Of a DNA stretch of 64,000 nucleotides, positions 1 to 64,000 are shown one piece after another (position 1 is the first letter of the stretch; each line of letters starts with the position of its first letter). The translations under genes were made by a program, and so were the position numbers. The notes under the pieces are model-generated. The model ran no database searches. It was not told the origin of the DNA and saw nothing but the letters and a program-made list of their open reading frames with translations. The DNA lies in the NCBI RefSeq assembly GCF_024320785.1, contig NZ_JANDBC010000001.1, positions 1,680,001-1,744,000 on the forward strand, read 5' to 3'. The stretch comes from Gracilimonas sediminicola (GTDB lineage Bacteria > Bacteroidota > Rhodothermia > Balneolales > Balneolaceae).

Positions 1-686
1 ACGGGATCGTTCCCAAATCGATTGGCCAGTGCGTTCATATCCAGCTGTCCGGTTCGGTGTACTTTAAGTTTTCGGGTGGTAAGTCCGGCATCCAGGTGTT
101 GTATGTCTCCATCCCTATTTACCCGAACTCCCATCACTCCGCGGAAAGGGTGGCGAACGGTCATGGAATCACCCTCAATTTCAGCAATGGTGAAATCCAT
201 AATTCTGTTACCCGACAACAAAGGCTGAATGATCGTATCCTGATCTGCTTCAGCAGCTTTATTGAAGGCTAACTCATAAGGCCAGTGTACCATATCGATG
301 AAAGGAAGCAGCCCTTCTTCAAAAGGTGCCCGATAGGTTATATAGTCTTCATCTCTTAATACGCGAACCGACAGGCTGTCTCCCACTTTCGTAATGTTGC
401 GAACAGTGGCTCCATCTTCCTGGAAACCATTTACCGGAGAGTGATCGGTTTGTACCATACTTTCAATTCCGCCTAATTCGTCAAAATGCAGAATGTAGGT
501 TGAGATTTGAACCTCAGGACTTCGAAGGATGACCTGAGCTGTAATGCTTGAATCGGTTTTAACAAACTGCTCTACGGCGAGGGTGTCATTCCCTAACAGG
601 GTCACAAACGATCCTTCATTGGGGTCGTCCGTGCTGCACGACACAAACAAAGCAGCTGTTATAAATGTGATGAATAAATTTCTCAT
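1..686 (-). CDS. Secreted lipoprotein, C-terminus beyond the window edge
   Basis: Reading from an ATG at 686 towards position 1 gives an open frame of 228 codons with no stop, so the C-terminus lies outside the window. The start MRNLFITFITAALFVSCST is a short lipoprotein signal with lipobox FVSC, so the product is probably anchored in an outer or inner membrane. The next part (FVTLLGNDTLAVEQFV, then YITYRAPFEEG) resembles the N-terminal region found ahead of DUF2911 domains in secreted proteins of Balneolota and Gemmatimonadota. That is from memory of the family, and the DUF2911 part itself is not visible here. No catalytic motif is seen in the available part. No operon partner is visible: the next minus-strand gene upstream starts at 1502 and ends 177 bp away. 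Confidence 0.75.
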   Translation of the reverse strand, partial: MRNLFITFITAALFVSCSTDDPNEGSFVTLLGNDTLAVEQFVKTDSSITAQVILRSPEVQISTYILHFDELGGIESMVQTDHSPVNGFQEDGATVRNITKVGDSLSVRVLRDEDYITYRAPFEEGLLPFIDMVHWPYELAFNKAAEADQDTIIQPLLSGNRIMDFTIAEIEGDSMTVRHPFRGVMGVRVNRDGDIQHLDAGLTTRKLKVHRTGQLDMNALANRFGNDP

Positions 687-863
687 AGGTCCTTAAATTT
701 TTTAATGGGTGCAAAAATCTATTTCAAAAAAAGTGTTCTGGCAACTGCGATAAATTAAACTTTGAAAAAGCTTACAAGTTTTATCGCACTCGCAAAGTCA
801 ACAACATAAAGTGCGGTGTAATCATTTGGTAGAAAGGAGTTTATGAGTTGAGCGCTGATTTCG

Positions 864-1502
864 CTAACTGACTTTCTCTTCCGCAATTTTCTGGAGAGCC
901 TCGGTGAAGACTTCTACAGGTTGAGCTCCGGAAAGCCCGTACTTTTCGTTGATGTAAAAGAAGGGAACGCCCTGAACGCCAAGCCGGTGAGCTTCCTCCA
1001 CGTCATTGACAACCTGGCTGGAGTACGTATTGTTCTGCAATACTTCTTTCGCCTCATTCTGGTCAAGCCCCACATTCGAAGCGATTTGAACCAGCGTTTC
1101 TGTGTCGCCCACATGCTTGCCTTCCACAAAGTAAGCAGACAATAGTGCTTCTTTCATCTCATCTTGTTTGCCGTGCTTACGAGCCAGGTGGATGAGCTGA
1201 TGAGCGTTGAAAGAATTGGTGGGTTTTACCTCATCCATGTTAAAGTCTAACCCGGCGGCGGAGGCCATTTGAACCATGTTGGCATTCATTTGTTTGGCCC
1301 AGGCTCTGTCGCGACCGTATTTTTTGGCGAGAGTGTCATAGATATCAAGATCGGAATCGACAGAGGCATTGGGGTCGAGCTCAAAGCTTTTCCAGACGAT
1401 ATCAACATCCAGGTCCGGGAGTTTATGGAGGGCTTCTTCGAGATGTCTTTTACCGATATAACAAAACGGACAGGCAACGTCCGACCAAATTTCAATCTTC
1501 AT
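864..1502 (-). CDS. DsbA family oxidoreductase (FrnE-like)
   Basis: The 212-residue protein begins MKIEIWSDVACPFC. It has a thioredoxin-fold CPFC active site at residues 11-14 directly after the first strand, and a GVPFF cis-proline loop near residue 180. This layout, with a helical insertion between the two halves and no signal peptide, is that of the cytoplasmic FrnE / 2-hydroxychromene-2-carboxylate isomerase branch of the DsbA superfamily. The CxxC pair implies thiol-disulfide exchange rather than the glutathione-dependent isomerase reaction, whose enzymes usually have Ser at the first position. Length is normal for the family. It appears monocistronic, with 116 bp before the response regulator downstream. 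The physiological substrate cannot be read from the sequence. Confidence 0.9.
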   Translation of the reverse strand: MKIEIWSDVACPFCYIGKRHLEEALHKLPDLDVDIVWKSFELDPNASVDSDLDIYDTLAKKYGRDRAWAKQMNANMVQMASAAGLDFNMDEVKPTNSFNAHQLIHLARKHGKQDEMKEALLSAYFVEGKHVGDTETLVQIASNVGLDQNEAKEVLQNNTYSSQVVNDVEEAHRLGVQGVPFFYINEKYGLSGAQPVEVFTEALQKIAEEKVS

Positions 1503-1618
1503 GTGCAGGAATTAGTTAAGTGGTATTCTATTACTATTAACTTATCCTTTCAGAAGAAGGTTCACATCAACCCCAAAAACAAAACATCAGTACCGGAACC
1601 AAGAGTAAAAGGCTGGTT

Positions 1619-2017
1619 TCAGGCGAGAAGATCCTTAAGCGCTTCAACCTGAACCGGTTTTTGAATAAAGTCATCTACTTTTTGATCCCATTCCACACGG
1701 TATATTTCCTGATTTTTTTGGTCAATTCGGGAGCTGATTACGAAAATCTGAATCTCTTTATTCACCTTATCTCTTATTGACTGAAATTCATTCAGGAAGT
1801 CCCAGCCATTCATCTCCGGCATATCGATATCGAGCAGGATTAAGTCGGGCAGCTCATCATTGTTCTGCTCCATTTCTTTGATGGCAGACAGTGCCTTTTT
1901 CCCATTTTCGAATGACATGACGTCGTTTCCGGGAAGGTAGTTTTTTATGATTTTGGAAACCCCGTAAGTGTAAATTTTATCATCGTCAATAATGCAGATA
2001 CTCTTCAATGAACTCAT
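1619..2017 (-). CDS. Single-domain response regulator
   Basis: This 132-residue protein is a lone receiver domain. It has the acidic pocket D11-D13 (IIDDDK), the phospho-acceptor D63 in LILLDIDMPEMNGW, and the conserved Lys in FIQKPV near the C-terminus. There is no output domain, so the output is probably protein-protein interaction or phosphorelay, as with CheY or Spo0F types. Its start codon overlaps the stop of the upstream histidine kinase (ATGA at 2014-2017), so the two are translationally coupled and almost certainly form a cognate pair. The receiver resembles the Rcp1 type associated with multi-PAS or phytochrome-like kinases in Bacteroidota and cyanobacteria. Confidence 0.93.
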   Translation of the reverse strand: MSSLKSICIIDDDKIYTYGVSKIIKNYLPGNDVMSFENGKKALSAIKEMEQNNDELPDLILLDIDMPEMNGWDFLNEFQSIRDKVNKEIQIFVISSRIDQKNQEIYRVEWDQKVDDFIQKPVQVEALKDLLA

Positions 2018-4257
2018 TTTAATTGTATTTTAAAGGTTGTTCCCTCTCCGGGAATACTGTCAACAGCTATGGACCCACCCATAGACTCAATTTGGTTTTT
2101 TGTGATGTACAGCCCGATGCCTTTGGCGTTATCATTTCCATGGAAAGTATTATACATGCCAAATAATCTATCCCCGAATTTTTCCATGTCGATGCCTAAA
2201 CCGTTATCGGATATTTCAAGAAATACTTTATCACTTTCTTCCCATGCGTTTATGGAAATTTTGGGTTTTCGGTCGGGATGCCGGTATTTGATGGCATTAG
2301 AAAGCAGGTTGAGAATGATGCTTTCGAGATAAGCGGGGTTATACTCAAGGGAAAGGTCGGCAGGCACCTGTTCTTCAAATTTGACATTATTAGCAAGAAT
2401 ATCGGTTGTCAGAATTTCTTTGATTTTCGAAATCGTTTCCTGCAGGTTCAGCTCTTTAAGATCGTTGCCGGTTTTGTACTGCTGGTCAATAATCTCATTC
2501 AGGTCGGCAATAGATTCATTAAGGCGATGGGAAGCAGAGCTTAGGTGGCTTAATAGTTCTTCTTTCTCTTCCTGAGATTCTTCCATGTCATAAAGAGAAA
2601 GCAGCATGGAAATGTTACCAGCATGGTTGCGCAGGTTGTGGGAGACAATGTGAGCAAAGTTTTTTAGGCGCTTATTCTGTTCTCCAATAATATCGAGGCT
2701 GTTACGAAGCTCTATTTCATTTTGCTTTCGCTGGGTGATATCAGTTACAATGGAAAGCACAGCCGGTTTGCCCGAATCGGTATTCAAAAAAGGCACTTTT
2801 GTGGTTTGGTGCCACAATTCCCTGCCATCGGGTAGAATAGTTTTATCCTCAGGAATAAACATTTCCTCGTTATTCTCGATAACCTTTTGGTCTGCCTTTC
2901 GATATTTTTGAGCTTTTTCTTCCGACACGCCAATGTCAATATCACGTTTACCGATCATTTCTTTTCGTGGCAGTCCATAAAAATCGGCTGTCGATTTATT
3001 AGCCATCAGATACCTGCCCTCGAGATCTTTCACAAAAATAAGAGTTGGAGCAAAATCAATAACTTGCTGAAGCTGTTCCTGTAGCCGGGTAATTTGCTCA
3101 TACTGCTCTTTTTCTTCAGTGATATCGGTTAGGTATCCATATCCTCTGGAAGTTCCATCGAGTAATTTTTCCGGCTTTGCCCGCCCACGCAGCCATCGCA
3201 GATTATTTTTTGATAACAGTACTCTGAATTCATGTTCCCATAACGTTAAGCCATTCAAGGACTTTTGTATGGAGGTAATAAACTGAATTCGATCATCCGG
3301 ATGAACTCGTTCTATGATGGCATTAATATCATTCTTCACTTCATCAGGAGAAACCTCGAATAAGTCTTCAACGCCGCTGCTGGCAAATGGGATGTAAGAT
3401 TGCCCTTCATTATTCCGTTCAAAAAGATAGAAGAAGCCCGGCACCTGCTCCGAAAGTCTGTTAAGGGTGGCCTCTGCTTGTTGTAGCTCCAGCTCTGCGT
3501 GATGTTGTCTTGTCACATCACGAGTAATCCCGAAGGTACCAACAACGTTTCCGTTATCTCCGTAAAGAGGTAGTTTTGTAGTAGAAGCCCAGGCCGATTT
3601 CTTCCCATGCCGGGAACCTTCTTTTTCCGTTTTGTTGATGATGGGTTGTTCAGATTTCATAACCTCAACTTCATCCTCCCGGGCTTGTCGGGCATGTTCG
3701 GCATCAAAAAAGTCGAAATCTGTTTTCCCATCGGCTTCCGCAGGATCTTCCAATCCCAACTTTTTTGCACAGGCATTGTTGATGGCTATAAACCGGCTTT
3801 CTTTATCTTTAAAGAAGATGCAGTCCGGCAGGTAGTTCATCATTTTTTTAAAGAGGGTAGCCTGCTCCTTAATGGAAAGCTCATTCTTAGCCGCGGATGG
3901 TTTTTGCCGAACCTGTCCTGCTATTAAAGCTGGTTTGCCGCAATCCCATTCAACTATTTCTCCCTTCCAAACCAAACTGAACCGTTGTTGTTCATTCGTG
4001 GTCTCATGGATAGTTTCGAAATCAAATCGCCCGGCTTCTTTGTGGCTTGGTTGGCACTTAACAATTTCGGTGAACTTATTAAGCTCGCCTTCTTCCAGAA
4101 AACCGGAAAGCTCGTCAAAAGTAGAAGGGACATCGTCATCGGAACACTCAAAAAAATCAGCAAAAGATGCACCAAAGGTCAGGCTGTCATTCTTGACATT
4201 CCAAGACCAATAGGCGGGTTTAAGGTCTCTCCTAACAAGTGATTTCAGTTGCTCCAT
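2014..4257 (-). CDS. Soluble multi-PAS sensor histidine kinase
   Basis: The 747-residue kinase has no transmembrane segment, so it senses a cytoplasmic cue. An N-terminal PAS_3-like region (about 1-120) is followed by three clear PAS/PAC units: about 130-255 (LPDCIFFKDKESRF ... GITRDVT), 260-390 (HPDDR ... YGYLTDITEE) and 395-515 (FAPTLIFVKDLEGRY ... IVTDITQRK). The dimerisation/phosphoacceptor helix carries FAHIVSHNLRNHAGNI near residue 537. The HATPase_c domain has an N box (NLLSNAIKYRHP), G1 (ISDNGLGID) and G2 (KGIGLYITK). The SHNLR-type H box is common in Bacteroidota kinases. It overlaps the receiver gene by 4 bp and signals to it. The ligand or cofactor of the PAS domains is not deducible. 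Confidence 0.94.
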   Translation of the reverse strand: MEQLKSLVRRDLKPAYWSWNVKNDSLTFGASFADFFECSDDDVPSTFDELSGFLEEGELNKFTEIVKCQPSHKEAGRFDFETIHETTNEQQRFSLVWKGEIVEWDCGKPALIAGQVRQKPSAAKNELSIKEQATLFKKMMNYLPDCIFFKDKESRFIAINNACAKKLGLEDPAEADGKTDFDFFDAEHARQAREDEVEVMKSEQPIINKTEKEGSRHGKKSAWASTTKLPLYGDNGNVVGTFGITRDVTRQHHAELELQQAEATLNRLSEQVPGFFYLFERNNEGQSYIPFASSGVEDLFEVSPDEVKNDINAIIERVHPDDRIQFITSIQKSLNGLTLWEHEFRVLLSKNNLRWLRGRAKPEKLLDGTSRGYGYLTDITEEKEQYEQITRLQEQLQQVIDFAPTLIFVKDLEGRYLMANKSTADFYGLPRKEMIGKRDIDIGVSEEKAQKYRKADQKVIENNEEMFIPEDKTILPDGRELWHQTTKVPFLNTDSGKPAVLSIVTDITQRKQNEIELRNSLDIIGEQNKRLKNFAHIVSHNLRNHAGNISMLLSLYDMEESQEEKEELLSHLSSASHRLNESIADLNEIIDQQYKTGNDLKELNLQETISKIKEILTTDILANNVKFEEQVPADLSLEYNPAYLESIILNLLSNAIKYRHPDRKPKISINAWEESDKVFLEISDNGLGIDMEKFGDRLFGMYNTFHGNDNAKGIGLYITKNQIESMGGSIAVDSIPGEGTTFKIQLK

Positions 4258-4482
4258 GTTAATGATTCTAACGAGGGTTGCTGCTCAACGCTGTTGAGTA
4301 GTTTTCGGTATAAAATCAGGAAACTTTAGTCAGAAAAGTACAAAATAGTATCATGAATAAAAGAATAGGCGCTTGATTGTAAAGTACTGATTTGCAGCAG
4401 GTTGTTAGATTCAGGAGAACATTAGAAATAGGATTCTGTGATTCAGCCGAAACTAAATCACAGATAAAAACCGGTAGATTTC

Positions 4483-6138
4483 TTATTGACCTTCAACACG
4501 TTCAAGCATGCGAAGCCGGGTGGCTTCAAACTCATCGCCGGAATCCCAGCTTTGCAGGTTCTCAGAATTCAGAGCCCGGAAGCCGGTCATAAAAAACAGG
4601 CGAGTGTCAATTTCGGCACCGCTTAAATCCCAATATTCGTTGATTTCATCGTTTACGGTATGATAATTGGCATCAGCTACACTGTCGCGAACAGCCAGGA
4701 AGTTATCCCCTTTGTCAATGTATTCCGTTCCCGGATTCGGAAAAATTGCCGGGATTCCCACTTTGGCCATATTGAAGTGATCGGAGCGATAGAAGTAGCC
4801 ACGCTCAGGATAGGGGTCCGGTTTTACGGTTCGGCCTTGCTGTCGGGCTTCTTCTTCCAGCAGATCACTAAGTGAGGTTCTCCCGTATCCCACTACCACA
4901 ACATCACGGGTTTTGCCATACACATTCATCCCGTCCAGGTTAATGTTTGCGGTAACCTTACCGGGCTCTACGGTTGGGTTCTCTGCCCAGTATTGTGAAC
5001 CCAGCAGCCCAACTTCTTCGGCACTTACAACCAGGGCCAGCACACTTCGTTTTAAGACAGGCTGTATTGATTTGTAGGCTTCCATCATTTCCAGCAGGGC
5101 ACTAACTCCCGCAGCATTATCGGAAGCGCCGTTGTTGATTGAATCGCCTTCAACGGGAGTTGTTATTCCAAGGTGATCGAGGTGGGCGGTGAGGATCAGG
5201 TATTCATCCTTCAGCTCAGGGTCGCTTCCTTCCACTTTAGCGATTACGTTCTGAGATTCAATTTCCCGGTAATCAGCGTCCATACTCACATTCATACGAA
5301 CACCGGAAAGCTCGACAGGTTCAAAGTCCCGGCTGTCGGCGGCATCCATCTGTTCGGCTAAATTCAATCCGGCTTCTTCAAACAACAGGCGACTTGCTTC
5401 CTGAGTAAGCCAGCCATTGAATTTGGTTGGAGAAGCAGAAGCATCGCCTTCACCTTTCAGATAAAAACGCTCTCGGCTCCATCCATTAGCAACTACATTC
5501 CAGCCATATCCGGCTGTTTCGGTAGTATGAATAATGATAGCGCCGAGTGCTCCCATCTCTTTTGCTTTTTCATACTTATAGGAATAGCGGCCATAGTAAA
5601 GCCGGGTTTTTCCGGCAAAAACATCAGGAGAAAATTCCGGGTCGTTGTTTTTCATGACTAAAATCTTGCCTTCTACATCAACGCCTTTAAAATCATCCCA
5701 TTCTTCTTCCGGGGCCTGAATTCCATATCCCACATATACCAGTTCGGCATTGCGTACATCTACTTCCTCAGCCTGATTTGCCGGCCAGGCCATAAACTCA
5801 TCATAATACTGAAGGGCGAAAGGAGTGCGCCCGTCTGTACGCACCGACATTTCCGCATTCGAGGTGCTTTGTCCCAAAAGCGGGAATTCCTGGGTATAAC
5901 TGTTACCTCCGGCTGCAGGCTCAGCGCCCATGTCTTCAAATTCTGAAATCAGGTAATCTACGGTCATTTGCTCACCTTCCGTTCCGGTTGCTCGCCCCAT
6001 AAAGTCATCCGAAGATAGCGTTTCAATATGTCTGAGTAAGGAATCTTTGGTTATGCTATTTGCGGCTTGGTCCGCCGGGGAAGAACTGCAGGCACCAAGC
6101 AGGGTCAGAGAAGCGATGAACAGATATAATGATTTCAT
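4483..6138 (-). CDS. M28 family aminopeptidase lipoprotein with PA domain
   Basis: This is a zinc-dependent exopeptidase of family M28. Ligands are recognisable in order: H and D in LTAHLDHLG, D in NGASDNAAG, the Glu pair in VSAEEVGLLGS, D in NINLDGMNVYG and the final H in DANYHTVNDE. Ahead of the catalytic core is a protease-associated (PA) insert (LVYVGYGIQAPE ... GALGAIIIHTT), the usual arrangement in secreted M28 enzymes. I chose the start at 6138 because it gives a clean lipoprotein signal (MKSLYLFIASLTLLGACSSS); the frame stays open to 6213 but the extra residues are not signal-like. An ATG at 6144 is equally possible. It probably trims extracellular peptides. A terminator from the upstream gene separates it from the kelch protein. 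Confidence 0.93.
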   Translation of the reverse strand: MKSLYLFIASLTLLGACSSSPADQAANSITKDSLLRHIETLSSDDFMGRATGTEGEQMTVDYLISEFEDMGAEPAAGGNSYTQEFPLLGQSTSNAEMSVRTDGRTPFALQYYDEFMAWPANQAEEVDVRNAELVYVGYGIQAPEEEWDDFKGVDVEGKILVMKNNDPEFSPDVFAGKTRLYYGRYSYKYEKAKEMGALGAIIIHTTETAGYGWNVVANGWSRERFYLKGEGDASASPTKFNGWLTQEASRLLFEEAGLNLAEQMDAADSRDFEPVELSGVRMNVSMDADYREIESQNVIAKVEGSDPELKDEYLILTAHLDHLGITTPVEGDSINNGASDNAAGVSALLEMMEAYKSIQPVLKRSVLALVVSAEEVGLLGSQYWAENPTVEPGKVTANINLDGMNVYGKTRDVVVVGYGRTSLSDLLEEEARQQGRTVKPDPYPERGYFYRSDHFNMAKVGIPAIFPNPGTEYIDKGDNFLAVRDSVADANYHTVNDEINEYWDLSGAEIDTRLFFMTGFRALNSENLQSWDSGDEFEATRLRMLERVEGQ

Positions 6139-6213
6139 AGTCATGTAAGGATATTTAATTCTTTCTTTTTGTACTGATGTGAATGCGTTAAGATACTTCA
6201 GAAATTTATTCAA

Positions 6214-6247
6214 TAAAAAAGCGAAAGGCAGTTACGCCTTTCGCTTT
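6214..6247 (-). terminator. Rho-independent terminator of the kelch gene
   Basis: A perfect stem (AAAGCGAAAGGC pairing with GCCTTTCGCTTT, six-base loop) is followed on the minus strand by a T run. It lies 25 nt past the stop of the kelch gene and ahead of the M28 gene, so the two are separate transcription units. Confidence 0.85.
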
Positions 6248-6271
6248 GGCAAAGTAAAAATAAGATTCGGA

Positions 6272-7354
6272 TCAGTTGGCTGATTCCAGCTCAACGGTGA
6301 ATTTCTGAACCAGGTCGGTTACCCGTTGGTCGTTAACCATTCCGCCAACCAGGTAAAACTCGTCACCGGCTCTGGCGATGCTGCGGTGATCCATACTGGC
6401 CGTCGGCATTGCACCTAACTCAACCCACTCTTCGGTATCTAAACGATAGGCGAAAACGGTGCTTTCAGCGAAGGCCGGCTTGGCGTTGTAGCCAATTCCG
6501 TTATAGTTATAGGGGTTGGTTGATCCGCCCACAAACACAACCATTTCTACCGGAGATGAAACACCGACAGCCGCCATACGGTAGCGTGCCTGCCCCGGGT
6601 GCTGTTTGATGCGTGTCCAGTTAATTTCTTCCGGGTTCTCGGCGTTAATCTCACCTTTGATACTGCCGGGAGACATCATAAAAATCTGTTCACCTTCATC
6701 AACAACAGTTTGAACACCGTCGGAAAGAACCATCGTGTTGCCAACAATACCACCGGAATGCCCAAATACGGGAGGGCCGGGGTACGGTGTGGCGTGCGAC
6801 CATGAATTTGTCTGGGTATCATACACCTGCACATTCGAAACGTTGTTGGTGTTATTCCATCCGCTAACCAGGTAGATGTAGCGGTCTTGGTAAACCAGGG
6901 AAACGGCGTCTTCAACAGGAAGCAGCATGTCGGCAACCTGCTCGTAAGAATTAGCATCAGGATCATACCTGAATACTTCTTGGGTGGATACTTCAGAACC
7001 ATCTTCAGCTACGGTATATCCGCCAAAGATGTAAATCTGTCCGTTTACGGTTTCAGTGGTGCTGGCTAATCGGCCGGTTCCGTCAGGGACACCGGGAATT
7101 TGCTCCCAGATTCCTTTATTGACATCGAATCGGGCAGCGAAATCACTTACATCGGCATGTGTTTTGCCTTCTTCCAGTCCCAGAAAGGTGTACACAAACC
7201 AGTCGCCGTCAACCTGAGCAGCTGTTACTGCATTGTTGGAAATTCCCATCGGCAATGACTCGGCTTCCTCCCAGTTTAGCGCAACCTTTTGAGGTGCTTG
7301 CTGGCAAGAGGCCACCAGAATTGAAAGGGTGAAGAGTAATAATATTCTTTTCAT
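6272..7354 (-). CDS. Kelch-repeat lipoprotein
   Basis: This 360-residue protein has a lipoprotein signal (MKRILLLFTLSILVASCQQ, lipobox VASC) followed by repeated kelch blades: GQIYIFGGYT, DRYIYLVSGWNNT, MVVFVGGSTNPY and DEFYLVGGMVND. Each has the (V/F)GG or SGW turn followed by an aromatic strand, giving a predicted beta-propeller of about six blades. It should be exported and membrane-anchored. Kelch propellers of this type, including the N-acetylneuraminate epimerase NanM, bind carbohydrate or protein partners, but nothing nearby indicates sialic acid use, so no substrate is assigned. It has its own terminator and no operon partner. Confidence 0.88.
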   Translation of the reverse strand: MKRILLLFTLSILVASCQQAPQKVALNWEEAESLPMGISNNAVTAAQVDGDWFVYTFLGLEEGKTHADVSDFAARFDVNKGIWEQIPGVPDGTGRLASTTETVNGQIYIFGGYTVAEDGSEVSTQEVFRYDPDANSYEQVADMLLPVEDAVSLVYQDRYIYLVSGWNNTNNVSNVQVYDTQTNSWSHATPYPGPPVFGHSGGIVGNTMVLSDGVQTVVDEGEQIFMMSPGSIKGEINAENPEEINWTRIKQHPGQARYRMAAVGVSSPVEMVVFVGGSTNPYNYNGIGYNAKPAFAESTVFAYRLDTEEWVELGAMPTASMDHRSIARAGDEFYLVGGMVNDQRVTDLVQKFTVELESAN

Positions 7355-7471
7355 TGTATGAATAATTGACTTATAGTCTGATTTTTAATTTTGCCTGAAC
7401 ACTTGCACATTGGCAACAACATTTGCGTTCAGTATTTGTTTAATTTCAAGCTTTAAAGATACGGTTTTTAT

Positions 7472-8293
7472 ATGTCTTCTTTTAAAAATAAAATTGTTTT
7501 AATAACCGGCGGAGCCAGTGGTATTGGCTATCTGATGGGGGAAAAATCGTTACAGAGAGAAGCCCGTAAATTGATCATTTGGGATATTAATGAAGACAAA
7601 TTGCTTGATGCCGCAAAACGTCTTTCCAAACAAGGGTATACTGTGGAGACGGGCGTTGTGGATGTAAGTGACCCTGAGCAGGTTCAGCAAGAGGCAAAAA
7701 AAGTGTTAGATGAGCACGGGTCCATCGACATGTTATTCAACAACGCAGGAATTGTAGTTGGTAAAAAGTTCGAAGAGCACTCCATAGAGCACATCAAAAA
7801 AACCATGGATATTAACAGCCTTGGTTTGATGTATGTAGCACGGGCTTTCTTACCGGCTATGATTGAGAACGGATATGGATATATCATCAATATCGCTTCG
7901 GCCGCAGGACTCACCCCAAACCCCGGAATGACTGTATATGCAGCCAGTAAATGGGCGGCCGTGGGCTGGTCGGAATCGTTGAACCTGGAGCTTAAGAAAA
8001 ATGGGGAGCCGGTGAATGTGCTTACAGTGATGCCCAGCTACATCAATACCGGAATGTTCGCCGGGGTTACAGCCCCGTTGCTTATGCCCCTGCTTGACCC
8101 GGATGACATTTCAACCAAAATACTGGATGCGGTAGAGCGGGAAAAAGAACGGCTTAGAGAGCCATTCATGGTAAAACTAACTCCTTTTATAAGGGGAATT
8201 CTTCCTGCTAAATTATACGATTTTGTAGCAGGCAAAATTTTTGGTGTTTATGATTCCATGAATACTTTTATTGGCAGAAAAACAGATCATTGA
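7472..8293 (+). CDS. Short-chain dehydrogenase/reductase (SDR)
   Basis: This classical SDR of 273 residues has the nucleotide-binding TGGASGIG at 12-19, D64 in VDVSDPEQ for the adenine ring, NNAG at 90-93, catalytic S143 (NIASAAG) and the Y156-x3-K160 pair (YAASK). W37-D38 at the end of strand beta-2 (IIWDIN) suggests NAD(H) preference. It is the first gene of a plus-strand operon: its stop overlaps the ATG of the aldehyde dehydrogenase (TGATG), which overlaps the next reductase in turn. The three together suggest stepwise oxidation or reduction of an alcohol, aldehyde or enone, perhaps lipid-derived. The exact substrate is not evident. Confidence 0.92.
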   Translation: MSSFKNKIVLITGGASGIGYLMGEKSLQREARKLIIWDINEDKLLDAAKRLSKQGYTVETGVVDVSDPEQVQQEAKKVLDEHGSIDMLFNNAGIVVGKKFEEHSIEHIKKTMDINSLGLMYVARAFLPAMIENGYGYIINIASAAGLTPNPGMTVYAASKWAAVGWSESLNLELKKNGEPVNVLTVMPSYINTGMFAGVTAPLLMPLLDPDDISTKILDAVEREKERLREPFMVKLTPFIRGILPAKLYDFVAGKIFGVYDSMNTFIGRKTDH

Positions 8294-9660
8294 TGGACGG
8301 AAAAGAATTGTTAGAGCGTCAGCGTACTTACTTTAAGTCCGGGGCTACGAAATCGGTAGAGTTTAGAATACATCAGCTTCAAACGCTGAAAAAACTCCTC
8401 ACCCAGCACGAAGAAGAGTTTATGCAGGCCGTGCATAAAGATTTTAAAAAACCTGAGCTGGAAATGTATGCCACCGAGCTTGGTATTCTCCATAATGAGA
8501 TCAGTTATGTGCTGAAAAACCTCAAAAAATGGACGAAGCCACAAAAGGTTTCAGGCGCTCTGGTCAATTTTCCATCCAAAAATTACACGGTTGCCGAACC
8601 TTACGGATCCGTTCTTATCATTGCGCCATGGAACTACCCGGTTCAATTGGCATTGCTGCCTTTGGTGGGTGCCATTGCGGCCGGTAATACGGCGGTAATA
8701 AAACCGTCTGAGTTGACGCCCCATACATCTGCGGCCATCAAAGAAATTCTCGGGAAATGGTTCAAAGAGGAGTTTGTAGCCGTGGTGGAAGGCGGAGTGG
8801 AAACAAATCAGGATTTACTCGCTCAAGATTTTGACTACATCTTTTTTACGGGCAGCACCCGGGTTGGGCAAATTGTGATGGAGGCGGCGGCAAAGAACCT
8901 GACGCCCGTTACGCTGGAGCTGGGGGGCAAAAGCCCTTGTATTGTGGACGAAACGGCCGACCTTGAAACGGCTGCCCGGCGCATTGCATGGGGGAAATTT
9001 GTGAATGCAGGTCAGACCTGTGTTGCCCCGGATTATGTACTCATTCAGTCAAAGGTAAAAGATCAGTTTCTGGAACATTTTAAAGAATCTGTTCGGGATT
9101 TTTATGGAGTGAACCCGAAGCTGAGCCCGGATTATCCGCGGGTAATAAATGAGTCGCATTTTGACCGGTTGGAAGGTTATCTGGATGATGGAAAGATCTT
9201 TTGTGGGGGCAAAACGGACCGGAATGAACTATACATTGAGCCGACGGTTTTAGTGGATGTCAATGAAGATGGAACCGTAATGAAGGAAGAAATTTTTGGC
9301 CCCATTCTGCCGGTATTGACTTTCGAAAAAATCCCTGACGCCATCAATGTGGTAAACTCAAAAAGCAAGCCGTTGTCGCTCTACCTGTTTTCAAAAGACA
9401 GCGATGCAGAATCGATGATCACAGAAAAATGCTCCTTTGGGGGCGGGGCAATTAATGATGTGCTTGCTCATCTTGGAAATCATCACCTGCCATTCGGGGG
9501 CGTGGGCAATAGCGGAATGGGTGCGTATCACGGAAAACAAAGCTTCGATATATTTTCGCATACCAAAAGTATCATGAAGAAACCATTTTGGCTGGATATC
9601 CCTTTCCGGTATGCCCCTTATAAAGGAAAGTTAAAGTGGATTAAACGAGTATTAAAATGA
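8293..9660 (+). CDS. Aldehyde dehydrogenase, ALDH3-like
   Basis: This NAD(P)-dependent aldehyde dehydrogenase has about 455 residues. Diagnostic blocks are APWNYPVQLALLPLVGAIAAGN, the cofactor loop FTGSTRVGQ, the general base in LELGGKSP and the catalytic Cys in NAGQTCVAPDY. The short length and C-terminal PFGGVGNSGMGAYHGKQSFDIFSHTKS tail place it in the ALDH3 / fatty aldehyde class (compare AlkH and yeast HFD1). I use the ATG at 8293, which overlaps the SDR stop by one base; a TTG at 8290 would add one residue. Its role is probably removal of aliphatic aldehydes produced by lipid turnover or peroxidation. Confidence 0.94.
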   Translation: MDGKELLERQRTYFKSGATKSVEFRIHQLQTLKKLLTQHEEEFMQAVHKDFKKPELEMYATELGILHNEISYVLKNLKKWTKPQKVSGALVNFPSKNYTVAEPYGSVLIIAPWNYPVQLALLPLVGAIAAGNTAVIKPSELTPHTSAAIKEILGKWFKEEFVAVVEGGVETNQDLLAQDFDYIFFTGSTRVGQIVMEAAAKNLTPVTLELGGKSPCIVDETADLETAARRIAWGKFVNAGQTCVAPDYVLIQSKVKDQFLEHFKESVRDFYGVNPKLSPDYPRVINESHFDRLEGYLDDGKIFCGGKTDRNELYIEPTVLVDVNEDGTVMKEEIFGPILPVLTFEKIPDAINVVNSKSKPLSLYLFSKDSDAESMITEKCSFGGGAINDVLAHLGNHHLPFGGVGNSGMGAYHGKQSFDIFSHTKSIMKKPFWLDIPFRYAPYKGKLKWIKRVLK

Positions 9661-10664
9661 GTGAAGAGACATTCAGAGCATTTTATGTAGAAGAGAAATC
9701 GAAAGGAGAATTTGTATCATCAGTAACGGACGTGACACGCACCTTTTTGCCCGACCACGACGTGCTGATTCAAGTTCACTATTCATCACTCAATTATAAA
9801 GATGCCCTGTCAGCTTCGGGTAATAAAGGAGTGACCCGAGAATACCCACACATTCCCGGCATCGATGCTTCGGGGGTTGTTTTGGAAGATAGGTCCGGCG
9901 CGTTTTCCGAAGGACAAAAAGTAGTAGTTACCGGTCGTGATTTAGGCTCCAATACCTCCGGTGGATTTGGAGAGCTTATTCGCGTGCCCAAAGATTGGGT
10001 AGTGGAGCTTCCGGTCGCTTTAAATATGGAAATGGCTATGAAGTATGGAACAGCCGGCTTTACTGCTATGTATGGGGTGAAGCGGCTGCAGCGTGAGCTT
10101 ATCAAGCCGGAAGACGGAAAAGTACTCGTGACCGGAGCAACGGGTGGTGTGGGTTCACTTGCCGTTTTCTTTCTTTCGGAATTGGGATATGAAGTAGTGG
10201 CAGCCACCGGTAAAACAGATAAAAAGGATTTTCTGAAAGAGCTTGGCGCGGTTGAAGTCATTCACCGGGATGTAGTTTCCGGGGTAAACGAGAACTTTTT
10301 ACTGAGCCGTGAATGGAATGGAGTTATAGAGACGGTTGGTGGTGAAATGCTGGATGCGGTGATCCGTCAAACCAATCATGACGGAGCAGTAGCCTGCTGT
10401 GGGAATATTTTGGGGCATGAACTGAAGACAAATATTTACCCATTTATACTGAGGGGGGTAAGCCTGTTGGGCATCGACTCCGCCATATGCAAAATGCCGA
10501 TGCGGTTAAAAATTTGGGATAGCATCGCTGGAATGAACCATGGGAAACTACCGGATGATTTTGCCCGAATAGTCGGTCTGGAAAATCTCAAGCCCGAAAT
10601 TGAAGCTATCCTGGATGGCAAACAGGCCGGGCGTGTAGTGGTGCAGCATCAAACCACCGGATAA
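9657..10664 (+). CDS. Zinc-independent MDR oxidoreductase, YhdH/AcuI family
   Basis: This medium-chain reductase has 335 residues. The N-terminal GroES-like part has SSLNYKDALSASGN and PGIDASGVV, characteristic of the YhdH/YhfP/AcuI group. The Rossmann part has VTGATGGVGSLAVFFL and AATGKTDKKDFLKELGA. The Cys/His zinc ligands of alcohol dehydrogenases are absent. Characterised family members reduce acryloyl-CoA with NADPH; others are annotated as quinone reductases. Its start overlaps the aldehyde dehydrogenase stop by four bases (ATGA), so it is the last gene of a translationally coupled trio. Detoxification of reactive enones is a reasonable inference. Confidence 0.9.
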   Translation: MSEETFRAFYVEEKSKGEFVSSVTDVTRTFLPDHDVLIQVHYSSLNYKDALSASGNKGVTREYPHIPGIDASGVVLEDRSGAFSEGQKVVVTGRDLGSNTSGGFGELIRVPKDWVVELPVALNMEMAMKYGTAGFTAMYGVKRLQRELIKPEDGKVLVTGATGGVGSLAVFFLSELGYEVVAATGKTDKKDFLKELGAVEVIHRDVVSGVNENFLLSREWNGVIETVGGEMLDAVIRQTNHDGAVACCGNILGHELKTNIYPFILRGVSLLGIDSAICKMPMRLKIWDSIAGMNHGKLPDDFARIVGLENLKPEIEAILDGKQAGRVVVQHQTTG

Positions 10665-10699
10665 ATAAAAAAGCCGACACAAAAAGGATGTGTCGGCTT
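10665..10699 (-). terminator. Terminator for the minus-strand response regulator
   Basis: The stem AAGCCGACAC / GTGTCGGCTT has a nine-base loop. The T run follows it on the minus strand only, so it serves the response regulator ending at 10767, although it also sits directly after the plus-strand operon and could act in both directions. Confidence 0.8.
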
Positions 10700-10766
10700 C
10701 GGAAAACAATAAAGCAGCGGTCAAACTACTTTATGTGGGTTATGGGTATTTGTTTGATCTAAGTTC

Positions 10767-11165
10767 TTATGCTGCGTACTGAGATTTTGAATTAATCTTG
10801 TTCTCAGCTTTACCAAGTGAATTAGACAGGTCAGATTTGGTCACAGGCTTCAATAAAAAATCGATGTAATCAATATCCTTGGCTTGATTTAATACCATTG
10901 GGCTGTCATCGCCAGAAAGAAAAATTACCGGGATATCAATTTGGTCAGAACGCAATTGTTTTGCTGTTTCAATGCCGTCAAGATCACCGGAAAGCTGAAT
11001 GTCCATCAAAAGTATAGAAGGATTAATGTCGGCGATGATCCCGAGGACTTCTTCTCCACTGCGGGCCGTGCCAACTACTTCATAGCCAAGCTTGGTAACC
11101 AGCTTCTCCTCTACTATAGATAGCAGCGGGTCGTCTTCAACAATCATTACCTTTCGCGAGATCAC
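10767..11165 (-). CDS. Single-domain response regulator
   Basis: This 132-residue receiver domain without an effector has the acidic pair in MIVEDDP, the phospho-acceptor in ILLMDIQL (about residue 56), switch Ser in IFLSGDD and Lys in FLLKPVTKSDL. Unlike the first regulator it has no kinase beside it and appears to be an orphan with its own terminator. The frame opens with GTG at 11165; an internal ATG at residue 7 (MIVEDD) is a possible alternative start. Receivers of the form EDDPLLS...LLMDIxLxGxxDGIE are common in Bacteroidota phosphorelays with cytoplasmic PAS kinases. Its partner cannot be named. Confidence 0.9.
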   Translation of the reverse strand: MISRKVMIVEDDPLLSIVEEKLVTKLGYEVVGTARSGEEVLGIIADINPSILLMDIQLSGDLDGIETAKQLRSDQIDIPVIFLSGDDSPMVLNQAKDIDYIDFLLKPVTKSDLSNSLGKAENKINSKSQYAA

Positions 11166-11315
11166 GGTGGCCCTACTCTGTTTGTATTAAAAACTTCTAA
11201 TGTTAATATATTAGAATAATTTAATAGGGTCAATAAGCTTCCAAAACTTTTTTTACTGAGGAAGAATTAGCAGGTTTAACACAGATTGTAAGACACAGTT
11301 CACAACATTTGAGCC

Positions 11316-11585
11316 ATGATAAAACTACACAGAAAGCGAGAGGATGCTGCATCTGACCGTCTGGAGCAGCAGCTGAACAACCTCGTGATTTCTTTCAAAA
11401 AGGTGAACTATGAGGAGGATGGGGAGCAGGTAAAGCTTCCATATATTGAAGAAGACGGAGAGGAGTTTCATACCGATGAGGAAATTGCCGGGTGGATGAG
11501 AGAGTTGGAATCACAATTAAACTGGCAGCGGTCATTGAGCGGTGACGGATGCTACATAGACCCGAAAAGTGGGAACGTATGCTGA
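11316..11585 (+). CDS. Conserved small acidic protein of unknown function
   Basis: This 89-residue protein starts MIKLHRKREDAASD and ends in a distinctive WQRSLSGDGCYIDP block with two Cys near the C-terminus. The N-terminal strand-helix-strand, then LPYIEEDGEEF, has a glutaredoxin-like look but lacks a CxxC at the expected place, so this is only a structural impression. It is a stand-alone plus-strand gene whose stop lies 14 bp from the convergent DUF1801 gene. I accept it as real because of its non-random composition, ATG start and conserved-looking C-terminal motif. Function unknown. Confidence 0.65.
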   Translation: MIKLHRKREDAASDRLEQQLNNLVISFKKVNYEEDGEQVKLPYIEEDGEEFHTDEEIAGWMRELESQLNWQRSLSGDGCYIDPKSGNVC

Positions 11586-11599
11586 CCCTATTACCCGAT

Positions 11600-11980
11600 T
11601 TATTCCTGAATGCGTTTTCCCAGTGGCTTGTAAGGGACCGTTTCATCAAGAAAAAGAGCCTCGTTGATGATTTCCCGGATGGTGTTTTTGGGAATTTCAT
11701 CAACGCTGCCAAAATCTACACTCAGTACTTGTTTGCGTCCTTTGCTTTCCAGCAATCCTTGTTCGTTTGAAAGTTCATATCCCCGGATAAAACAGAGCGA
11801 TACTTTGCCATTCTTTAGAGGATTCAGGTAGCAGACCCATGTATTCTGGTCGTAGAATGGTATTCGGTATTTTAGGGCCGGTGATACAGTTGGGAAAGAA
11901 GTCAGCAGGTTATGGAAGTACAGCATTACCTCTTTTTGATTTCCCTCATGCCGCAATATGAAATCCTCTGCCGCATTCAT
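11600..11980 (-). CDS. DUF1801 domain protein
   Basis: This 126-residue protein carries the DUF1801 (YdhG-like) signature: ALKYRIPFYDQNTWVCYLNP, then KVSLCFIRGYEL, and a C-terminal helix with IREIINEALFLDE. The domain is a small alpha/beta fold related to the iron chaperone frataxin and is usually cytosolic with no catalytic role known. Its start overlaps the stop of the upstream hydrolase gene by four bases, making it the last gene of the minus-strand operon that begins with the LMW phosphatase at 15102. The link between its function and the other genes is unclear. Confidence 0.85.
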   Translation of the reverse strand: MNAAEDFILRHEGNQKEVMLYFHNLLTSFPTVSPALKYRIPFYDQNTWVCYLNPLKNGKVSLCFIRGYELSNEQGLLESKGRKQVLSVDFGSVDEIPKNTIREIINEALFLDETVPYKPLGKRIQE

Positions 11981-12891
11981 TGATCCAGAGAGTCTGCGTT
12001 AAGTCGATGAGTTAAAAACCAGGTGTACAAATCACCCCCACGATAAACGCGCTTCCAGGTGTCATGCCCGAGGTCTTCATGATTTGTGAACCGGACATTC
12101 GTGTGCCCTAACTCTTCCAGCTTGTTCAATCCTGGGTAAAAATGTGTTGCCCGTACTACCAGATCCCTTCCGCCGGCAAATGCCCAGACCGGTATTTCAT
12201 ATTCGGCGACAGGAACCATTAAATCCGGATGCCCCCAACCTACTACCGGAGCGATGGCAGCAAATCGTTCGGGATATGTGCTTGCTAAATGCCAGGTACC
12301 AAAGCCTCCGTAGCTCAGCCCGGTTAAATATACCCGGCTCGAATCTGCCCGATAATTTTCAATCACATAATCAATCATTCCGATGAGATCCTCCTCTACC
12401 CGCTCCCAGCCATTTGGTAAAGTGATATAATCGGGGAGCTCACTTTCATCTCCATTCATAGTCTCGGAAGTAGGTGCAATGGGTGTTCGTTCGGGAATTC
12501 CTTCCTCCAGCCTTTTTGGAATGGATGTGGTGTCACGGTTTTGCAGGTACGAAACGCTTTCATCCATCCCAAACATATGCAGTTGTGGAGAAATGATGAT
12601 AAAAGGCAGGTCTCTTTTATGAATCCACGCTTCTTTTAATGGGCCGTGCATTAGTACAAAACCGAGCTCATCTTTGCCATTTCCCCGTTCTCCGTTTCCA
12701 TGAAGGAACATCATAACCGGCCAGTTTTTGTCTGACACTTCATAACCGTTAGGAAGGTACAGGTAAAAGTCTCGTTCCTCACCGGCAACCTGACTGGTGT
12801 AAGAAATGCGTTCCAGTTTATCGGTCTGGCAGCCTGTAAGCATGAGGACAATAAATATGAATAGGGTGTGGGAGAAACGAATGGTAGTCAT
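11977..12891 (-). CDS. Secreted alpha/beta-hydrolase lipoprotein (esterase/PHB-depolymerase type)
   Basis: This exported esterase-like hydrolase opens with lipoprotein signal MTTIRFSHTLFIFIVLMLTGCQT. I placed the start there (12891) because the longer frame to 12951 adds no signal-like sequence. The core begins YLPNGYEVSDKNWPVMMFLHGNGERG. It has the nucleophile elbow GLSYGGFG, a catalytic Asp in AGGRDLVV and the His in EDLGHDTW. This order and the HGNGERGNG oxyanion block match the family of secreted phospholipase/carboxylesterases and feruloyl- or PHB-depolymerase-like enzymes. It sits in a five-gene minus operon and overlaps the DUF1801 gene by four bases. Substrate not determined. Confidence 0.88.
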   Translation of the reverse strand: MTTIRFSHTLFIFIVLMLTGCQTDKLERISYTSQVAGEERDFYLYLPNGYEVSDKNWPVMMFLHGNGERGNGKDELGFVLMHGPLKEAWIHKRDLPFIIISPQLHMFGMDESVSYLQNRDTTSIPKRLEEGIPERTPIAPTSETMNGDESELPDYITLPNGWERVEEDLIGMIDYVIENYRADSSRVYLTGLSYGGFGTWHLASTYPERFAAIAPVVGWGHPDLMVPVAEYEIPVWAFAGGRDLVVRATHFYPGLNKLEELGHTNVRFTNHEDLGHDTWKRVYRGGDLYTWFLTHRLNADSLDQ

Positions 12892-12932
12892 GGTAAACAC
12901 AGTGTTCTTTCCCGAATATAGCAGAATAAGAA

Positions 12933-13673
12933 CTAAAGAGAAGCCCGCCATTCATTTAGAAAAGAAAAGGCCTTTGTCATCCGGGACCCATACCAGCTGA
13001 ACCACTCCCCATTAATGAGTTCCACTCTTGACTCAGGACACGCCGCTTTGATTTTATCAATGTGTTTTTCTTTAAAAGGATAAGGTTCGCTACTGAGCAA
13101 GATTAGTTCGGGAGCATGCTCTGAAAGTTCGTTGAGGGTGGTTTTGGGGTATCTTTTATGAAGCCCGTACACATTATCCAGCCCATATTTATGCAGCACA
13201 TCATGAATATAGGTGTCATTTCCAACCGTCATCCAGGGGTCTTTCCAAATGAAATAGGCTACGGAAAGAGGAGGTTTTGCAGGGCGATCATTTAAAAGAG
13301 CCGTAATTTTCTTAACAAGTTTTCCGGCCTGTTCCTTAACCCCCAGCACTTCTCCCAGTGAGCTTATTTCCAGAATGGCATCCTGAATAGAATCAATTTC
13401 TGTAACCCGAACCGTAGCATACTTGTCGAGCAGTTCGATATCTTCTTTTCGGTTTTCCTCTTTGTTTGCAAGGATGAAATCCGGCTCAAGCTCCACAATT
13501 TTCTCAAGATTCGGATTCTTTGTCCCCCCGATAATATCAATATCCTTAATCTCCTTGGGGTGCACACAAAACCGGGTGCGACCAATCAGCTGATCTTTTA
13601 ATCCCAGATCAACCAAGAGCTCGGTGAGGCTTGGAACCAGTGAAACAATGCGGGTGTAAGGTAAATCAGGCAT
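12933..13673 (-). CDS. BtuF/FepB-like helical-backbone binding protein lacking a signal peptide
   Basis: This protein of about 246 residues has the class III periplasmic-binding fold: RIVSLVPSLTELLVDLG at the N-terminus, IGGTKNPNLEKIVELEPDFILA, and a C-terminal lobe with KHIDKIKAACPESRVELINGEWF. The family normally binds cobalamin, haem or siderophores for an ABC importer. No signal peptide can be formed with the start I chose (13673, eight bases inside the fructosamine kinase gene), nor with the longer frame to 13730, and no permease or ATPase gene lies nearby. It may therefore act in the cytoplasm. The operon context (deglycation genes) gives no obvious link to vitamin B12. Confidence 0.85.
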   Translation of the reverse strand: MPDLPYTRIVSLVPSLTELLVDLGLKDQLIGRTRFCVHPKEIKDIDIIGGTKNPNLEKIVELEPDFILANKEENRKEDIELLDKYATVRVTEIDSIQDAILEISSLGEVLGVKEQAGKLVKKITALLNDRPAKPPLSVAYFIWKDPWMTVGNDTYIHDVLHKYGLDNVYGLHKRYPKTTLNELSEHAPELILLSSEPYPFKEKHIDKIKAACPESRVELINGEWFSWYGSRMTKAFSFLNEWRASL

Positions 13674-14520
13674 AACGGTTGATGATGTTCTCTGCCTGGC
13701 GACAGTAACTTCCGCCAAACAAATTGGCATGGACTAAAATAGGGTACAGGTTGCAGATGGTGACCCGGCTGTCGAAGCCACCCTCCGGTGGAAATTCTTC
13801 ATTGTATCCTTCGTAGAAATTAGCTGAAAATCCACCAAAAAGACGAGTCATAGCCAAGTCCATTTCCCGGTGACCGTAATAAACGGCGGGATCATAGATG
13901 CTTGCATGCCCACTTTTGGTGAACATGTAGTTTCCGCTCCAAAGGTCTCCGTGAAGCAGCGAAGGTTTTTCGGTAGGAAATATAGATCCGAGTTTTTTAT
14001 ACATCCCTTCCACATTTTTCAGAATAGACCGGGTGAGTTTGCCGGACTCAACGCCCTTACGCACCTGGGGCTCAATCCGCTCCAGGGCAAAGAAGTCGGG
14101 CCAGTTTGAATGACGGGCATTAGATTGGGGCAGCTTACCGATGTAATTATCATGACCCAGCCCGAACTGATCAGCGGTTTGTTTGTGAAGCTTCGCCAGC
14201 TCCTTGCCGAAATTATGAGCTGAGTGCTGTTTTCCGCCCCCCTCCTCAACCCAGTCAAGAACAAGAAAATCTTCTTTGATTAAAATCGGTGAAGGAATTT
14301 GAAGATTGGTGTCGGCTGAATTCAGTAATTGAAGCCCCTTTGCCTCGGCTTCAAACATATTTTGGGGAGCAGAATTATTCCACTTTACGAACAATTCTTT
14401 TCCATCACCTAACACAATTTTGGCAGCCTGATTAATGTCACCGCCATGAACTGACTGAAGGGATTGAATCTCCTTGTTCAGCTCTTTTCGGATTTGTTCT
14501 TTGATAGCTTCGGGAAGCAT
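13666..14520 (-). CDS. Fructosamine kinase family protein
   Basis: This 284-residue protein of the FN3K family has an aminoglycoside-phosphotransferase-like fold. The ATP-anchoring Lys is K46 (FVKWN) with E58 or E60 in EAEAKGL. The catalytic loop is H190-G-D192 (HGDLWSGNYMF) and the metal site is D210 in IYDPAVYYGHREMDLAMT, a hallmark of the family. It phosphorylates ketoamines (Amadori products) on proteins; bacterial members prefer ribulosamines and erythrulosamines. It follows the LMW-PTP gene by three bases, an arrangement reported in several unrelated bacteria in which the phosphatase acts on the sugar-phosphate adducts. Protein repair after glycation is the likely role. Confidence 0.93.
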   Translation of the reverse strand: MLPEAIKEQIRKELNKEIQSLQSVHGGDINQAAKIVLGDGKELFVKWNNSAPQNMFEAEAKGLQLLNSADTNLQIPSPILIKEDFLVLDWVEEGGGKQHSAHNFGKELAKLHKQTADQFGLGHDNYIGKLPQSNARHSNWPDFFALERIEPQVRKGVESGKLTRSILKNVEGMYKKLGSIFPTEKPSLLHGDLWSGNYMFTKSGHASIYDPAVYYGHREMDLAMTRLFGGFSANFYEGYNEEFPPEGGFDSRVTICNLYPILVHANLFGGSYCRQAENIINRYA

Positions 14521-14523
14521 AAA

Positions 14524-15102
14524 TTATTTTTCGATGAGGGGTTCTAATTCTTCAAGCAAAGCTTCGCAGCTTCGGTTCAACACCTGGAATACATTTTCGA
14601 ATCCTTCCAGTCCGCCATAATAAGGGTCGGGTACTTCTCCATCTCCGGGATTGGGATCAAACTCGCGCATCATCTTTATTTTATCCGAAAATCGATTTTT
14701 TCGGTCTAAGGTTTTGATATTTTTGAAATTTTCGGAGTCCATAGCCAAAATGAGGTCGAACTCTTCCAGGTCGGCATATTCAAACTTTCGGGCTTTGGAG
14801 GGGAGGTGAATTCCATGCTTATTTGCGGTAGCCTGGCTCTTACTGTTGGCCGATTCACCTACATGGTAAGCGGCTGTCCCGGCCGAATCGATATAGAAAT
14901 AATTTTCCAAACCGGCCTCCCTCACTTTATGAATAAAGACGCCTTCGGCGGTAGGACTTCGGCAGATATTACCCAGGCACACAAAAACGAGTTTATAAGG
15001 GTTTTCTTTTGAAATGGTTCGGTGATAGGTTTCAGTCACAATAATTGAATTAATTTTTTTCCAAAGGTATGTGTTGCTAAACAGCTTTTCATCCCTTTTC
15101 AT
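14524..15102 (-). CDS. Low-molecular-weight protein tyrosine phosphatase family
   Basis: The P-loop is C42-L-G-N-I-C-R48-S, followed by DSAGT at 72-76 and the general acid D159 in PDPYYGG, all typical of LMW-PTPs. The 192 residues exceed the usual 150-160 because of about 35 extra N-terminal residues; an internal GTG at residue 22 could be the true start. As first gene of the operon and immediately ahead of the fructosamine kinase gene, it may act as a ribulosamine-5-phosphate or erythrulosamine-4-phosphate phosphatase rather than on phosphotyrosine. No tyrosine kinase or capsule genes are visible nearby, in line with that reading. Confidence 0.92.
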   Translation of the reverse strand: MKRDEKLFSNTYLWKKINSIIVTETYHRTISKENPYKLVFVCLGNICRSPTAEGVFIHKVREAGLENYFYIDSAGTAAYHVGESANSKSQATANKHGIHLPSKARKFEYADLEEFDLILAMDSENFKNIKTLDRKNRFSDKIKMMREFDPNPGDGEVPDPYYGGLEGFENVFQVLNRSCEALLEELEPLIEK

Positions 15103-15190
15103 TTAGCCTTCCTTAAAACCAATTGTGCCTTAGCTGCAAGTGTCAGATTTTTTTGAACGAACTGAATACATGGTTTTCTCTGATATTTTG

Positions 15191-15198
15191 TATATTTG
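15191..15198 (+). promoter_or_regulatory. Bacteroidota-type -7 box upstream of ileS
   Basis: TATATTTG matches the TAnnTTTG -7 element exactly and lies 35 bp before the ileS ATG. No convincing TTTG -33 box is found at the normal spacing, so this is a partial match. Confidence 0.45.
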
Positions 15199-15233
15199 AG
15201 GCTTATAAATGATTCGCCGGAACTAAGTTTTTT

Positions 15234-18200
15234 ATGGCAAAAAAATTCGAAGAAATAAAGCAGTTAAGCTTTCCCAAATCAGAAGTTGAAACCCTGAATT
15301 GGTGGAAGGACCACAAGATTTTTAAAAAGAGCCTCAAGACGCGTGAGGATGGCATTCCCTATACCTTTTTTGAGGGGCCGCCCACAGCCAATGGCAAGCC
15401 GGGCATTCACCATGTTATGGCTCGCACGGTAAAGGATATGTTTTGCCGGTATAAAACATTGAAGGGCTTCAGAGTTGAGCGAAAAGCCGGCTGGGATACG
15501 CACGGTTTACCCGTTGAGATTGAAGTTGAAAAAGAATTAGGGCTCGAAGGCCGCGCACAAGTTGAGGAATATGGCATCGAAAAATACAATGCCAAGTGCC
15601 GCGAGAGTGTGCTCAAATACAAGGATCTTTGGGATGAATTAACCTCCCGTATGGCTTATTGGGTTGATCAGGATAACCCATACGTTACCTTCGAAAATAA
15701 TTATATCGAGTCGGTTTGGTGGGCGTTTAATAAGCTCTTCGAAAAGAATTTGGTGTACAAAGGTTATAAAATTCAATGGTACTCTCCCGGCAGTGGAACT
15801 GTACTTTCTTCCCACGAAGTAAGCTTGGGCTATAAGGAAACGCAGGACCCTTCTATCTATGTGAAGTTTCCGGTTGAAGGAGAAGAGAACACGTATTTTC
15901 TGGCCTGGACCACTACTCCGTGGACCATCGTTTCCAACATGGCGCTTGCCGTGAACCCGAATCTGGACTATGTGAAAGTGGGGCATTTTGATGAGACTTT
16001 CATCATGGCCAAGGATTGTGTGGAAGAGGTTTTGGGTGAGGATTACATCATCCAGGAAGAAATGAAAGGTTCAATGCTGCTGCACCGCACTTATGAGCCT
16101 GTATTCGATTTTGCCTTCAAAGAATATGACAAGTCGCAGGCCTGGAGAGTGATTCCGGCTGAGTATGTGACAACCGAAGACGGCACCGGCGTGGTTCATA
16201 CCGCACCTGCCTTTGGTGCTGATGACTTTGACTCGTGCCAGAAATCTGACATTCCGATGTTCAACCCGATTGACCGGGACGGTAAGTTCACCGAAAAAGC
16301 TCCTGACTTTCAGGGGCAGTGGTTCAAAGAAGCCGACAAAGATATTGCCCGGGCTATTAAGGAAAAGAACCTCATGTACAAGCATGAGACCATGGTCCAC
16401 AACTATCCGTTCGACTGGAGAAAAGGGACGCCATTGATGTCGTACCCGGTAGAATCCTGGTTTATCGAAACCACCAAAGTAAAAGACCGGATGGTTGAGC
16501 TGAACAAGCAAATCAACTGGAAGCCGGAAAGTACCGGAACCGGTCGTTTCGGAACCTGGCTCGAAAATAACGTGGACTGGGCGGTTTCCCGTCAGCGATA
16601 CTGGGGAACACCGATACCAATTTGGGTGAGTGATAAAGACCCGGAGTATGTGGAATGTATTGGCAGTATGGCCGAGCTCCGTGAAAAAGCCGGTTTGGAT
16701 GAAGATGCCGAAATCGATCTGCACCGTCCCTATATAGATGAGTTAACCTGGGAAGGCCCCGACGGTGGAACTATGCGCCGCATCCCTGACCTGCTGGATG
16801 TTTGGTTCGACTCCGGCGCCATGCCTTTTGCCCAGTGGCACTATCCTTTTGATAATGACCATGAATTCAGCTACAACTATCCGGCCGATTTTATCGCGGA
16901 AGGCGTGGATCAAACCCGCGGCTGGTTCTATACTTTGCATGCATTGGGAACGATGCTGTTCAATGAACAGGCGTACAAGAATGTAGTATCCAATGGACTG
17001 GTTCTCGACGAAAACGGCGAGAAAATGAGTAAATCGAAAGGAAATACGGTAGATCCTTTTGAGGTTATTCAGGAATATGGAGCCGATACCGTACGCTGGT
17101 ATATGATGAGTAACTCTTCCCCGTGGGAGAATCTGAAGTTCAGTGATGACGGACTGAAAGAAGTTCAGCGGAAGTTTTTCAACACCATCGTAAACACCTA
17201 CTCTTTCTTTGCGATGTATGCGAATATTGATGGGTTTACCTTCTCAGGAACAGCTATTCCTATTGCTGATCGCCCCGAAATTGACAAGTGGGTGATATCG
17301 AAGCTGAACACAACCGTTAAGCTGGTTGAAGAATTTTATGAAGATTACGAGCCGACCAAGGCTGCCCGCGAACTGGAAAGCTTTGTGGAAGAGCTGAGTA
17401 ACTGGTACGTACGCAGGAACCGGCGGCGCTTCTGGAAAGAAGGAAACACGCTGGATAAAACAGCTGCCTATCAAACTTTATATGAATGCCTGAGCAACCT
17501 CAGTAAGCTGATCAGCCCTATTGCTCCATTTATTGGCGAGTGGTTGTATCAGAAGCTGAATAGCGTGACTCAGCAGGATGAGGAGTCGGTTCATATTGCC
17601 TTCTTCCCGACCGTGGAAGAGACAGCGATCAACAAGGCGCTGGAGCATAAGATGGAGATGGCCCGGCTGATTTCCTATATCGTATTACGTGTACGTAACC
17701 AAATTGAGATGAATGTTCGTCAACCCCTCGCACGAATTATCCTTCCTATTAAGGATGAGAGTGAGCGGCAGGCCATTGAATCGGTTCGCGACATAATATT
17801 AGAAGAGGTGAACGTTAAAGATATTCAGTTTGTGGACGATGATTCCGGAATTGTTCGGAAATCGGCGAAACCAAACTACCCGGTTCTGGGTAAGAGGCTG
17901 GGGCCAAAAATGAAGCCTGTAGCCGCCCGGATTGGAGAACTGACCACGGAAGAAATCACCGATTTTGAGAAAAATGGCTGGATTGACCTGGACGTAGAAG
18001 GTGAAACCATCCGTATTGACTCAGAAGGATTAGAGATTATCCGCACCGGACTTGAGGGCTGGACGGTAGAAACCGAAGGCGGTTTAAGCGTGGCTGTGGA
18101 TACGGATCTCAGTGAAGAACTTATTCAGGAAGGTATAGCCCGTGAATTCGTGAACCGTGTGCAAAATATGCGGAAAGAAGCGAACTTTGACGTGACTGAT

Positions 18201-18392
18201 CGCATCGCGATTGGTTTTACCGGAGCGGACAATATTAAAGAAGCCGTTGTTTCTATGAGTGATTATATTAAGAAGGAAACACTGGCGGAAGAAATTCAAA
18301 TCTCAGAGCTGGAAGTATCAGACTTCACCAAGAGCTGGGAAATTGGAGAGGAAGAGTGCACCATCTCCATCCGAAGAAATATTAATTCATAA
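15234..18392 (+). CDS. ileS: Isoleucyl-tRNA synthetase, type 2-like
   Basis: This 1052-residue class I synthetase charges tRNA-Ile. The HIGH motif appears as GIHH (57-60, after GPPTANGKP) and the KMSKS loop at about 597-601 (GEKMSKSKGN). The editing domain has TTTPWTIVSNMALAVNP and VHTAPAFGADDF, and the anticodon-binding part has LSNWYVRRNRRRFWKEG. The HH form of the first motif and the length favour the eukaryote-like type 2 (IleS2) group, which tends to be insensitive to mupirocin; that is a family inference. It heads the ileS-dksA-lspA operon common in Bacteroidota. A -7 box lies 35 bp upstream. Confidence 0.97.
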   Translation: MAKKFEEIKQLSFPKSEVETLNWWKDHKIFKKSLKTREDGIPYTFFEGPPTANGKPGIHHVMARTVKDMFCRYKTLKGFRVERKAGWDTHGLPVEIEVEKELGLEGRAQVEEYGIEKYNAKCRESVLKYKDLWDELTSRMAYWVDQDNPYVTFENNYIESVWWAFNKLFEKNLVYKGYKIQWYSPGSGTVLSSHEVSLGYKETQDPSIYVKFPVEGEENTYFLAWTTTPWTIVSNMALAVNPNLDYVKVGHFDETFIMAKDCVEEVLGEDYIIQEEMKGSMLLHRTYEPVFDFAFKEYDKSQAWRVIPAEYVTTEDGTGVVHTAPAFGADDFDSCQKSDIPMFNPIDRDGKFTEKAPDFQGQWFKEADKDIARAIKEKNLMYKHETMVHNYPFDWRKGTPLMSYPVESWFIETTKVKDRMVELNKQINWKPESTGTGRFGTWLENNVDWAVSRQRYWGTPIPIWVSDKDPEYVECIGSMAELREKAGLDEDAEIDLHRPYIDELTWEGPDGGTMRRIPDLLDVWFDSGAMPFAQWHYPFDNDHEFSYNYPADFIAEGVDQTRGWFYTLHALGTMLFNEQAYKNVVSNGLVLDENGEKMSKSKGNTVDPFEVIQEYGADTVRWYMMSNSSPWENLKFSDDGLKEVQRKFFNTIVNTYSFFAMYANIDGFTFSGTAIPIADRPEIDKWVISKLNTTVKLVEEFYEDYEPTKAARELESFVEELSNWYVRRNRRRFWKEGNTLDKTAAYQTLYECLSNLSKLISPIAPFIGEWLYQKLNSVTQQDEESVHIAFFPTVEETAINKALEHKMEMARLISYIVLRVRNQIEMNVRQPLARIILPIKDESERQAIESVRDIILEEVNVKDIQFVDDDSGIVRKSAKPNYPVLGKRLGPKMKPVAARIGELTTEEITDFEKNGWIDLDVEGETIRIDSEGLEIIRTGLEGWTVETEGGLSVAVDTDLSEELIQEGIAREFVNRVQNMRKEANFDVTDRIAIGFTGADNIKEAVVSMSDYIKKETLAEEIQISELEVSDFTKSWEIGEEECTISIRRNINS

Positions 18393-18402
18393 CCAAGCAG
18401 CT

Positions 18403-18804
18403 ATGGCTAAAGAAGAATCAAAAAACGAAGAAAGAGTATCTCCCTACAGCGATAAAGAACTGGAGTACTTCCGCGAGATTATTATCAAGAAGATGGAAGA
18501 AGCTGAAGAAGAGCTGAATGCTCTGCAGCGAACCCTTCGCGAAAGCATGGAAAATGCTTCGGATGAATCGGCCTATTCTTACCACATGGCGGATGCCGGA
18601 ACAGATGCTCAGGAGCGGGAAAAAACCTACATGCTCTTTAACCGAACCCGTAAGTTTGTAAAATATCTGGACGACGCCCTCAAGCGCATCGATAATAAAA
18701 CATACGGCGTGTGTAAGGTAACCGGGAAAAAGATATCCAAAGGCCGGCTGGAAGCTGTGCCCCATACTCAGTTGAGTATCGAAGCAAAACTGAAACGCAG
18801 ATAA
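18403..18804 (+). CDS. TraR/DksA family regulator with degenerate zinc finger
   Basis: This protein of about 133 residues has an N-terminal coiled coil (EEAEEELNALQRTLRE...) and the DksA-like C-terminal segment YGVCKVTGKKISKGRLEAVPHTQLSIEAK. Canonical DksA has a Cys4 zinc finger; here only the first Cys remains and the others are T, T/L and A-like residues, so zinc is unlikely to be bound. This variant form is known in Bacteroidota next to ileS and lspA. I start at the ATG at 18403, ten bases after the ileS stop, although the frame is open further upstream inside ileS. It probably binds the RNA polymerase secondary channel. No ppGpp dependence can be deduced. Confidence 0.9.
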   Translation: MAKEESKNEERVSPYSDKELEYFREIIIKKMEEAEEELNALQRTLRESMENASDESAYSYHMADAGTDAQEREKTYMLFNRTRKFVKYLDDALKRIDNKTYGVCKVTGKKISKGRLEAVPHTQLSIEAKLKRR

Positions 18805-18814
18805 CCCTACCGGT

Positions 18815-19405
18815 TTGACCCGAAAAAAACTGCTCGCTTTATTAGTGCCGGCTGTCATTGTGCTGGCTATTGACCAGATTACGAAATGGCTGATCCGGAC
18901 TACCCCTGAATTGCAGAATAAAGTCCTTATAGACGGATGGCTGCAATTCTATTTCACCAAGAATCCCGGGATGGCTCTGGGTATAGACGTACTCTCTACG
19001 CCCGTTATCAGTGTCATAGCAATTCTGGCCGTCACCGGAATTTTGATATATATCCTCCGTAACCTGGACCAGGCCGGTGTTGGTTATCTGGTTTGTATGG
19101 GGCTGATTATAGGGGGAGCTTTCGGCAATATCACCGATCGGCTCTTTATGGGGTTAATTATGGATTACGGCGGTGTGCTGGAAGGCCATGTGGTCGATTT
19201 TATCTATTTCTCACTTCAGATTGGTGACTGGACCGTTTTCCCTTACATCTTTAACGTGGCCGATATCGCCATTTCCTGTTCCATCATTCTGCTGCTGCTG
19301 TTCAACAAACGCTTCTTTATCACACAAAAAGCAGAAGAAGAGTCCTCCGAAGTACCGGAAGATGTTACCCCGGATGAGCCTACCAAACAGGAAGGGATTA
19401 TTTAA
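18815..19405 (+). CDS. lspA: Lipoprotein signal peptidase II
   Basis: This inner-membrane aspartyl protease removes signal peptides from diacylglyceryl-prolipoproteins. Four hydrophobic segments are visible. The catalytic aspartates are D108 (GNITDRLF) and D150 (FNVADIAIS), and DQITKW near the N-terminus (D20) is also conserved. At 196 residues it has an acidic hydrophilic tail beyond the last helix. The start is TTG at 18815, ten bases after the dksA-like stop; no ATG is available nearby. It is the third gene of the ileS operon. The many lipoproteins in this window (M28, kelch, M19, TlpA-like and others) are expected substrates. Confidence 0.95.
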   Translation: MTRKKLLALLVPAVIVLAIDQITKWLIRTTPELQNKVLIDGWLQFYFTKNPGMALGIDVLSTPVISVIAILAVTGILIYILRNLDQAGVGYLVCMGLIIGGAFGNITDRLFMGLIMDYGGVLEGHVVDFIYFSLQIGDWTVFPYIFNVADIAISCSIILLLLFNKRFFITQKAEEESSEVPEDVTPDEPTKQEGII

Positions 19406-19499
19406 CTTTCTGTCTCTGAGCCTTCTTGTTTTGTCTTGTTCCGAACGCTCCATTCGGAATGGCCTCATGCCTGATTGGGTTTTCGGTCAAAATAATTAA
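19374..19499 (+). CDS. Possible 41-residue mini-lipoprotein overlapping the lspA 3' end
   Basis: In another frame, overlapping the last 32 bases of lspA, an ATG opens MSLPNRKGLFNFLSLSLL and continues VLSCSERS. This is a good lipoprotein signal (positive N-region, Leu-rich core, lipobox VLSC) followed by only 20 residues. It could be a genuine small lipoprotein co-translated with its own signal peptidase, or the preserved start of a decayed larger gene. There is no visible Shine-Dalgarno sequence. Confidence is limited by length. Confidence 0.35.
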   Translation: MSLPNRKGLFNFLSLSLLVLSCSERSIRNGLMPDWVFGQNN

Positions 19500-19540
19500 T
19501 CTATGAAGACAGGATGTTTCTCTTCTGAAAAAAATTTATG

Positions 19541-20116
19541 CTAAGGATTAACAAAGTATACGATTTCTACAACTTGGTTGGTGGTTGTGCTAAAATCAAT
19601 TAGGAATCCATCACCATCATTTCCTGAACAACCAAATGACACTGAATAGTCAGCATCAATAGAAGGTTTGTAAATAATTTTAAGGTCATCCCCAAACTTT
19701 TGCTTCATTTCAGAAAAGCTGTCACCTACCCTAATGGTTTTTCCTAAAACGGTAATAGGCCAGTTGCTTTCTTTAATATCTACTCTTGTTAGCTTGCCCT
19801 CCCTAAATGCGACTCTATTTGTACCATACAAGTACACATATGCATGAATTATGGCGTTGTCATCATTAACAGAGCTTGGACTTCCATAAAGCTGGCTTAG
19901 ATCACTGATGTTTCCTTCTGTAGCATCTATCTCGCTAACCGTATGGCCATTATAGTTGATGGCATCATACGAGCTGCAGGAAATCATATTTGTACCTCGT
20001 AACTGAGTTTGGAGCGGACTCTCTTCACCGTCACCTATTTGTCCTTGCGCATACAAACTTGGTGTTGTAAAAAGTAAGTAAATAAGTAGTGTTGATAAAA
20101 TATTTAAAGTCTTCAT
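19541..20116 (-). CDS. Secreted protein of unknown function
   Basis: This 191-residue protein has a Sec signal (MKTLNILSTLLIYLLFTTPSLYAQ, cleavage after YAQ). The mature part contains NGHTVSEIDATEGNISDLSQLYG and GKTIRVGDSFSEMKQKFGDDL, a pattern seen in small periplasmic or surface beta-rich proteins in which a VGDS(F/L)xEVxxxFG segment recurs. Two Cys may form a disulfide (ISCSSYD and FGCSGND). It follows the M23 lipoprotein gene by 20 bases and is probably co-transcribed with it. No family can be named with confidence. Confidence 0.75.
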   Translation of the reverse strand: MKTLNILSTLLIYLLFTTPSLYAQGQIGDGEESPLQTQLRGTNMISCSSYDAINYNGHTVSEIDATEGNISDLSQLYGSPSSVNDDNAIIHAYVYLYGTNRVAFREGKLTRVDIKESNWPITVLGKTIRVGDSFSEMKQKFGDDLKIIYKPSIDADYSVSFGCSGNDGDGFLIDFSTTTNQVVEIVYFVNP

Positions 20117-20136
20117 AGTATCGTAATTTAGTTAAA

Positions 20137-21478
20137 TTAACAGTCTGTTCCAGGGACAACGTTACCATTTGTATAGAATTTTGTATTTATATAGTTCTCA
20201 GGATCTTTAGCAGAACCACTCCAGCCTCCAATTCTTACTTCCATATGCACATGCTGATAGGCAAAATTTTTCTCGATAGCTCCTGCTAAATTCCCACTTA
20301 TTCCTGCCGTCCCAATTACCGTCCCCTGAGGGATGGTTCCACTACCAACATTAACAGTATTTAAGTGTGCATACAGTATCCAAACATCTTCCCCCCCCAA
20401 CATCGTAGTTAACAATGACATATTTCCCAAGCCCATCTTTATCATTACCAATGGCTTTTACTTCACCCTCTCTCATGGAAAAAAGAGGCTCTCCATGACC
20501 TACCAGCAAATCAAGACCTTTATGATCCCTATTTCCGCCATCTCTTACCGCATCATCTCCTACTGTAAATCTGCCTCCGTCTAAGCCTGAATTTTGTTTT
20601 TGTTCAGCAATTCTTGGGTTTTTAACTGGATTTCCCTGACAAGGAACTTCACCGTCTATACAATTTCCATTTCCGTCTTCTACCTGTCCTGCGGGACAAC
20701 TGCTGTTATTAGGGTCACCTCCTGGACTACTCCCATCGTCATTCGGATTGGTATCTTCTTCACAGCCTTCGGGTTCGTAGTAGCAATTAGCTGGTCCGTC
20801 CCCAGTATCACCTCCCGGGTCCTCATCATCTATTTGCTGATCACATACTTCAACAGTACCAATACTAAAACAACCACACAAAGGCTCCCAAACTAGTCCC
20901 TCTTCATAGGTACATGCCATAGACTTATTACGATTGTTGGAAGAATCAATTCTGACGCTACTGTTACCATTAAGTTTGTCTCCCCATTCCTTAACAATTT
21001 TTATCTGTTCTTCTGTCTTAGGCACCAATACAGCCAATATTTGATAGATTTCGTGATTAGCAGGATCAACAAAAATATGAAAATAAAACGCCTTTTCTCC
21101 TTCAGATTTATCAATTGCTGTTTGATTTGGCTTTAGCTTGAAATATCTATATTTAAATTTCTTTTCTTTTTTCCCATCCTTATTATTCTTTTTTGAGCTT
21201 AAAAAAGCTACATATGGAGTGTTCTTTCTTTGGCTGTATTCATCTAAAACCTTATATAACTTACTTACCTGTTCGGTACTGAGGGTAGAAAGACTTGGTT
21301 TTGCCGATTTCGATTTACCTTCTCTTACTTCCCACCAAGAAATATTATTCTGGCTTGGCAATGGAGCATCCCCCTCCAGCAAAAAGATTGTTTGATCAGA
21401 TGACACATTCACCCCGGAATCTGAACAACCCGTTAATATCAACAGCCCGGTAAACCCTATTAGTAGTAAATATTTCAT
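20137..21478 (-). pseudogene. M23 peptidase lipoprotein interrupted by a frameshift at an 8-G tract
   Basis: The first frame (20351-21478) starts with a lipoprotein signal (MKYLLLIGFTGLLILTGCSD). It continues through a conserved N-terminal region and a Cys- and Gly/Asp-rich linker into the first half of an M23 domain (DHKGLDLL, the HxxxD zinc site), then runs out of frame. The rest (WILYAHLN, QHVHMEVR with the HxH site) lies in the next frame ending at 20137. On the minus strand the break falls at a run of eight Gs (20391-20398); with seven Gs the two halves join into one protein of about 446 residues. The gene is either phase-variable, recently inactivated, or affected by a homopolymer error. 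The intact product would be a surface lysostaphin/LytM-like peptidoglycan endopeptidase or factor. Confidence 0.85.
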
Positions 21479-21814
21479 GTGTTAGCACTCTATTTATCAA
21501 TAATTTTGAGATAAGAGTCACACACACGATTTGTTACAAAAAGTTTTAAAAAAACTTATCTGGGAATTTCGCAAATTGCTCCTCGCCCGAGAAATCGGGA
21601 ATCGTTCGTTTAATCACTATTCTCCTTGAAGTAGTGATTTTTACTCGTTCCTACCGTCCCGTTAGAAATGCCTGCCTGAACCTCTGGTTCAACATTTTTT
21701 AGTGTGATAGAATAGATTGACGGGCTGAAAATGGAATGGAACCAGTGGTTCCGTTATGCATCACGAACCGGAGGTTCGTGACGAGGAGAGGTCGAGAAGT
21801 AGTGGGAAAGTATT
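21479..21814. repeat. Intergenic region with palindromic repeats (copy a of a two-hairpin repeat)
   Basis: No gene is seen here. The segment 21729-21790 contains two short hairpins: GGAACC-loop-GGTTCC at 21738-21752 and CACGAACC-GGA-GGTTCGTG at 21762-21780. It is similar over some 55 bp to 23776-23833. A further hairpin (TGAACC/GGTTCA) lies near 21675. It looks like a REP-type cluster between ribBA and the M23 gene. Confidence 0.6.
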
Positions 21815-23014
21815 TTAGCTATCTGGGTTCCCTTCTTCTTTCTCGAAAGGATATTTTTGAGCTGAGAAATCAAAATTGTGCTCGATGGGGACCTGATCTA
21901 CAATCTCGAGCCCAAAACTTTTGATTCCAATTCTTTTTACAGGATTATTCGTCATCAGCTTCAGTTTTCTGATGCCGAGTGAGCGAAGAATTTGAGCGCC
22001 GACACCGTAATCCCGGGCATCACTTCGTGGGGAAATGTCTTCTTCGTTGTCTTCCAGCTTACCCTGCTGCAAAGCTTTCAGAGTTTTCAACTGATTTACC
22101 AGCACAGAGCCCCGTTGGTTTCGGTTCATATATAAAACCACGCCTTTGCCTTCCCTTTCAACCTGAAGCATGGCCTGGTGAAGCTGTTCGCTGGTATCTT
22201 TATTGCGGGCACCGAAAATATCCCCAATCAAATCGGAAGAGTGAACACGGGTAAGTACCGGTTCTTCTTTCGTCCAGCTGCCTTTGGTTAATGCCAGGTG
22301 AATATCGCCGGTGAGCTTTTCTTTGAAAGCACGCAGGCTGAAATTGCCATACATGGTGGGCAGGTTCACATCCATCACCTCGTGGACCAGCGTTTCGTTT
22401 TCGTTACGATAAGCAATAAGATCTTTTATCGTGATGATCTTCATCTCAAACTCATCGGCCATTTTGATGAGATCCGGAACGCGGGCCATCTCCCCGTTTT
22501 CCTTCATAATTTCACAAATAATACCCACCGGTTTTAAGCCGGCAAGTCGGGCAAGGTCGATGGCTGCTTCGGTGTGGCCGGCTCTTCGCAGAACTCCGCC
22601 CTCTGCGGCAAGAAGCGGAAAAACATGTCCGGGGCGACGGAAGTCAACCGGTTTGGAATCATCGCTGGCAAGTTCCCGAATGGTATTGGCTCGATCGGCA
22701 GCAGAAATTCCGGTTGTGGTCTGCCGTTTGTGATCGATGGAAATGGTGAAATTGGCTTCGTCCGGATCGGCACCTTCCTGCACCATATGCCGTAAATGCA
22801 GCTTATCGGCTTTTTCTTTGGTGATGGGAGCACAAACCAGTCCACGGCCATGGGTTACCATCAGGTTGATGGCCTCGGTGGTAACCATTTCGGCCGCCAT
22901 CAGGAAATCACCTTCGTTCTCCCGGTCTTCGTCATCTACAACGATGACCATTTTGCCATTTTTAATGTCTTCAATGGCTTCGGGGATGGTGTTAAAGTGA
23001 AATTCCTTATTCAT
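21815..23014 (-). CDS. ribB: RibBA-type protein: DHBP synthase fused to a degenerate GTP cyclohydrolase II domain
   Basis: Residues 1-205 are a complete 3,4-dihydroxy-2-butanone-4-phosphate synthase: [37 protein letters not shown] and [13 protein letters not shown]. It makes the four-carbon precursor of riboflavin from ribulose 5-phosphate. The remaining 190 residues align with GTP cyclohydrolase II ([24 protein letters not shown]). All three zinc Cys are missing: the usual ECLTGD...LRCDCG stretch reads [19 protein letters not shown]. The catalytic EGRGIGL segment is also altered (NRNQRGSVL). The C-terminal half is thus probably inactive, as in RibBX-type proteins, and a separate GTP cyclohydrolase should exist elsewhere. 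It lies downstream of yajC on the same strand. Confidence 0.9.
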
Positions 23015-23069
23015 GGTTTAATGATTGAAATTGGTTTGTGGGCAAATTATAACTTCGAAGCCTAAACTT

Positions 23070-23212
23070 CGACCTCACCTTCTCGAGAATCGGGACTCCT
23101 TCGCAAGGAGAGGACTTATTGGCGCTTGATCACAATTTCTATCTTAATTCACAATTTCAACTCTTTAACAACGAGTCTTTCTCCTTGATGATGGAGAAAA
23201 CAAAAGAGGTCG
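23070..23212 (-). repeat. Palindromic 143-bp intergenic element (CGACCTC family)
   Basis: CGACCTC at the left and GAGGTCG at the right form inverted ends around two inner hairpins (CTCCTTCGCAAGGAG and CTCCTTGATGATGGAG). It is homologous to copies at 28.8, 29.0 and 44.2-45.4 kb. Read on the minus strand, in the direction of yajC and ribBA, it has the same orientation as the other copies have relative to their genes. Confidence 0.8.
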
Positions 23213-23262
23213 GAATTGGTAGATTTAATATGTTGAGTTAATTGTGATTTAATAAGACAAAG

Positions 23263-23583
23263 TTAGTCTTTGTCTTTTTTATGAGGATTCACATCGGTTA
23301 CGGCCGACTTCAACATGCGAAGTTTGGTGCCGCTGTCGATATCGAGCAAAAATTCATTTTCTTCGATTTTATCCACGATGCCGATGATGCCTGAAGAAGT
23401 AACAACTTTGTCGCCCTTTTTCATGCCCTCAACTTGCTCTTTAATTTCCTTTTGTCGTTTACTTTGCGGGCGAATGATGAATAGGTAAAATACCAGGAAA
23501 ATAGCGCCAAGAAACACCAGGTTGATGATGCCGGCGTTTGGGTCGTCAGGATTACCCATTAAAAAAAGTGGTAAAAATTGCAT
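23263..23583 (-). CDS. yajC: Preprotein translocase subunit YajC
   Basis: This 106-residue inner-membrane protein has one N-terminal transmembrane helix (NLVFLGAIFLVFYLFII) directly followed by RPQSKRQKEIKEQ and a small domain with MKKGDKVVTSSGIIGIV, the standard YajC signature. It associates with SecDF and supports Sec-dependent export. No secDF or tgt gene is adjacent here; the next gene downstream is ribBA, 248 bp away across a repeat element. The length is usual for the family. Confidence 0.95.
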   Translation of the reverse strand: MQFLPLFLMGNPDDPNAGIINLVFLGAIFLVFYLFIIRPQSKRQKEIKEQVEGMKKGDKVVTSSGIIGIVDKIEENEFLLDIDSGTKLRMLKSAVTDVNPHKKDKD

Positions 23584-23927
23584 AGTCGTTGATTAATGTG
23601 CGATTAAATTATTGCGGGACGAAGATACGAATTCCTGTATTCAATGACGATATTAAAACGGTTTGCCATTGTGCTGTCATTCCCGCGGGGTGCATTGTGA
23701 ATATCATAAAAACAAACGAAGAGTTAGAGGCAGAGCCTCGCTATGGTATTGCGGAGCAGAGCACCTCAACGAGGATAAAATGGAGTCAGCGGTTCCGCTA
23801 TGCGTCACGAGCCGGAGGTTCATGACGAGAAGTATGAGGACAAGTGTGTTACTTACAGCAACCTCAAAGCGTCCGCAGGTCCTTTGAGCGTTGCGCCCAG
23901 CACTGTTGACCCTGAACAGTCAGGTGC
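23584..23927. repeat. Intergenic repeats: second copy of the two-hairpin repeat plus a 7-12-7 stem-loop
   Basis: No gene is seen. 23776-23833 repeats 21729-21790 with changed stems (AGCGG-TT-CCGCT at 23788-23799). 23863-23888 is a stem-loop with stem CTCAAAG/CTTTGAG, a 12-nt loop (CGTCCGCAGGTC) and tail CGTTGCG. The same geometry recurs at 52953-52978 and, inverted, at 53015-53040. Confidence 0.65.
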
Positions 23928-24839
23928 TTAACTAAACAATGTCTTCAAAAACTTCTGATGTTTTTCTTTGTTCTTGACGACCAACAGCGGAATCCCGAAC
24001 GAGTAGTAGGTCATTTTATCGGTGAAGTCGTCCCGTAGAATACTGGTGATTTTCTTATCCGATTTAGACCCGACAATGATAAGGTCGGCCTGATTTCTCA
24101 CGGCCTCATCATAAACCTCATCCCCGATACGCCCTTCTTTGTGTAAGGTGAGGGTGAAAGTAACATCCTCAGGGAGGTCATATTCTTCAATAAACTCCTT
24201 CTTCTGCTCTTCGATATGACCGCGGATTTTGTCTTTGTCATCCTCCGTGGGCATGTATGGGAAAAAGTGAGAGGGATATTTAAAGATGTGCTGTGCCTGA
24301 ACAGTTCCATTCTGCGGTTCCACAAGATTCCGGGCCAGTTTAACAGCATTCGCTGATTGCCGGGAGAAATCGACCGGAGCAAGAATGGTATTCATAGCGT
24401 AACGGCTGTTTTCCGGTACAAACAGAATGGATGCCGGCACATATTTAACGATGCGGCGGGCAATCACCCCTTCTCCCACATACCCGGTTTTCTTACCCAT
24501 CATAAGCAGGTCGGGATCCATGGTATTCATCAGCTCAATAATCTGATCGGTGGGGCGTCCTTCTTTTATGATCAGTCGTATTTCGATGTCATTCTCTCCA
24601 AAGTGTTCCTCAACCTTTTTGTTGAGTTCATCCCTGATGACGTCTTCGAAATCCTGATCGGTTTCAATATCAGGAAACAATTCCGCCATTTCCTTTGCCA
24701 CATTTCCGGACTCAACCACGTGCAAAAAAGAGATGGTTTTAGGTTCAATGACAGAAGTTAGAAAATGGGTGTATCCAATCAGGATGTCGTCCATATTGGA
24801 TAAGTCTAAGCAAACAAACCAGTGTTCGAAATTCTTCAT
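23928..24839 (-). CDS. Tandem-domain universal stress protein
   Basis: This 303-residue protein contains two Usp domains. The first ends with LLMMGKKTGYVGEGVIARRIV...ASILFVPEN, retaining a G-x2-G-x-G-like nucleotide loop. The second begins NTILAPVDFSRQSANAVKLA and ends LIIVGSKSDKKITSILRDDFTDKMTYYSFGIPLLVV, where the loop is less canonical. ATP binding is plausible in the first domain. It lies 12 bases after the BCCT transporter gene on the same strand, so the two form an operon. Pairing of Usp proteins with BCCT carriers is common in halophiles and suggests regulation of osmolyte uptake. Confidence 0.92.
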   Translation of the reverse strand: MKNFEHWFVCLDLSNMDDILIGYTHFLTSVIEPKTISFLHVVESGNVAKEMAELFPDIETDQDFEDVIRDELNKKVEEHFGENDIEIRLIIKEGRPTDQIIELMNTMDPDLLMMGKKTGYVGEGVIARRIVKYVPASILFVPENSRYAMNTILAPVDFSRQSANAVKLARNLVEPQNGTVQAQHIFKYPSHFFPYMPTEDDKDKIRGHIEEQKKEFIEEYDLPEDVTFTLTLHKEGRIGDEVYDEAVRNQADLIIVGSKSDKKITSILRDDFTDKMTYYSFGIPLLVVKNKEKHQKFLKTLFS

Positions 24840-24851
24840 AATTCTACTCTT

Positions 24852-26471
24852 TTAGTCCTCTTGTTTTTGATTCTTGATGGTATCTTTGACGAGGTCTTCG
24901 TACGAGTCGCGCTCTTTGTCTTTTACTTTCTGTTGATTCTCTTTGTACTCGCGTTTTAATCCCCTGTGCAGGCTGTAGCACATAATCAACAGTATGAGTG
25001 CGAACGGTAAACCGGTACTGATGGAAGCTGTTTGCAGGGCACTTAACCCTCCGCCAACCAATAAGATGGCAGCTACCAGTCCCTCGGTTTGAGCCCAGAA
25101 AATACGCTGACCTACCGGGGCATCCAGTTTACCACCGCTGGTTAGTCCGTCGATGACCAGTGAGCCCGAGTCGGAAGAAGTGACGAAGAAGCTCAAAATC
25201 AGCACGATAGCAATAATGGAGGTAACCATCTCAAGCGGGAACTGTTCAAGAAATACAAAAAGTGCGGTAGCTACATTTTCATTTACGGCATCACCGATGG
25301 CTCCGGTTCCGCTCATTTCCAGGCTGATGGCCGTTCCGCCAAACGCAGACATCCACAGGAAGGTGATGATGCTGGGAACAATCAGCACGCCCAGTACAAA
25401 TTCTTTTACGGATCGTCCTTTCGAAATACGGGCAATAAACATTCCTACATATGGAGACCAGGAAATCCACCAGGCCCAGTAGAAGATGGTCCATGAACTC
25501 TGCCAGTTGGTTCCGGCATACGATTCCGTCCAGAAACTAAAGGTGGCAACAGAATTGAGGTAACCGCCAAAGTTTTGAATGAAGGAATCGAAGATGAATA
25601 TCGTCGGACCAACCAAAATCACAAAAACCAGGAACAAGGCGGCGATTCTGACATTCATTTCACTGAGCACCCGAACACCCTTATCAATTCCAAGAACCAC
25701 CGAAACTGTGGCAACCCCGGTAATGGCAACAATTATCCCGACCTGCAGGTAGATGTTATCCGGCAAGCCAAATACATGATCGAGCCCGGCGCTTACTTGT
25801 AGCACGCCTAACCCCAATGAAGTCGCCAATCCAAATAAAGTGGCCAATACGGCAAGGATGTCAATCACATCACCCATCCAGCCTTTGATGCGATCTCCAA
25901 TCAGCGGATAAAATACCGATCGGAAGGAAAGGGGAAGTCCTCGGTTAAAGGCAAAAAAGCCAAGCGATAATCCCACTACCGCATAAATTCCCCAGGCGTG
26001 AAAGCCCCAGTGCAGATAAGTGAGGTTCATAGCCTGCTGGGCAGCTTCAACAGTTTCGCCGTCAGCCATAGGTGGGGACAGGTAATGAAAAATCGGTTCC
26101 GCTACACTCCAGAACATAATGCCGATCCCCATCCCGGCACTGAACAACATGGCAAACCAGGCAAGGGTGCTGAAGTCCGGCTCGGCGTCCTCCCCACCCA
26201 GCCGGATATTCCCAAATCGACTGAAGGCAATGAATAAAGAAAAGATAATGAACACGTTAACGGCGATCACAAAAAACCATCCGCCATTATCAGTGATTGT
26301 AGATTGAATGGTGCTGAATAATGATTCAGCCTGGTCGCCGAGTAAAAGTGTTGCGGCAATCATTGCGGTAATCAATATTACTGACGGCCAGAATACAGGT
26401 TTATGGATGTCAAAATATTTATTGATACCTGTTTTTTTAGCAGGCTGTTTTTCTTCTCCTCGAATTCCCAT
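24852..26471 (-). CDS. BCCT family osmolyte transporter
   Basis: This 539-residue transporter of the betaine/choline/carnitine family has about 12 predicted helices. Signature segments are FAMLFSAGMGIGIMFWSVAEP (TM3 glycine-rich motif), HWGFHAWGIYAV, and the Trp-rich TM8 box FYWAWWISWSPYVGMFIARISKGRS. The GMGIGI form (rather than GMGIGV with Asp) favours sodium-coupled rather than proton-coupled uptake; that is a family inference. The C-terminal tail is hydrophilic and charged (KEYKENQQKVKDKERD), as in osmosensing members. It probably imports glycine betaine or a related compatible solute under salt stress and shares an operon with the UspA-type gene. Confidence 0.95.
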   Translation of the reverse strand: MGIRGEEKQPAKKTGINKYFDIHKPVFWPSVILITAMIAATLLLGDQAESLFSTIQSTITDNGGWFFVIAVNVFIIFSLFIAFSRFGNIRLGGEDAEPDFSTLAWFAMLFSAGMGIGIMFWSVAEPIFHYLSPPMADGETVEAAQQAMNLTYLHWGFHAWGIYAVVGLSLGFFAFNRGLPLSFRSVFYPLIGDRIKGWMGDVIDILAVLATLFGLATSLGLGVLQVSAGLDHVFGLPDNIYLQVGIIVAITGVATVSVVLGIDKGVRVLSEMNVRIAALFLVFVILVGPTIFIFDSFIQNFGGYLNSVATFSFWTESYAGTNWQSSWTIFYWAWWISWSPYVGMFIARISKGRSVKEFVLGVLIVPSIITFLWMSAFGGTAISLEMSGTGAIGDAVNENVATALFVFLEQFPLEMVTSIIAIVLILSFFVTSSDSGSLVIDGLTSGGKLDAPVGQRIFWAQTEGLVAAILLVGGGLSALQTASISTGLPFALILLIMCYSLHRGLKREYKENQQKVKDKERDSYEDLVKDTIKNQKQED

Positions 26472-26888
26472 GATGTAGTTGTTACAAAGTTAAAATTGAC
26501 TCGCTTTTTACATGAATTAAGCGGTTGTCAGGGCGGCACACATTGAAAGGCAAAGCAGTTAAAAATAAGATCTGCTTGAGTTGAAGTGCTCCCAAATTGC
26601 GAATTTCGATGACTTCATGTTCTCCGGATTCGGAGATTTATAACTTGCAGTTAACACCAGGCTACTGAAATAGCTGGCTCTACAAGAAAAAGCAATACGC
26701 TCAAAAGCTCACGAAAGGCTACCGAAAAAGCAGGGGATTATCAAGTTGGGGGAGGATGTCTAAACTCCATGGACGAAAAATGAGTGTCAGATCTTGATCC
26801 GGTGAATATCTCAAAGGGGCTACTTAAGATTAAAGTTGAATTTACACATGGAATAGTGTTAATTCTACACTAATTAAGGGGTTATAGT
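26472..26888. other. Divergent intergenic region, 417 bp
   Basis: This gap lies between the BCCT gene (minus) and the sigma-like gene (plus) and should hold both promoters. I found no open frame with a plausible start and no member of the repeat families. A near-repeat (AGTGTTAATTCTACACTAATTAAG, partly palindromic) sits just ahead of the plus-strand gene at about 26853-26878. Confidence 0.4.
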
Positions 26889-27908
26889 TTGAACATTAAA
26901 GATACGTTAATATCAGCCCTGCAAGGGGATAAGCATTCAATTAACAGGTTGTGCGATCATTTCAGGCGTATATCTGTTGCTTACCTGCGGACAAAAGCCA
27001 ACCGTAATAACTTGCTGCTAAGTCATCTATACAAGAATATTGATGACCTTGCCCTTGACTGTATTGCGGATTTATTTGGTCAGGAGGGGGACTGTCTTTC
27101 GCAAATCGAAGGATATCTGGATGACACTGAAATTGAAAAATTAAAAGAAAGTGAAGTAGCTACGAAGCTTCGGAGACTAATTTTCAGCAAAGTGAACGAA
27201 GGGCTCTACAGAAACTACCGCAACTTCGATCCCTCCCTTTCAAAAATCATAAGGAACTTGAAACGGACCCTTGATGAAGGAAAAGTGGAGGGGGCTCGAT
27301 ACGATTCCAACACAGGTGATATTGAGTTTGAAGAAAAGGACAAGCCGCGAGCCAATATGCCGGAAGAAATCTTAGAGATAAAACTCTCCTCTGCCTTATC
27401 AAGAATTAGCAATACGGTCGATGCCGTTCAGGAGCTTAAAAACATCCTGATAGAAGAACGGGAATACTCCTCAAAAGTATCTCTGGTAAGCTTTGCGGTT
27501 ATACTTCGAAAATCATTCGCCTATCGCCTGGAAATGGAAGAAAAGGATAAGCTCGGAAATAGCATGTCTCTTTATAAAGAGCGTGAGCTTCATACGTTCA
27601 TAAAGAATTGTATAGCAACAGAAAGGGTACAGCTTTTTCAAACATATGTCAGCTCTGGAAAAATTAACGAAAAGCATTTTGAGAAATATCTGTTGGTTGT
27701 GAAGGATATACTCGTCGCCGATTTTATTAAGCATTCACCAAGAGAAGGATATTTCGAACATTTTGAGTTTTATTTTCCTGAAATTTCCTATGAAAGGTAC
27801 CGTGATGAATACCGGAAAATCATCGAGTACATGGCAAAAGGCATCAGGCAACGGTTGCTTCTTGTTCTTAAAAATGAGGAAAATTTCAGCAAGTTTGATC
27901 TTTGGTGA
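26889..27908 (+). CDS. Sigma-factor-like regulatory protein (putative)
   Basis: This 339-residue soluble protein starts with TTG at 26889. The N-terminal 60 residues (ISALQGDKHSINRLCDHFRRISVAYLRTK ... IDDLALDCIADLF) resemble region 2 of ECF sigma factors, where a short helix of the type 'ALxGDxxAFxxLYxxY' precedes a DLxQxVF-like core-binding helix. The stretch EVATKLRRLIFSKVNEGLYRNYRNF could correspond to region 2.3-2.4. No clear region 4 helix-turn-helix is seen; the C-terminal half is helical and unique to me. The next gene starts 47 bases downstream, and the S16-protease membrane protein follows. I treat a transcriptional role as a hypothesis. Confidence 0.7.
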   Translation: MNIKDTLISALQGDKHSINRLCDHFRRISVAYLRTKANRNNLLLSHLYKNIDDLALDCIADLFGQEGDCLSQIEGYLDDTEIEKLKESEVATKLRRLIFSKVNEGLYRNYRNFDPSLSKIIRNLKRTLDEGKVEGARYDSNTGDIEFEEKDKPRANMPEEILEIKLSSALSRISNTVDAVQELKNILIEEREYSSKVSLVSFAVILRKSFAYRLEMEEKDKLGNSMSLYKERELHTFIKNCIATERVQLFQTYVSSGKINEKHFEKYLLVVKDILVADFIKHSPREGYFEHFEFYFPEISYERYRDEYRKIIEYMAKGIRQRLLLVLKNEENFSKFDLW

Positions 27909-27955
27909 GGATATGGAAAATAGAAACAGAGTTGTGCTCAGATAAATAATAAGCA

Positions 27956-28720
27956 GTGTCAAAAATAGACGAATATAAAATTGAACAGTATATCCGTTTT
28001 GCTGAAGAGCTGACCGAAGAAGAAAAGAACGAGGTTGAGCGCCTCATTGAAACGTCAGACGAGATGCAGGCCATATATCTGTTTCTTAAGCAATTTTATG
28101 AAGAGTTCGATAAGGCATCAAGGGTATCCAAGGCAGTAATTCCGTTAACATTATTACAGAAACACCAGCACTCCGGCCCGGTAGTATTAGCTGCTATGAC
28201 CAAAGAATCTTCGGCTTCCGGTCTTGTTACAAAAGCTACCTTGGTATCGGAAGAACGAAAAACGGTGGTACGAATTCTGGAAGATGAACAAAGCCATAGC
28301 CTTCAATTTCATGTGATAGGAAACCAGAAACAACCCAATAGTTATGTGATTTTGTCTCTTTTAAACCCTCAGGTTGACTTGGTAACAAATGAAAAAGGAA
28401 AGTTAAAAGGGGTACAAGAGCTTTCTGATATTGACTGGAGCACTGTCTCTACCCTGCTTCGTATTCCCGTTTTTAAGACTACAGTCCATCCGGGCATCTC
28501 CAATAAATCTTTCAATGTGAAAAATGAATCAGGGCAAGAAGTGGAAATTCAGAAGTATGATGAGCATGTCCAGATTAAGGTAAAGAACGAAGGGTCGGTT
28601 TTATCAAGGGTGTTAGTTGTGCAAGATAAATCCTCAGATTTGATCAAGATGTCAGGCCAGCCTATCAATTTTGAGCTTACCGATCCGCACTCAAAAGCAC
28701 ATCTATATTTTTATGAGTGA
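27956..28720 (+). CDS. Companion protein of the sigma-like gene; possible anti-sigma role
   Basis: This 254-residue protein starts with GTG at 27956. Residues 1-55 are acidic and helical (EQYIRFAEELTEEEKNEVERLIETSDEM...), reminiscent of the N-terminal helices of anti-sigma factors. The rest is predicted beta-rich (TKATLVSEERKTVVRILEDE, KSFNVKNESGQEVEIQKYD), ending HLYFYE. There is no signal peptide and no transmembrane segment, so if it does bind the sigma-like protein it does so in the cytosol. It lies between the sigma-like gene and the membrane S16 gene, with two palindromic elements downstream. Conserved function unknown. Confidence 0.7.
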   Translation: MSKIDEYKIEQYIRFAEELTEEEKNEVERLIETSDEMQAIYLFLKQFYEEFDKASRVSKAVIPLTLLQKHQHSGPVVLAAMTKESSASGLVTKATLVSEERKTVVRILEDEQSHSLQFHVIGNQKQPNSYVILSLLNPQVDLVTNEKGKLKGVQELSDIDWSTVSTLLRIPVFKTTVHPGISNKSFNVKNESGQEVEIQKYDEHVQIKVKNEGSVLSRVLVVQDKSSDLIKMSGQPINFELTDPHSKAHLYFYE

Positions 28721-29279
28721 GGTGACAGGGAGGTCGGGTTTAGGGCTTTGAGTTATGTACTTACCAAAATGAAATTTAGAAAAGAACAAGATGCGTTATA
28801 CAGCTGAAACCTTAGCTATCGACCTCCTCTGTCTCCTCTTTGGTAAGGAGGAGGACGTGTTGGTAAGCATTTTAGTATGAATAGAAGTAAAAGTTATTAC
28901 ACACTTCGAATTAAGCCTCTCCTTGCGAAGGAGAGGTTCGGTGAGGTCGAAGTGTGGGGCTTTGAATTCCGAACCATACAAAATGAAATTTTAGAAACGA
29001 AAAAGATGCGTTATACAAATGAGCCCTTAGCTATCGACCTCTTCTGTCTTCTCCTTCAACAAGGAGAAGGACGCGTTTATGAAATTTAAAACCATGAAAA
29101 GGTATCAGATCTACTAACAACCCAGAACAAAGTCTCTCCTTGTGAAGGAGTCCCGATTCTCGGGAAGGTGAGCTCGGTAGTATAGGTTTGGGATTTTAGA
29201 TAACAGCTAATTATCAAGCCATTGAAAGAACGATTACAATTCAACAGTTACTCGGAAACTTAAAATACCCAAAGCAACA
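28721..29279 (+). repeat. Two palindromic CGACCTC-family elements in a 559-bp intra-operon gap
   Basis: Elements lie at 28820-28949 (130 bp) and 29035-29177 (143 bp). Each starts CGACCTC and ends GAGGTCG or a degenerate form, with inner hairpins around CTCCTT...AAGGAG. The DNA between and around them (AAAATGAAATTTTAGAAA.., GATGCGTTATAC) is also repeated at both copies. The orientation is that of plus-strand transcription. No gene is supported here. Confidence 0.8.
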
Positions 29280-31472
29280 TTGGACCCCTTAAAGATAGAA
29301 AAAGCTTTTGGTCGGTTAACGACAGAAATTAAGCGCGCAGGTTCTGAACGTGTTCAGCTTTTTCTTATCTACGAGTTCATGAATGCCTTGAAAGGTGACT
29401 ATCAGACCTTTGACAGCTACCTGATTCAATTATTCGCCCTATTTCCTGCTCTTGAGCATCCATTACTATTCACAGGATTGCACCCGGCTGAATTAGAGGA
29501 AATCATTTCAACCTGTGAAGAGGTGATTGGAGCCATTCCGGAACTGAAAGGCAATGAAATTGATCACAAGATTAACCTTTTAAAAACAGGGTTACACCAC
29601 ATTTATGACTGGCTTGGGGTTAGTCATATTGAAAAAGATAACAGGCTTCCTTCTCTTTCGGGTTTGTCAAAAAAAGGGAATGACAAGACTTACGGAGAAG
29701 TATTTATTCCGGTAGTTGAAACCTCAGGAATGGCTGAAGCAAAAGGACGTCTTAGAAAACTCAGGGTTGATGTGGTCGGAAAATCAAAGAAAAAGAAATT
29801 TGAGCTTCGTCCCGTGTTTGGTGTGATTGGGGCAAATGCAGGAAATTTAGGTGATAAGCCGGCGAAAGCAGCCGGTAAGCTGTTGGTCGAGAGTGTTAAC
29901 ACTAAAAACTATTGGAGCGGAACGGCCAGTTTTGAACTAAGTCACACCTGGCACGCAGGGAATTCAGCAAATCTGGCGTTGGGTGGATTATTCTATTGTG
30001 AGATGCTGAAAGCAGAAAACCGGCGGGAATATTTTCAGCTTAATCCGGGAATTGCCATAACCGGAGATATAAATGAGTTGGGGCAAGTATTGCCCGTTGA
30101 TGAGGAATCCCTGAAACAAAAAGCCGAAGCTGCTTTTTTTTCGTGGGCCCAGGTACTGGTGGTTCCGGTACAGCAGCTGGAAACGGTACTGGAATTAGTG
30201 GACGATTTACAGAAAGAATATCCGAGCAGAGATGTGGTGGTGAAAGGAATCGGAGAGCTTAGGGAGCTTTTTTATGACCGAAGGGTCACACTTCATAAAC
30301 AGATATCAATTATAGAACACACGGCTAAAAAGGTTTGGATGAAAAGAAATAGTACACTAGCCGTATTTGTGGTTCTGGTACTGCTTGGAGTGATTGGAAA
30401 GTTAATTTATGGTCCATTAGATAAGAACCCAACAGCCGTACAGTTTGATGGAAACGTAATGAAGATTATGAATGATGCCGGAGTTCAACTGATAGAAATA
30501 GAAATCGGCGATTACTCGGTTTACTTTGAACATTATCTGCCATCTGATCGGGAGAACATCGTGAGTCTGATTGATGCAAACGGGGATGGGCAGAATGAAA
30601 TCCTGTGGACGAGTTATCACGGACCGGGATTTGGAAGACAAAAGTTAGTGCTGGGAACGGTTGATGGAGATACACTGTGGACTTTTGAACACTCTGAAAC
30701 ATTTGATTACGAATTTCACCCATACACAAATACGGGCAAGCAATTTATAGAATTAATTCAGGGTGAAGATTTAGATCAGGATGGTGTAGAAGAGGTTATT
30801 ATTTCTACTCGCCATGTAGATTACTTCCCTTCTTTTTTGTTGGTTTTAGATTCAGAAACCGGAAGAATTAAAAAGAAATATTTGCATGCCGGATCCATCC
30901 ATGAAGTGCTGGTGAAGAATGTTGATGAGGACATTGAACAAGAGCTTATTATTGGTGGGTTAAATAATTCACTCAAAAAAGCATTTGTCAGTATTTTGGA
31001 CTACGATTACATATTTGGACAGGGAGCATCTACAGAGCGATATAAAACCAAAGGCTATAAAAACGCAGTGGAAATGCTGTATGTATTATTTCCTAAAACA
31101 TTGCCTGTTGAAACCAGTGGAGGGCGAAGGGGGTTTGAGACGGATTTATACCATATATCTGAAACAGGTGATAATGGGTTGAGAGTCGCAATCGCTGAAA
31201 CCCATCATTTGAATAATAAAAGAACAGAGAATAATGCGCAGGTATTCTATTTATTTGATGAATCTTTTAAAGTTAGTAGTGTTGGCAGCACTGATATTTA
31301 TGATGCGTATGCCCGAGATATTTATGAAAGCGGACAAACGGATATCCTTGCTGATGGCAAGTACCTGGAATCCTTCAAAGACTCCCTTCTCTACTGGAAC
31401 GGCGAAAGCTTCCAATATGAGCCTACTATAAATAAAGAATACCTGCGAGCGATCGGGGAATTAGAAGAGTAA
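29280..31472 (+). CDS. Membrane-anchored Lon-like (S16) protease with FG-GAP-like exterior
   Basis: This 730-residue protein starts with TTG at 29280. Residues 1-130 are helical. Residues about 178-330 resemble the Lon proteolytic domain: AGNSANLALGG carries a likely nucleophile S229 at the place of Lon's DGPSAG Ser, and ITGDINELGQVLPVDEESLKQKAEAAF carries K279 where Lon has VLPIGGLKEK. The spacing of 50 residues is close to Lon's 43. One transmembrane helix follows (about 358-378). The remaining 350 residues contain Asp-rich turns like FG-GAP/VCBS repeats (DANGDGQNE, DLDQDGVEE). The Lon-like domain thus faces the cytosol and the repeats the exterior. There is no AAA+ ATPase module. Together with the sigma-like and companion genes it may relay an outside signal by proteolysis; that role is inference. 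Confidence 0.8.
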   Translation: MDPLKIEKAFGRLTTEIKRAGSERVQLFLIYEFMNALKGDYQTFDSYLIQLFALFPALEHPLLFTGLHPAELEEIISTCEEVIGAIPELKGNEIDHKINLLKTGLHHIYDWLGVSHIEKDNRLPSLSGLSKKGNDKTYGEVFIPVVETSGMAEAKGRLRKLRVDVVGKSKKKKFELRPVFGVIGANAGNLGDKPAKAAGKLLVESVNTKNYWSGTASFELSHTWHAGNSANLALGGLFYCEMLKAENRREYFQLNPGIAITGDINELGQVLPVDEESLKQKAEAAFFSWAQVLVVPVQQLETVLELVDDLQKEYPSRDVVVKGIGELRELFYDRRVTLHKQISIIEHTAKKVWMKRNSTLAVFVVLVLLGVIGKLIYGPLDKNPTAVQFDGNVMKIMNDAGVQLIEIEIGDYSVYFEHYLPSDRENIVSLIDANGDGQNEILWTSYHGPGFGRQKLVLGTVDGDTLWTFEHSETFDYEFHPYTNTGKQFIELIQGEDLDQDGVEEVIISTRHVDYFPSFLLVLDSETGRIKKKYLHAGSIHEVLVKNVDEDIEQELIIGGLNNSLKKAFVSILDYDYIFGQGASTERYKTKGYKNAVEMLYVLFPKTLPVETSGGRRGFETDLYHISETGDNGLRVAIAETHHLNNKRTENNAQVFYLFDESFKVSSVGSTDIYDAYARDIYESGQTDILADGKYLESFKDSLLYWNGESFQYEPTINKEYLRAIGELEE

Positions 31473-31496
31473 GAACTGACTTTCTTTGATGCTTGA

Positions 31497-31529
31497 AGCC
31501 GAACTTTGTAAAAAGTTCGGCTTTTTTTC
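31497..31529 (+). terminator. Rho-independent terminator after the S16 gene
   Basis: The stem AGCCGAACTTT / AAAGTTCGGCT has a short loop and is followed by seven Ts. It separates the S16 gene from the secreted-protein operon, which begins at 31585. Confidence 0.85.
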
Positions 31530-31584
31530 TGCGGGAGATTCAATAGGCAATGATGCACTAACTAATGTGGTAATTGGGGAAATT

Positions 31585-34398
31585 ATGTCTATTAAATACT
31601 TTTTAAGCTTCTTTCTAGCATTATTGCTTTCATTTAGTGCTTACTCTCAATCTTTATATCAACTAGATCCAGAAACGGGAGTATACCTTCGGGAACTGAC
31701 GTTGATAGATGAAACAACAGGATTTTTAGTCGGGAATAGCGGGACAATGAAAATAACAAAAGATGCAGGAAGTAACTGGGAGCCTGTAAATTCACCTACT
31801 TCAGGCACTATTTGGGGGTCTTATTTTATTAACGATCAGATAGGATGGATAACGGGTGATAATGGGTATTACGCTAAAACAAGCGATGGTGGGAACACTT
31901 GGTCTCAATTAATTATTACCAGTGACAGTAACGAGCGCATAACAGACATAAAGTTTTTTGATGAAAATAAAGGGTATGCTTCAGGGTCTGATGGGCATTT
32001 ATTTTTCACAAATGATGGTGGGGAGACTTGGAACGAACGGTATTATGAAGCAAGCCTTTCGCCTATTTTTTTCAACTCTGTTTATATAAAATCGATCAAC
32101 GAAGTATTTACAGGGGCTGCCAATTCAAGAATTTTTCGAACAACTGATGGGGGTGTTTCTTGGGCTGAGGTTAATTATGTGTCAGGAGGTGAAGGAATCA
32201 ACAATTTCTATTTCATCGGGAATACCGGATATGCGGCCGGAGGTGAAGGACTAATACTTAAAACAACTAATGGTGGTAGTTCATGGTCCGACATTTCATA
32301 TCCTACAGATTCTGATCTCAGAGGGGTTTATTTCACAGATGCAAATGTGGGATATATATCTGGAAACGATGGTATACTATTAAAAACAACAAATGGCGGT
32401 TCCAGTTGGTCAGTCATAGATTTGGGTACAACAAATACTCTATATTTTTTAACAGGAATTAATTCGAATATCTATACGGGTGGGGCTTCAGGCACCCTAT
32501 TCTCTACAGTAGAGCCTGAGACTGTAGACATAACCTCAATTTCTGAAGCAAGATCATTGGCAGATAATTCTGTTGTTGGCACAGAAGGGGTGGTGACAAG
32601 GGTTCAGGGGAGCTATGCCAGAATTCAGGATGAAACAGCTGGAATTGCAATTTTCAATGAAAGCGGAGCTTTTCGTGATGCTATTACAAATGGACAAATT
32701 CAGAAGGGTGATTCACTAAGGATCATAGGGTTACTTCAAAACAACAAGGGACTGGCTGAAATAGCAGGAGAATTGGAGTTTGAAGTCTTATCAAGCGGAA
32801 ATGATTTGCCTATTGCCCAAGAGGTCACTTTAAATGAGTTGGGGCAAAATAGTGAGGAACTTGAAAGCAAAGTTATTCGTCTTACAGGGATTGGAATTAT
32901 AGAAACAGATGATCTCCTGTTTAACGAAAATGTATTCTATTCATCAACAGATAAATTTGGTGGAGTATCAGATGTTAAGATATATGTGGATGCCGAGGAA
33001 TCCGTGGATATTATTGGTTCAACGATTCCTGATCATGCGTTTACCTATACGGGAATTTTGAGTCAGTACGATACAACAGACAATAATGTCGGAGGATACC
33101 GACTTATACCGATTGAAGGTTCAGATATAGTTGAAGATACAGAACCTGCAACGGTAACTATTTCTTTTCCAGAATCCATATCAGATACGGTTGGAGCTGA
33201 CATTGAAATTCCGGTTACATTGGAGTTTGATAAAGCTGCCACATTCGAATCGTTCGAATTCAGCTTGTTATATAACCCTCAGGTCATGGATATATACGAA
33301 CTCTCAATGGACAGCTCGGTGATTGCTGACTTTGATACGATGGGTAACCGAAATCAAACCGGGAGTATTTTTTTTACAGGAGCAGGTTCAGAAGAAGTCT
33401 TTAATCCAGGGAACTTATTAACCTTAAAAGTAAAGTTGTTAGAACCTGGAGCTTCTGACCTCAGCTGGAATAGCTTATTTTTTAACGAGGGAGAACCGGT
33501 AGCAAATCCGGTAAATGGTACCGTTGAAGTAATGGATATTCCAAGAAAATGCGGGGATGTTACCAACGACGGCCAGGTAACCAACGAAGATGCCACCTGG
33601 ATTCTGCGGCATGGGGTGCGGTTGACGCCACAATTTCCTTTAGCTAATGAAGATTCCGTTTATGCTGATGTGACCGCTAATGGTTGGATTTCTTCCTATG
33701 ATGCCGCCCAGATTTTGAAAGATGTGGTACAGCTGGACCGTATTTTCAATTGTGCCGGGATAGCTTCAAAACAAGCTGAACCACTGATTGCTGATTGGAA
33801 CTGGCGCATAGTAGAACAGGAAAACGAGGTAACGATTCCACTTGAAATTGACATTTCAGCCGGTATGCTTGAGTCGGTAGACCTGGAAGTGAACATTCCA
33901 CATGGATACACATTTGAAGGGTTTAAAAACAAACAATCCGGATGGATGAACGCCATCAATCAAAGAGCTGGAAAGTTATATATCTCTATGATTGGCCTGG
34001 GTGAAGAAGAGAGAGCACAGCTTGGTGAATTGATATTTTCGGGAGATGGTTCGGTGTCTGATTTTACCGCAACCAGTAATTTAAACGAAGTGATAGCTTC
34101 TCAAATAGCCCCAACTAGTAGTTCTGAATTACCGGCTGAGTTTAAACTCTATCAAAACTACCCGAATCCCTTTAATCCAAAAACAACCATTCGATATGCC
34201 TTACCTGAACAGGGATTAGTGCAGCTGACCATTTATAATGCTTTAGGGCAGGAAGTAGCGCAGCTCGTAAATGAGATGAAGCCAACGGGGACTTATTCTG
34301 TGGTTTGGAATGCCGGTGATATGGCTAGTGGGGTGTATGTCTATAAAATTACTCTTGGGAATGCAGAGTTAACAAGAAAATTAATGCTAATTAAGTGA
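31585..34398 (+). CDS. Secreted cohesin/dockerin protein with YCF48-like repeats
   Basis: About 937 residues from an ATG at 31585, chosen because it opens a signal peptide (MSIKYFLSFFLALLLSFSAYSQ); the frame is open back to 31486 across the terminator. Order of domains: about six YCF48/Asp-box blades (30-310, motif T(S/N)DGGxTW), a DUF5689-like OB-fold region (312-510), a cohesin-like domain (519-645), dockerin-like paired calcium loops (653-725: DVTNDGQVTNEDA and DVTANGWISSYDA), a beta-sandwich and a C-terminal sorting tail (852-937, YQNYPNPFNP). A cohesin and a dockerin in one chain could allow self-assembly. It is the first of three secreted proteins spaced 7-10 bases apart. Confidence 0.92.
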   Translation: MSIKYFLSFFLALLLSFSAYSQSLYQLDPETGVYLRELTLIDETTGFLVGNSGTMKITKDAGSNWEPVNSPTSGTIWGSYFINDQIGWITGDNGYYAKTSDGGNTWSQLIITSDSNERITDIKFFDENKGYASGSDGHLFFTNDGGETWNERYYEASLSPIFFNSVYIKSINEVFTGAANSRIFRTTDGGVSWAEVNYVSGGEGINNFYFIGNTGYAAGGEGLILKTTNGGSSWSDISYPTDSDLRGVYFTDANVGYISGNDGILLKTTNGGSSWSVIDLGTTNTLYFLTGINSNIYTGGASGTLFSTVEPETVDITSISEARSLADNSVVGTEGVVTRVQGSYARIQDETAGIAIFNESGAFRDAITNGQIQKGDSLRIIGLLQNNKGLAEIAGELEFEVLSSGNDLPIAQEVTLNELGQNSEELESKVIRLTGIGIIETDDLLFNENVFYSSTDKFGGVSDVKIYVDAEESVDIIGSTIPDHAFTYTGILSQYDTTDNNVGGYRLIPIEGSDIVEDTEPATVTISFPESISDTVGADIEIPVTLEFDKAATFESFEFSLLYNPQVMDIYELSMDSSVIADFDTMGNRNQTGSIFFTGAGSEEVFNPGNLLTLKVKLLEPGASDLSWNSLFFNEGEPVANPVNGTVEVMDIPRKCGDVTNDGQVTNEDATWILRHGVRLTPQFPLANEDSVYADVTANGWISSYDAAQILKDVVQLDRIFNCAGIASKQAEPLIADWNWRIVEQENEVTIPLEIDISAGMLESVDLEVNIPHGYTFEGFKNKQSGWMNAINQRAGKLYISMIGLGEEERAQLGELIFSGDGSVSDFTATSNLNEVIASQIAPTSSSELPAEFKLYQNYPNPFNPKTTIRYALPEQGLVQLTIYNALGQEVAQLVNEMKPTGTYSVVWNAGDMASGVYVYKITLGNAELTRKLMLIK

Positions 34399-34405
34399 GT
34401 TCAAA

Positions 34406-37400
34406 ATGAAAAAGATAATAGGAATAATTCTATTCACACTTACATTTATTAGCCATTTATATGGATTTCAGAGCGATCCAGAAAAGCTGGTTGGAGAAAA
34501 CCTTATTAAAGGTTTTACAGAGCTTGCAAACCTAAGGGGGGGGACAAGAAATGATTATAATGGTCTTCAAGAATCATATTTAAATAAAAAAAAGGATCTC
34601 ATGAGAATGACTGCCTCAATCCCTGTAGAGTATGGAATAGGAGGTAGCATATCTATGTATATTGATCTGAATGACTATTACTCATCATATAACACTGAAA
34701 ACCCATTAACTTTGGAGGGTTCATTAGGATGGATAACGGTATGGGTTGATGCAAGGGTAAGTTTATCCGTTGGTGTAGAGGTCCCCTTAGGAATTGGTCT
34801 ATCGCAGGTAGAATTTGATGAAGGTAATGAAGATGCAAAAAGGCCAATGACAATAGGAACAATTTCAGGTACAATTCCCTTCTTACAAATTAATAGTTTT
34901 GATATTAATCTGAGAGAAAACTCGGCTGAGTTGTTCAATGTTGAGACTAATCCAGTAACTGAAATATCGCTTGAAGCGTTAAGTTTAAATGGAAATGTTC
35001 AAAGATTTGAAATTAAAAAGAATGTACTAGATGAGATAATTGGTACTGCAATTTTATCCTCTGCAAATAATCAAACTAATATCTTAAGTATTCTGCCAAC
35101 CAATTCTCAACAAGTATTTTTTAACGTATTAAGTAGTTTTTTTGAGTTTGAAGGTTGGAAAATCAAAGTTAAAGATTCGGTATACGAGATTTTTGATCAA
35201 GGTAGTTATAGAGAAATAACAACTTCTGATAATGCAACATCACCAGCAGAATATGATGGTTTAATAAATCACGCAAAAGGTGGAATGGATCTTGATAACG
35301 ATGGAGTACCTGATAATTATTATCCTATTATACCTTATGCTGAATTTCTTTATTGGTTTGGGGGAAACGGAGGATATAAATTTGATATAGATTTCAAGAA
35401 TACAGGAAATAATACTACAGATTTTGTAGTAAAAGTTGAGTCATTCCCAGATGGTTGGAATGTTGGTGCTGATGATGGAGATAACGTTACATCAAACATT
35501 GATAGAAAATTTAAAGTAATAGATGTTCTACCAAATGAATTAGCTTCTGTATATTTTCATATTGTTGTTTTTGGAGGTGCAGCAGAGAGTGGTGAAGTTA
35601 AGTTCGGTTTATATAAAGACGATTTATTTAACGAATTATTAGATGAAATAACAATAAAGGTATTTAGAGTAAATACCGTAAATAATGAACAGCCAACAAT
35701 TGTTTTAGAATCACCTGACCAAGATATTTATTTAAGTGATTCACAAGGAACTATTCCAATAACTTGGACTGATTTAGATAACGATGATAATGCTTTTGTT
35801 AACTTAGCATTAGACCCAGATATTGGAGATGATCCTTGGGAAGGAGAGGAAAATCATATTTGGATTGAAACGGGAATTGAAGAAAATAGTGAAATAGATA
35901 GTTTTGATTTTGAAACTCTAAACTTAGAAACAGGTGAATATAGCCTCTGGGGAGTGATTTTTGATGGTGTGAATGAGCCGGCATATTCTAAGGCACAAGG
36001 GATAGTTACCTTTGCTGACGAATTTGGCAAGTTTTCAATTCATCGCATTAACCAAGTTATAGGAGAATCGAATACTCCCTTCGATTTTGATATTAACTAT
36101 AAATCATATGTAAATCATAATAGAGATTTACACGATATAAACGTAGTAATTGGTGATAATGCTTACGATCTGGAGTCCGATGAGACTGACATACAAAATG
36201 GGATTACATATTCAATTGATGGATTGACTTTCCCGCAGGGTGAATATGAATATTATTTCACTTCTGAATATATGGGTGAGACTATTCGCTATCCTAAGGT
36301 TCAAAATTATACTTTTTCAGTTGGACAAAGTGCAGAAGGATACGATGTTGCAATGAGTGGGGCTTCTGGTTTTTCTCCCAGTCTACCTGATTTTGGGAAT
36401 AATATTAGTGTAGAAGCCTGGGTGAGTAATGAAGGGGTAGAGACCTACGACGAAGTGGAGGTGACAGTTCGGCTTGTAAACCCGAATGGCACCACCGAAG
36501 ATACTGATGCAGGGACAATTAGTAATTTACAACCTACCTATAATGAAAGTATTGATTTAAGTCTTACCATGCCATCAAATGGGTCTGATGGAACCTACCG
36601 GATTATATATACCGCTGATGGTGGGCTTGATGAAAATATTGATAATAACGTTTTTACAAAATCTTTTTACCTGGGGGAACTTTTGGGAACAGAAAGTTAC
36701 AGGGCAAAGAGTGATGAAGTTATCTATGATCAGGGGGATACATTTTCGATAAATGGGCATTCGTTTGAAATAACTTCAGTATCAGATGGCCAGGTGGTTT
36801 TTTTAAATAGTGGTGATCATGAAGATTTTTATAATGGGCAGATTGCGATTTATGATGACATTGACGTTGCCATTCATGTACAGGATGCATACTCATATTT
36901 TTATAATGGAGGATGGGTTGAGCAAGTAATACTAATACCCCTTGAATCGACTACAAGCGCTCCATCCTTTCCTGCTGAGAATTTATATTTCACTCAGGGC
37001 GAACAACACACAACAATTGTTCAACTACCTTCAGGTTATAATTATGATGAGTATCTGATTATAGATGAAGATGGTTATGAAGACGAAATTGATAGCTGGA
37101 TAGGCTCCATAAATGAGGTGTCTGGAAATCGGTTGGAAATTGTATGGGACATACCTTCAAATGAACCTATTGACAGGCATGAAATTTATTTTCAAACAGA
37201 GTACACTAATGCGAACAACATGTACAACAATGTGTACTTAAATATTGTTGCCCCTTCCCCAAATATTGAATCATTATCGAAAAATCAATTTTCAGCCGAT
37301 GATATCATTACTATTTCTGGTTCAAATTTTACATCAACACAAGGTACTGTAAAGTTTAATGAAGAAGAGGGTGATGTAAATTCTTGGAGTACTACTCAAA

Positions 37401-39346
37401 TTTCCGTTACAGTTCCGGAAGGAATTACGGATGGTGCGCTTTTGGTAAGGAATGCTAATGGTCCTAGTAATGCAAAATCTTACCAAGTTATAAGCAGTAC
37501 CGGAGATCCTATTGTCCAACAACGAATACCCAACCAAGTCATAAAAGCGGGGGATACTTTATATGTTGCCCAACTTGCTAATACCTTCAATGATCCCAAT
37601 GATGATAATTTAACCTATTCAAGCGAAGTAGATTCAGGGGTTGTAGTTCTTTCTTCTGACCTGGAAAATGGTGACCTAAGAATTGCTGCAGATAGTGGTG
37701 CTGCGGGTCTCTATTCAGTAATCATTTCCGCCACCGATGCCGATGCTGCTGTGGTATCGGATACTTTTTCTGTGGATGTTGAGAAACTAATTGATCCTTC
37801 TTTAGTTCCCACTCTAATATATCCGGCAAATAACGCCGTTGATATTCCATTGACCTTTAATTTTGAGTGGAGTTCAGCACCCAATGTGCTTTCCTATGAT
37901 TTTCAGGTGTCTGATACCTCTGATTTTTCAACCTATTTACTACTAGAAGAAAGTTTGACGGATACAACAATCACTTCCTCAGATCTTAGCTATAACGAGA
38001 ACTACTATTGGAGAGTAAGAGCAAACTTTGATGGTGAAGTAGGCGATTGGTCAGGTGCCTTTCAATTCTCAACGGAAGAATTGATTATTGAGCCTATTAC
38101 CGTCTATTTTGATTCTTTAAGTGGGTTTGTTAATTCAAATCTTCAGGTTCCTGTATACATTGGGGAAACCTCAAATCAATTTTTTGAGTCGTTTCATTTT
38201 GAGCTTGGCTTCGATCCGACCTTAATTGAATTTACTAGCCTGTTACAAGACTCAACCTTATCTGAAAGCTTTTCCGTCCAGCATAACATTTCAGAGCCGG
38301 GTCGTTTACTGGTTAATGGAGCTACTTCAGAAGCTGTGACGGGTTCCGGGAAATTGATTACACTTAACTTCCAACTCACTAATGAAGGATCATCTAGTCT
38401 GAATTGGATTAGTTTTCATTTCAATGAAGGAAGCCCGGAGTCAAATCCTGTAAATGGCGACGTAGGTATATCAATACCACCCATAAATTGTGGAGACGTA
38501 TCAAATGATGGCACAGTCACTAATTTTGATGCCACAAAGGTTCTGCGCCATGTAGTAATGCTTGAGGAATTGGTTGGAGAAGACTCTGTGAGAGCGGATG
38601 TGACGGCAAATAGCTGGATCTCCTCCTATGATGCCTCACAAATACTAAAACATATTGTAGGGAAACCACACATCTTTAATTGTGGACAATCGAGTGCTAA
38701 ATGGGCTTATACTCCTGTTGAGGTTTCCTACGACTGGTTTATTGATAGTGAAAATAAGGAATCAACTACTTATCAGGTTCCAATCAACGTTATGTCTGAT
38801 CAAATAGTCGAGGCCGTTGATTTATCTATAGAGGTGTCTGAAGAAATTAAGTTCAAGGGCATAAGTAATACACAAGAAGGTTGGATGCTTTACACAAACA
38901 GAGTTGGGCAAGCGGTGTATGTTTCCCTTGTGGGTTCAGAAGCATTAGGAACGGATTTATTAGGAATAGCAGAGTTTGAAATTGAGCTGCCCGTTTCGCA
39001 TACGGTTTATCTTACAGGCGAAATCAAGGCCAATGACAATGAGGCTATTAAGTTAGGCCGACTAATTCTGCATGAAGTTCCCAGCGAATTCGCTTTAGCT
39101 CAGAATTATCCAAATCCTTTTAATCCTGTCACAAGAATCAAATACTCAGTTCCAAAGAAATCTGATGTTAAAATCGTTGTTTACAACCTCCTGGGTCAGG
39201 AAGTAGCAGAGTTGGTTAATGAGTCAAAAGACCCCGGAAATTATTCGGTTAGTTGGGACGCGTCAGCAAATGCAAGTGGGTTATATGTGTATAGATTGAT
39301 ATCTGGGTCAAATGTAATTACCAATCGAATGATCCTTATTAAGTAA
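34406..39346 (+). CDS. Giant secreted protein with CARDB, IPT/TIG, cadherin-like, FN3, cohesin and dockerin domains
   Basis: This 1646-residue protein has signal peptide MKKIIGIILFTLTFISHLYGFQ. The first 430 residues resemble no family I recognise; they include a Ca-loop-like DLDNDGVPDNYYP. CARDB-like (about 645-750), IPT/TIG (about 950-1035), cadherin-like (1040-1130) and FN3 (1135-1225, ENYYWRVRANFDG) domains follow. A cohesin-like domain (about 1228-1358), dockerin-like loops (1360-1430: DVSNDGTVTNFDA, DVTANSWISSYDA) and the sorting tail (1561-1646, QNYPNPFNP) complete the protein. The first half is visibly more AT-rich than flanking genes, suggesting recent acquisition. It is the second gene of the operon, seven bases after the first. 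Confidence 0.92.
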   Translation: MKKIIGIILFTLTFISHLYGFQSDPEKLVGENLIKGFTELANLRGGTRNDYNGLQESYLNKKKDLMRMTASIPVEYGIGGSISMYIDLNDYYSSYNTENPLTLEGSLGWITVWVDARVSLSVGVEVPLGIGLSQVEFDEGNEDAKRPMTIGTISGTIPFLQINSFDINLRENSAELFNVETNPVTEISLEALSLNGNVQRFEIKKNVLDEIIGTAILSSANNQTNILSILPTNSQQVFFNVLSSFFEFEGWKIKVKDSVYEIFDQGSYREITTSDNATSPAEYDGLINHAKGGMDLDNDGVPDNYYPIIPYAEFLYWFGGNGGYKFDIDFKNTGNNTTDFVVKVESFPDGWNVGADDGDNVTSNIDRKFKVIDVLPNELASVYFHIVVFGGAAESGEVKFGLYKDDLFNELLDEITIKVFRVNTVNNEQPTIVLESPDQDIYLSDSQGTIPITWTDLDNDDNAFVNLALDPDIGDDPWEGEENHIWIETGIEENSEIDSFDFETLNLETGEYSLWGVIFDGVNEPAYSKAQGIVTFADEFGKFSIHRINQVIGESNTPFDFDINYKSYVNHNRDLHDINVVIGDNAYDLESDETDIQNGITYSIDGLTFPQGEYEYYFTSEYMGETIRYPKVQNYTFSVGQSAEGYDVAMSGASGFSPSLPDFGNNISVEAWVSNEGVETYDEVEVTVRLVNPNGTTEDTDAGTISNLQPTYNESIDLSLTMPSNGSDGTYRIIYTADGGLDENIDNNVFTKSFYLGELLGTESYRAKSDEVIYDQGDTFSINGHSFEITSVSDGQVVFLNSGDHEDFYNGQIAIYDDIDVAIHVQDAYSYFYNGGWVEQVILIPLESTTSAPSFPAENLYFTQGEQHTTIVQLPSGYNYDEYLIIDEDGYEDEIDSWIGSINEVSGNRLEIVWDIPSNEPIDRHEIYFQTEYTNANNMYNNVYLNIVAPSPNIESLSKNQFSADDIITISGSNFTSTQGTVKFNEEEGDVNSWSTTQISVTVPEGITDGALLVRNANGPSNAKSYQVISSTGDPIVQQRIPNQVIKAGDTLYVAQLANTFNDPNDDNLTYSSEVDSGVVVLSSDLENGDLRIAADSGAAGLYSVIISATDADAAVVSDTFSVDVEKLIDPSLVPTLIYPANNAVDIPLTFNFEWSSAPNVLSYDFQVSDTSDFSTYLLLEESLTDTTITSSDLSYNENYYWRVRANFDGEVGDWSGAFQFSTEELIIEPITVYFDSLSGFVNSNLQVPVYIGETSNQFFESFHFELGFDPTLIEFTSLLQDSTLSESFSVQHNISEPGRLLVNGATSEAVTGSGKLITLNFQLTNEGSSSLNWISFHFNEGSPESNPVNGDVGISIPPINCGDVSNDGTVTNFDATKVLRHVVMLEELVGEDSVRADVTANSWISSYDASQILKHIVGKPHIFNCGQSSAKWAYTPVEVSYDWFIDSENKESTTYQVPINVMSDQIVEAVDLSIEVSEEIKFKGISNTQEGWMLYTNRVGQAVYVSLVGSEALGTDLLGIAEFEIELPVSHTVYLTGEIKANDNEAIKLGRLILHEVPSEFALAQNYPNPFNPVTRIKYSVPKKSDVKIVVYNLLGQEVAELVNESKDPGNYSVSWDASANASGLYVYRLISGSNVITNRMILIK

Positions 39347-39356
39347 GAGGTTAAAT

Positions 39357-41834
39357 ATGCATATAGCAAAGATAACTGTGTTGATGGCATTTATATGTAT
39401 GGTTATTCAGGGGCTTGCATTCTCGCAGGGAGTATTAGTTAGTGCACCGGATACTTTAATAACAGATGGTAGTGAAGTTATAGAATACCCGCTTGAGATC
39501 TCTAATTTATCACCTGATTCACTATTAGGTTTCACTTTTGTAGTACAGTATGATTCTGAAGTAGTCAGCATAGTTGATCACAAAAACACGGACCTGTCTA
39601 AAGGGTTCTTTATACAGCATAATCCAGATAATCATGGATTATACAGAATAACAGGAGCTAACTCCCATGCTATACATGAGGATGGTATTTTAATAAAATT
39701 AATAGTTGAAGTAATTGGCGAAGGCACTTCTTCAATTATTTTTGAACAGGCTTCTATAAATGAGGGGAATCCAGAGTTGTCAATTTCCAATGGTGAAATT
39801 TCAGTCTCCTCGTATCAAACGGCACCTAAACTTATTGCACCATTTGATGGTCAAGAAAATATTTCTGAAGATGCTCTTTTAAAATGGTCTTCAAATCCGC
39901 TTTATGCATCCTATGAAGTTCAATATTCAAGTAACTCTTCCTTAAATCCTGTGACATCCTACAATGATGTCCAAGACACGTCAATTATAATCCAAGATCT
40001 AGATTATAATACTCAATACTATTGGCGAGTTAGAGCAATAAATAAAGCGGGTTCAAGTAATTGGTCTGAGGTTCGGTCTTTTACGACAACCGTTCAGGAG
40101 CCAACTTTTCCAGAGCTTACTTCCCCTTTCAACGAATCTGAAAATATTAATCTATCTCCGGAATTAACCTGGTCAGAGTCTGAGAGAGCAGATACATATG
40201 TTGTTCAGCTTGATGAAAGCGATAATTTTTCTTCACTTATAAAAGAGGATACTACCAGTACGACATCCTTACAACTTGAAGATCTTGACTATCTGACTAA
40301 ATATTATTGGCGGGTTAAAGCCTTAAATACTGGTGGGGAAAGTGATTGGTCAAATACCTTTTCATTTACAACCATTATTGAAGACCCGGATATGGCAAGT
40401 CTATTATTCCCGGAAAACCATGCGGCCGATATTGATACTCTAGTTACGATGGTGTGGTCGGAAGCTGATCGGGCAGAGTCTTTTAGAGTTCAGCTTTCTG
40501 AGTCAAACAGCTTTGCAAGCCTGGCTGAAGACAAGACGATATCAGATACTGTACTTAGTGTTGGAGGGTTGGATTTTTCAACGACCTATTATTGGCGTGT
40601 AAAATCCATAAATGCCGGAGGTGTAAGTGAATGGACTGCTGGAAATCAGTTTACTACGGGGAGTGCAGAGGCTGGGACTCCCTCTCTTCTGAGCCCTTCA
40701 AACAATAGTACGAACTTAGATACAGCCCTTACATTCACCTGGAGGAGTGCCGAACATGCAATAGAATATGAAATTCAGGTTTCTGAAAACATTAATTTTG
40801 GCTCTCTGGTTAAACAAAATGCTTCTGCTTCCGACACTTCGGTTACTTTTAAGGGATTTGATTTTGATACTCGTTATTACTGGAGGGTCAGAGCATTTGC
40901 GGAAAATACAACTTCGGGTTGGTCCAGCACCTTTAATTTTATTACAACTGAAAAACAAAACGAACCTCCTTTTATACAAAATGCAATTGGCCCTCTCACT
41001 TTATTTGAAGATTTTGGAGTGGAAAGCGTCGTGAATTTAGATAGTGTATTCGGTGATCATGAATCCGAAACACTAGTTTATGACATTCAAGGCGAACTAG
41101 AAGTTGTTGAAGTGTCCATATCTGATTCTGATCTAATTCTTTCTTCGATAGAGAATGTTTACGGGTCTGAAGAAATAATGATTACAGCCTCTGATGAAGG
41201 CGGAGAAACTATTAATAGTGTTGTTGAAGTTACAATTACTGCCGTAAATGACCTCCCATATTTTGTCGAAATTCCAGATACAGTACGCTTTAAAAGCGGA
41301 GAAGAATATGAATTTGTGTATGGTGATTTAGTAGGTGATGTGGAGGATAGGTTTTCTGATTTATCTTTTGATTACACGCTCAATCCAGAAGAAATTGATG
41401 TGCAGTTTTCTGCAACTGATAAGTCTTTAACCTTTACAGCTCCTGATTATACTGGAGAAGTATTATTTACTCTTAAAGTCACGGATTTAGATGGAGGGAC
41501 TGCAGAAGCAAAAATCGTAATCGTTGTAGATGACATTATAACATCTTCAGAATCAATAGAGGAAATACCCACAGAATTTTCCCTATCCCAAAACTACCCT
41601 AATCCTTTTAACCCAACTACCCAAATTACATACCAGCTTCCTAATGCTGCTGCCGTAAGTTTTCGTGTTTATGATATGACAGGACGAGAAGTTTACTCAA
41701 TAATTAATCAGCAGAAGTCCGCCGGAGAACATACGGTTAAGTTTGATGCCTCTAACCTTTCAAGCGGTATTTATATTTATCAATTGAAGGCGGGAAGTTT
41801 TATTGAAACCAAAAGAATGACGCTCATAAAATAA
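39357..41834 (+). CDS. Secreted cohesin and FN3-repeat protein with sorting tail
   Basis: This 825-residue protein has signal peptide MHIAKITVLMAFICMVIQGLAFSQ. A cohesin-like domain comes first (about 27-150: VLVSAPDTLITDGSEVI...). Four fibronectin type III repeats follow, recognisable by (T)YYWRV(R/K)xxN and W(S/T)...FxFTT near 160, 255, 350 and 445. A pair of cadherin/Ig-like domains (about 550-720) and the QNYPNPFNP sorting tail (about 740-825) end the chain. Unlike its two neighbours it has no dockerin, so it could act as a cohesin-bearing receptor for their dockerins. It is the third gene of the operon and is followed by a strong terminator. Confidence 0.92.
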   Translation: MHIAKITVLMAFICMVIQGLAFSQGVLVSAPDTLITDGSEVIEYPLEISNLSPDSLLGFTFVVQYDSEVVSIVDHKNTDLSKGFFIQHNPDNHGLYRITGANSHAIHEDGILIKLIVEVIGEGTSSIIFEQASINEGNPELSISNGEISVSSYQTAPKLIAPFDGQENISEDALLKWSSNPLYASYEVQYSSNSSLNPVTSYNDVQDTSIIIQDLDYNTQYYWRVRAINKAGSSNWSEVRSFTTTVQEPTFPELTSPFNESENINLSPELTWSESERADTYVVQLDESDNFSSLIKEDTTSTTSLQLEDLDYLTKYYWRVKALNTGGESDWSNTFSFTTIIEDPDMASLLFPENHAADIDTLVTMVWSEADRAESFRVQLSESNSFASLAEDKTISDTVLSVGGLDFSTTYYWRVKSINAGGVSEWTAGNQFTTGSAEAGTPSLLSPSNNSTNLDTALTFTWRSAEHAIEYEIQVSENINFGSLVKQNASASDTSVTFKGFDFDTRYYWRVRAFAENTTSGWSSTFNFITTEKQNEPPFIQNAIGPLTLFEDFGVESVVNLDSVFGDHESETLVYDIQGELEVVEVSISDSDLILSSIENVYGSEEIMITASDEGGETINSVVEVTITAVNDLPYFVEIPDTVRFKSGEEYEFVYGDLVGDVEDRFSDLSFDYTLNPEEIDVQFSATDKSLTFTAPDYTGEVLFTLKVTDLDGGTAEAKIVIVVDDIITSSESIEEIPTEFSLSQNYPNPFNPTTQITYQLPNAAAVSFRVYDMTGREVYSIINQQKSAGEHTVKFDASNLSSGIYIYQLKAGSFIETKRMTLIK

Positions 41835-41930
41835 TTTTCTGCAGCATGATCTTATGCAAAGGATATCAAAGTGGGTTTTTGGGTGAGCACTTACTAACCA
41901 GCATAACTTGATTTAGTTATGTCCTTCTGA

Positions 41931-41959
41931 AGGCCGGGTTTGAAATGCCCGGCTTTATT
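41931..41959 (+). terminator. Terminator of the cohesin operon
   Basis: The stem GCCGGG / CCCGGC (AGGCCGGG...CCCGGCTT) has an eight-base loop and a T-rich tail on the plus strand. It lies about 100 bp after the third secreted-protein gene. Confidence 0.85.
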
Positions 41960-41974
41960 TTTTTTTGTTGCTTC

Positions 41975-44092
41975 TCACTCCCCATAAAACTTCTCCCCCT
42001 CTTTGGCATGATCCACCAAAATTTGGGCAGGTTTAAATCTTGGGCCGAATTTTTCGGTGAACTCATTGAGCTGATCTACCACTTTCTGGATACCGGTTTG
42101 GTCGATGTAGCGGAAAGGGCCGCCAAGGAAGGGCGGGAATCCAAGCCCGAGAATGGCACCGAGGTCACCGTCTTCCGGAGATTTCAGGATGTCTTCTTCG
42201 AGGCACCAGGCGGCTTCGTTGATCATGGTTAAAGCCATGCGCTGTTGGGCTGTTTCTTTGTCGGGATTGGTTCGGTTTGAGCCTCCGAAGTACTCATAAA
42301 TCTCGGTGTTTACTTCTTTCTTTTTGCCAGAGTTGTATTTGTACATGCCACGCTTGTTTTTACGGCCGCGATACCCGGCGTCCAGGAGTTCATCTGCTTT
42401 GTTGGACGACTCGACGCCGCGCTCGGCAAACTTCGGTCCCATTGTTTCAGCTACATGGGCACCCACATCAAAGCCGACTTCGTCCAGCAGTGCCATCGGC
42501 CCGACCGGGTAGCCATAGTCTTTCATGATTTTGTCGAGGAACTCGATGGACGCTCCTTCTTCCAGCAGCACCAATGCCTCATTCATATACGGAGCCAGAA
42601 TGCGTGTGGTATAAAAACCGGGGCCGTCATTTACGACAATTACATTTTTGCCCTGATTCACCCCAACCTGATAGGCGGTCTGCGTAACCCAATCGGCCGT
42701 TTGGTCGGTGGTTATGATTTCGAGCAGGGGCATTTTTTGAACCGGTGAGAAGTAATGCATCCCAATGATATTCTCCGGCCGTTGAGCCCCCTCGGCTATC
42801 TTTGAAATAGGCAGCGAAGAAGTGTTGGATGCAAAAATAGTATAGTCGGGACTACTCGACTCGATTTGCTGGACGATGTTCTGTTTGAGTTCCAGGTCTT
42901 CGAATACCGCCTCAATCACTAAGTCAACAGAGCTGAATCCATCGTAGGAATCCACACCGGTGACACGGCTGGCGGTTTTGTCCCGCTCAAATTCAGAGAT
43001 GATTTTCTTCTGAGCTTTTTCATTTAAGGATTTCCAGATTTCCTTCTCGCCTTCAACGGCGTTTTCTATAGTTTGGTCTTTCAGGAGTACGCGATAATCG
43101 CCTTTGTCGATGCTCACTTCAGCAATCCCGGAACCCATGAGTCCTGCCCCAAGAACCCCGATTTTTTTGACTTCCCGGACCAAATCTGGATTCGGTACTT
43201 TCTTGGATGCGTTCATTCCAAAAAAGAGGTTCACCAGGTTTCGGGATTCCTGCGTTGCGCCCAATTCACCAAATAAAACGGTCTCGTTTTCCAGTCCTTT
43301 TTTGAGGCCATGCTTGTATCCATATTCAACGGCATCAATGATCTTAGGAGGGGCCGGGTAGTTCCCTTTGGTTTGCCCTGCCGTTTTCTTTCGGGCCTGG
43401 GAAAAGATGATTTTTCGACCCAGCGGATTTCCCTCCAAAAGTTTATGCAGAAACGGCCGTTTATCTTTTCGGTCAAACTTGCCGTCCGATATTTTATGCA
43501 CGCCCTTAATCGCAGCTTTTTCGATGGCGTCTTTATGAGTCATTTCATCCACCAACCCCATGCGCTTAGCCTGACGGGTATATATATTTTTCCCGGTCAG
43601 CATATAGGGAAGAGCATTTTGTATGCCGATTAAGCGGGGCAGCCTTTGCGTTCCTCCGGTACCGGGAAGAATGCCGAGCTTAACTTCAGGCAGGGCAAAA
43701 ACCGTTTTTGAGCTATCCGAACATACCCGGTAATGGCAAGCGAGAGAGAGCTCCAGTCCGCCCCCCATGCAGCTTCCATGAACAGCCACGGCTATGGGCT
43801 TGGAAAAACCGGCAATACGATTGAGGATCTTATGCCCGTCTTTGCTGAGCTGCTCAATCTCTTCGGCCGTATCCCGGGCCTGAAACATGTCGATATCTGC
43901 ACCGGCGATGAAATTATCATTCTTCCCGGAAATAAGAACCGCTCCCTTCAGGTCATCATTTTGTTCAAGCTCATCAAGGAATTCCGAGAACTCGTCCATC
44001 ATCGACTCGTTGAGTTTATTCACTTTTTCGCCGGGTAAATCCAGCGTGATGATGGCAACGGAATCTTTATGTGTTATGTGTAGGTAGCTCAT
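41975..44092 (-). CDS. fadJ: Fatty acid oxidation complex alpha subunit
   Basis: This 705-residue bifunctional beta-oxidation enzyme has an N-terminal enoyl-CoA hydratase/isomerase domain (SGKNDNFIAGADI, GSCMGGGLELSLACHYRV, LGILPGTGGTQRLPRLIG). It is followed by 3-hydroxyacyl-CoA dehydrogenase with NAD-binding GVLGAGLMGSGIAE and the catalytic HYFSPVQKMPLLEI region. It converts trans-2-enoyl-CoA to 3-ketoacyl-CoA in the cytosol. The thiolase partner fadI lies upstream on the same strand, so they belong together, but the 1.35 kb between them contains a palindrome array and a DUF559 gene. Naming as FadJ rather than FadB rests on pairing with a FadI-type thiolase. Confidence 0.94.
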   Translation of the reverse strand: MSYLHITHKDSVAIITLDLPGEKVNKLNESMMDEFSEFLDELEQNDDLKGAVLISGKNDNFIAGADIDMFQARDTAEEIEQLSKDGHKILNRIAGFSKPIAVAVHGSCMGGGLELSLACHYRVCSDSSKTVFALPEVKLGILPGTGGTQRLPRLIGIQNALPYMLTGKNIYTRQAKRMGLVDEMTHKDAIEKAAIKGVHKISDGKFDRKDKRPFLHKLLEGNPLGRKIIFSQARKKTAGQTKGNYPAPPKIIDAVEYGYKHGLKKGLENETVLFGELGATQESRNLVNLFFGMNASKKVPNPDLVREVKKIGVLGAGLMGSGIAEVSIDKGDYRVLLKDQTIENAVEGEKEIWKSLNEKAQKKIISEFERDKTASRVTGVDSYDGFSSVDLVIEAVFEDLELKQNIVQQIESSSPDYTIFASNTSSLPISKIAEGAQRPENIIGMHYFSPVQKMPLLEIITTDQTADWVTQTAYQVGVNQGKNVIVVNDGPGFYTTRILAPYMNEALVLLEEGASIEFLDKIMKDYGYPVGPMALLDEVGFDVGAHVAETMGPKFAERGVESSNKADELLDAGYRGRKNKRGMYKYNSGKKKEVNTEIYEYFGGSNRTNPDKETAQQRMALTMINEAAWCLEEDILKSPEDGDLGAILGLGFPPFLGGPFRYIDQTGIQKVVDQLNEFTEKFGPRFKPAQILVDHAKEGEKFYGE

Positions 44093-44149
44093 GGCGTCGG
44101 TTTATAAAGGGTTTCTTCCTTATTCAATTTACAGTAAAATCAATAGCTA

Positions 44150-44190
44150 ACGAGTCCTCCTCCTTATTGAGGAGGAGACAGAGGGGGTCG
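44150..44190 (-). repeat. Partial CGACCTC-family element
   Basis: Only the hairpin end (CTCCTCCTTATTGAGGAGGAG followed by GGGGTCG) is present. It is 86 bp from the next complete element, the same spacing as between the complete copies, so it is the truncated end of the array. Confidence 0.6.
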
Positions 44191-44276
44191 TAAGCTAAAG
44201 CTTAAGTTGTATAATTCATCTACATCGTTTCTTAAAATTCAATTACGGATAGTTCAGATCTCAAAGCCCCACACTC

Positions 44277-44410
44277 CGACCTCACCTAAATCCTCTCCTT
44301 CGCAAGGAGAGGACTTTGTTCGGGGTTGATAATGGTTTTGATGCTTTTTCATAGTTTAGAATTTTATCAACGCGTCTTTCTCCTTACCAAGGAGAAAACA
44401 AAAGAGGTCG
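44277..44410 (-). repeat. Complete CGACCTC-family element
   Basis: This is a 134-bp imperfect palindrome with ends CGACCTC and GAGGTCG and inner hairpins CTCTCCTTCGCAAGGAGAG and TCTCCTTACCAAGGAGA. It precedes the DUF559 gene region on the plus coordinate and belongs to the fadI-fadJ array. Confidence 0.8.
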
Positions 44411-44430
44411 GGAATGTTAACTACAGTTTC

Positions 44431-44793
44431 TTATCCTGATTTATCCTCTATCCTTTTTTTAAGTTCTGAAATAACCTCTTCAATATTATCTAACACTGTT
44501 TCATTTTTAAACCTTATAACTTCAATTCCATTTCTTTTCAAAAAAGCATCTCTGTTTATATCCTTTTCTTTCACTTCCTGATTTAAGTGAATCTTCCCGT
44601 CCACCTCTATTGCCAGGTTAAATTTTGGGATATAAAAGTCCAAAACATAAGGCCCGATTCCATACTGTCGCCTTGCCCGAATTCCAAGTTTCTTTCCGCG
44701 CAGTCTTTCCCAGAGAATTGCTTCAGCCTCAGTCATATTCTTGCGAAGGCTCCGCCGAAGGTCTTTGGTGTTTCTGGGATTCTTAAGGCTCAT
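44431..44793 (-). CDS. DUF559 domain protein (Vsr-like endonuclease fold) inside a repeat array
   Basis: This 120-residue protein has the DUF559 signature: the N-terminal LRRSLRKNMTEAEAILWERLRGKKLG, then RRQYGIGPYVLDFYIPKFNLAIEVDGKIH and the C-terminal IEVIRFKNETVLDN. The D-x10-ExDG pattern (D of VLDFY, E of AIEVDG) matches the metal site of the very-short-patch-repair/restriction endonuclease fold. Experimental functions of DUF559 proteins are largely unknown. Its 433-bp cassette stands in the spacer between two palindromic elements of the array, where other spacers are about 85 bp, so it looks like an inserted or carried gene. The GC content is lower than that of the flanking fad genes. Confidence 0.88.
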   Translation of the reverse strand: MSLKNPRNTKDLRRSLRKNMTEAEAILWERLRGKKLGIRARRQYGIGPYVLDFYIPKFNLAIEVDGKIHLNQEVKEKDINRDAFLKRNGIEVIRFKNETVLDNIEEVISELKKRIEDKSG

Positions 44794-44843
44794 GAGTTAA
44801 TTGATTCAATTTTGGACAGTCCGAAACTCAAACCCTTGTACTT

Positions 44844-45404
44844 CGACCTCTCTAAATCTCTCCTTCGCAAGGAGAGACTTTTTCCGGGCTTTATAATTGC
44901 TTCGATATCTATTCATAATTCTAAGTTTCATCAACGAGTCCTCATCCTTGTTAAGGAGGAGACAGAGGTGGTCGGTAGCTAAGGTTTGAGTTGTGTAATT
45001 CAGTTACTTCGTTCTTAAAATTCAATTACGGATAGTTCAGAACTCAAAGCCCCATACTTCGACCACACCAAACCTCTCCTTCGCAAGGAGAGGCTTATCC
45101 GGGGTGTATAATAATCTTGATACTTATTCATGGTTTTTAGATTTATCAACGAGTCCTCCTCCTTATGAAGGAGGAGACAGAGGAGGTCGATAGCTAAGGC
45201 TTCCATTGTATAATTCATTTACATCGTTCTTAAAATTCAATTACGGATAGTTCAGAACTCAAAGCCCCATACTTCGACCTCACCAAACCTCTCCTTCGCA
45301 AGGAGAGGCTTATTCGGGGTGTATAATAATCTTGATACTCATTCATGGTTATTTGGTTTATTAACGCGTCTTTCTCCTTGCCAAGGAGAAAACAAAAGAG
45401 GTCA
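44844..45404 (-). repeat. Three tandem CGACCTC-family elements with an approximately 215-bp period
   Basis: Elements lie at 44844-44974, 45060-45189 and 45275-45404, about 130 bp each, with starts 216 and 215 bp apart. The spacers of about 85 bp are themselves repeated (TTCTTAAAATTCAATTACGG and ACTCAAAGCCCCATACTTCG). Frames of about 67 residues inside the units are shadows of the repeat. No gene is supported between the DUF559 gene and fadI other than these repeats. Confidence 0.85.
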
Positions 45405-45443
45405 TAAATGCCTGCCTGAACTTTGAAGTTTGGAGCTTGAGAT

Positions 45444-46748
45444 TTAATCAGCATACCTCTCCAACACCACCGCATGCCCTTGTCCGCCGGCGGCACAGGC
45501 TGAGACCAGTGCAAAAGTCCCGTCTTCACGAATCAGGCGGTTGGCGGCGGTTGTTACAAGCCGCACGCCGGTGGCTCCAAACGGATGCCCTAAAGAAAGG
45601 GAGCCTCCCAGCGTGTTTAGCTTGTCCATAGGAATTTCACCTACTTTTTGATTCCGGTTCAGAGATTCTTTGGCGAAGGTGTCTGAGTTCAGCGCGGTGA
45701 GGACGGATAGAACCTGTCCGGCAAAAGCCTCATGAAGTTCGATGACATCCATGTCGCCAAGTTCAAGTTTCATTGCATCCAGCACTTTGGGGATGGCATA
45801 GGCCGGACCGAGCAGCAGTTCTTCACCCGGATCCTGGGAAACAAAATTATACTCACGGATATACGCTTTTGGTTTCAGGCCAAGCTCGAGAGCGGTCTGC
45901 TCCTCCATAATAAAGCTGGCGGAAGCGCCATCCGTTAAGAAAGAAGAATTTCCTGCAGTAACGGTACCATGAGGTTTAATGAAAGCCGGCCGAAGTTTAC
46001 CGAGCTTTTCCATCGAGGTGTCATTGCGGAACCCGTTGTCATGTTCTACCACATTAAATTTTGGTGGGACTTTGGCTGGAATCAGCTCTTCATCCAGTAA
46101 GCCTTCCCGGGTTGCTTTGGCTGCGAGTTGGTGAGATCGTAAAGCATATTCATCCTGATCCTCACGGCTCACTCCAAAACGGGCAGCCATGCGATCGGCA
46201 CTTTCGCCCATCACTTCTCCGGTTGAAAACTCGGCAATAGCAGGAAGTTCAGGCAAAAAATCTTTGAAGCCCAGTCCTTTGAAGAACTTCAGGAAATCCA
46301 GTGGCGACTTATACTTTCGCGCCTCCAGTACTTTTTGGCGAAATTTCTTTTTGAACCGAACCGGGATGTCGGACATGGTTTCGGTTCCGCTGGCAAGAAT
46401 AATCTTTGCCTGTCCCGATCGTATCAAATCGACGCCGCTGGTGATGGCCTGGTTTGATGAGATACATGCCATCGTTGTAGTGAAAGCCGGCACCGAATTC
46501 GGGATGCCGGCCCCGAGGGCACTTTCGCGGGCCACGTTGCTTGTCTTCACTTCCTGTATAACCGTTCCCATAATCACCCGGTCTATTACAGAAGGGTCTA
46601 CGGCGTTTCGTGCGAGCAGCCCTTCGATGGCCATGCGACCGAGATCGTAAGCCATCAGGTCATTATAGTTGGTTCCTGAGCGTTGAAAAGGGATTCGGCA
46701 GCCATCTACAAGAACGGCAACCGATGAATGTTTTGTGTTATTTTGCAT
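45444..46748 (-). CDS. fadI: Acetyl-CoA C-acyltransferase (3-ketoacyl-CoA thiolase)
   Basis: This 434-residue thiolase has the nucleophilic Cys in TMACISSNQAITSG (about residue 95), GHPFGATGVR with the catalytic His, and the second Cys in SACAAGGQGHAVVLE at the C-terminus. It cleaves 3-ketoacyl-CoA to acetyl-CoA and a shortened acyl-CoA. The stretch IMGTVIQEVKTSNVARESALGAGIP is characteristic of the FadI subgroup, which pairs with FadJ. The fadJ gene is downstream on the same strand beyond the repeat array. A 17-bp perfect inverted repeat 27-43 bp upstream of its ATG is a likely operator. Confidence 0.94.
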   Translation of the reverse strand: MQNNTKHSSVAVLVDGCRIPFQRSGTNYNDLMAYDLGRMAIEGLLARNAVDPSVIDRVIMGTVIQEVKTSNVARESALGAGIPNSVPAFTTTMACISSNQAITSGVDLIRSGQAKIILASGTETMSDIPVRFKKKFRQKVLEARKYKSPLDFLKFFKGLGFKDFLPELPAIAEFSTGEVMGESADRMAARFGVSREDQDEYALRSHQLAAKATREGLLDEELIPAKVPPKFNVVEHDNGFRNDTSMEKLGKLRPAFIKPHGTVTAGNSSFLTDGASASFIMEEQTALELGLKPKAYIREYNFVSQDPGEELLLGPAYAIPKVLDAMKLELGDMDVIELHEAFAGQVLSVLTALNSDTFAKESLNRNQKVGEIPMDKLNTLGGSLSLGHPFGATGVRLVTTAANRLIREDGTFALVSACAAGGQGHAVVLERYAD

Positions 46749-46774
46749 AAAATCAGCCTCTGATTGAACCCATA

Positions 46775-46791
46775 AGTTAACAGTGTTAACT
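46775..46791 (-). promoter_or_regulatory. Perfect inverted repeat upstream of fadI, probable operator
   Basis: AGTTAACAGTGTTAACT is a perfect 17-bp palindrome with one central base. It lies 27-43 bp upstream of the fadI ATG. The size suits a TetR-type dimer, as in FadR/PsrA-like regulators of beta-oxidation; the regulator itself is not in the window. Confidence 0.6.
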
Positions 46792-46819
46792 AATAAATCA
46801 AGATAGGGTGTATTTTTTC

Positions 46820-46850
46820 TTTGTCAGAGATTGAAATGTTCTTATATTTG
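46820..46850 (+). promoter_or_regulatory. Promoter of tRNA-Val, Bacteroidota type
   Basis: A -33 box TTTG (46820-46823), a 19-bp spacer and the -7 box TATATTTG (46843-46850) match the TTTG-N19-TAnnTTTG consensus exactly. Transcription should start a few bases ahead of the tRNA at 46869. Confidence 0.8.
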
Positions 46851-46868
46851 TCGCCCTTCGAACAAGTC

Positions 46869-46943
46869 GGGCGATTAGCTCAGTTGGTTCAGAGCACCTC
46901 GTTTACACCGAGGGGGTCGGGGGTTCGAGTCCCTCATCGCCCA
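46869..46943 (+). tRNA. tRNA-Val (anticodon TAC)
   Basis: The acceptor stem GGGCGAT pairs with ATCGCCC, the D arm is TAGCTCAGTTGGTTCAGAGCA, the anticodon stem CCTCG/CGAGG holds the loop TTTACAC (anticodon TAC), and the T arm has GGGTTCGAGTCCC. CCA is not encoded. A consensus promoter stands before it and a terminator directly after it. Confidence 0.97.
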
Positions 46944-46950
46944 CATCAAA

Positions 46951-46978
46951 AAGCTTCTCAATATTGAGAGGCTTTTTT
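46951..46978 (+). terminator. Terminator of tRNA-Val
   Basis: The stem of AAGCTTCTCAAT with ATTGAGAGGCTT is followed by a T run, eight bases after the tRNA. Confidence 0.85.
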
Positions 46979-47210
46979 TGTTTTAGCCATTCTTCTCATC
47001 CTCAAATATTACGAAATGGCATAGAGCCCATACTTCTAAGTCTTCCTCCTCCCCGGATTTGTGATTGTTTGTAGCTTTAAGCAAACATTAGAATTTAGGG
47101 CCACCATTGACTATAAGAGGTAAGCGATTAAATTGGTCCTACTGTAGTCTTCATGATTTGAAAATCAAATTAGTGATGGGTTTAAAAAAAATAACCTAAC
47201 GGGGATTAAT

Positions 47211-48203
47211 ATGAAAAGATCGATCAATTTACTTGCAGTGGCCCTAATTATGTCTATGATATTTGTAGGGTGTGAAAATCAGGTCACTGAAACAAATAAC
47301 TCGCTGGATGAACCAGCCATAACTTATAAGGGAAAAGCCCTCAACAATCCGGGGCAAACGTTAAGTGATGAAGTCAGCCTTGCTGATATCATGGATTCAA
47401 TGAATGATTATATGGCCATAAAGGAGCAGAACTACCGTGTACTTATGGCTGAGTATATAACAGCAGAGGGTAGCGGTGAAGTTGGAAATACTGTTATCGC
47501 CAAAGATGTTGGTAACAAACAGCTTGGTGCAGATTTTGTGCCTAATGACGCAAGAAGAACTTGGAGCAATAACGGCCCGATTCCGTTAGCGAATGATGAT
47601 ATCACATACGCAATTGACCAAACCGGAGATGCGGTACCATTCTTTGGCGGGTTAACTGCTGCGGCTGCCACTAATTCCATTCAAAGTGCAATGGGAACAT
47701 GGGATTCGCAGTCATGCTCTGACCTTTCACTTTCGCAAAATGCTGATTTTGGCCTTGATATAGGTTACATCGCCTTTCTGAATGGGTTAGGGGGTAGTCC
47801 ATTTGTGTTTGCAGATGTACAGCATGCCGGCTTCAGAGACATTAATTTTGGGGGAGGTATTTTAGGAGTTGCATTTACTTTAGTATTTGTTGGACCTGAC
47901 GGCCCTACTGATATAGATAACAATGGAAAAAGTGATGTGGCCTTCAGAGAGATCTATTACGATCCAAATTATGCATGGACTAATGATGGTTCTGGTGTTG
48001 ACCTTGAAACAGTTGCTCTTCATGAAGCAGGTCATGGATTAAGTCAGGCCCATTTTGGTAAATTGTTTATCACAAAAAACGGCAAGTTTAAAGCTGCTCC
48101 ATTAGCCGTAATGAACGCAGGTTATACCGGACCTCAAAGAGAACTGAAAGGAACAGATAAAGGAGGACACTGCAGTAACTGGGCTGAGTGGCCGAATAAC
48201 TAA
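47211..48203 (+). CDS. Metzincin-type zinc metalloprotease lipoprotein
   Basis: This 330-residue protein has lipoprotein signal MKRSINLLAVALIMSMIFVGCEN. The zinc motif HEAGHGLSQAH (271-281) matches HExxHGxxxxH, and the Met-turn AVMNAGY (M301) lies 20 residues later, as in matrixins and astacin-like metzincins. The region before it (IQSAMGTWDSQSCSDLSL, FREIYYDPNYAW) resembles the matrixin fold seen in secreted proteins of Bacteroidota. A cytosolic role is excluded by the signal. Its 5' region is free of other genes for 230 bp and it ends at a strong terminator, so it is monocistronic. The substrate is unknown. Confidence 0.85.
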   Translation: MKRSINLLAVALIMSMIFVGCENQVTETNNSLDEPAITYKGKALNNPGQTLSDEVSLADIMDSMNDYMAIKEQNYRVLMAEYITAEGSGEVGNTVIAKDVGNKQLGADFVPNDARRTWSNNGPIPLANDDITYAIDQTGDAVPFFGGLTAAAATNSIQSAMGTWDSQSCSDLSLSQNADFGLDIGYIAFLNGLGGSPFVFADVQHAGFRDINFGGGILGVAFTLVFVGPDGPTDIDNNGKSDVAFREIYYDPNYAWTNDGSGVDLETVALHEAGHGLSQAHFGKLFITKNGKFKAAPLAVMNAGYTGPQRELKGTDKGGHCSNWAEWPNN

Positions 48204-48223
48204 TCTTCATAAAATTATAATAT

Positions 48224-48255
48224 AAAAGGAGGCCCAAAGAGGCCTCCTTTTTTTT
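48224..48255 (+). terminator. Terminator of the metzincin gene
   Basis: The perfect stem AAAGGAGGCC / GGCCTCCTTT has a six-base loop and an eight-T tail, 20 bp past the stop. Confidence 0.9.
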
Positions 48256-48471
48256 GGATGTAAGAATCATTTAAACATCTTAACAGAATTGCCTGAACCG
48301 AATTAAAAAAGATAAGATTCTGAATTGTTTTTTAAGTAGAAAGTGAAGTGCACCAAAAAATAATTTCAAAAAACAGGTGAAATTTACAAGGATGTGAAAA
48401 GTGGAATTCTATCTATCCGAATAAATCATTATAATTATTTGTATAGATATTTTTAAAAAAGCGGATCACTC

Positions 48472-48723
48472 ATGGATATTAAATTTGTAAAACGGTCGAA
48501 TGTAAAGTCGTCTAAGAAAAGAACCTCGAAATTCAAGCCCCTGCTGGATGCCATTGAAAAGCTGAAGCCCGGCGGACAGGCGGTAGAAGTCAGCTATACG
48601 AACGAGAAGAACATCAACTCCATGAGGACGGCCGTTTATCAATTTGGAAAGAAGAATGATTTTAAGGTGAAAAGCCGAAGGGACGCAGACAATAAGAAGA
48701 TTTATTTTTATCGCGATAAGTAA
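48472..48723 (+). CDS. Small basic protein of unknown function
   Basis: This 83-residue protein is Lys-rich (MDIKFVKRSNVKSSKKRTSKF), with a strand-helix core (LLDAIEKLKPGGQAVEVSY, INSMRTAVYQFGKK) and a basic C-terminal strand (KVKSRRDADNKKIYFYRDK). The alternation of strand and helix suggests a small nucleic-acid-binding or phage-like fold, but I recognise no family. The ATG start has AT-rich leader DNA. The gene is flanked by the metzincin terminator and egtB, 70 bp downstream. Confidence 0.6.
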   Translation: MDIKFVKRSNVKSSKKRTSKFKPLLDAIEKLKPGGQAVEVSYTNEKNINSMRTAVYQFGKKNDFKVKSRRDADNKKIYFYRDK

Positions 48724-48793
48724 TAAAACTAAAATTTTGGCTTTCATTTTCATTCGCTACATTCTGTAAAGCCGAACAGAACACGTATTAGCG

Positions 48794-50086
48794 ATGACCA
48801 CAACTACCCAGGAATCTATATCAGAGAGCACTGATTCCCGCCTTTCCAAAGCCCACCTTCTACAGCATTTTAAAACCGTCCGGTCTTTTAGCCTGTACCT
48901 CTGCGAGCCACTGGAAGTAGAGGATTTTGTGATTCAGGCTTCGGAGTTTGCCAGCCCCACCAAATGGCATCTGGCCCACACCAGCTGGTTTTTCGAAACC
49001 TTTGTACTCGAAAAGTTTGATGAGGATTTTGAAAGCCTTCACCCCCAATACGCCTATTTCTTTAACTCCTATTATCTCCAAACCGGGGTTCCGTTTACGC
49101 GGGCGAAACGAGGAGTATTGTCACGCCCAACCGTTAAGGAAGTGTTTGAATACCGGCAATATGTGAATGAACAGCTGGAAGAGTTTATTGAGTCGGCTAC
49201 AGAAAAAACCTGGAAGGAAGCGGCTAAAGTTATTGAAATTGGTATTCATCACGAGCAGCAGCATCAGGAACTTATACTGACGGATCTGAAGTATATGCTC
49301 GGGCAGAATCCGCTGTTGCCGAAGTACCGGGAAGGAGATCATAAGTCGCTGCCGGAAGCCGAACCCATCAACTGGGTTCCGTTCGAAGAACAAATTACCG
49401 AGATCGGTAACGCCGGCGGAGAATTTACCTATGATAATGAACACCCGCGGCACCGAACGCTGGTACAGGATTTTGAGCTGGCCGACCGGCTCATCACCAA
49501 CGGCGAGTATCTGGAGTTTATGAACGACGGTGGTTATTCACGGTCTGAGTTATGGCTGGATGAGGGATGGTCGGCCGTGAAAAATAACGAGTGGAAGGCT
49601 CCGCTTTACTGGTTTCAGCGGGAGGGCAAATGGATGCAGTTTACCTTAACCGGAGCCCGGGAGGTTGACCCGAATGAGCCGGTTACCCATATCAGCTACT
49701 ACGAAGCAGATGCTTTTGCCCGCTGGAAGGGAGTGCGCCTTCCCACCGAACAGGAATGGGAACATGCTTGCGGTGATTTGCCGGTAAAAGGCAACTTTGT
49801 GGAAGACGGAAACTTTCATCCCACAGCTCCGGAAAACTCCCCTGAAAAGCTGAAGCAGATGTATGGAGATGTATGGGAATGGACGATGAGTGCGTATGCT
49901 CCCTATCCCAACTACAAACCACTGCCGGGTGCCCTTGGGGAATACAACGGGAAATTCATGGCCAATCAATATGTGTTAAGAGGCGGATCTTGTGCCACTT
50001 CTCAAACCCATATCCGTAAGACCTACCGAAATTTTTTCCATGCGGATGCCCGCTGGCAGTTTAGTGGAATCCGGCTTGCAAAATAA
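48794..50086 (+). CDS. egtB: Ergothioneine biosynthesis sulfoxide synthase EgtB
   Basis: This 430-residue protein has a DinB-like N-terminal half carrying the iron ligands: H62 (WHLAHTSWFFE) and the H153-x3-H157 pair in GIHHEQQHQEL. The C-terminal formylglycine-generating-like (FGE-sulfatase) domain has EFMNDGGYSRSELWLDEGW and RLPTEQEWEHACG, ending in RNFFHADARWQFSGIRLA. The enzyme oxygenates and attaches a thiol to hercynine. The egtD gene follows 73 bp downstream. No egtA or egtC is visible, so the thiol donor may be cysteine rather than gamma-glutamylcysteine, as in non-actinobacterial pathways. Confidence 0.94.
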   Translation: MTTTTQESISESTDSRLSKAHLLQHFKTVRSFSLYLCEPLEVEDFVIQASEFASPTKWHLAHTSWFFETFVLEKFDEDFESLHPQYAYFFNSYYLQTGVPFTRAKRGVLSRPTVKEVFEYRQYVNEQLEEFIESATEKTWKEAAKVIEIGIHHEQQHQELILTDLKYMLGQNPLLPKYREGDHKSLPEAEPINWVPFEEQITEIGNAGGEFTYDNEHPRHRTLVQDFELADRLITNGEYLEFMNDGGYSRSELWLDEGWSAVKNNEWKAPLYWFQREGKWMQFTLTGAREVDPNEPVTHISYYEADAFARWKGVRLPTEQEWEHACGDLPVKGNFVEDGNFHPTAPENSPEKLKQMYGDVWEWTMSAYAPYPNYKPLPGALGEYNGKFMANQYVLRGGSCATSQTHIRKTYRNFFHADARWQFSGIRLAK

Positions 50087-50159
50087 ATTGCTCCGTAATA
50101 AATGATTGGATTGAGACATCTGTTAGAGGAATGTATCAGAGAAATAGCTACAGAAATAA

Positions 50160-51095
50160 ATGACCAAAGTTAAAGAGCGGAAATCTATGCGGGATGAAGT
50201 GCTGTATGGATTGACCGGGCCTCAGAAATCACTGCCCAGTAAATATTTTTATGATGAAAGAGGCTCAAAAATATTTGATGAGATTACGGAGCTGGAGGAA
50301 TATTATCCAACGCGGACAGAACGGGATATCCTGAAGCAGAACGTAGAGGAAATCGGGTGCCATTTGGGCGATGAAGTTATTTTGATTGAGCCGGGCAGCG
50401 GAAGCAGTGATAAAACCCGGATCTTGCTGAAAGGCCTGAACAACATAGCCGGCTACATTCCCATCGATATTTCCGGGGAATATCTGTTTAGCGTAGCATC
50501 CGAGTTGCAAAAAGCATTTCCGGAAATCACCATCGAGCCCCTGCAGGCAGATTACACCCATTCTATAAACTTACCCGATTCATTACCTGAGGGCAGAAAG
50601 GTGGTGTTTTTCCCGGGATCGACCATTGGGAATTTTAAGAGAGACACTGTAGATCGATTTCTCGCTGTGGTTGCTGATATTGTTGGCCGGGAAGGAGCTT
50701 TTCTGATTGGAGTTGATCTTAAAAAAGAAGTAGAGGTATTGCTTGCCGCTTATAACGATTCGAAAGGGGTTACGGCTGCATTCAACAGGAATATACTCCG
50801 TCATATAAACCGGGAATTAGGCACAGATTTTGACCCGGACCTGTTCGATCACAAAGCGATTTGGAATGAAGAAGAAAGCCGCATCGAAATGCATTTGGTT
50901 TGCAAGGAAGATCATGAGGTGGTAGTCAACGGAACGTGTATATCTTTCAGGAAAGGTGAATGCATTCACACCGAAAACTCTCATAAATACACCCTGGAGG
51001 AGTTTGGTGAAATCGTATCTCCCTGGTTTGAAGTGAAGAAAGTATGGACCGATGAAAAAGATTGGTTCAGCCTTCAGTACCTGGAGCCGAAATAG
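50160..51095 (+). CDS. egtD: L-histidine N-alpha-methyltransferase EgtD
   Basis: This 311-residue SAM-dependent enzyme trimethylates histidine to hercynine, the first step of ergothioneine synthesis. Characteristic segments are LPSKYFYDERGSKIFDEI with EYYPTRTE (48-54), the SAM-binding LIEPGSGSSDKT (about 75-86), FFPGSTIGNF and the C-terminal ENSHKYTLEEF, which holds the histidine-binding residues. It pairs with egtB directly upstream. Its stop codon abuts that of the convergent plsC gene without a single base between, so the two transcripts probably overlap at their 3' ends. Confidence 0.95.
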   Translation: MTKVKERKSMRDEVLYGLTGPQKSLPSKYFYDERGSKIFDEITELEEYYPTRTERDILKQNVEEIGCHLGDEVILIEPGSGSSDKTRILLKGLNNIAGYIPIDISGEYLFSVASELQKAFPEITIEPLQADYTHSINLPDSLPEGRKVVFFPGSTIGNFKRDTVDRFLAVVADIVGREGAFLIGVDLKKEVEVLLAAYNDSKGVTAAFNRNILRHINRELGTDFDPDLFDHKAIWNEEESRIEMHLVCKEDHEVVVNGTCISFRKGECIHTENSHKYTLEEFGEIVSPWFEVKKVWTDEKDWFSLQYLEPK

Positions 51096-51839
51096 CTACT
51101 CTTCCACTCCGGCCCATTCAAGGTACATATTTCTGACTTCGTCAATATGCTCATCCAGTGTTTCCCGCTTCCAGTCAGAAGTATCCACCGGTTTGTGAAT
51201 GTGGGCATTTATGGTTCCGCTTTTAGACAGCAAAGAACCGCCGAGACTCAGCTCCTGATTTCCGTCAAAGTAGATGGGGACAATGGGAAAGCCGAGGTCG
51301 ATAGCCATGTGAAAAGCTCCCTTTTTAAACGGACCTATAATACCGGGATGTTTTCGTGAACCTTCAGGGGCAACCATAATGGAAAGTTTATCCCTTTTAA
51401 GCCGATCGTAGGCACTTTGAATGCGCTTGATGGCTTTATCACTTTTTTTACGCTGAATGAATACCTGTCCGGTTAGCCTTCCCACAATAAAAAACAGCGG
51501 ATTGTACTGTAGCTCCCATTTTGCCACAAAACGGATGTGTGGAAGTCCGAGCGCAATCATGGTCACCAGGTCAAGGGTGGAGCTGTGGTTAATGGTGTAA
51601 ATCACCGGTGGTTCAACCGGCTCCCCATGCTGGACGACATTGAACTTGATGCCGAGTGTCCATAGAACCGGGTAAGCGATAAAGGGGCCGAAGTTTTCTA
51701 CCACAAAATTCGTTGCCTTCCCGAAAGAGAGCAGCAGCAAAAGGGTAATCAATGGCGTGGAAATGGCAAACATGATAAAGAATACCACAATGGCCAAAAC
51801 GCTTCGTATGTATTCTATTGGTGTGAGGGATGTTGCCAT
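51096..51839 (-). CDS. 1-acyl-sn-glycerol-3-phosphate acyltransferase (PlsC-like)
   Basis: This protein of about 247 residues has an N-terminal hydrophobic helix (VLAIVVFFIMFAISTPLITLLLLL) and the acyltransferase motifs NHSSTLDL (HX4D) and PEGSRK, with FKKGAFHMAIDLGFPIVPI as third block. It acylates lysophosphatidic acid at the membrane during phospholipid synthesis. I start at the ATG at 51839, because the longer frame to 51938 overlaps the promoter region of the divergent YheT gene and adds no membrane segment. It is convergent with egtD, stop to stop. Confidence 0.92.
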   Translation of the reverse strand: MATSLTPIEYIRSVLAIVVFFIMFAISTPLITLLLLLSFGKATNFVVENFGPFIAYPVLWTLGIKFNVVQHGEPVEPPVIYTINHSSTLDLVTMIALGLPHIRFVAKWELQYNPLFFIVGRLTGQVFIQRKKSDKAIKRIQSAYDRLKRDKLSIMVAPEGSRKHPGIIGPFKKGAFHMAIDLGFPIVPIYFDGNQELSLGGSLLSKSGTINAHIHKPVDTSDWKRETLDEHIDEVRNMYLEWAGVEE

Positions 51840-51943
51840 AGGAATAAATTTGAGTCCGAATATAGGGTAAGCTGGGGTTGACTGAAAATCGGAAATGGAA
51901 TCCGTCCTCATTTCTGTATAGTTTTGCCCGGAAATCATTCATC

Positions 51944-52897
51944 ATGCCTGAACAAAAAAAGAAGAGCATCTCCCTTGAGCCGTTTAAGCCTGCCTGGTGG
52001 GCGTGGAATGTTCATGTGCATACCATTGTAGCTTCACAGTTTTCGAAAGTTAAAAAGCCATCGCATCAGCGAATGGAGATCGACACTCCCGATGGGGATT
52101 TTCTGGAAGTGGATACCTGCATTCAGGATACAGACAAACCGGTAGTGGCGCTGTTTCACGGACTGGAAGGATCTACCGACCGCTACTACATCGCCAACCT
52201 GATGGCAGAGTTAAAAAAAGCGGGGTTTTCATCAGTAGCATTGAATTTTCGGGGATGCGGGAGCCGAATGAATAACCGCCCGAGATTCTATCATTCCGGT
52301 GAAACCGAAGATTACCGAACGTTTTTTAAATGGATTTCGGATAACTTTCCCAATAAAGATATTTATGCGGTGGGTTTCTCGCTGGGTGGAAATGCGCTGG
52401 TCAAATACCTGGGTGAAGAGGGTGATCAAAGCCGGGTTGAGCGGGCAGCTGCCGTCTCTCCTCCCTACGATTTGAAGGAGGGGTCGCTGAGGCTGAACCA
52501 GGGATTTAATCGACTTTACGAAATTAATTTTTTGAACACGTTGGTGCAGAAGCTGGAAAAGAAACGGCAAAAAATGGAGATGCCGGAATTCAACGGTTCC
52601 TCAGTTTATGAATTTGATGATCAGGTAACTGCCAAACTGCACGGGTTTAAGGATGCCGACGACTATTACCATCAATGTTCGAGCAAGCATTTTTATGGTG
52701 ATGTGAAAACCGACCTGCTGGTTATTCACAGTAAAGAAGATACGCTTTGTCCGTTCGAGTTTGCTCCTTTTGGCGTGATGGAGGCTAATTCCTATATCCG
52801 AACCTGCTTTACGGATGAAGGCGGTCATGTCGGTTTTTTAAGCTCTCCCAAGGACTGGCTGTTCCGGGTGATTTTGCAATGGCTGGATCATTCCTGA
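51944..52897 (+). CDS. YheT family alpha/beta hydrolase
   Basis: This protein of about 317 residues begins MPEQKKKSISLEPFKPAWWAWNVHVHTI, the typical YheT/ABHD start where the chain is pinned by Trp residues before the first strand. It has LFHGLEGSTDRYYI, a nucleophile elbow GFSLGGNALVKYLGE and a C-terminal His in EGGHVGF. The frame also runs back to 51878, but the ATG at 51944 gives the family start. Members are esterases of unknown physiological substrate; ABHD1/3 relatives in eukaryotes act on lipids. It is divergent from plsC. Confidence 0.9.
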   Translation: MPEQKKKSISLEPFKPAWWAWNVHVHTIVASQFSKVKKPSHQRMEIDTPDGDFLEVDTCIQDTDKPVVALFHGLEGSTDRYYIANLMAELKKAGFSSVALNFRGCGSRMNNRPRFYHSGETEDYRTFFKWISDNFPNKDIYAVGFSLGGNALVKYLGEEGDQSRVERAAAVSPPYDLKEGSLRLNQGFNRLYEINFLNTLVQKLEKKRQKMEMPEFNGSSVYEFDDQVTAKLHGFKDADDYYHQCSSKHFYGDVKTDLLVIHSKEDTLCPFEFAPFGVMEANSYIRTCFTDEGGHVGFLSSPKDWLFRVILQWLDHS

Positions 52898-53110
52898 AGA
52901 GCCTTTTTATCAACTAACATGTCATGTTAAAACCAGGCTCAATCGGAGCAATCTTCCAGCGACTGCAGGTCCTGGAAGCGTTGCGGGGATGTGCCCCTTT
53001 AATTATAGCGAACGCTCCAAGGTCTTTCGGACGCTTGGAGGTTCTTCTCGATGTTTTAGTCCGCTCAGCTCTTTCATAAATTTTCAGATTCTATTCGAAT
53101 CAGAAATATA
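52898..53110. repeat. Inverted pair of 7-12-7 stem-loops
   Basis: Copy one is 52953-52978 (stem CTTCCAG/CTGGAAG, loop CGACTGCAGGTC, tail CGTTGCG). Copy two, on the other strand, is 53015-53040 (stem CTCCAAG/CTTGGAG). Both match 23863-23888 in geometry while the stem bases differ in compensating ways. No gene is seen in this stretch. Confidence 0.7.
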
Positions 53111-53321
53111 TAGCTCCGCCCTTCAGGGCGGGGTAGAATAAGAGAAAGAACCAAGCTTCGCCCCATTATTGATAAAAGCTAAAGCTGTTTCCGAAGCTTT
53201 GGCAAATCGTTCTGTAAAGAGATGGTGAGCCCAACCCTGCGGAAACAACAGGCCTTTTAACCTACTGATACTTGGGTTTTCTCTTTTTGATTTCAATACC
53301 CCGCCCTGAAGGGCGGAGCTA
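53111..53321. repeat. REPIN-like unit with 25-bp perfect inverted ends
   Basis: 53111-53135 and 53297-53321 are exact reverse complements. Each contains the hairpin CCGCCCTTCAGGGCGG. The 161 bp between hold an open frame of 69 residues on the minus strand (53123-53332), which runs through the inverted ends, so it is unlikely to be a gene. Such REP pairs are normally spread by a RAYT transposase in trans; none is in the window. Confidence 0.8.
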
Positions 53322-53422
53322 TTTTGCGTCATCCTTTAAGAATTTTTGATTCCTTCATTTTATGCTCCTGTGTAATCACTTTCCATTGGGGAAAAAGACC
53401 AAGAACCAGAAGGAGAAAGCCG

Positions 53423-54196
53423 TCAAAGTTTTATGATCAGGCCGTTGCTTAGTTCATATGTCCAGTTGGGGATATCGATGACCGGGTCGGCATCATAAGC
53501 AGCTGAGAACTGCACACTCAGCGAAATACGCTGAGTGATTTTGACCTGAAGCTGCGTTTCCAGAATAGAGCGGGCCTGAAAAAACTGATTGGGACGGGCC
53601 TGGTAATAACCGATCAGCAGGAAAGTGGTTTGGGAGTTGAGATTTCCCCGAAGGGATAGATTACTGGTGCTTTTGATGAACCTGTTGTCGATAGCCGGCG
53701 CACGGTCCTCCTGCCATTGTTCGTACTCAGCCATCAGTCCGGTTGAAAAGCTCCCTGTCCAGTTGTCCCCATCAAACAGCGTGTATCGAAATCCGGTTCC
53801 GCCCAAAAAACGATTCTGAAGTCCCAGGTTATTGTTGTACTGATATTGGAAAAACACTTCAGGTGAAAAACGGTTCTCGCGATTAAACGTAGAGCGCAGG
53901 TGACTGTACCCGCTGCTTATGACGGAAGCGCCATCCAGGTTAACCAGCTTCAGATTGTTCAAAAACAGGTATGCATGATGGTCAGAAAAATAGGACAGGT
54001 TAGCTTTGTTGGTAAACTGAAGCACGCGGTCGTTATACTGGCTCAGCGATAAGTTAAAATTCAGCTGCCCGTACCAGCCGGCAGAATCGGCATCAGAGCG
54101 AACGCTTTCCACATTTAGTAATTGAGCCTGAAGAGCCGAAGGTGAAATCATGATCAGAAAAAGAGACAGAAGGGAGAATTGGAAAAATCGAAGCAT
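53423..54196 (-). CDS. DUF481-like outer-membrane beta-barrel protein
   Basis: This 257-residue protein has a Sec signal (MLRFFQFSLLSLFLIMISPSALQAQ). The mature part alternates amphipathic strands (GQLNFNLSLSQYNDRVLQF, LGLQNRFLGGTGFRYTLFD, ETQLQVKITQRISLSVQFSAAYD) ending ELSNGLIIKL with a C-terminal hydrophobic strand, the form expected of a monomeric outer-membrane barrel. RFLGGTGFRY and the repeated NxxxxxY turns fit DUF481 proteins, whose roles are poorly known. It is divergent from the ypdA-like gene. REP elements occupy the 525 bp downstream. Confidence 0.85.
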   Translation of the reverse strand: MLRFFQFSLLSLFLIMISPSALQAQLLNVESVRSDADSAGWYGQLNFNLSLSQYNDRVLQFTNKANLSYFSDHHAYLFLNNLKLVNLDGASVISSGYSHLRSTFNRENRFSPEVFFQYQYNNNLGLQNRFLGGTGFRYTLFDGDNWTGSFSTGLMAEYEQWQEDRAPAIDNRFIKSTSNLSLRGNLNSQTTFLLIGYYQARPNQFFQARSILETQLQVKITQRISLSVQFSAAYDADPVIDIPNWTYELSNGLIIKL

Positions 54197-54306
54197 TAAT
54201 CAGGTTGAATTTTAGAGAGTTCAGTGAATCAAAGATACTTCATCCGGGAAAGTTCCTGCAATTATAATTTGAAAAACGGCAGCCTATCTAAGAGTTAAAC
54301 GATTCG

Positions 54307-54314
54307 TATCTTTG
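54307..54314 (+). promoter_or_regulatory. Possible -7 box of the YpdA-like gene
   Basis: TATCTTTG matches the TAnnTTTG pattern 53 bp before the ATG. No -33 TTTG is found at the expected distance, so this is weak. Confidence 0.3.
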
Positions 54315-54367
54315 GGCTGTTTGGAACATTCACTTACTTACTCAAACTTATAACTACAAAAACGGAT

Positions 54368-55321
54368 ATGGTTATCATAATAGGTGCGGGCCCGATTGGG
54401 CTTGCAACCGGAATTGCACTTCAGGAAAAAAACATACCTTTTAAAATAATTGAACGCGGTTGCCTGGTTAACTCACTGTACCACTACCCGACCAACATGA
54501 CGTTCTTTTCCACATCGGATAAGTTGGAAATCGGGAACGTGCCGTTTATTTCTCACGGATCAAAACCTACCCGAGCTGAAGCCCTTGAATATTACCGCCG
54601 GGTAGCCGAGCACTATGAACTGCCCGTCAACCTGTACGAAACAGTAACATCGATGGAAGGGGAAGACGGAAACTTCACCGTAAAAACAGATAAAGATGAG
54701 TATAAAGCGGAGAAAGTAATTGTAGCTTCCGGCTTTTATGGTCAGGCCAATATGATGGGCGTGCCGGGCGAAGATCTCCCTAAAGTGAAGCATTATTATG
54801 ATGAACCTCATCCCTATGCCTGGCAAAAAGTGCTGGTGATTGGCGGTGGTAATTCCGGTGCCGACGTAGCCCTGGAATGCTGGAGAAGCGGTGCCGATGT
54901 AACCATGCTGTTGAAGTACGACCAAATCAAACCTTCAGTAAAATATTGGGTAAAACCGGACATCGAAAACCGGATTAAGAATGAGGAGATCCCTTGTTTC
55001 TTTAACTCAGAGGTGAAGGAAATCCGGGAGAAAGAAGTCGTCATCACCACACCGGATGGTGAGGTCACCATCGAAAATGATTTTGTGCTTGCGATGACCG
55101 GCTATCACCCCAACTATGAGCTGATGGAAAGTTTGGGAGTTGAGCTTACTGATGATGAAAAATGCATGCCTGTTCACGATGAGGACAGCCTGGAAACCAG
55201 CCGGAAAGGTGTTTACGTGGCCGGCGTTGTTTGCGGAGGAATGGATACCAGCCGCTTATTCATTGAAAACTCGCGCGTGCATGCCGAGCAGATTGCGAGT
55301 CATATTGAAAAGAGTATATAG
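54368..55321 (+). CDS. YpdA-like bacillithiol disulfide reductase family protein
   Basis: This 317-residue flavoprotein has an N-terminal FAD Rossmann motif GAGPIGLATG (6-15) and a second, NAD(P)H-binding motif VIGGGNSGADVALE (about 158-171). LYHYPTNMTFFSTSDKLEIG and the C-terminal GYHPNYELMESLG are characteristic of YpdA. No redox CxxC pair is present; YpdA uses a single conserved Cys for bacillithiol disulfide reduction, and a candidate is in VVCGGMDTSRLFIENSRVH. It implies bacillithiol or a related thiol is used in this organism, in addition to ergothioneine made by egtB/egtD. No bsh genes are in the window. Confidence 0.88.
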   Translation: MVIIIGAGPIGLATGIALQEKNIPFKIIERGCLVNSLYHYPTNMTFFSTSDKLEIGNVPFISHGSKPTRAEALEYYRRVAEHYELPVNLYETVTSMEGEDGNFTVKTDKDEYKAEKVIVASGFYGQANMMGVPGEDLPKVKHYYDEPHPYAWQKVLVIGGGNSGADVALECWRSGADVTMLLKYDQIKPSVKYWVKPDIENRIKNEEIPCFFNSEVKEIREKEVVITTPDGEVTIENDFVLAMTGYHPNYELMESLGVELTDDEKCMPVHDEDSLETSRKGVYVAGVVCGGMDTSRLFIENSRVHAEQIASHIEKSI

Positions 55322-55323
55322 AA

Positions 55324-55355
55324 AAAGCCCCGCACATAGTTTATGCGCGGGGCTT
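55324..55355. terminator. Shared terminator between convergent genes
   Basis: AAAGCCCCGC pairs with GCGGGGCTTT around a 12-base loop, between the ypdA-like gene and the convergent subtilase. Flanking T/A runs are short in both directions. Confidence 0.7.
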
Positions 55356-55382
55356 TCGTATGTTTAGGAGCTACTATTGCTC

Positions 55383-56627
55383 TTAATGAGTTGCGATTGG
55401 GTCGGGTGTTCCGTCAGGATCGCCGTTGGCTGTTCCATCAGCAACAGGGTTGCCTCCGGTTACCAGTAATACACCGGCCACATGAGGGGTTGCCATAGAC
55501 GTACCGCTGATGGTATTCACACCGCCGTCTCTCCAAAGGGATTCAACATCCACACCGGGTGCGGCATATTCAATCGGTGGGTTTCCGTAGTTAGAGAAAG
55601 AGGCGAAATTATCGTTGCTGTCGATGGCAGAAACGGTCCATACATTGTTGTACTCAACCCGGGCCGGAGAAGAATTATTGGCATCGGCGCCGTCGTTACC
55701 GGCAGCAAGGGCAAACATGATTCCGTTATCCGCTGCGTTTCTTACCGCATCATCCACAGCCTGAGAAGTTCCTCCTCCTAAACTCATGTTGGCTACATCA
55801 CCGGATGATCCGTTAGCGGCCACATAATCGATTCCGTCAATTACACCGGAATAAGCTCCGCTTCCGTTGCTATCTAATACTTTTACGGCAACAACGCTTG
55901 CACCTGCAGCTACACCTACCACATCAATGTCATTATCTAAAGCCGCAATGGTTCCGGCTACGTGGGTTCCGTGTCCGTTACCGTCATCAGCAGAGCTTTC
56001 CGTAGTTACAAAAGAAGTACTCATTTGCGTGTTTACATTCAGGTCGTTATGGTCCAGATCCACGCCGGAATCAAGAACCCAGGCCGTTAAACCGGATCCG
56101 TCAACAGAACCACCTACACGGTTGATGCCGTAAGGGGTAACCTGAGGATCTCCGCCGCCATAATCACAGCCGATTCCGAAATAAATGCACCAAAATGACT
56201 GTGTAGCTTTAGGAGGAGACAAGATCACAATTCTATCCTGCTCGATGTAATCAACGCGTTCATCATTTCTCAACGCATTAAGTTGGTCATCGTCCAGTTC
56301 GGCAGTGAAACCACTGACAGAATATTTATAGGTGCTTCTGATCTTTTCCTGAGGGATATTGTTATCGGTGGAAACGGCGTCAATTTTCCGCTGAACCTGC
56401 TGCGCCCGCTGAGCCTTGGCCATCCTTCTTTCATTGCCTTCTTCTTTAAAAACCACAATGTATTGGCCATCGATAGGCTGATTCTGTTTAGCCAGAATTT
56501 GTTCGGCTTTCTCTTCCTTGGTGAGTTCGTCTTGTTTATTTACACTTGTTGTTTGGTCACATCCTGTGACGACTAAAGCCCCGATAATTAATAAAGAGCT
56601 TAGCTTTTTTAACATAGTACTTGACAT
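55383..56627 (-). CDS. S8 subtilisin-like protease with I9 propeptide, lipoprotein signal
   Basis: This 414-residue protein has a lipoprotein signal (MLKKLSSLLIIGALVVTGCDQ), an inhibitor-I9 propeptide (QYIVVFKEEGNE ... GFTAELDDDQLNALRND, about 55-130) and a subtilase domain with D186 (VLDSGVD), H219 (NGHGTHVAGT), oxyanion N311 (AAGND) and S377 (SGTSMATPH). I use the first ATG (56627) because an AGAGG ribosome-binding site lies six bases before it. Two small palindromes lie upstream. It ends in a short acidic tail (VADGTANGDPDGTPDP) that could bind calcium. It is expected to be activated outside the cytosol by removal of the propeptide. Confidence 0.95.
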   Translation of the reverse strand: MSSTMLKKLSSLLIIGALVVTGCDQTTSVNKQDELTKEEKAEQILAKQNQPIDGQYIVVFKEEGNERRMAKAQRAQQVQRKIDAVSTDNNIPQEKIRSTYKYSVSGFTAELDDDQLNALRNDERVDYIEQDRIVILSPPKATQSFWCIYFGIGCDYGGGDPQVTPYGINRVGGSVDGSGLTAWVLDSGVDLDHNDLNVNTQMSTSFVTTESSADDGNGHGTHVAGTIAALDNDIDVVGVAAGASVVAVKVLDSNGSGAYSGVIDGIDYVAANGSSGDVANMSLGGGTSQAVDDAVRNAADNGIMFALAAGNDGADANNSSPARVEYNNVWTVSAIDSNDNFASFSNYGNPPIEYAAPGVDVESLWRDGGVNTISGTSMATPHVAGVLLVTGGNPVADGTANGDPDGTPDPIATH

Positions 56628-56675
56628 AGATTACCTCTGTTAATTGGTGTTCTTTTTATAACACAGCAATTAAGA

Positions 56676-56702
56676 GTTAGCTAACTATCTATGACCGGTC
56701 AT
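56676..56702. promoter_or_regulatory. Two perfect palindromes upstream of the subtilase gene
   Basis: GTTAGCTAAC (56676-56685) and ATGACCGGTCAT (56691-56702) are perfect palindromes of 10 and 12 bp, centred about 16 bp apart and 49-75 bp upstream of the ATG. A role as operator is a guess from position and symmetry. Confidence 0.45.
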
Positions 56703-56822
56703 TTATTAACTGCTTGCATACACAAGAGTAAAAAAATGATAAATGTTACAAATTAGTGTTGATTTAACTGTTTTTAGGGGTAAAAGACGTAAAAATAATA
56801 CTCAGTCATAACGGTAGCCTGA

Positions 56823-58145
56823 TCAGTTCAAATACCTTCCCAACGTTTCCAAGAGGTTTTCTTCAGACAGCGCCATCCCGTACTCCACGATTTCACCTTC
56901 CGGATCAATCAGGTAGTAGGTTGGGTAGGCGTTGACCGAATACAGTTCCTGAACGGTGTTGTTCTCTTCATAGATCTCCAGAATCTGTGGCCAGGTTATG
57001 TTTTCCTGATCCAGGAAGTCCTCAAACGGATCGGCCCTTACTTCATTGGCTATTCCTATAATCTCGAAATCAGATCCGCCGAATTTCTCATAGGCTTGCT
57101 TTAAAACAGGCAGGGCATCAATACAGGGACCGCACCAGGTTCCCCAGAAATCAAGCATCACGTATTTACCACGAAGATCCTTCAGGCTAATCTCTCTTCC
57201 ACTTACCGTTTGGGCGGTGAAATCAGGAGCTTCTGTTCCGGGACGAAGTGCGACTTTGGGATCTACTTTTTCTTCGGATACATCAATGGTTACAGAACTT
57301 CCATCGATGGCAATATCAGTGATCTTCCAGCTCTCGCCGGCTATGTTAAAAGGTTCGGTAACGGGATAAGCTTCCATGCCGTCCGGCATCACGTCAAATT
57401 TTCCGTCTTCATCCAGGTCTATATACAAATAAGTGTATAATTCTTTTCTGTAGGGAGGAGCACTATCTTTGGAAAGAAGGACATCGAAAGTTTGATCATT
57501 TACGGTCCACGTGCCCATCCTGATTTTGTGGTAAAAAAGCTGCAGGCTTTCGGATGGTGAGGAATCAGAAAGGTACATGAGGCTGGCCTTTCCCTCATGC
57601 CATACCGTTTCTTCTCCGTTAAAATATTCAAAGGGAGCAGGAACTACAGCCTCCATAACGTTAAAAACCTGATCCTGAAACTCAACCGTTGTGGGTTCAA
57701 AATAAATCGGCTCATCCAAAAAGTTTCCATCTTTGCCTTCAACATATACCACAGGTTTACCCTGTTCGTCTTCGCCAACAGCTACGGTAATAATAACGTC
57801 GACCCATTCATCCGTAATGGCCACAGAATCTATCAGCGCACTATTTCTCTGAAAAATGGAATTGTTGATAAAACCGGCTGCATGTCCCTGGCTCACATAT
57901 TGATACAGATCAATGATGCCATGAAAGATCTCCCCATTTTGAAGTCCTTCGGGAATATCGGCAGGCTCTCCCGGGTATTCAGGTTCAAAAATAAATCCCC
58001 CTCCCATTGATATGGCTAGCAACGGGGGAACCTGCCCGGTGTTTTCCTTCAAATTCAACTCTACCTTAAAAGGATGGCCGGTATGTTCTTTGGCGCAGGA
58101 TGCCAACAACAGGCTTCCGGCAATCAGTATCAGTAATCTTTTCAT
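56823..58145 (-). CDS. Thioredoxin-like (TlpA/ResA type) lipoprotein
   Basis: About 440 residues from the ATG at 58145, chosen for its lipoprotein signal (MKRLLILIAGSLLLASCAKE). The N-terminal 300 residues contain no family I recognise but look like a beta-rich DUF4369-style region, with the turn DLDEDGKFDVMPDGMEAYP. The C-terminal part is a TlpA-like thioredoxin with PDFTAQTVSGREISLKDLRGK and active-site WCGPC (about residue 337-341) and cis-Pro in AYPTYYLI. It should face the periplasm and reduce or rearrange disulfides. It lies after a terminator, so it is transcribed on its own. Confidence 0.9.
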   Translation of the reverse strand: MKRLLILIAGSLLLASCAKEHTGHPFKVELNLKENTGQVPPLLAISMGGGFIFEPEYPGEPADIPEGLQNGEIFHGIIDLYQYVSQGHAAGFINNSIFQRNSALIDSVAITDEWVDVIITVAVGEDEQGKPVVYVEGKDGNFLDEPIYFEPTTVEFQDQVFNVMEAVVPAPFEYFNGEETVWHEGKASLMYLSDSSPSESLQLFYHKIRMGTWTVNDQTFDVLLSKDSAPPYRKELYTYLYIDLDEDGKFDVMPDGMEAYPVTEPFNIAGESWKITDIAIDGSSVTIDVSEEKVDPKVALRPGTEAPDFTAQTVSGREISLKDLRGKYVMLDFWGTWCGPCIDALPVLKQAYEKFGGSDFEIIGIANEVRADPFEDFLDQENITWPQILEIYEENNTVQELYSVNAYPTYYLIDPEGEIVEYGMALSEENLLETLGRYLN

Positions 58146-58201
58146 TCGTTTAAGTGCAAGTGAATACAATGGCGAATGAATATGGGAAAAACCTTCAAAC
58201 A

Positions 58202-58232
58202 AAAAAAGCCTCTTCCGCTAAGAAGAGGCTTT
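58202..58232 (-). terminator. Terminator of the GNAT gene
   Basis: The stem AAAGCCTCTTC / GAAGAGGCTTT with six-base loop is followed by a seven-T run on the minus strand, 26 bp after the acetyltransferase stop. Confidence 0.85.
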
Positions 58233-58257
58233 GAAGTTTTAGGCTGATATCAGAATA

Positions 58258-58749
58258 TCAGTTCAAATTCTTCGTCATGAAGTACCACTTTGGATCGCCA
58301 TACTCAAAATCTTGTTTCTCGTACAGGCGTCGTGCCGGATTGTCTTCCCGCACTTCGAGGGTAATTTTGGAGCAGCCCATTTCCTGAGCTTCTTCCTCAA
58401 TGTTTTCCAGCATCATGGTTCCGATTCCCATCCCGCGTGCATCGGGGTGAACGGCAACATCATGAATTTTGAATACCTTGCTGGCCGTAAAGGTTGAAAA
58501 TCCTACAAAACAGGTTACAATGCCCAACGCCTTATCGCTGGCATAGGCGATGTAGGTCATGGTGGTGGGTACTTTTTTCATCTCTGCGATCATATCAACG
58601 CGGACTTCCTCGTCCAGCGGTTCATCCTGCCCCATAGGATCTCTCGCAAAGAGGTCTACAATCTTGACTATATCTGAGGCGTGTTTAGGGTTGTTTAAGT
58701 CAGCTTTTAAAATCTTGACGTCGGTTGAAACGTCTGCTTCTGCAATCAC
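58258..58749 (-). CDS. GNAT family N-acetyltransferase
   Basis: This 163-residue protein has the acetyl-CoA binding motif A in VAVHPDARGMGIGTMMLENIE (R/Q-x2-G-x-G/A form RGMGIG), with strand beta-4 before it (KVFKIHDVAV) and motif B in ARRLYEKQDFEYGD. The start region VKILKADLNNPKHASDIVKIVDLFARDPMG fits GNATs that act on amino acids or aminoglycosides, such as the RimI-like and YncA-like branches. No substrate is suggested by its neighbours. It is monocistronic with its own terminator. Confidence 0.9.
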   Translation of the reverse strand: MIAEADVSTDVKILKADLNNPKHASDIVKIVDLFARDPMGQDEPLDEEVRVDMIAEMKKVPTTMTYIAYASDKALGIVTCFVGFSTFTASKVFKIHDVAVHPDARGMGIGTMMLENIEEEAQEMGCSKITLEVREDNPARRLYEKQDFEYGDPKWYFMTKNLN

Positions 58750-58890
58750 TCTTTTATGATTTTGTTTAAATGAATTTTATGAAGCGTAAAGTTAAAAAGA
58801 TTAGGCGGATGTTTAAAGGAATTAACCTTTTTCTAACTTTTCTTTGCAAAAAGATAATTTGGCTTTAATGTTTTCACCACAGTTGAACAT

Positions 58891-58955
58891 CCAATAAGGA
58901 ACTCCCAACGTTAAAAGAAAAAATTAAACTTTGGGAGTTCAATGTTCCTTGTTGG
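58891..58955. repeat. Long imperfect hairpin after the dipeptidase gene
   Basis: CCAATAAGGAAC (58891-58902) pairs with GTTCCTTGTTGG (58944-58955), and TCCCAA with TTGGGA inside it. It lies a few bases past the dipeptidase stop. There is no T run, so it may be an mRNA-stabilising hairpin rather than a terminator. Confidence 0.45.
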
Positions 58956-58962
58956 TTGTTCG

Positions 58963-60255
58963 CTACTCTTCTTCGGCTTGAATTTTTGCGGCAACTGCTT
59001 CGGCTTCATCCAGCACGCGCAGTAAATTTCCGCTCCACAGCATTGCGATTTCTTCTTCACTATACCCGCGTTTTACCAGCTCATGCGTCACATTGAAGGT
59101 TTCGGAGGCATCCATCCAGTTGTAAACGCCACCACCGCCATCAAAATCAGAGCTGATTCCCACATGCTCAATCCCAATTAAGTCGACCATATAATCCACA
59201 TGGTCAACCAGGTCGGCAACATTAACCGGCGGGTACATATTGTTGACTTCTTCCACAATTCGGGGCTCGGCATTATCCTGAGCGGTGCGATACATTTCCA
59301 TATATTCGTCACGTTCTTCTTCGCTCATTTCGCGAATATCACCCCAATTTAAAAGCTCAAAACCCAATTTTCCGGCTTCTTCTTCCAGAACTGTGCGCGA
59401 GGCATCCTGCCAGGCGGCGTGTTTTTCGGAATCCAGGTAGCTGCGAAAAGCCACGGTTTGAACCACTCCGCCATTCTCTTTCAGCAGCATCAGTTCTTCA
59501 TCGCTCAGGTTACGGCTTACATCATTCATCGCTCTGGCTGAAGAGTGCGAAGCAATGACCGGCGCCTTGGATAACTTCATCGTTTCGATGTTTGCTTTTT
59601 TGGAGGGATGAGAGATATCAATCAGCATTCCCAGCCGGTTCATCTCGGCAATAGCTTCTCTTCCCAAATCACTCAGGCCGTCATGCATCCATTCGTCATT
59701 GCGCTCGCCGGTGTTGGAGTCGCTGAACTGACTGTGACCATTATGAGAAAGGGACATATATCGGGCCCCGCGCTCGTAAAACTCTTCTATCCTGGAGAGA
59801 TCGGTTCCAACCGGATAGGCATTCTCCACTCCAATCATGGCTACTTTCTTTCCGTCAGCAACTATACGTCTCACATCCTCAGAAGTAGTTGCGAGTTCGA
59901 TTTTGTCAGGCGCAATTTCTTCTGTTAACCGATGGATGGCTTCAAACTTGCTGTCTGCATTATCATAGGCATCGGCATAGCCTTCTTCCGTCAGTGTATC
60001 CTGGCCGGTGTACACAACCAGCCAAACCACATCCAGGCCGCCTTCTTCCATTTTAATCAAATCTACCTGGGTATCTAACCGCTGGGTGTAATTGGTTTCT
60101 TCGGTGAAGTTATTCACGTTTATATCCACGTGGGTATCCAGGGTGATGACCCTTTCATGGATATCCATGGCTTTGTCAAAAATTTCTTTTTCGCTTGGGG
60201 CGCATCCCACTAACAATAGTAAAGCAAGAATGGAAGAGCTAAGTAGTTTTTTCAT
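58963..60255 (-). CDS. M19 family membrane dipeptidase lipoprotein
   Basis: About 430 residues from the ATG at 60255, chosen for the lipoprotein signal (MKKLLSSSILALLLLVGCAPS); the longer frame to 60333 is AT-rich and not signal-like. Zinc ligands in order are H and D in TLDTHVDINV, E in MIGVENAYP, H in DISHPSKKA, H in IASHSSARAM and D in ISSDFDGGG, as in renal dipeptidase family M19. It hydrolyses dipeptides, some with D-residues, outside the cytosol. With the M28 enzyme it could recycle cell-wall or extracellular peptides. Confidence 0.94.
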   Translation of the reverse strand: MKKLLSSSILALLLLVGCAPSEKEIFDKAMDIHERVITLDTHVDINVNNFTEETNYTQRLDTQVDLIKMEEGGLDVVWLVVYTGQDTLTEEGYADAYDNADSKFEAIHRLTEEIAPDKIELATTSEDVRRIVADGKKVAMIGVENAYPVGTDLSRIEEFYERGARYMSLSHNGHSQFSDSNTGERNDEWMHDGLSDLGREAIAEMNRLGMLIDISHPSKKANIETMKLSKAPVIASHSSARAMNDVSRNLSDEELMLLKENGGVVQTVAFRSYLDSEKHAAWQDASRTVLEEEAGKLGFELLNWGDIREMSEEERDEYMEMYRTAQDNAEPRIVEEVNNMYPPVNVADLVDHVDYMVDLIGIEHVGISSDFDGGGGVYNWMDASETFNVTHELVKRGYSEEEIAMLWSGNLLRVLDEAEAVAAKIQAEEE

Positions 60256-60384
60256 AGAGGTTCTTTTTTTAGGGATTTCAGGTGAAGAATCTATACTAAT
60301 TTTTGGAAAGTTGTGAAGCGTCAAGGAACGCATACCCCCTGCATCCCATTTATTTAATAGATATTAACAAATAAAGGAGCGCAT

Positions 60385-60651
60385 ATGACCCTCATGTATT
60401 TACTAAGTTATATCACCATTGGATTAGTAATTGGATGGCTGAGCCGCGTTATCACTCGGGATCGGGGAGTGACCATGCTGCCCAGTCTCGCCTTTGGAGT
60501 GCTCGGAGCATTAGCCGACACCTTTATCGTACAAGCAGTAGGATTAGCCGGGACAGCTTTCTATGCGGTAGTTGGTGCGGTTGGTGTTTTATTTACGGTG
60601 AATGTCTTTCGTCAGGATGATCCCATTTTTGTGGAGACCGAAAAGGCTTAA
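60385..60651 (+). CDS. Small membrane protein of the GlsB/YeaQ/YmgE (transglycosylase-associated) family
   Basis: This 88-residue protein has three hydrophobic segments, beginning YLLSYITIGLVIGWLSRVITRDRG, with FGVLGALADTFIVQAVG in the middle. The G(W/A)LSR-x2-(T/K)RD motif after the first helix is the family signature. Members are stress-induced membrane proteins of unknown mechanism. A good ribosome-binding site (AAAGGAG) lies seven bases before the ATG, unusual in this window. It is followed by two further small membrane proteins on the same strand. Confidence 0.88.
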   Translation: MTLMYLLSYITIGLVIGWLSRVITRDRGVTMLPSLAFGVLGALADTFIVQAVGLAGTAFYAVVGAVGVLFTVNVFRQDDPIFVETEKA

Positions 60652-60743
60652 TAGTTCAGAAATCTGAATTCTGCAGGAACAATTTTTGGGGTTTGGAATT
60701 AGGGTATAGTAAGAGCCCTGTCTAACCCTAAATTTACTTTCGA

Positions 60744-61142
60744 ATGACCCTTAAAGACCGCAGAATTCACCTGTTCCTGCAACTCTTTTTCCTGCTTGTA
60801 GGCCTGTACCAGTTTGTGGAACTAATAGGTTCTCTGCAGAGCGGTCAGTTTTCCGGGAATCTTTTTGAGTTTCAATATAATGACTTACCCGCCCTCACCC
60901 TCGGCACATCTATTATTGTAGGGGTTGCATCACTGGTAAGTAGCTTCTCTCTTTGGACTCGCGCAAGCTGGGCTTACGGTTTTTCCCTGTTTACCTCCGG
61001 CATTTTGTTTTCTTATCACCTGATGAACCTGAGCAGCGCCATCCATCAGAACTCGTATGAGATTATTCCGATTGTCCTCGTATTGGTCGTTATTCTGCAG
61101 AGCTTTCCCTTTCTTTTGCGCCGATCGTACCGCAGCATGTAA
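60744..61142 (+). CDS. Four-helix membrane protein of unknown function
   Basis: This 132-residue protein has hydrophobic segments at about 8-25 (HLFLQLFFLLVGLYQFV), 52-70 (LTLGTSIIVGVASLVSSFSL), 75-95 and 103-125 (IIPIVLVLVVILQSFPFLL). There is a loop with Asn/Gln-rich NLSSAIHQNSYE and a basic C-terminus (RRSYRSM). No family is recognised. It lies 30 bases ahead of the membrane-anchored M15-like gene, so they are likely co-transcribed. It might be a partner subunit of that protein, but nothing else in the sequence supports this. Confidence 0.65.
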   Translation: MTLKDRRIHLFLQLFFLLVGLYQFVELIGSLQSGQFSGNLFEFQYNDLPALTLGTSIIVGVASLVSSFSLWTRASWAYGFSLFTSGILFSYHLMNLSSAIHQNSYEIIPIVLVLVVILQSFPFLLRRSYRSM

Positions 61143-61172
61143 CACCGGCGTATTTAATTCGTTCAAGCAGCC

Positions 61173-61904
61173 ATGGACAAGATTTCCCAAAAAGATATCG
61201 ACTGGCTGCTGAATATGGATAAAAGCGGCACGGCTCCCGCGGCTTCTCCAACCGGTTCACCCCCAAAAAAGAAAAACACCGGCTTCCGTATTATGTTCGG
61301 ACTTTTGATGATCATCGGTCTGGTTATCCTTCCATTTTTTCTGCTTGTCCGAACCTCTGTTTTGCTGAATCTCTCGTACGGCTGGAACGGCTGGCTGTCC
61401 CTGGGCGGCGGGGTTTTTGTTACTGTACTGCTGCTTCTCTTTTACATCCTCTTTTTGTTCAGGCGGATTGAGAATAAAAAAATGCTGTTGAAATTCAGCT
61501 TGGGCGGTGTTGGAGCGCTCGTTTTTGCTTTCTGTTTTTATGGGGTGATGTACCTCTCGTCCGTTAACGCGAAAAGTAATGACATCCGCGAGGTGTACCG
61601 GTCGATGCACCCTATTTTGCGGGTAGCGATAGCCACCACCACCCTGGCCGATAATGATCTGGTAATCACCGACATTCAGCGGCAGCCCGAAGATTATGCG
61701 GCTATGGGACTGCCGCTCAACCAGCGCTCTCTACATTATACACAGGAAACCGGGTACGTGCATGCCATCGACCTGAGAACTATTGGGCGTAATGAATTCA
61801 GGAACATTTTGCTCCGCGGCTCCCTCGAAATTATGGGGCTCAACACCATTCGGCACACCGGCACTGCCGATCATCTTCATGTATCCCTGCCACTTACCGA
61901 ATAG
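61173..61904 (+). CDS. Membrane-anchored protein with a probable M15/LAS-type peptidase domain
   Basis: This 243-residue protein has a Pro-rich cytosolic N-terminus (TGSPPKKKNTG) and three transmembrane helices (about 38-60, 68-95 and 105-128). The C-terminal 110 residues, outside the membrane, contain SLHYTQETGYVHAIDL and, near the end, TADHLHVSLP. An early His, the Asp of AIDL and HLH correspond to the zinc ligands of LAS metallopeptidases (M15 and relatives: SxHxxGxAxDx...HxH). A role in trimming peptidoglycan crosslinks is thus likely. The arrangement of an anchored catalytic domain with N-terminal helices is unusual. Confidence in the fold is moderate. Confidence 0.7.
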   Translation: MDKISQKDIDWLLNMDKSGTAPAASPTGSPPKKKNTGFRIMFGLLMIIGLVILPFFLLVRTSVLLNLSYGWNGWLSLGGGVFVTVLLLLFYILFLFRRIENKKMLLKFSLGGVGALVFAFCFYGVMYLSSVNAKSNDIREVYRSMHPILRVAIATTTLADNDLVITDIQRQPEDYAAMGLPLNQRSLHYTQETGYVHAIDLRTIGRNEFRNILLRGSLEIMGLNTIRHTGTADHLHVSLPLTE

Positions 61905-61981
61905 AGTGGGCTTATCCTTGTTTCTCTGTGATATAATTACGACCATCAGGTACTTCAAAATTAGCTAAGGAGACACGGAAC

Positions 61982-63388
61982 ATGTCCACGTATAAATTTT
62001 ATGAACAGGTTAACAAGAACTTTGATAAAGCTGCCAAATACACCCGTTTCGACAAAGGTATTTTGGCCCAGATCAAAATCTGCAATACCGTCTATCATGT
62101 TACTTTCCCCGTTCGGCGAGATGACGGCTCCATCGAAGTTGTTGAGGGCTGGAGGGTAGAACACAGCCACCATAAACTGCCAACCAAAGGCGGCATCCGT
62201 TACAGCCATAAAGTGGACGAAGATGAAACCATGGCCCTTGCTGCTTTAATGACGTACAAGTGTGCTATTGTTGACGTGCCTTTCGGAGGAGCCAAAGGCG
62301 GTATCAAAATCAGTACCCGTGAGTATTCGGAAGACGAGCTGGAAAGAATCACACGCCGCTACACCTACGAGCTGATTAAGAAAGGATTTATTGGTCCGGG
62401 AGTGGATGTGCCCGCACCGGATTACGGTACCGGCGCCCGTGAAATGGGGTGGATTTTGGACACGTATCGCCAAATGAAAGACGACTTAAATGCTGAGGCT
62501 TGTGTAACCGGGAAGCCGATCCAGCAGGGTGGTATCCGCGGACGAACGGAAGCTACCGGCCGGGGTGTTTATTTCGGGATTCGCGAAGCCTGTAATAACA
62601 AAGAGGACATGGAGAAAATAGGCCTCGACACCGGGGTTGAAGGAAAAACCTTTGTGGTGCAGGGTCTGGGTAACGTAGGGTATCACGCATCCAAGTACAT
62701 GACCGAAGCCGGCGCCAAGTTGGTAGGTGTTGCCGAAATTGAAGGATCTATTTACGATGAAAACGGCATCGACATTGAAAAACTGATGGAATTCCGTAAA
62801 GACACAGGGTCTATCATCGGCTTTGAAAATACCAAAGAGCTCAAAGATCGTGACAATGCATTAACTGCTGAATGTGATATTCTTATTCCTGCGGCTCTGG
62901 AAAGCCAGATTACAGGAGATAACGCTGCGGATGTGAAGGCGAAGATCATTGCCGAGGCCGCCAACGGTCCAACCACCGCCGATGCGCACGACATCCTGAA
63001 AGAACGTGGTGCCTTAATCTTACCTGATACCTACCTGAATGCGGGTGGTGTGGTTGTTTCTTACTTCGAATGGCTGAAGGATATCCAGCATGTGCGGTAT
63101 GGACGACTAAGCAAGCGCTTTGATGAAACCAGCCTGAAGAAGATTCTGCGGGTCATTGAAAATATTTCAGACCGTGACTTTACCGACGCCGAACTGGCCG
63201 ATCTGGCTAAAGGTGCCGGTGAGTATGACCTGGTGGATTCCGGCCTGGAAGAAACCATGATCACCGCTTACGAGCAGATTGCCGAAGTTCGGGATAAGCA
63301 TAATCTGGATGATCTGAGAACGGCCGCTTTTGTGGGTGCCATTGATAAGATTGGCATCATGTACGAACAAATGGGCATTTTCCCGTGA
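61982..63388 (+). CDS. Glu/Leu/Phe/Val dehydrogenase (glutamate dehydrogenase)
   Basis: This 468-residue protein has the dimerisation/substrate domain with HKLPTKGGIRYS and the catalytic Lys region MTYKCAIVDVPFGGAKGGI, followed by the Rossmann domain with VVQGLGNVGYHASKYM and PAALESQIT. It oxidatively deaminates glutamate (or aminates 2-oxoglutarate) using NAD(P). Cofactor specificity is not obvious from the beta-2 strand (GVAEIEGSIYD). The ribosome-binding site AAGGAG lies ten bases before the ATG. It is the last complete gene in the window and probably acts with the following symporter gene in amino acid or osmolyte metabolism. Confidence 0.94.
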   Translation: MSTYKFYEQVNKNFDKAAKYTRFDKGILAQIKICNTVYHVTFPVRRDDGSIEVVEGWRVEHSHHKLPTKGGIRYSHKVDEDETMALAALMTYKCAIVDVPFGGAKGGIKISTREYSEDELERITRRYTYELIKKGFIGPGVDVPAPDYGTGAREMGWILDTYRQMKDDLNAEACVTGKPIQQGGIRGRTEATGRGVYFGIREACNNKEDMEKIGLDTGVEGKTFVVQGLGNVGYHASKYMTEAGAKLVGVAEIEGSIYDENGIDIEKLMEFRKDTGSIIGFENTKELKDRDNALTAECDILIPAALESQITGDNAADVKAKIIAEAANGPTTADAHDILKERGALILPDTYLNAGGVVVSYFEWLKDIQHVRYGRLSKRFDETSLKKILRVIENISDRDFTDAELADLAKGAGEYDLVDSGLEETMITAYEQIAEVRDKHNLDDLRTAAFVGAIDKIGIMYEQMGIFP

Positions 63389-63414
63389 TACATTGAATTT
63401 TGGAGTTTCTTCTT

Positions 63415-64000
63415 GTGGATGAACTGAATACCATATCGATTGACGGAGGCGGCTACGTATTAGCTGCTTTCATCGGCTACCTGATTATCCTGTTTGGGAT
63501 TGGAATATATTCGGCTCGCTTTTCATCTGAAGGAATTTCCGAATTCTTTATTGGCGGACGGAAAATGAACCGGCTGGTTGTGGCTCTTTCCGCTGTAGTA
63601 TCCGGTCGGAGTGCCTGGCTTTTACTCGGGGTCACGGGGATGGCTTATGCTCAGGGTGCTTCCGCTCTGTGGGCGGCCGTTGGGTACATCGTGGTAGAAT
63701 GGTTTCTGTTCATGTACTACGCCAAACGGCTCCGGCAATTTTCAGAACGCTACGATTGTATCACCGTCCCTGACTTTTTCGCCGAACGCTTTGATGATAA
63801 ATCCGGCAGCTTACGGGTCATTCTCGTCATCATCTTCCTGGTTTTTATGGTGAGCTACGTCTCCTCCCAGTTTGTGGCCGGGGGAAAAGCTTTTGCTTCC
63901 AGCTTTGGTATTACCCAAAACATGGGCGTGATTCTTTCTGCCGCCATTATTCTGTTGTACACCGTAGTAGGAGGCTTTATGGCAGTAAGCCTGACCGACA
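63415..64000 (+). CDS. Sodium:solute symporter (PutP-type), partial
   Basis: The frame begins at a GTG at 63415 with GGAG eight to eleven bases before it and runs to the window end without a stop (195 codons). The product has hydrophobic helices: YVLAAFIGYLIILFGIGIYS, then GGRKMNRLVVALSAVVSGRSAWLLLG, ALWAAVGYIVVEWFLF, and IIFLVFMVSYVSSQFV. FFIGGRKMN, SGRSAWL and YDCITVPDFFAERF match the SSS family (proline/pantothenate type). It imports a solute, perhaps proline, with sodium. It lies 26 bases after the glutamate dehydrogenase gene, so they may be co-transcribed. Confidence 0.88.
   Translation, partial: MDELNTISIDGGGYVLAAFIGYLIILFGIGIYSARFSSEGISEFFIGGRKMNRLVVALSAVVSGRSAWLLLGVTGMAYAQGASALWAAVGYIVVEWFLFMYYAKRLRQFSERYDCITVPDFFAERFDDKSGSLRVILVIIFLVFMVSYVSSQFVAGGKAFASSFGITQNMGVILSAAIILLYTVVGGFMAVSLTD

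Follow-up and report, generated by a model that had tools for sequence, protein, structure and literature searches.

Three consecutive plus-strand genes in the window (the whole stretch of 64,000 nucleotides that was analysed, from whose first letter all positions are counted) look like a signalling chain that controls which genes are switched on, belonging to a set that is patchy but widespread in Bacteroidota. On balance, we favour a scheme in which the product of the third gene, P3, is a receptor protease that cuts an anti-sigma protein, P2, upon a signal and frees a sigma-like protein, P1. The three-gene observation made by an earlier sequence-only reading is confirmed as a whole, and its interpretation as a signalling cassette is partly supported.

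Gene organization

The three adjacent open reading frames are present as described: the sigma-like P1 (26889..27908, 339 aa, TTG start, 41 aligned relatives), the soluble anti-sigma-like P2 (27956..28720, 254 aa, GTG start, 15 aligned relatives) and P3, a predicted membrane S16 receptor protease (29280..31472, 730 aa, TTG start), all on the plus strand. The gap between P2 and P3 (28721..29279) is enlarged by a dispersed repeat; in 10 other host-family loci it measures 8-120 nt.

The S16 domain of P3

The S16 (Lon-type) domain of P3 (residues 136-342, 29685..30305, plus strand) was delimited by fold match, profile and hhalign, and it follows an N-terminal helical domain (residues 1-112, 29280..29615, plus strand) visible in the secondary structure of the model. 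The S16 fold proposed from the sequence alone was recovered both by structure overlay and by profile search: the template-free model of P3 was superimposed by VIA-align on the human Lon proteolytic domain with a Z of 20.5 (2.4 A over 180 residues of a 185-residue chain), and a PDB search with the 45-row P3 profile retrieved Archaeoglobus fulgidus Lon with an E of 1.2e-10. Foldseek with the same model gave 195 matches at E 1e-3 or better, and the 50 that were listed are all Lon. Additionally, the NCBIfam model lon_rel (LonB) matched 12 of the 45 P3 rows (best 2.1e-7).

The predicted nucleophile Ser229 (codon 29964..29966, plus strand) and the predicted general base Lys281 (codon 30120..30122, plus strand) occupy the Lon dyad positions, as had been supposed: when P3 was aligned by hhalign with the Lon of the same genome (Prob 94, E 1.3e-7), each residue fell on its Lon counterpart, in agreement with the profile alignment. 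Ser229 lies in AGNSANLAL, and Lys281 comes 52 residues later, where the earlier reading gave a spacing of 50. Of the two lysines in SLKQK, Lys281 is the relevant one, because Lys is found there in 45/45 rows, versus 10/45 at position 279. Gly227, Ser229, Thr261, Gly262 and Lys281 are each kept in all 45 rows of the main P3 alignment (A6), and Ser229 and Lys281 also in all 18 rows of a smaller one (A3); P3 copies L027:15275, L029:8949, L029:11318, L032, L033 and L034 are in A3 only, and neither alignment includes the partial copies L035 and L123. The pLDDT of the block that holds Ser229 (221-230) is just 67 in the model.

No AAA+ model of Pfam or NCBIfam matched the window P3 at E up to 1, as expected from the earlier description, and an ordinary ATP-dependent Lon was rejected for this reason. 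These computations show, at the level of model and alignment, that P3 carries a genuine S16 (Lon) domain with the dyad residues in place, whose proteolytic activity is predicted.

Predicted membrane topology and outer propeller of P3

A single hydrophobic segment (residues 358-376, 30351..30407, plus strand; mean hydropathy 2.49) follows the S16 domain, with five K/R in the 20 residues before it and two after. This bias implies a cytosolic S16 domain and an external position of the Asp-rich DxNxD turns, which agrees with the one transmembrane helix and exterior turns read earlier. Among the relatives, a hydrophobic segment past S16 is present in 45/45 P3 rows, and K/R are richer on the S16 side in all 39 rows scored at that segment; a simple hydropathy scan found a second hydrophobic segment in 10/45.

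Residues 378-712 (30411..31415, plus strand) are mostly beta in the model and are assigned to an outer FG-GAP-like beta-propeller. The Pfam FG-GAP match of the window P3 (E 0.0043) lies below the curated cut-off, and FG-GAP_3 is found in 30/45 relatives at E up to 0.1 (best 8.1e-9). The computed topology of P3, as judged from its sequence, is a cytosolic S16 domain, one helix and an outer FG-GAP-like propeller. Sensor diversification in tandem P3 copies was considered and rejected: the propeller is more divergent than S16 in 5/5 tandem pairs, yet this is no special sign, since all 153 pairs average likewise (31.0 vs 39.2 percent).

The anti-sigma-like protein P2

The first 53 residues of P2 (27956..28114, plus strand) form a zinc-less head that, by computation on the sequences, descends from a zinc anti-sigma (ZAS) head. 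The comparison was made with a one-protein version found elsewhere in Bacteroidota, where P1 relatives adjoin a single ZAS-TM-FG-GAP protein (10/10 aligned loci). Hhalign of the P2 head against the heads of this version gave a Prob of 95.7 and an E of 8.7e-9, with 12 control pairs at E 0.033-0.53. The ZAS heads of the one-protein version matched RsiW at E 0.0054, ranked below two unrelated Cys-rich proteins; their profile also listed 3hug_B at E 0.023, and zf-HC2 matched one of the ten heads. The zinc motif H-x3-C-x2-C is absent from the window P2 and present in 7/16 P2 rows (A10) and in 10/10 one-protein versions; A11 comprises six P2 rows picked for this motif, and A7 ten rows not so picked. 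Hydropathy revealed a membrane segment in none of the 15 P2 rows. An anti-sigma-like helical start on a protein that lacks a membrane segment, as suggested from the sequence, was thus borne out.

In the one-protein version the propeller is tied directly to an anti-sigma, with no clear K/R bias around the membrane segment. Since S16 is lacking there and the propeller is of the same kind, the S16-fold domain of P3 might be a binding platform that does no proteolysis and is switched between gripping P2 and letting it go by shape changes of the propeller. Non-proteolytic Lon-fold domains do exist, as in RadA and ComM, and two further Lon_C matches in this genome, besides Lon and P3, are read from their sequences as these two proteins. 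We nevertheless regard a platform as quite unlikely, because a pure platform would not need Ser229, Lys281 and Thr261, which are invariant phylum-wide (45/45).

Occurrence of the three genes in Bacteroidota

The order P1-P2-P3 is kept in 14 of the 16 host-family genomes that have P3. In one phylum sample of 395 Bacteroidota genomes, the P1 profile was positive in 53 and the P3 profile, which includes propeller-only proteins, in 50, with 49 genomes common to both (Fisher p 1e-56, a guide only because the sampled genomes are related). The conserved order and the shared genomes together indicate that the linkage exceeds chance, and the co-occurrence of the genes in relatives proposed earlier is thus observed. 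The idea that an S16-like FG-GAP membrane protein merely lies next to unrelated genes, for which the enlarged P2-P3 gap is all that can be adduced in the window, is already contradicted by this linkage and has next to no credibility.

The set is not uniform. Among 20 stretches around further P1 copies, P2 was found in four and the one-protein ZAS-TM-FG-GAP version in five; four had only a short P2-like ORF that every profile missed, and seven had no partner at all (two of them at contig ends). One host-family P3 (locus L034) stops right past the membrane helix. Outside the host family, P1 was not found in 9/30 P3 stretches, one of which is a 3-kb contig. The latter would fit an S16 domain that cuts another protein, either itself or a separate effector, with P1 and P2 responding indirectly. 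That reading is very unlikely in view of the gene order in the host family and of the fusion of a P2-type head to the same propeller elsewhere.

The sigma-like protein P1

A putative sigma region 2-like domain was delimited at residues 1-114 of P1 (26889..27230, plus strand) by VIA-align, in which the rows 8x6f_E, 6uu7, 6uu9 and 8hkc_E cover 89 residues with an rmsd of 2.6-2.8 and a Z of 7.2-7.7. The 12 best rows for the P1 model are all sigma factors, of about seven kinds (Z 6.4-8.1; with this aligner, a Z under about 13 can arise by chance for helical models). Eight of the 12 are limited to approximately residues 1-114 (rmsd 2.6-3.3), with a Z within the helical chance level. Whole-length rows to sigma-S and WhiG, which bear on sigma region 4, have an rmsd of 12-23, and over most of residues 115-339 no superposition on sigma has a good rmsd; lambda Q takes ranks 13-14, with the C-terminal part aligned.

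The resemblance of P1 to ECF region 2 claimed previously is suggested by the fold comparison but not by Pfam, in which none of the 41 P1 rows had a sigma match (E up to 0.1). Three NCBIfam sigma models each match one P1 row (E 0.023-0.051), Foldseek with the P1 model gave no match at E 1e-3, and no sigma chain was among the matches of a PDB profile search. PADLOC gave only stray matches to the P1 set (three models, one row each). The suggested HMM-HMM comparison, performed with hhalign against 16 of the genome's 17 sigma ORFs (a 447-residue ORF was left out), came out divided: E values of 0.015 and 0.010 lie below those of five controls (0.14-0.35), but the probability is just 3-4 percent. It is the fold comparison alone that suggests a sigma-like P1, proof from sequence having failed. 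An unrelated fold, which would have spoken against the earlier reading, did not appear; the nearest proteins listed are sigma factors, at a match below the aligner's safe level. A sigma2-like fold of P1 is indicated by the model but not proved.

ZAS heads are known sigma binders. P1 could alternatively be another helical regulator, not a sigma factor, that is held by the anti-sigma-like head; the lack of a Pfam sigma match, the low Z, the lambda Q rows, the poor placement of most of residues 115-339 and the seven partnerless P1 stretches are compatible with this. The consistent appearance of sigma factors of several kinds in the first 12 rows, together with partners bearing ZAS heads (RsiW match), makes such a regulator unlikely.

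Proposed mechanism and candidate target genes

In the scheme that we favour, P1 would be a divergent sigma70-family protein that P2, a soluble anti-sigma, keeps bound. P3 would be a single-pass receptor protease, whose outer FG-GAP propeller may sense something beyond the inner membrane and whose output would be the cytosolic S16 domain (Ser229-Lys281), with no ATPase. A signal from outside would render S16 active and lead to cleavage of P2; P1 would then be free and transcription would shift, perhaps including that of nearby secreted surface proteins. We infer P2 as the substrate, the gating of the protease by the propeller, the target genes and the signal.

Two candidate targets lie downstream of the trio on the plus strand. 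The first encodes a secreted protein with a signal-peptide-like start, cohesin, dockerin and a T9SS sorting tail (31585..34398), and the second a secreted protein with TIG, cohesin, dockerin and a T9SS sorting tail (34406..39346). A putative intrinsic terminator (31495..31524, plus strand; a 13-pair stem followed by a T run) lies in between, so, on this evidence, the trio does not share an operon with the secreted genes; over the region as a whole, terminator-like sites are about as numerous as in shuffled sequence (6 vs 5.3), and this stem is the longest. No shared promoter motif was found, and a standard promoter scan gave about as many sites as shuffled sequence (16 vs 17.9). The sequence AAGGGGT(T)A, which close relatives share ahead of P1, was read as a sign of autoregulation and then dropped, because the genome contains the 14-mer no more often than the control (4 matches each).

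Tentatively, the trio may represent a new receptor class, in which a propeller-switched, ATPase-free Lon-fold protein would destroy an anti-sigma, control a sigma70-like branch missed by Pfam and govern secreted cohesin/dockerin surface proteins across Bacteroidota.

Comparison with known systems

The closest parallel is the CalpL/CalpT/CalpS system of type III CRISPR in Sulfurihydrogenibium, which comprises a Lon-type protease, an anti-sigma and an ECF sigma (PMC11417357); activated CalpL cuts the anti-sigma, and release of the sigma is thought to follow (PMC11417357, PMC11229360). The trio likewise combines a Lon-type protease, an anti-sigma and a sigma-like protein, and by analogy the cleavage mechanism is likely to be the same. 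CalpL is switched by cA4 via a SAVED domain, whereas P3 has a membrane helix and an outer propeller instead; Pfam found no SAVED in the window protein or its relatives, and the window has no CRISPR-like spaced repeats. PADLOC CARF_LON matched 12/45 P3 rows somewhere along their length (best 8.7e-7). P3 is likened to CalpL by description and fold class, not by sequence, and the absence of CalpL from its PDB profile matches (E up to 1) and from the 50 VIA-align rows listed carries no weight either way.

P3 shares with Lon, LonB and LonC (S16) the proteolytic-domain fold, the Ser-Lys positions and the TG motif; unlike them, it has no AAA+ match and continues past S16 into a membrane helix and an FG-GAP-like propeller. 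SepM/YlbL are membrane-attached S16 proteins without AAA+, and SepM has its S16 domain outside and a PDZ domain. P3 resembles them in the membrane-attached, AAA+-less S16 but has it inside; the SepM model matches 2/45 P3 rows (best E 0.035). P2 and the one-protein version have heads like those of ZAS factors (RsiW), whereas the head of the window P2 sits on a soluble protein and has no zinc ligands.

Cellulosomes are cohesin/dockerin systems. In the sigma-I/RsgI system of Clostridium thermocellum, a membrane anti-sigma with an outer sensor controls the cellulosome genes (PMC4711584, PMC12203970). There, membrane proteases cut the anti-sigma RsgI itself, and the likeness of targets to those of the trio is one of gene neighbourhood only. 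The sigma, companion and CHAT or caspase trio that the earlier reading ascribed to some Bacteroidota did not come to attention in the loci retrieved. In the open-licence PMC literature, no description was found of a Lon-type protease combined with FG-GAP/beta-propeller and sigma, nor of an ECF, anti-sigma and FG-GAP combination.

Regulated cleavage of anti-sigma factors is usually performed by site-1/site-2 membrane proteases, and the only Lon-type protease that we know of in such a role belongs to CRISPR Calp. The trio would extend the same Lon/anti-sigma logic outside CRISPR and join it to an outer sensor. A sigma-like family overlooked by automatic annotation may exist, and Calp signalling in CRISPR may represent a particular case of a broader scheme.

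Gene organization of the trio

The three genes lie on the plus strand of the window, within a genome of 3.57 Mb, and encode the sigma-like P1 (26889-27908), the anti-sigma-like P2 (27956-28720) and the membrane-bound P3 (29280-31472). An intrinsic terminator with a 13-pair stem was found downstream of the trio on the same strand (31495-31524; folding z -4.34 for 31476-31540). The gene that follows opens with a signal-peptide-like start at 31585 and, because the terminator lies between it and the trio, is probably a unit separate from P1-P2-P3. The gap between P2 and P3 (28721-29279) contains two copies of a repeat, spaced roughly 215 nt apart, which can also be observed at 44149-44410 and 44860-45281 of the window; it has 11 matching places genome-wide (73-100 percent), itself counted.

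P3 carries a predicted Lon-fold domain and an FG-GAP-like outer propeller

Family scans of a single P3 protein gave weak matches. The profile of 45 aligned P3 relatives matched Archaeoglobus Lon (E 1.2e-10) and Bacillus subtilis Lon 2 (8dvh; E 1.1e-7) in the PDB, and hhalign paired it with the genome's own Lon (Prob 94, E 1.3e-7). A template-free model, made with 14 rows from the window and related-locus sequences, had a mean pLDDT of 79 (about 86 over residues 141-340 and 67 in the Ser229 block). Lon was found in all 50 of the Foldseek matches listed, and a second structural aligner (VIA) superposed the model on the human Lon proteolytic domain with a Z of 20.5 and 2.4 A over 180 residues. 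In the profile alignments, Ser229 falls on the Lon Ser and Lys281 on the Lon Lys; both residues, as well as Gly227, Thr261 and Gly262, are invariant (45/45 rows). As judged by profiles and predicted structure, P3 is a Lon-fold protein, placed within S16 (the Lon-type proteolytic domain) and outside Lon proper.

A hydrophobic segment follows S16 in all 45 rows and is the only such segment in 35, and a K/R excess was observed on its S16 side in all 39 rows where it was counted there. The outer part is FG-GAP-like (FG-GAP_3 matches 30/45 rows). In the PDB the propeller profile touches rhamnogalacturonan lyases and propeller lectins, though no single stretch passes; this is a hint, no more, that the propeller may bind sugar. 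In one related stretch (L034:8248-9561), a 438-residue P3 copy stops after the membrane helix and the propeller is absent.

P2 is related to zinc anti-sigma proteins

Part of the phylum has, after P1, a single protein of about 475-500 residues, composed of an H-x3-C-x2-C head, a membrane segment and a propeller as in P3. The motif is present in all ten aligned rows and the membrane segment was detected in nine; a zinc-binding membrane anti-sigma is laid out in this way. The head profile matched anti-sigma-W RsiW (E 0.0054) and 3hug_B (E 0.023), both ranked below two unrelated Cys-rich proteins, and zf-HC2 matched one of the ten. The Balneolaceae P2 head has lost the zinc ligands; its residues 1-53 aligned to the one-protein heads with Prob 95.7 and E 8.7e-9, versus E 0.033-0.53 for 12 control pairs, and the motif is kept in P2 of intermediate lineages (7/16 rows of the P2 alignment). 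On this alignment evidence, P2 is an anti-sigma relative, of the zinc anti-sigma lineage but without zinc. Anti-sigma head and sensor, joined in a single protein elsewhere, are thus split over two here, with S16 on the sensor where the one-protein version has the head. Mapped on a P1 tree (41 rows), the three layouts take 3 changes (minimum possible 2; shuffles average 13.6), although the tree has several long branches and the number of layout switches is not firm.

P1 as a proposed divergent sigma factor

The identity of P1 is the least secure part of the analysis. Pfam sigma families matched none of the 41 P1 rows, three NCBIfam sigma models matched one row each (E 0.023-0.051), and sigma chains were absent from the PDB matches of the P1 profile. 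A model made with 10 rows (mean pLDDT 80) gave no Foldseek match at E 1e-3. With VIA, places 1-12 were all from sigma factors (Z 6.4-8.1), namely sigma-S, SigA, a WhiG complex, sigma-32, FliA, SigB and an entry titled RPSD, which we take to be sigma-D; the matched chain within a complex was judged by its length. Eight of these rows cover only about residues 1-114 and four are chain-long with rmsd 12-23; lambda Q ranks next. Similarity to the genome's own sigmas by hhalign was weak, at E 0.015 and 0.010 with a probability of 3-4 percent, though better than that of five controls. The predicted fold places P1 near sigma70 and suggests that it is a divergent member of the sigma70 family that has region 2.

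Distribution and linkage

Those carriers of the locus that have a name belong to the Balneolaceae, including Gracilimonas, Balneola and Rhodohalobacter (10 loci). In overlapping genome samples, P3 relatives were found in 16/92 genomes of the family, 19/128 of the order and 36/244 of the class, and the P3 profile was positive in 50 of 395 phylum genomes, a count that includes proteins with only the propeller in common. The P1 profile was positive in 53 of the 395, 49 of them shared with P3. Occurrence is patchy, with 4/10 genomes of the genus positive, the window's own counted. The same-strand order P1-P2-P3 is present in 14 of the 16 P3-positive family genomes; of the others, one has P2-P3 only, on a 4.4-kb contig, and one matched only as a P3 remnant. 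Outside the family linkage is looser, P1 being found in 21/30 P3-bearing stretches. Twenty further P1 copies adjoin P2 (4), the one-protein version (5) or a short P2-like ORF recognised by eye only (4), or are partnerless (7).

Among individual stretches, a family genome has a P1-P2 pair with P3 absent nearby (L141:5238-7121), and L142, L144, L145, L149 and L159 have P1 relatives with no recognised adjoining partner (P2, P3 or one-protein version). One genome has two complete trios whose P1 genes are divergent (L109), P1 is split into two ORFs at L127:8886-9878, probably a broken copy, and L114 has a single P1 with four P3 copies. Because tandem P3 copies adjoin one P1-P2 pair (two in L023 and L027, three in L029), the arrangement suggests that a single switch may take input from several sensors.

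Downstream genes and comparison with known systems

The two genes after the trio (31585-34398 and 34406-39346) encode T9SS-type secreted proteins that combine cohesin and dockerin domains with a sorting tail; in some relatives, carbohydrate-binding, laminin-G or BACON domains were found downstream as well (8 proteins scanned). Of 34 ORFs that lie immediately downstream of P3 or the one-protein gene and are complete, non-core and on the same strand, 10 have the sorting tail, versus 20 of 402 other non-core ORFs in the loci (Fisher p 2e-5). This excess is only suggestive, because the very loci under comparison, which are related to one another, supplied the 26 seeds of the sorting-tail profile made in this analysis, and because unverified ORFs of at least 90 residues are among the 402.

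The layout of P1-P2-P3 is the same as that of CalpS, CalpT and CalpL, the ECF sigma, anti-sigma and Lon-type protease of a type III CRISPR system. Activated CalpL cuts the anti-sigma, and release of the ECF sigma is thought to follow (PMC11417357; PMC11229360); in another system, a TPR-CHAT protease is reported to be linked to CRISPR (PMC10028731). By analogy, an outside ligand acting via the propeller would activate P3, in place of the Calp activator, with presumed gating across the membrane, and activated P3 would cleave P2; the secreted-protein genes downstream are candidate targets. The logic is already known from Calp; no description of a receptor form was found in the literature searched, and this form is apparently new, at least to us. 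Sigma-I/RsgI is reported to control the cellulosome, and the likeness of the arrangement here to that control offers a lead.
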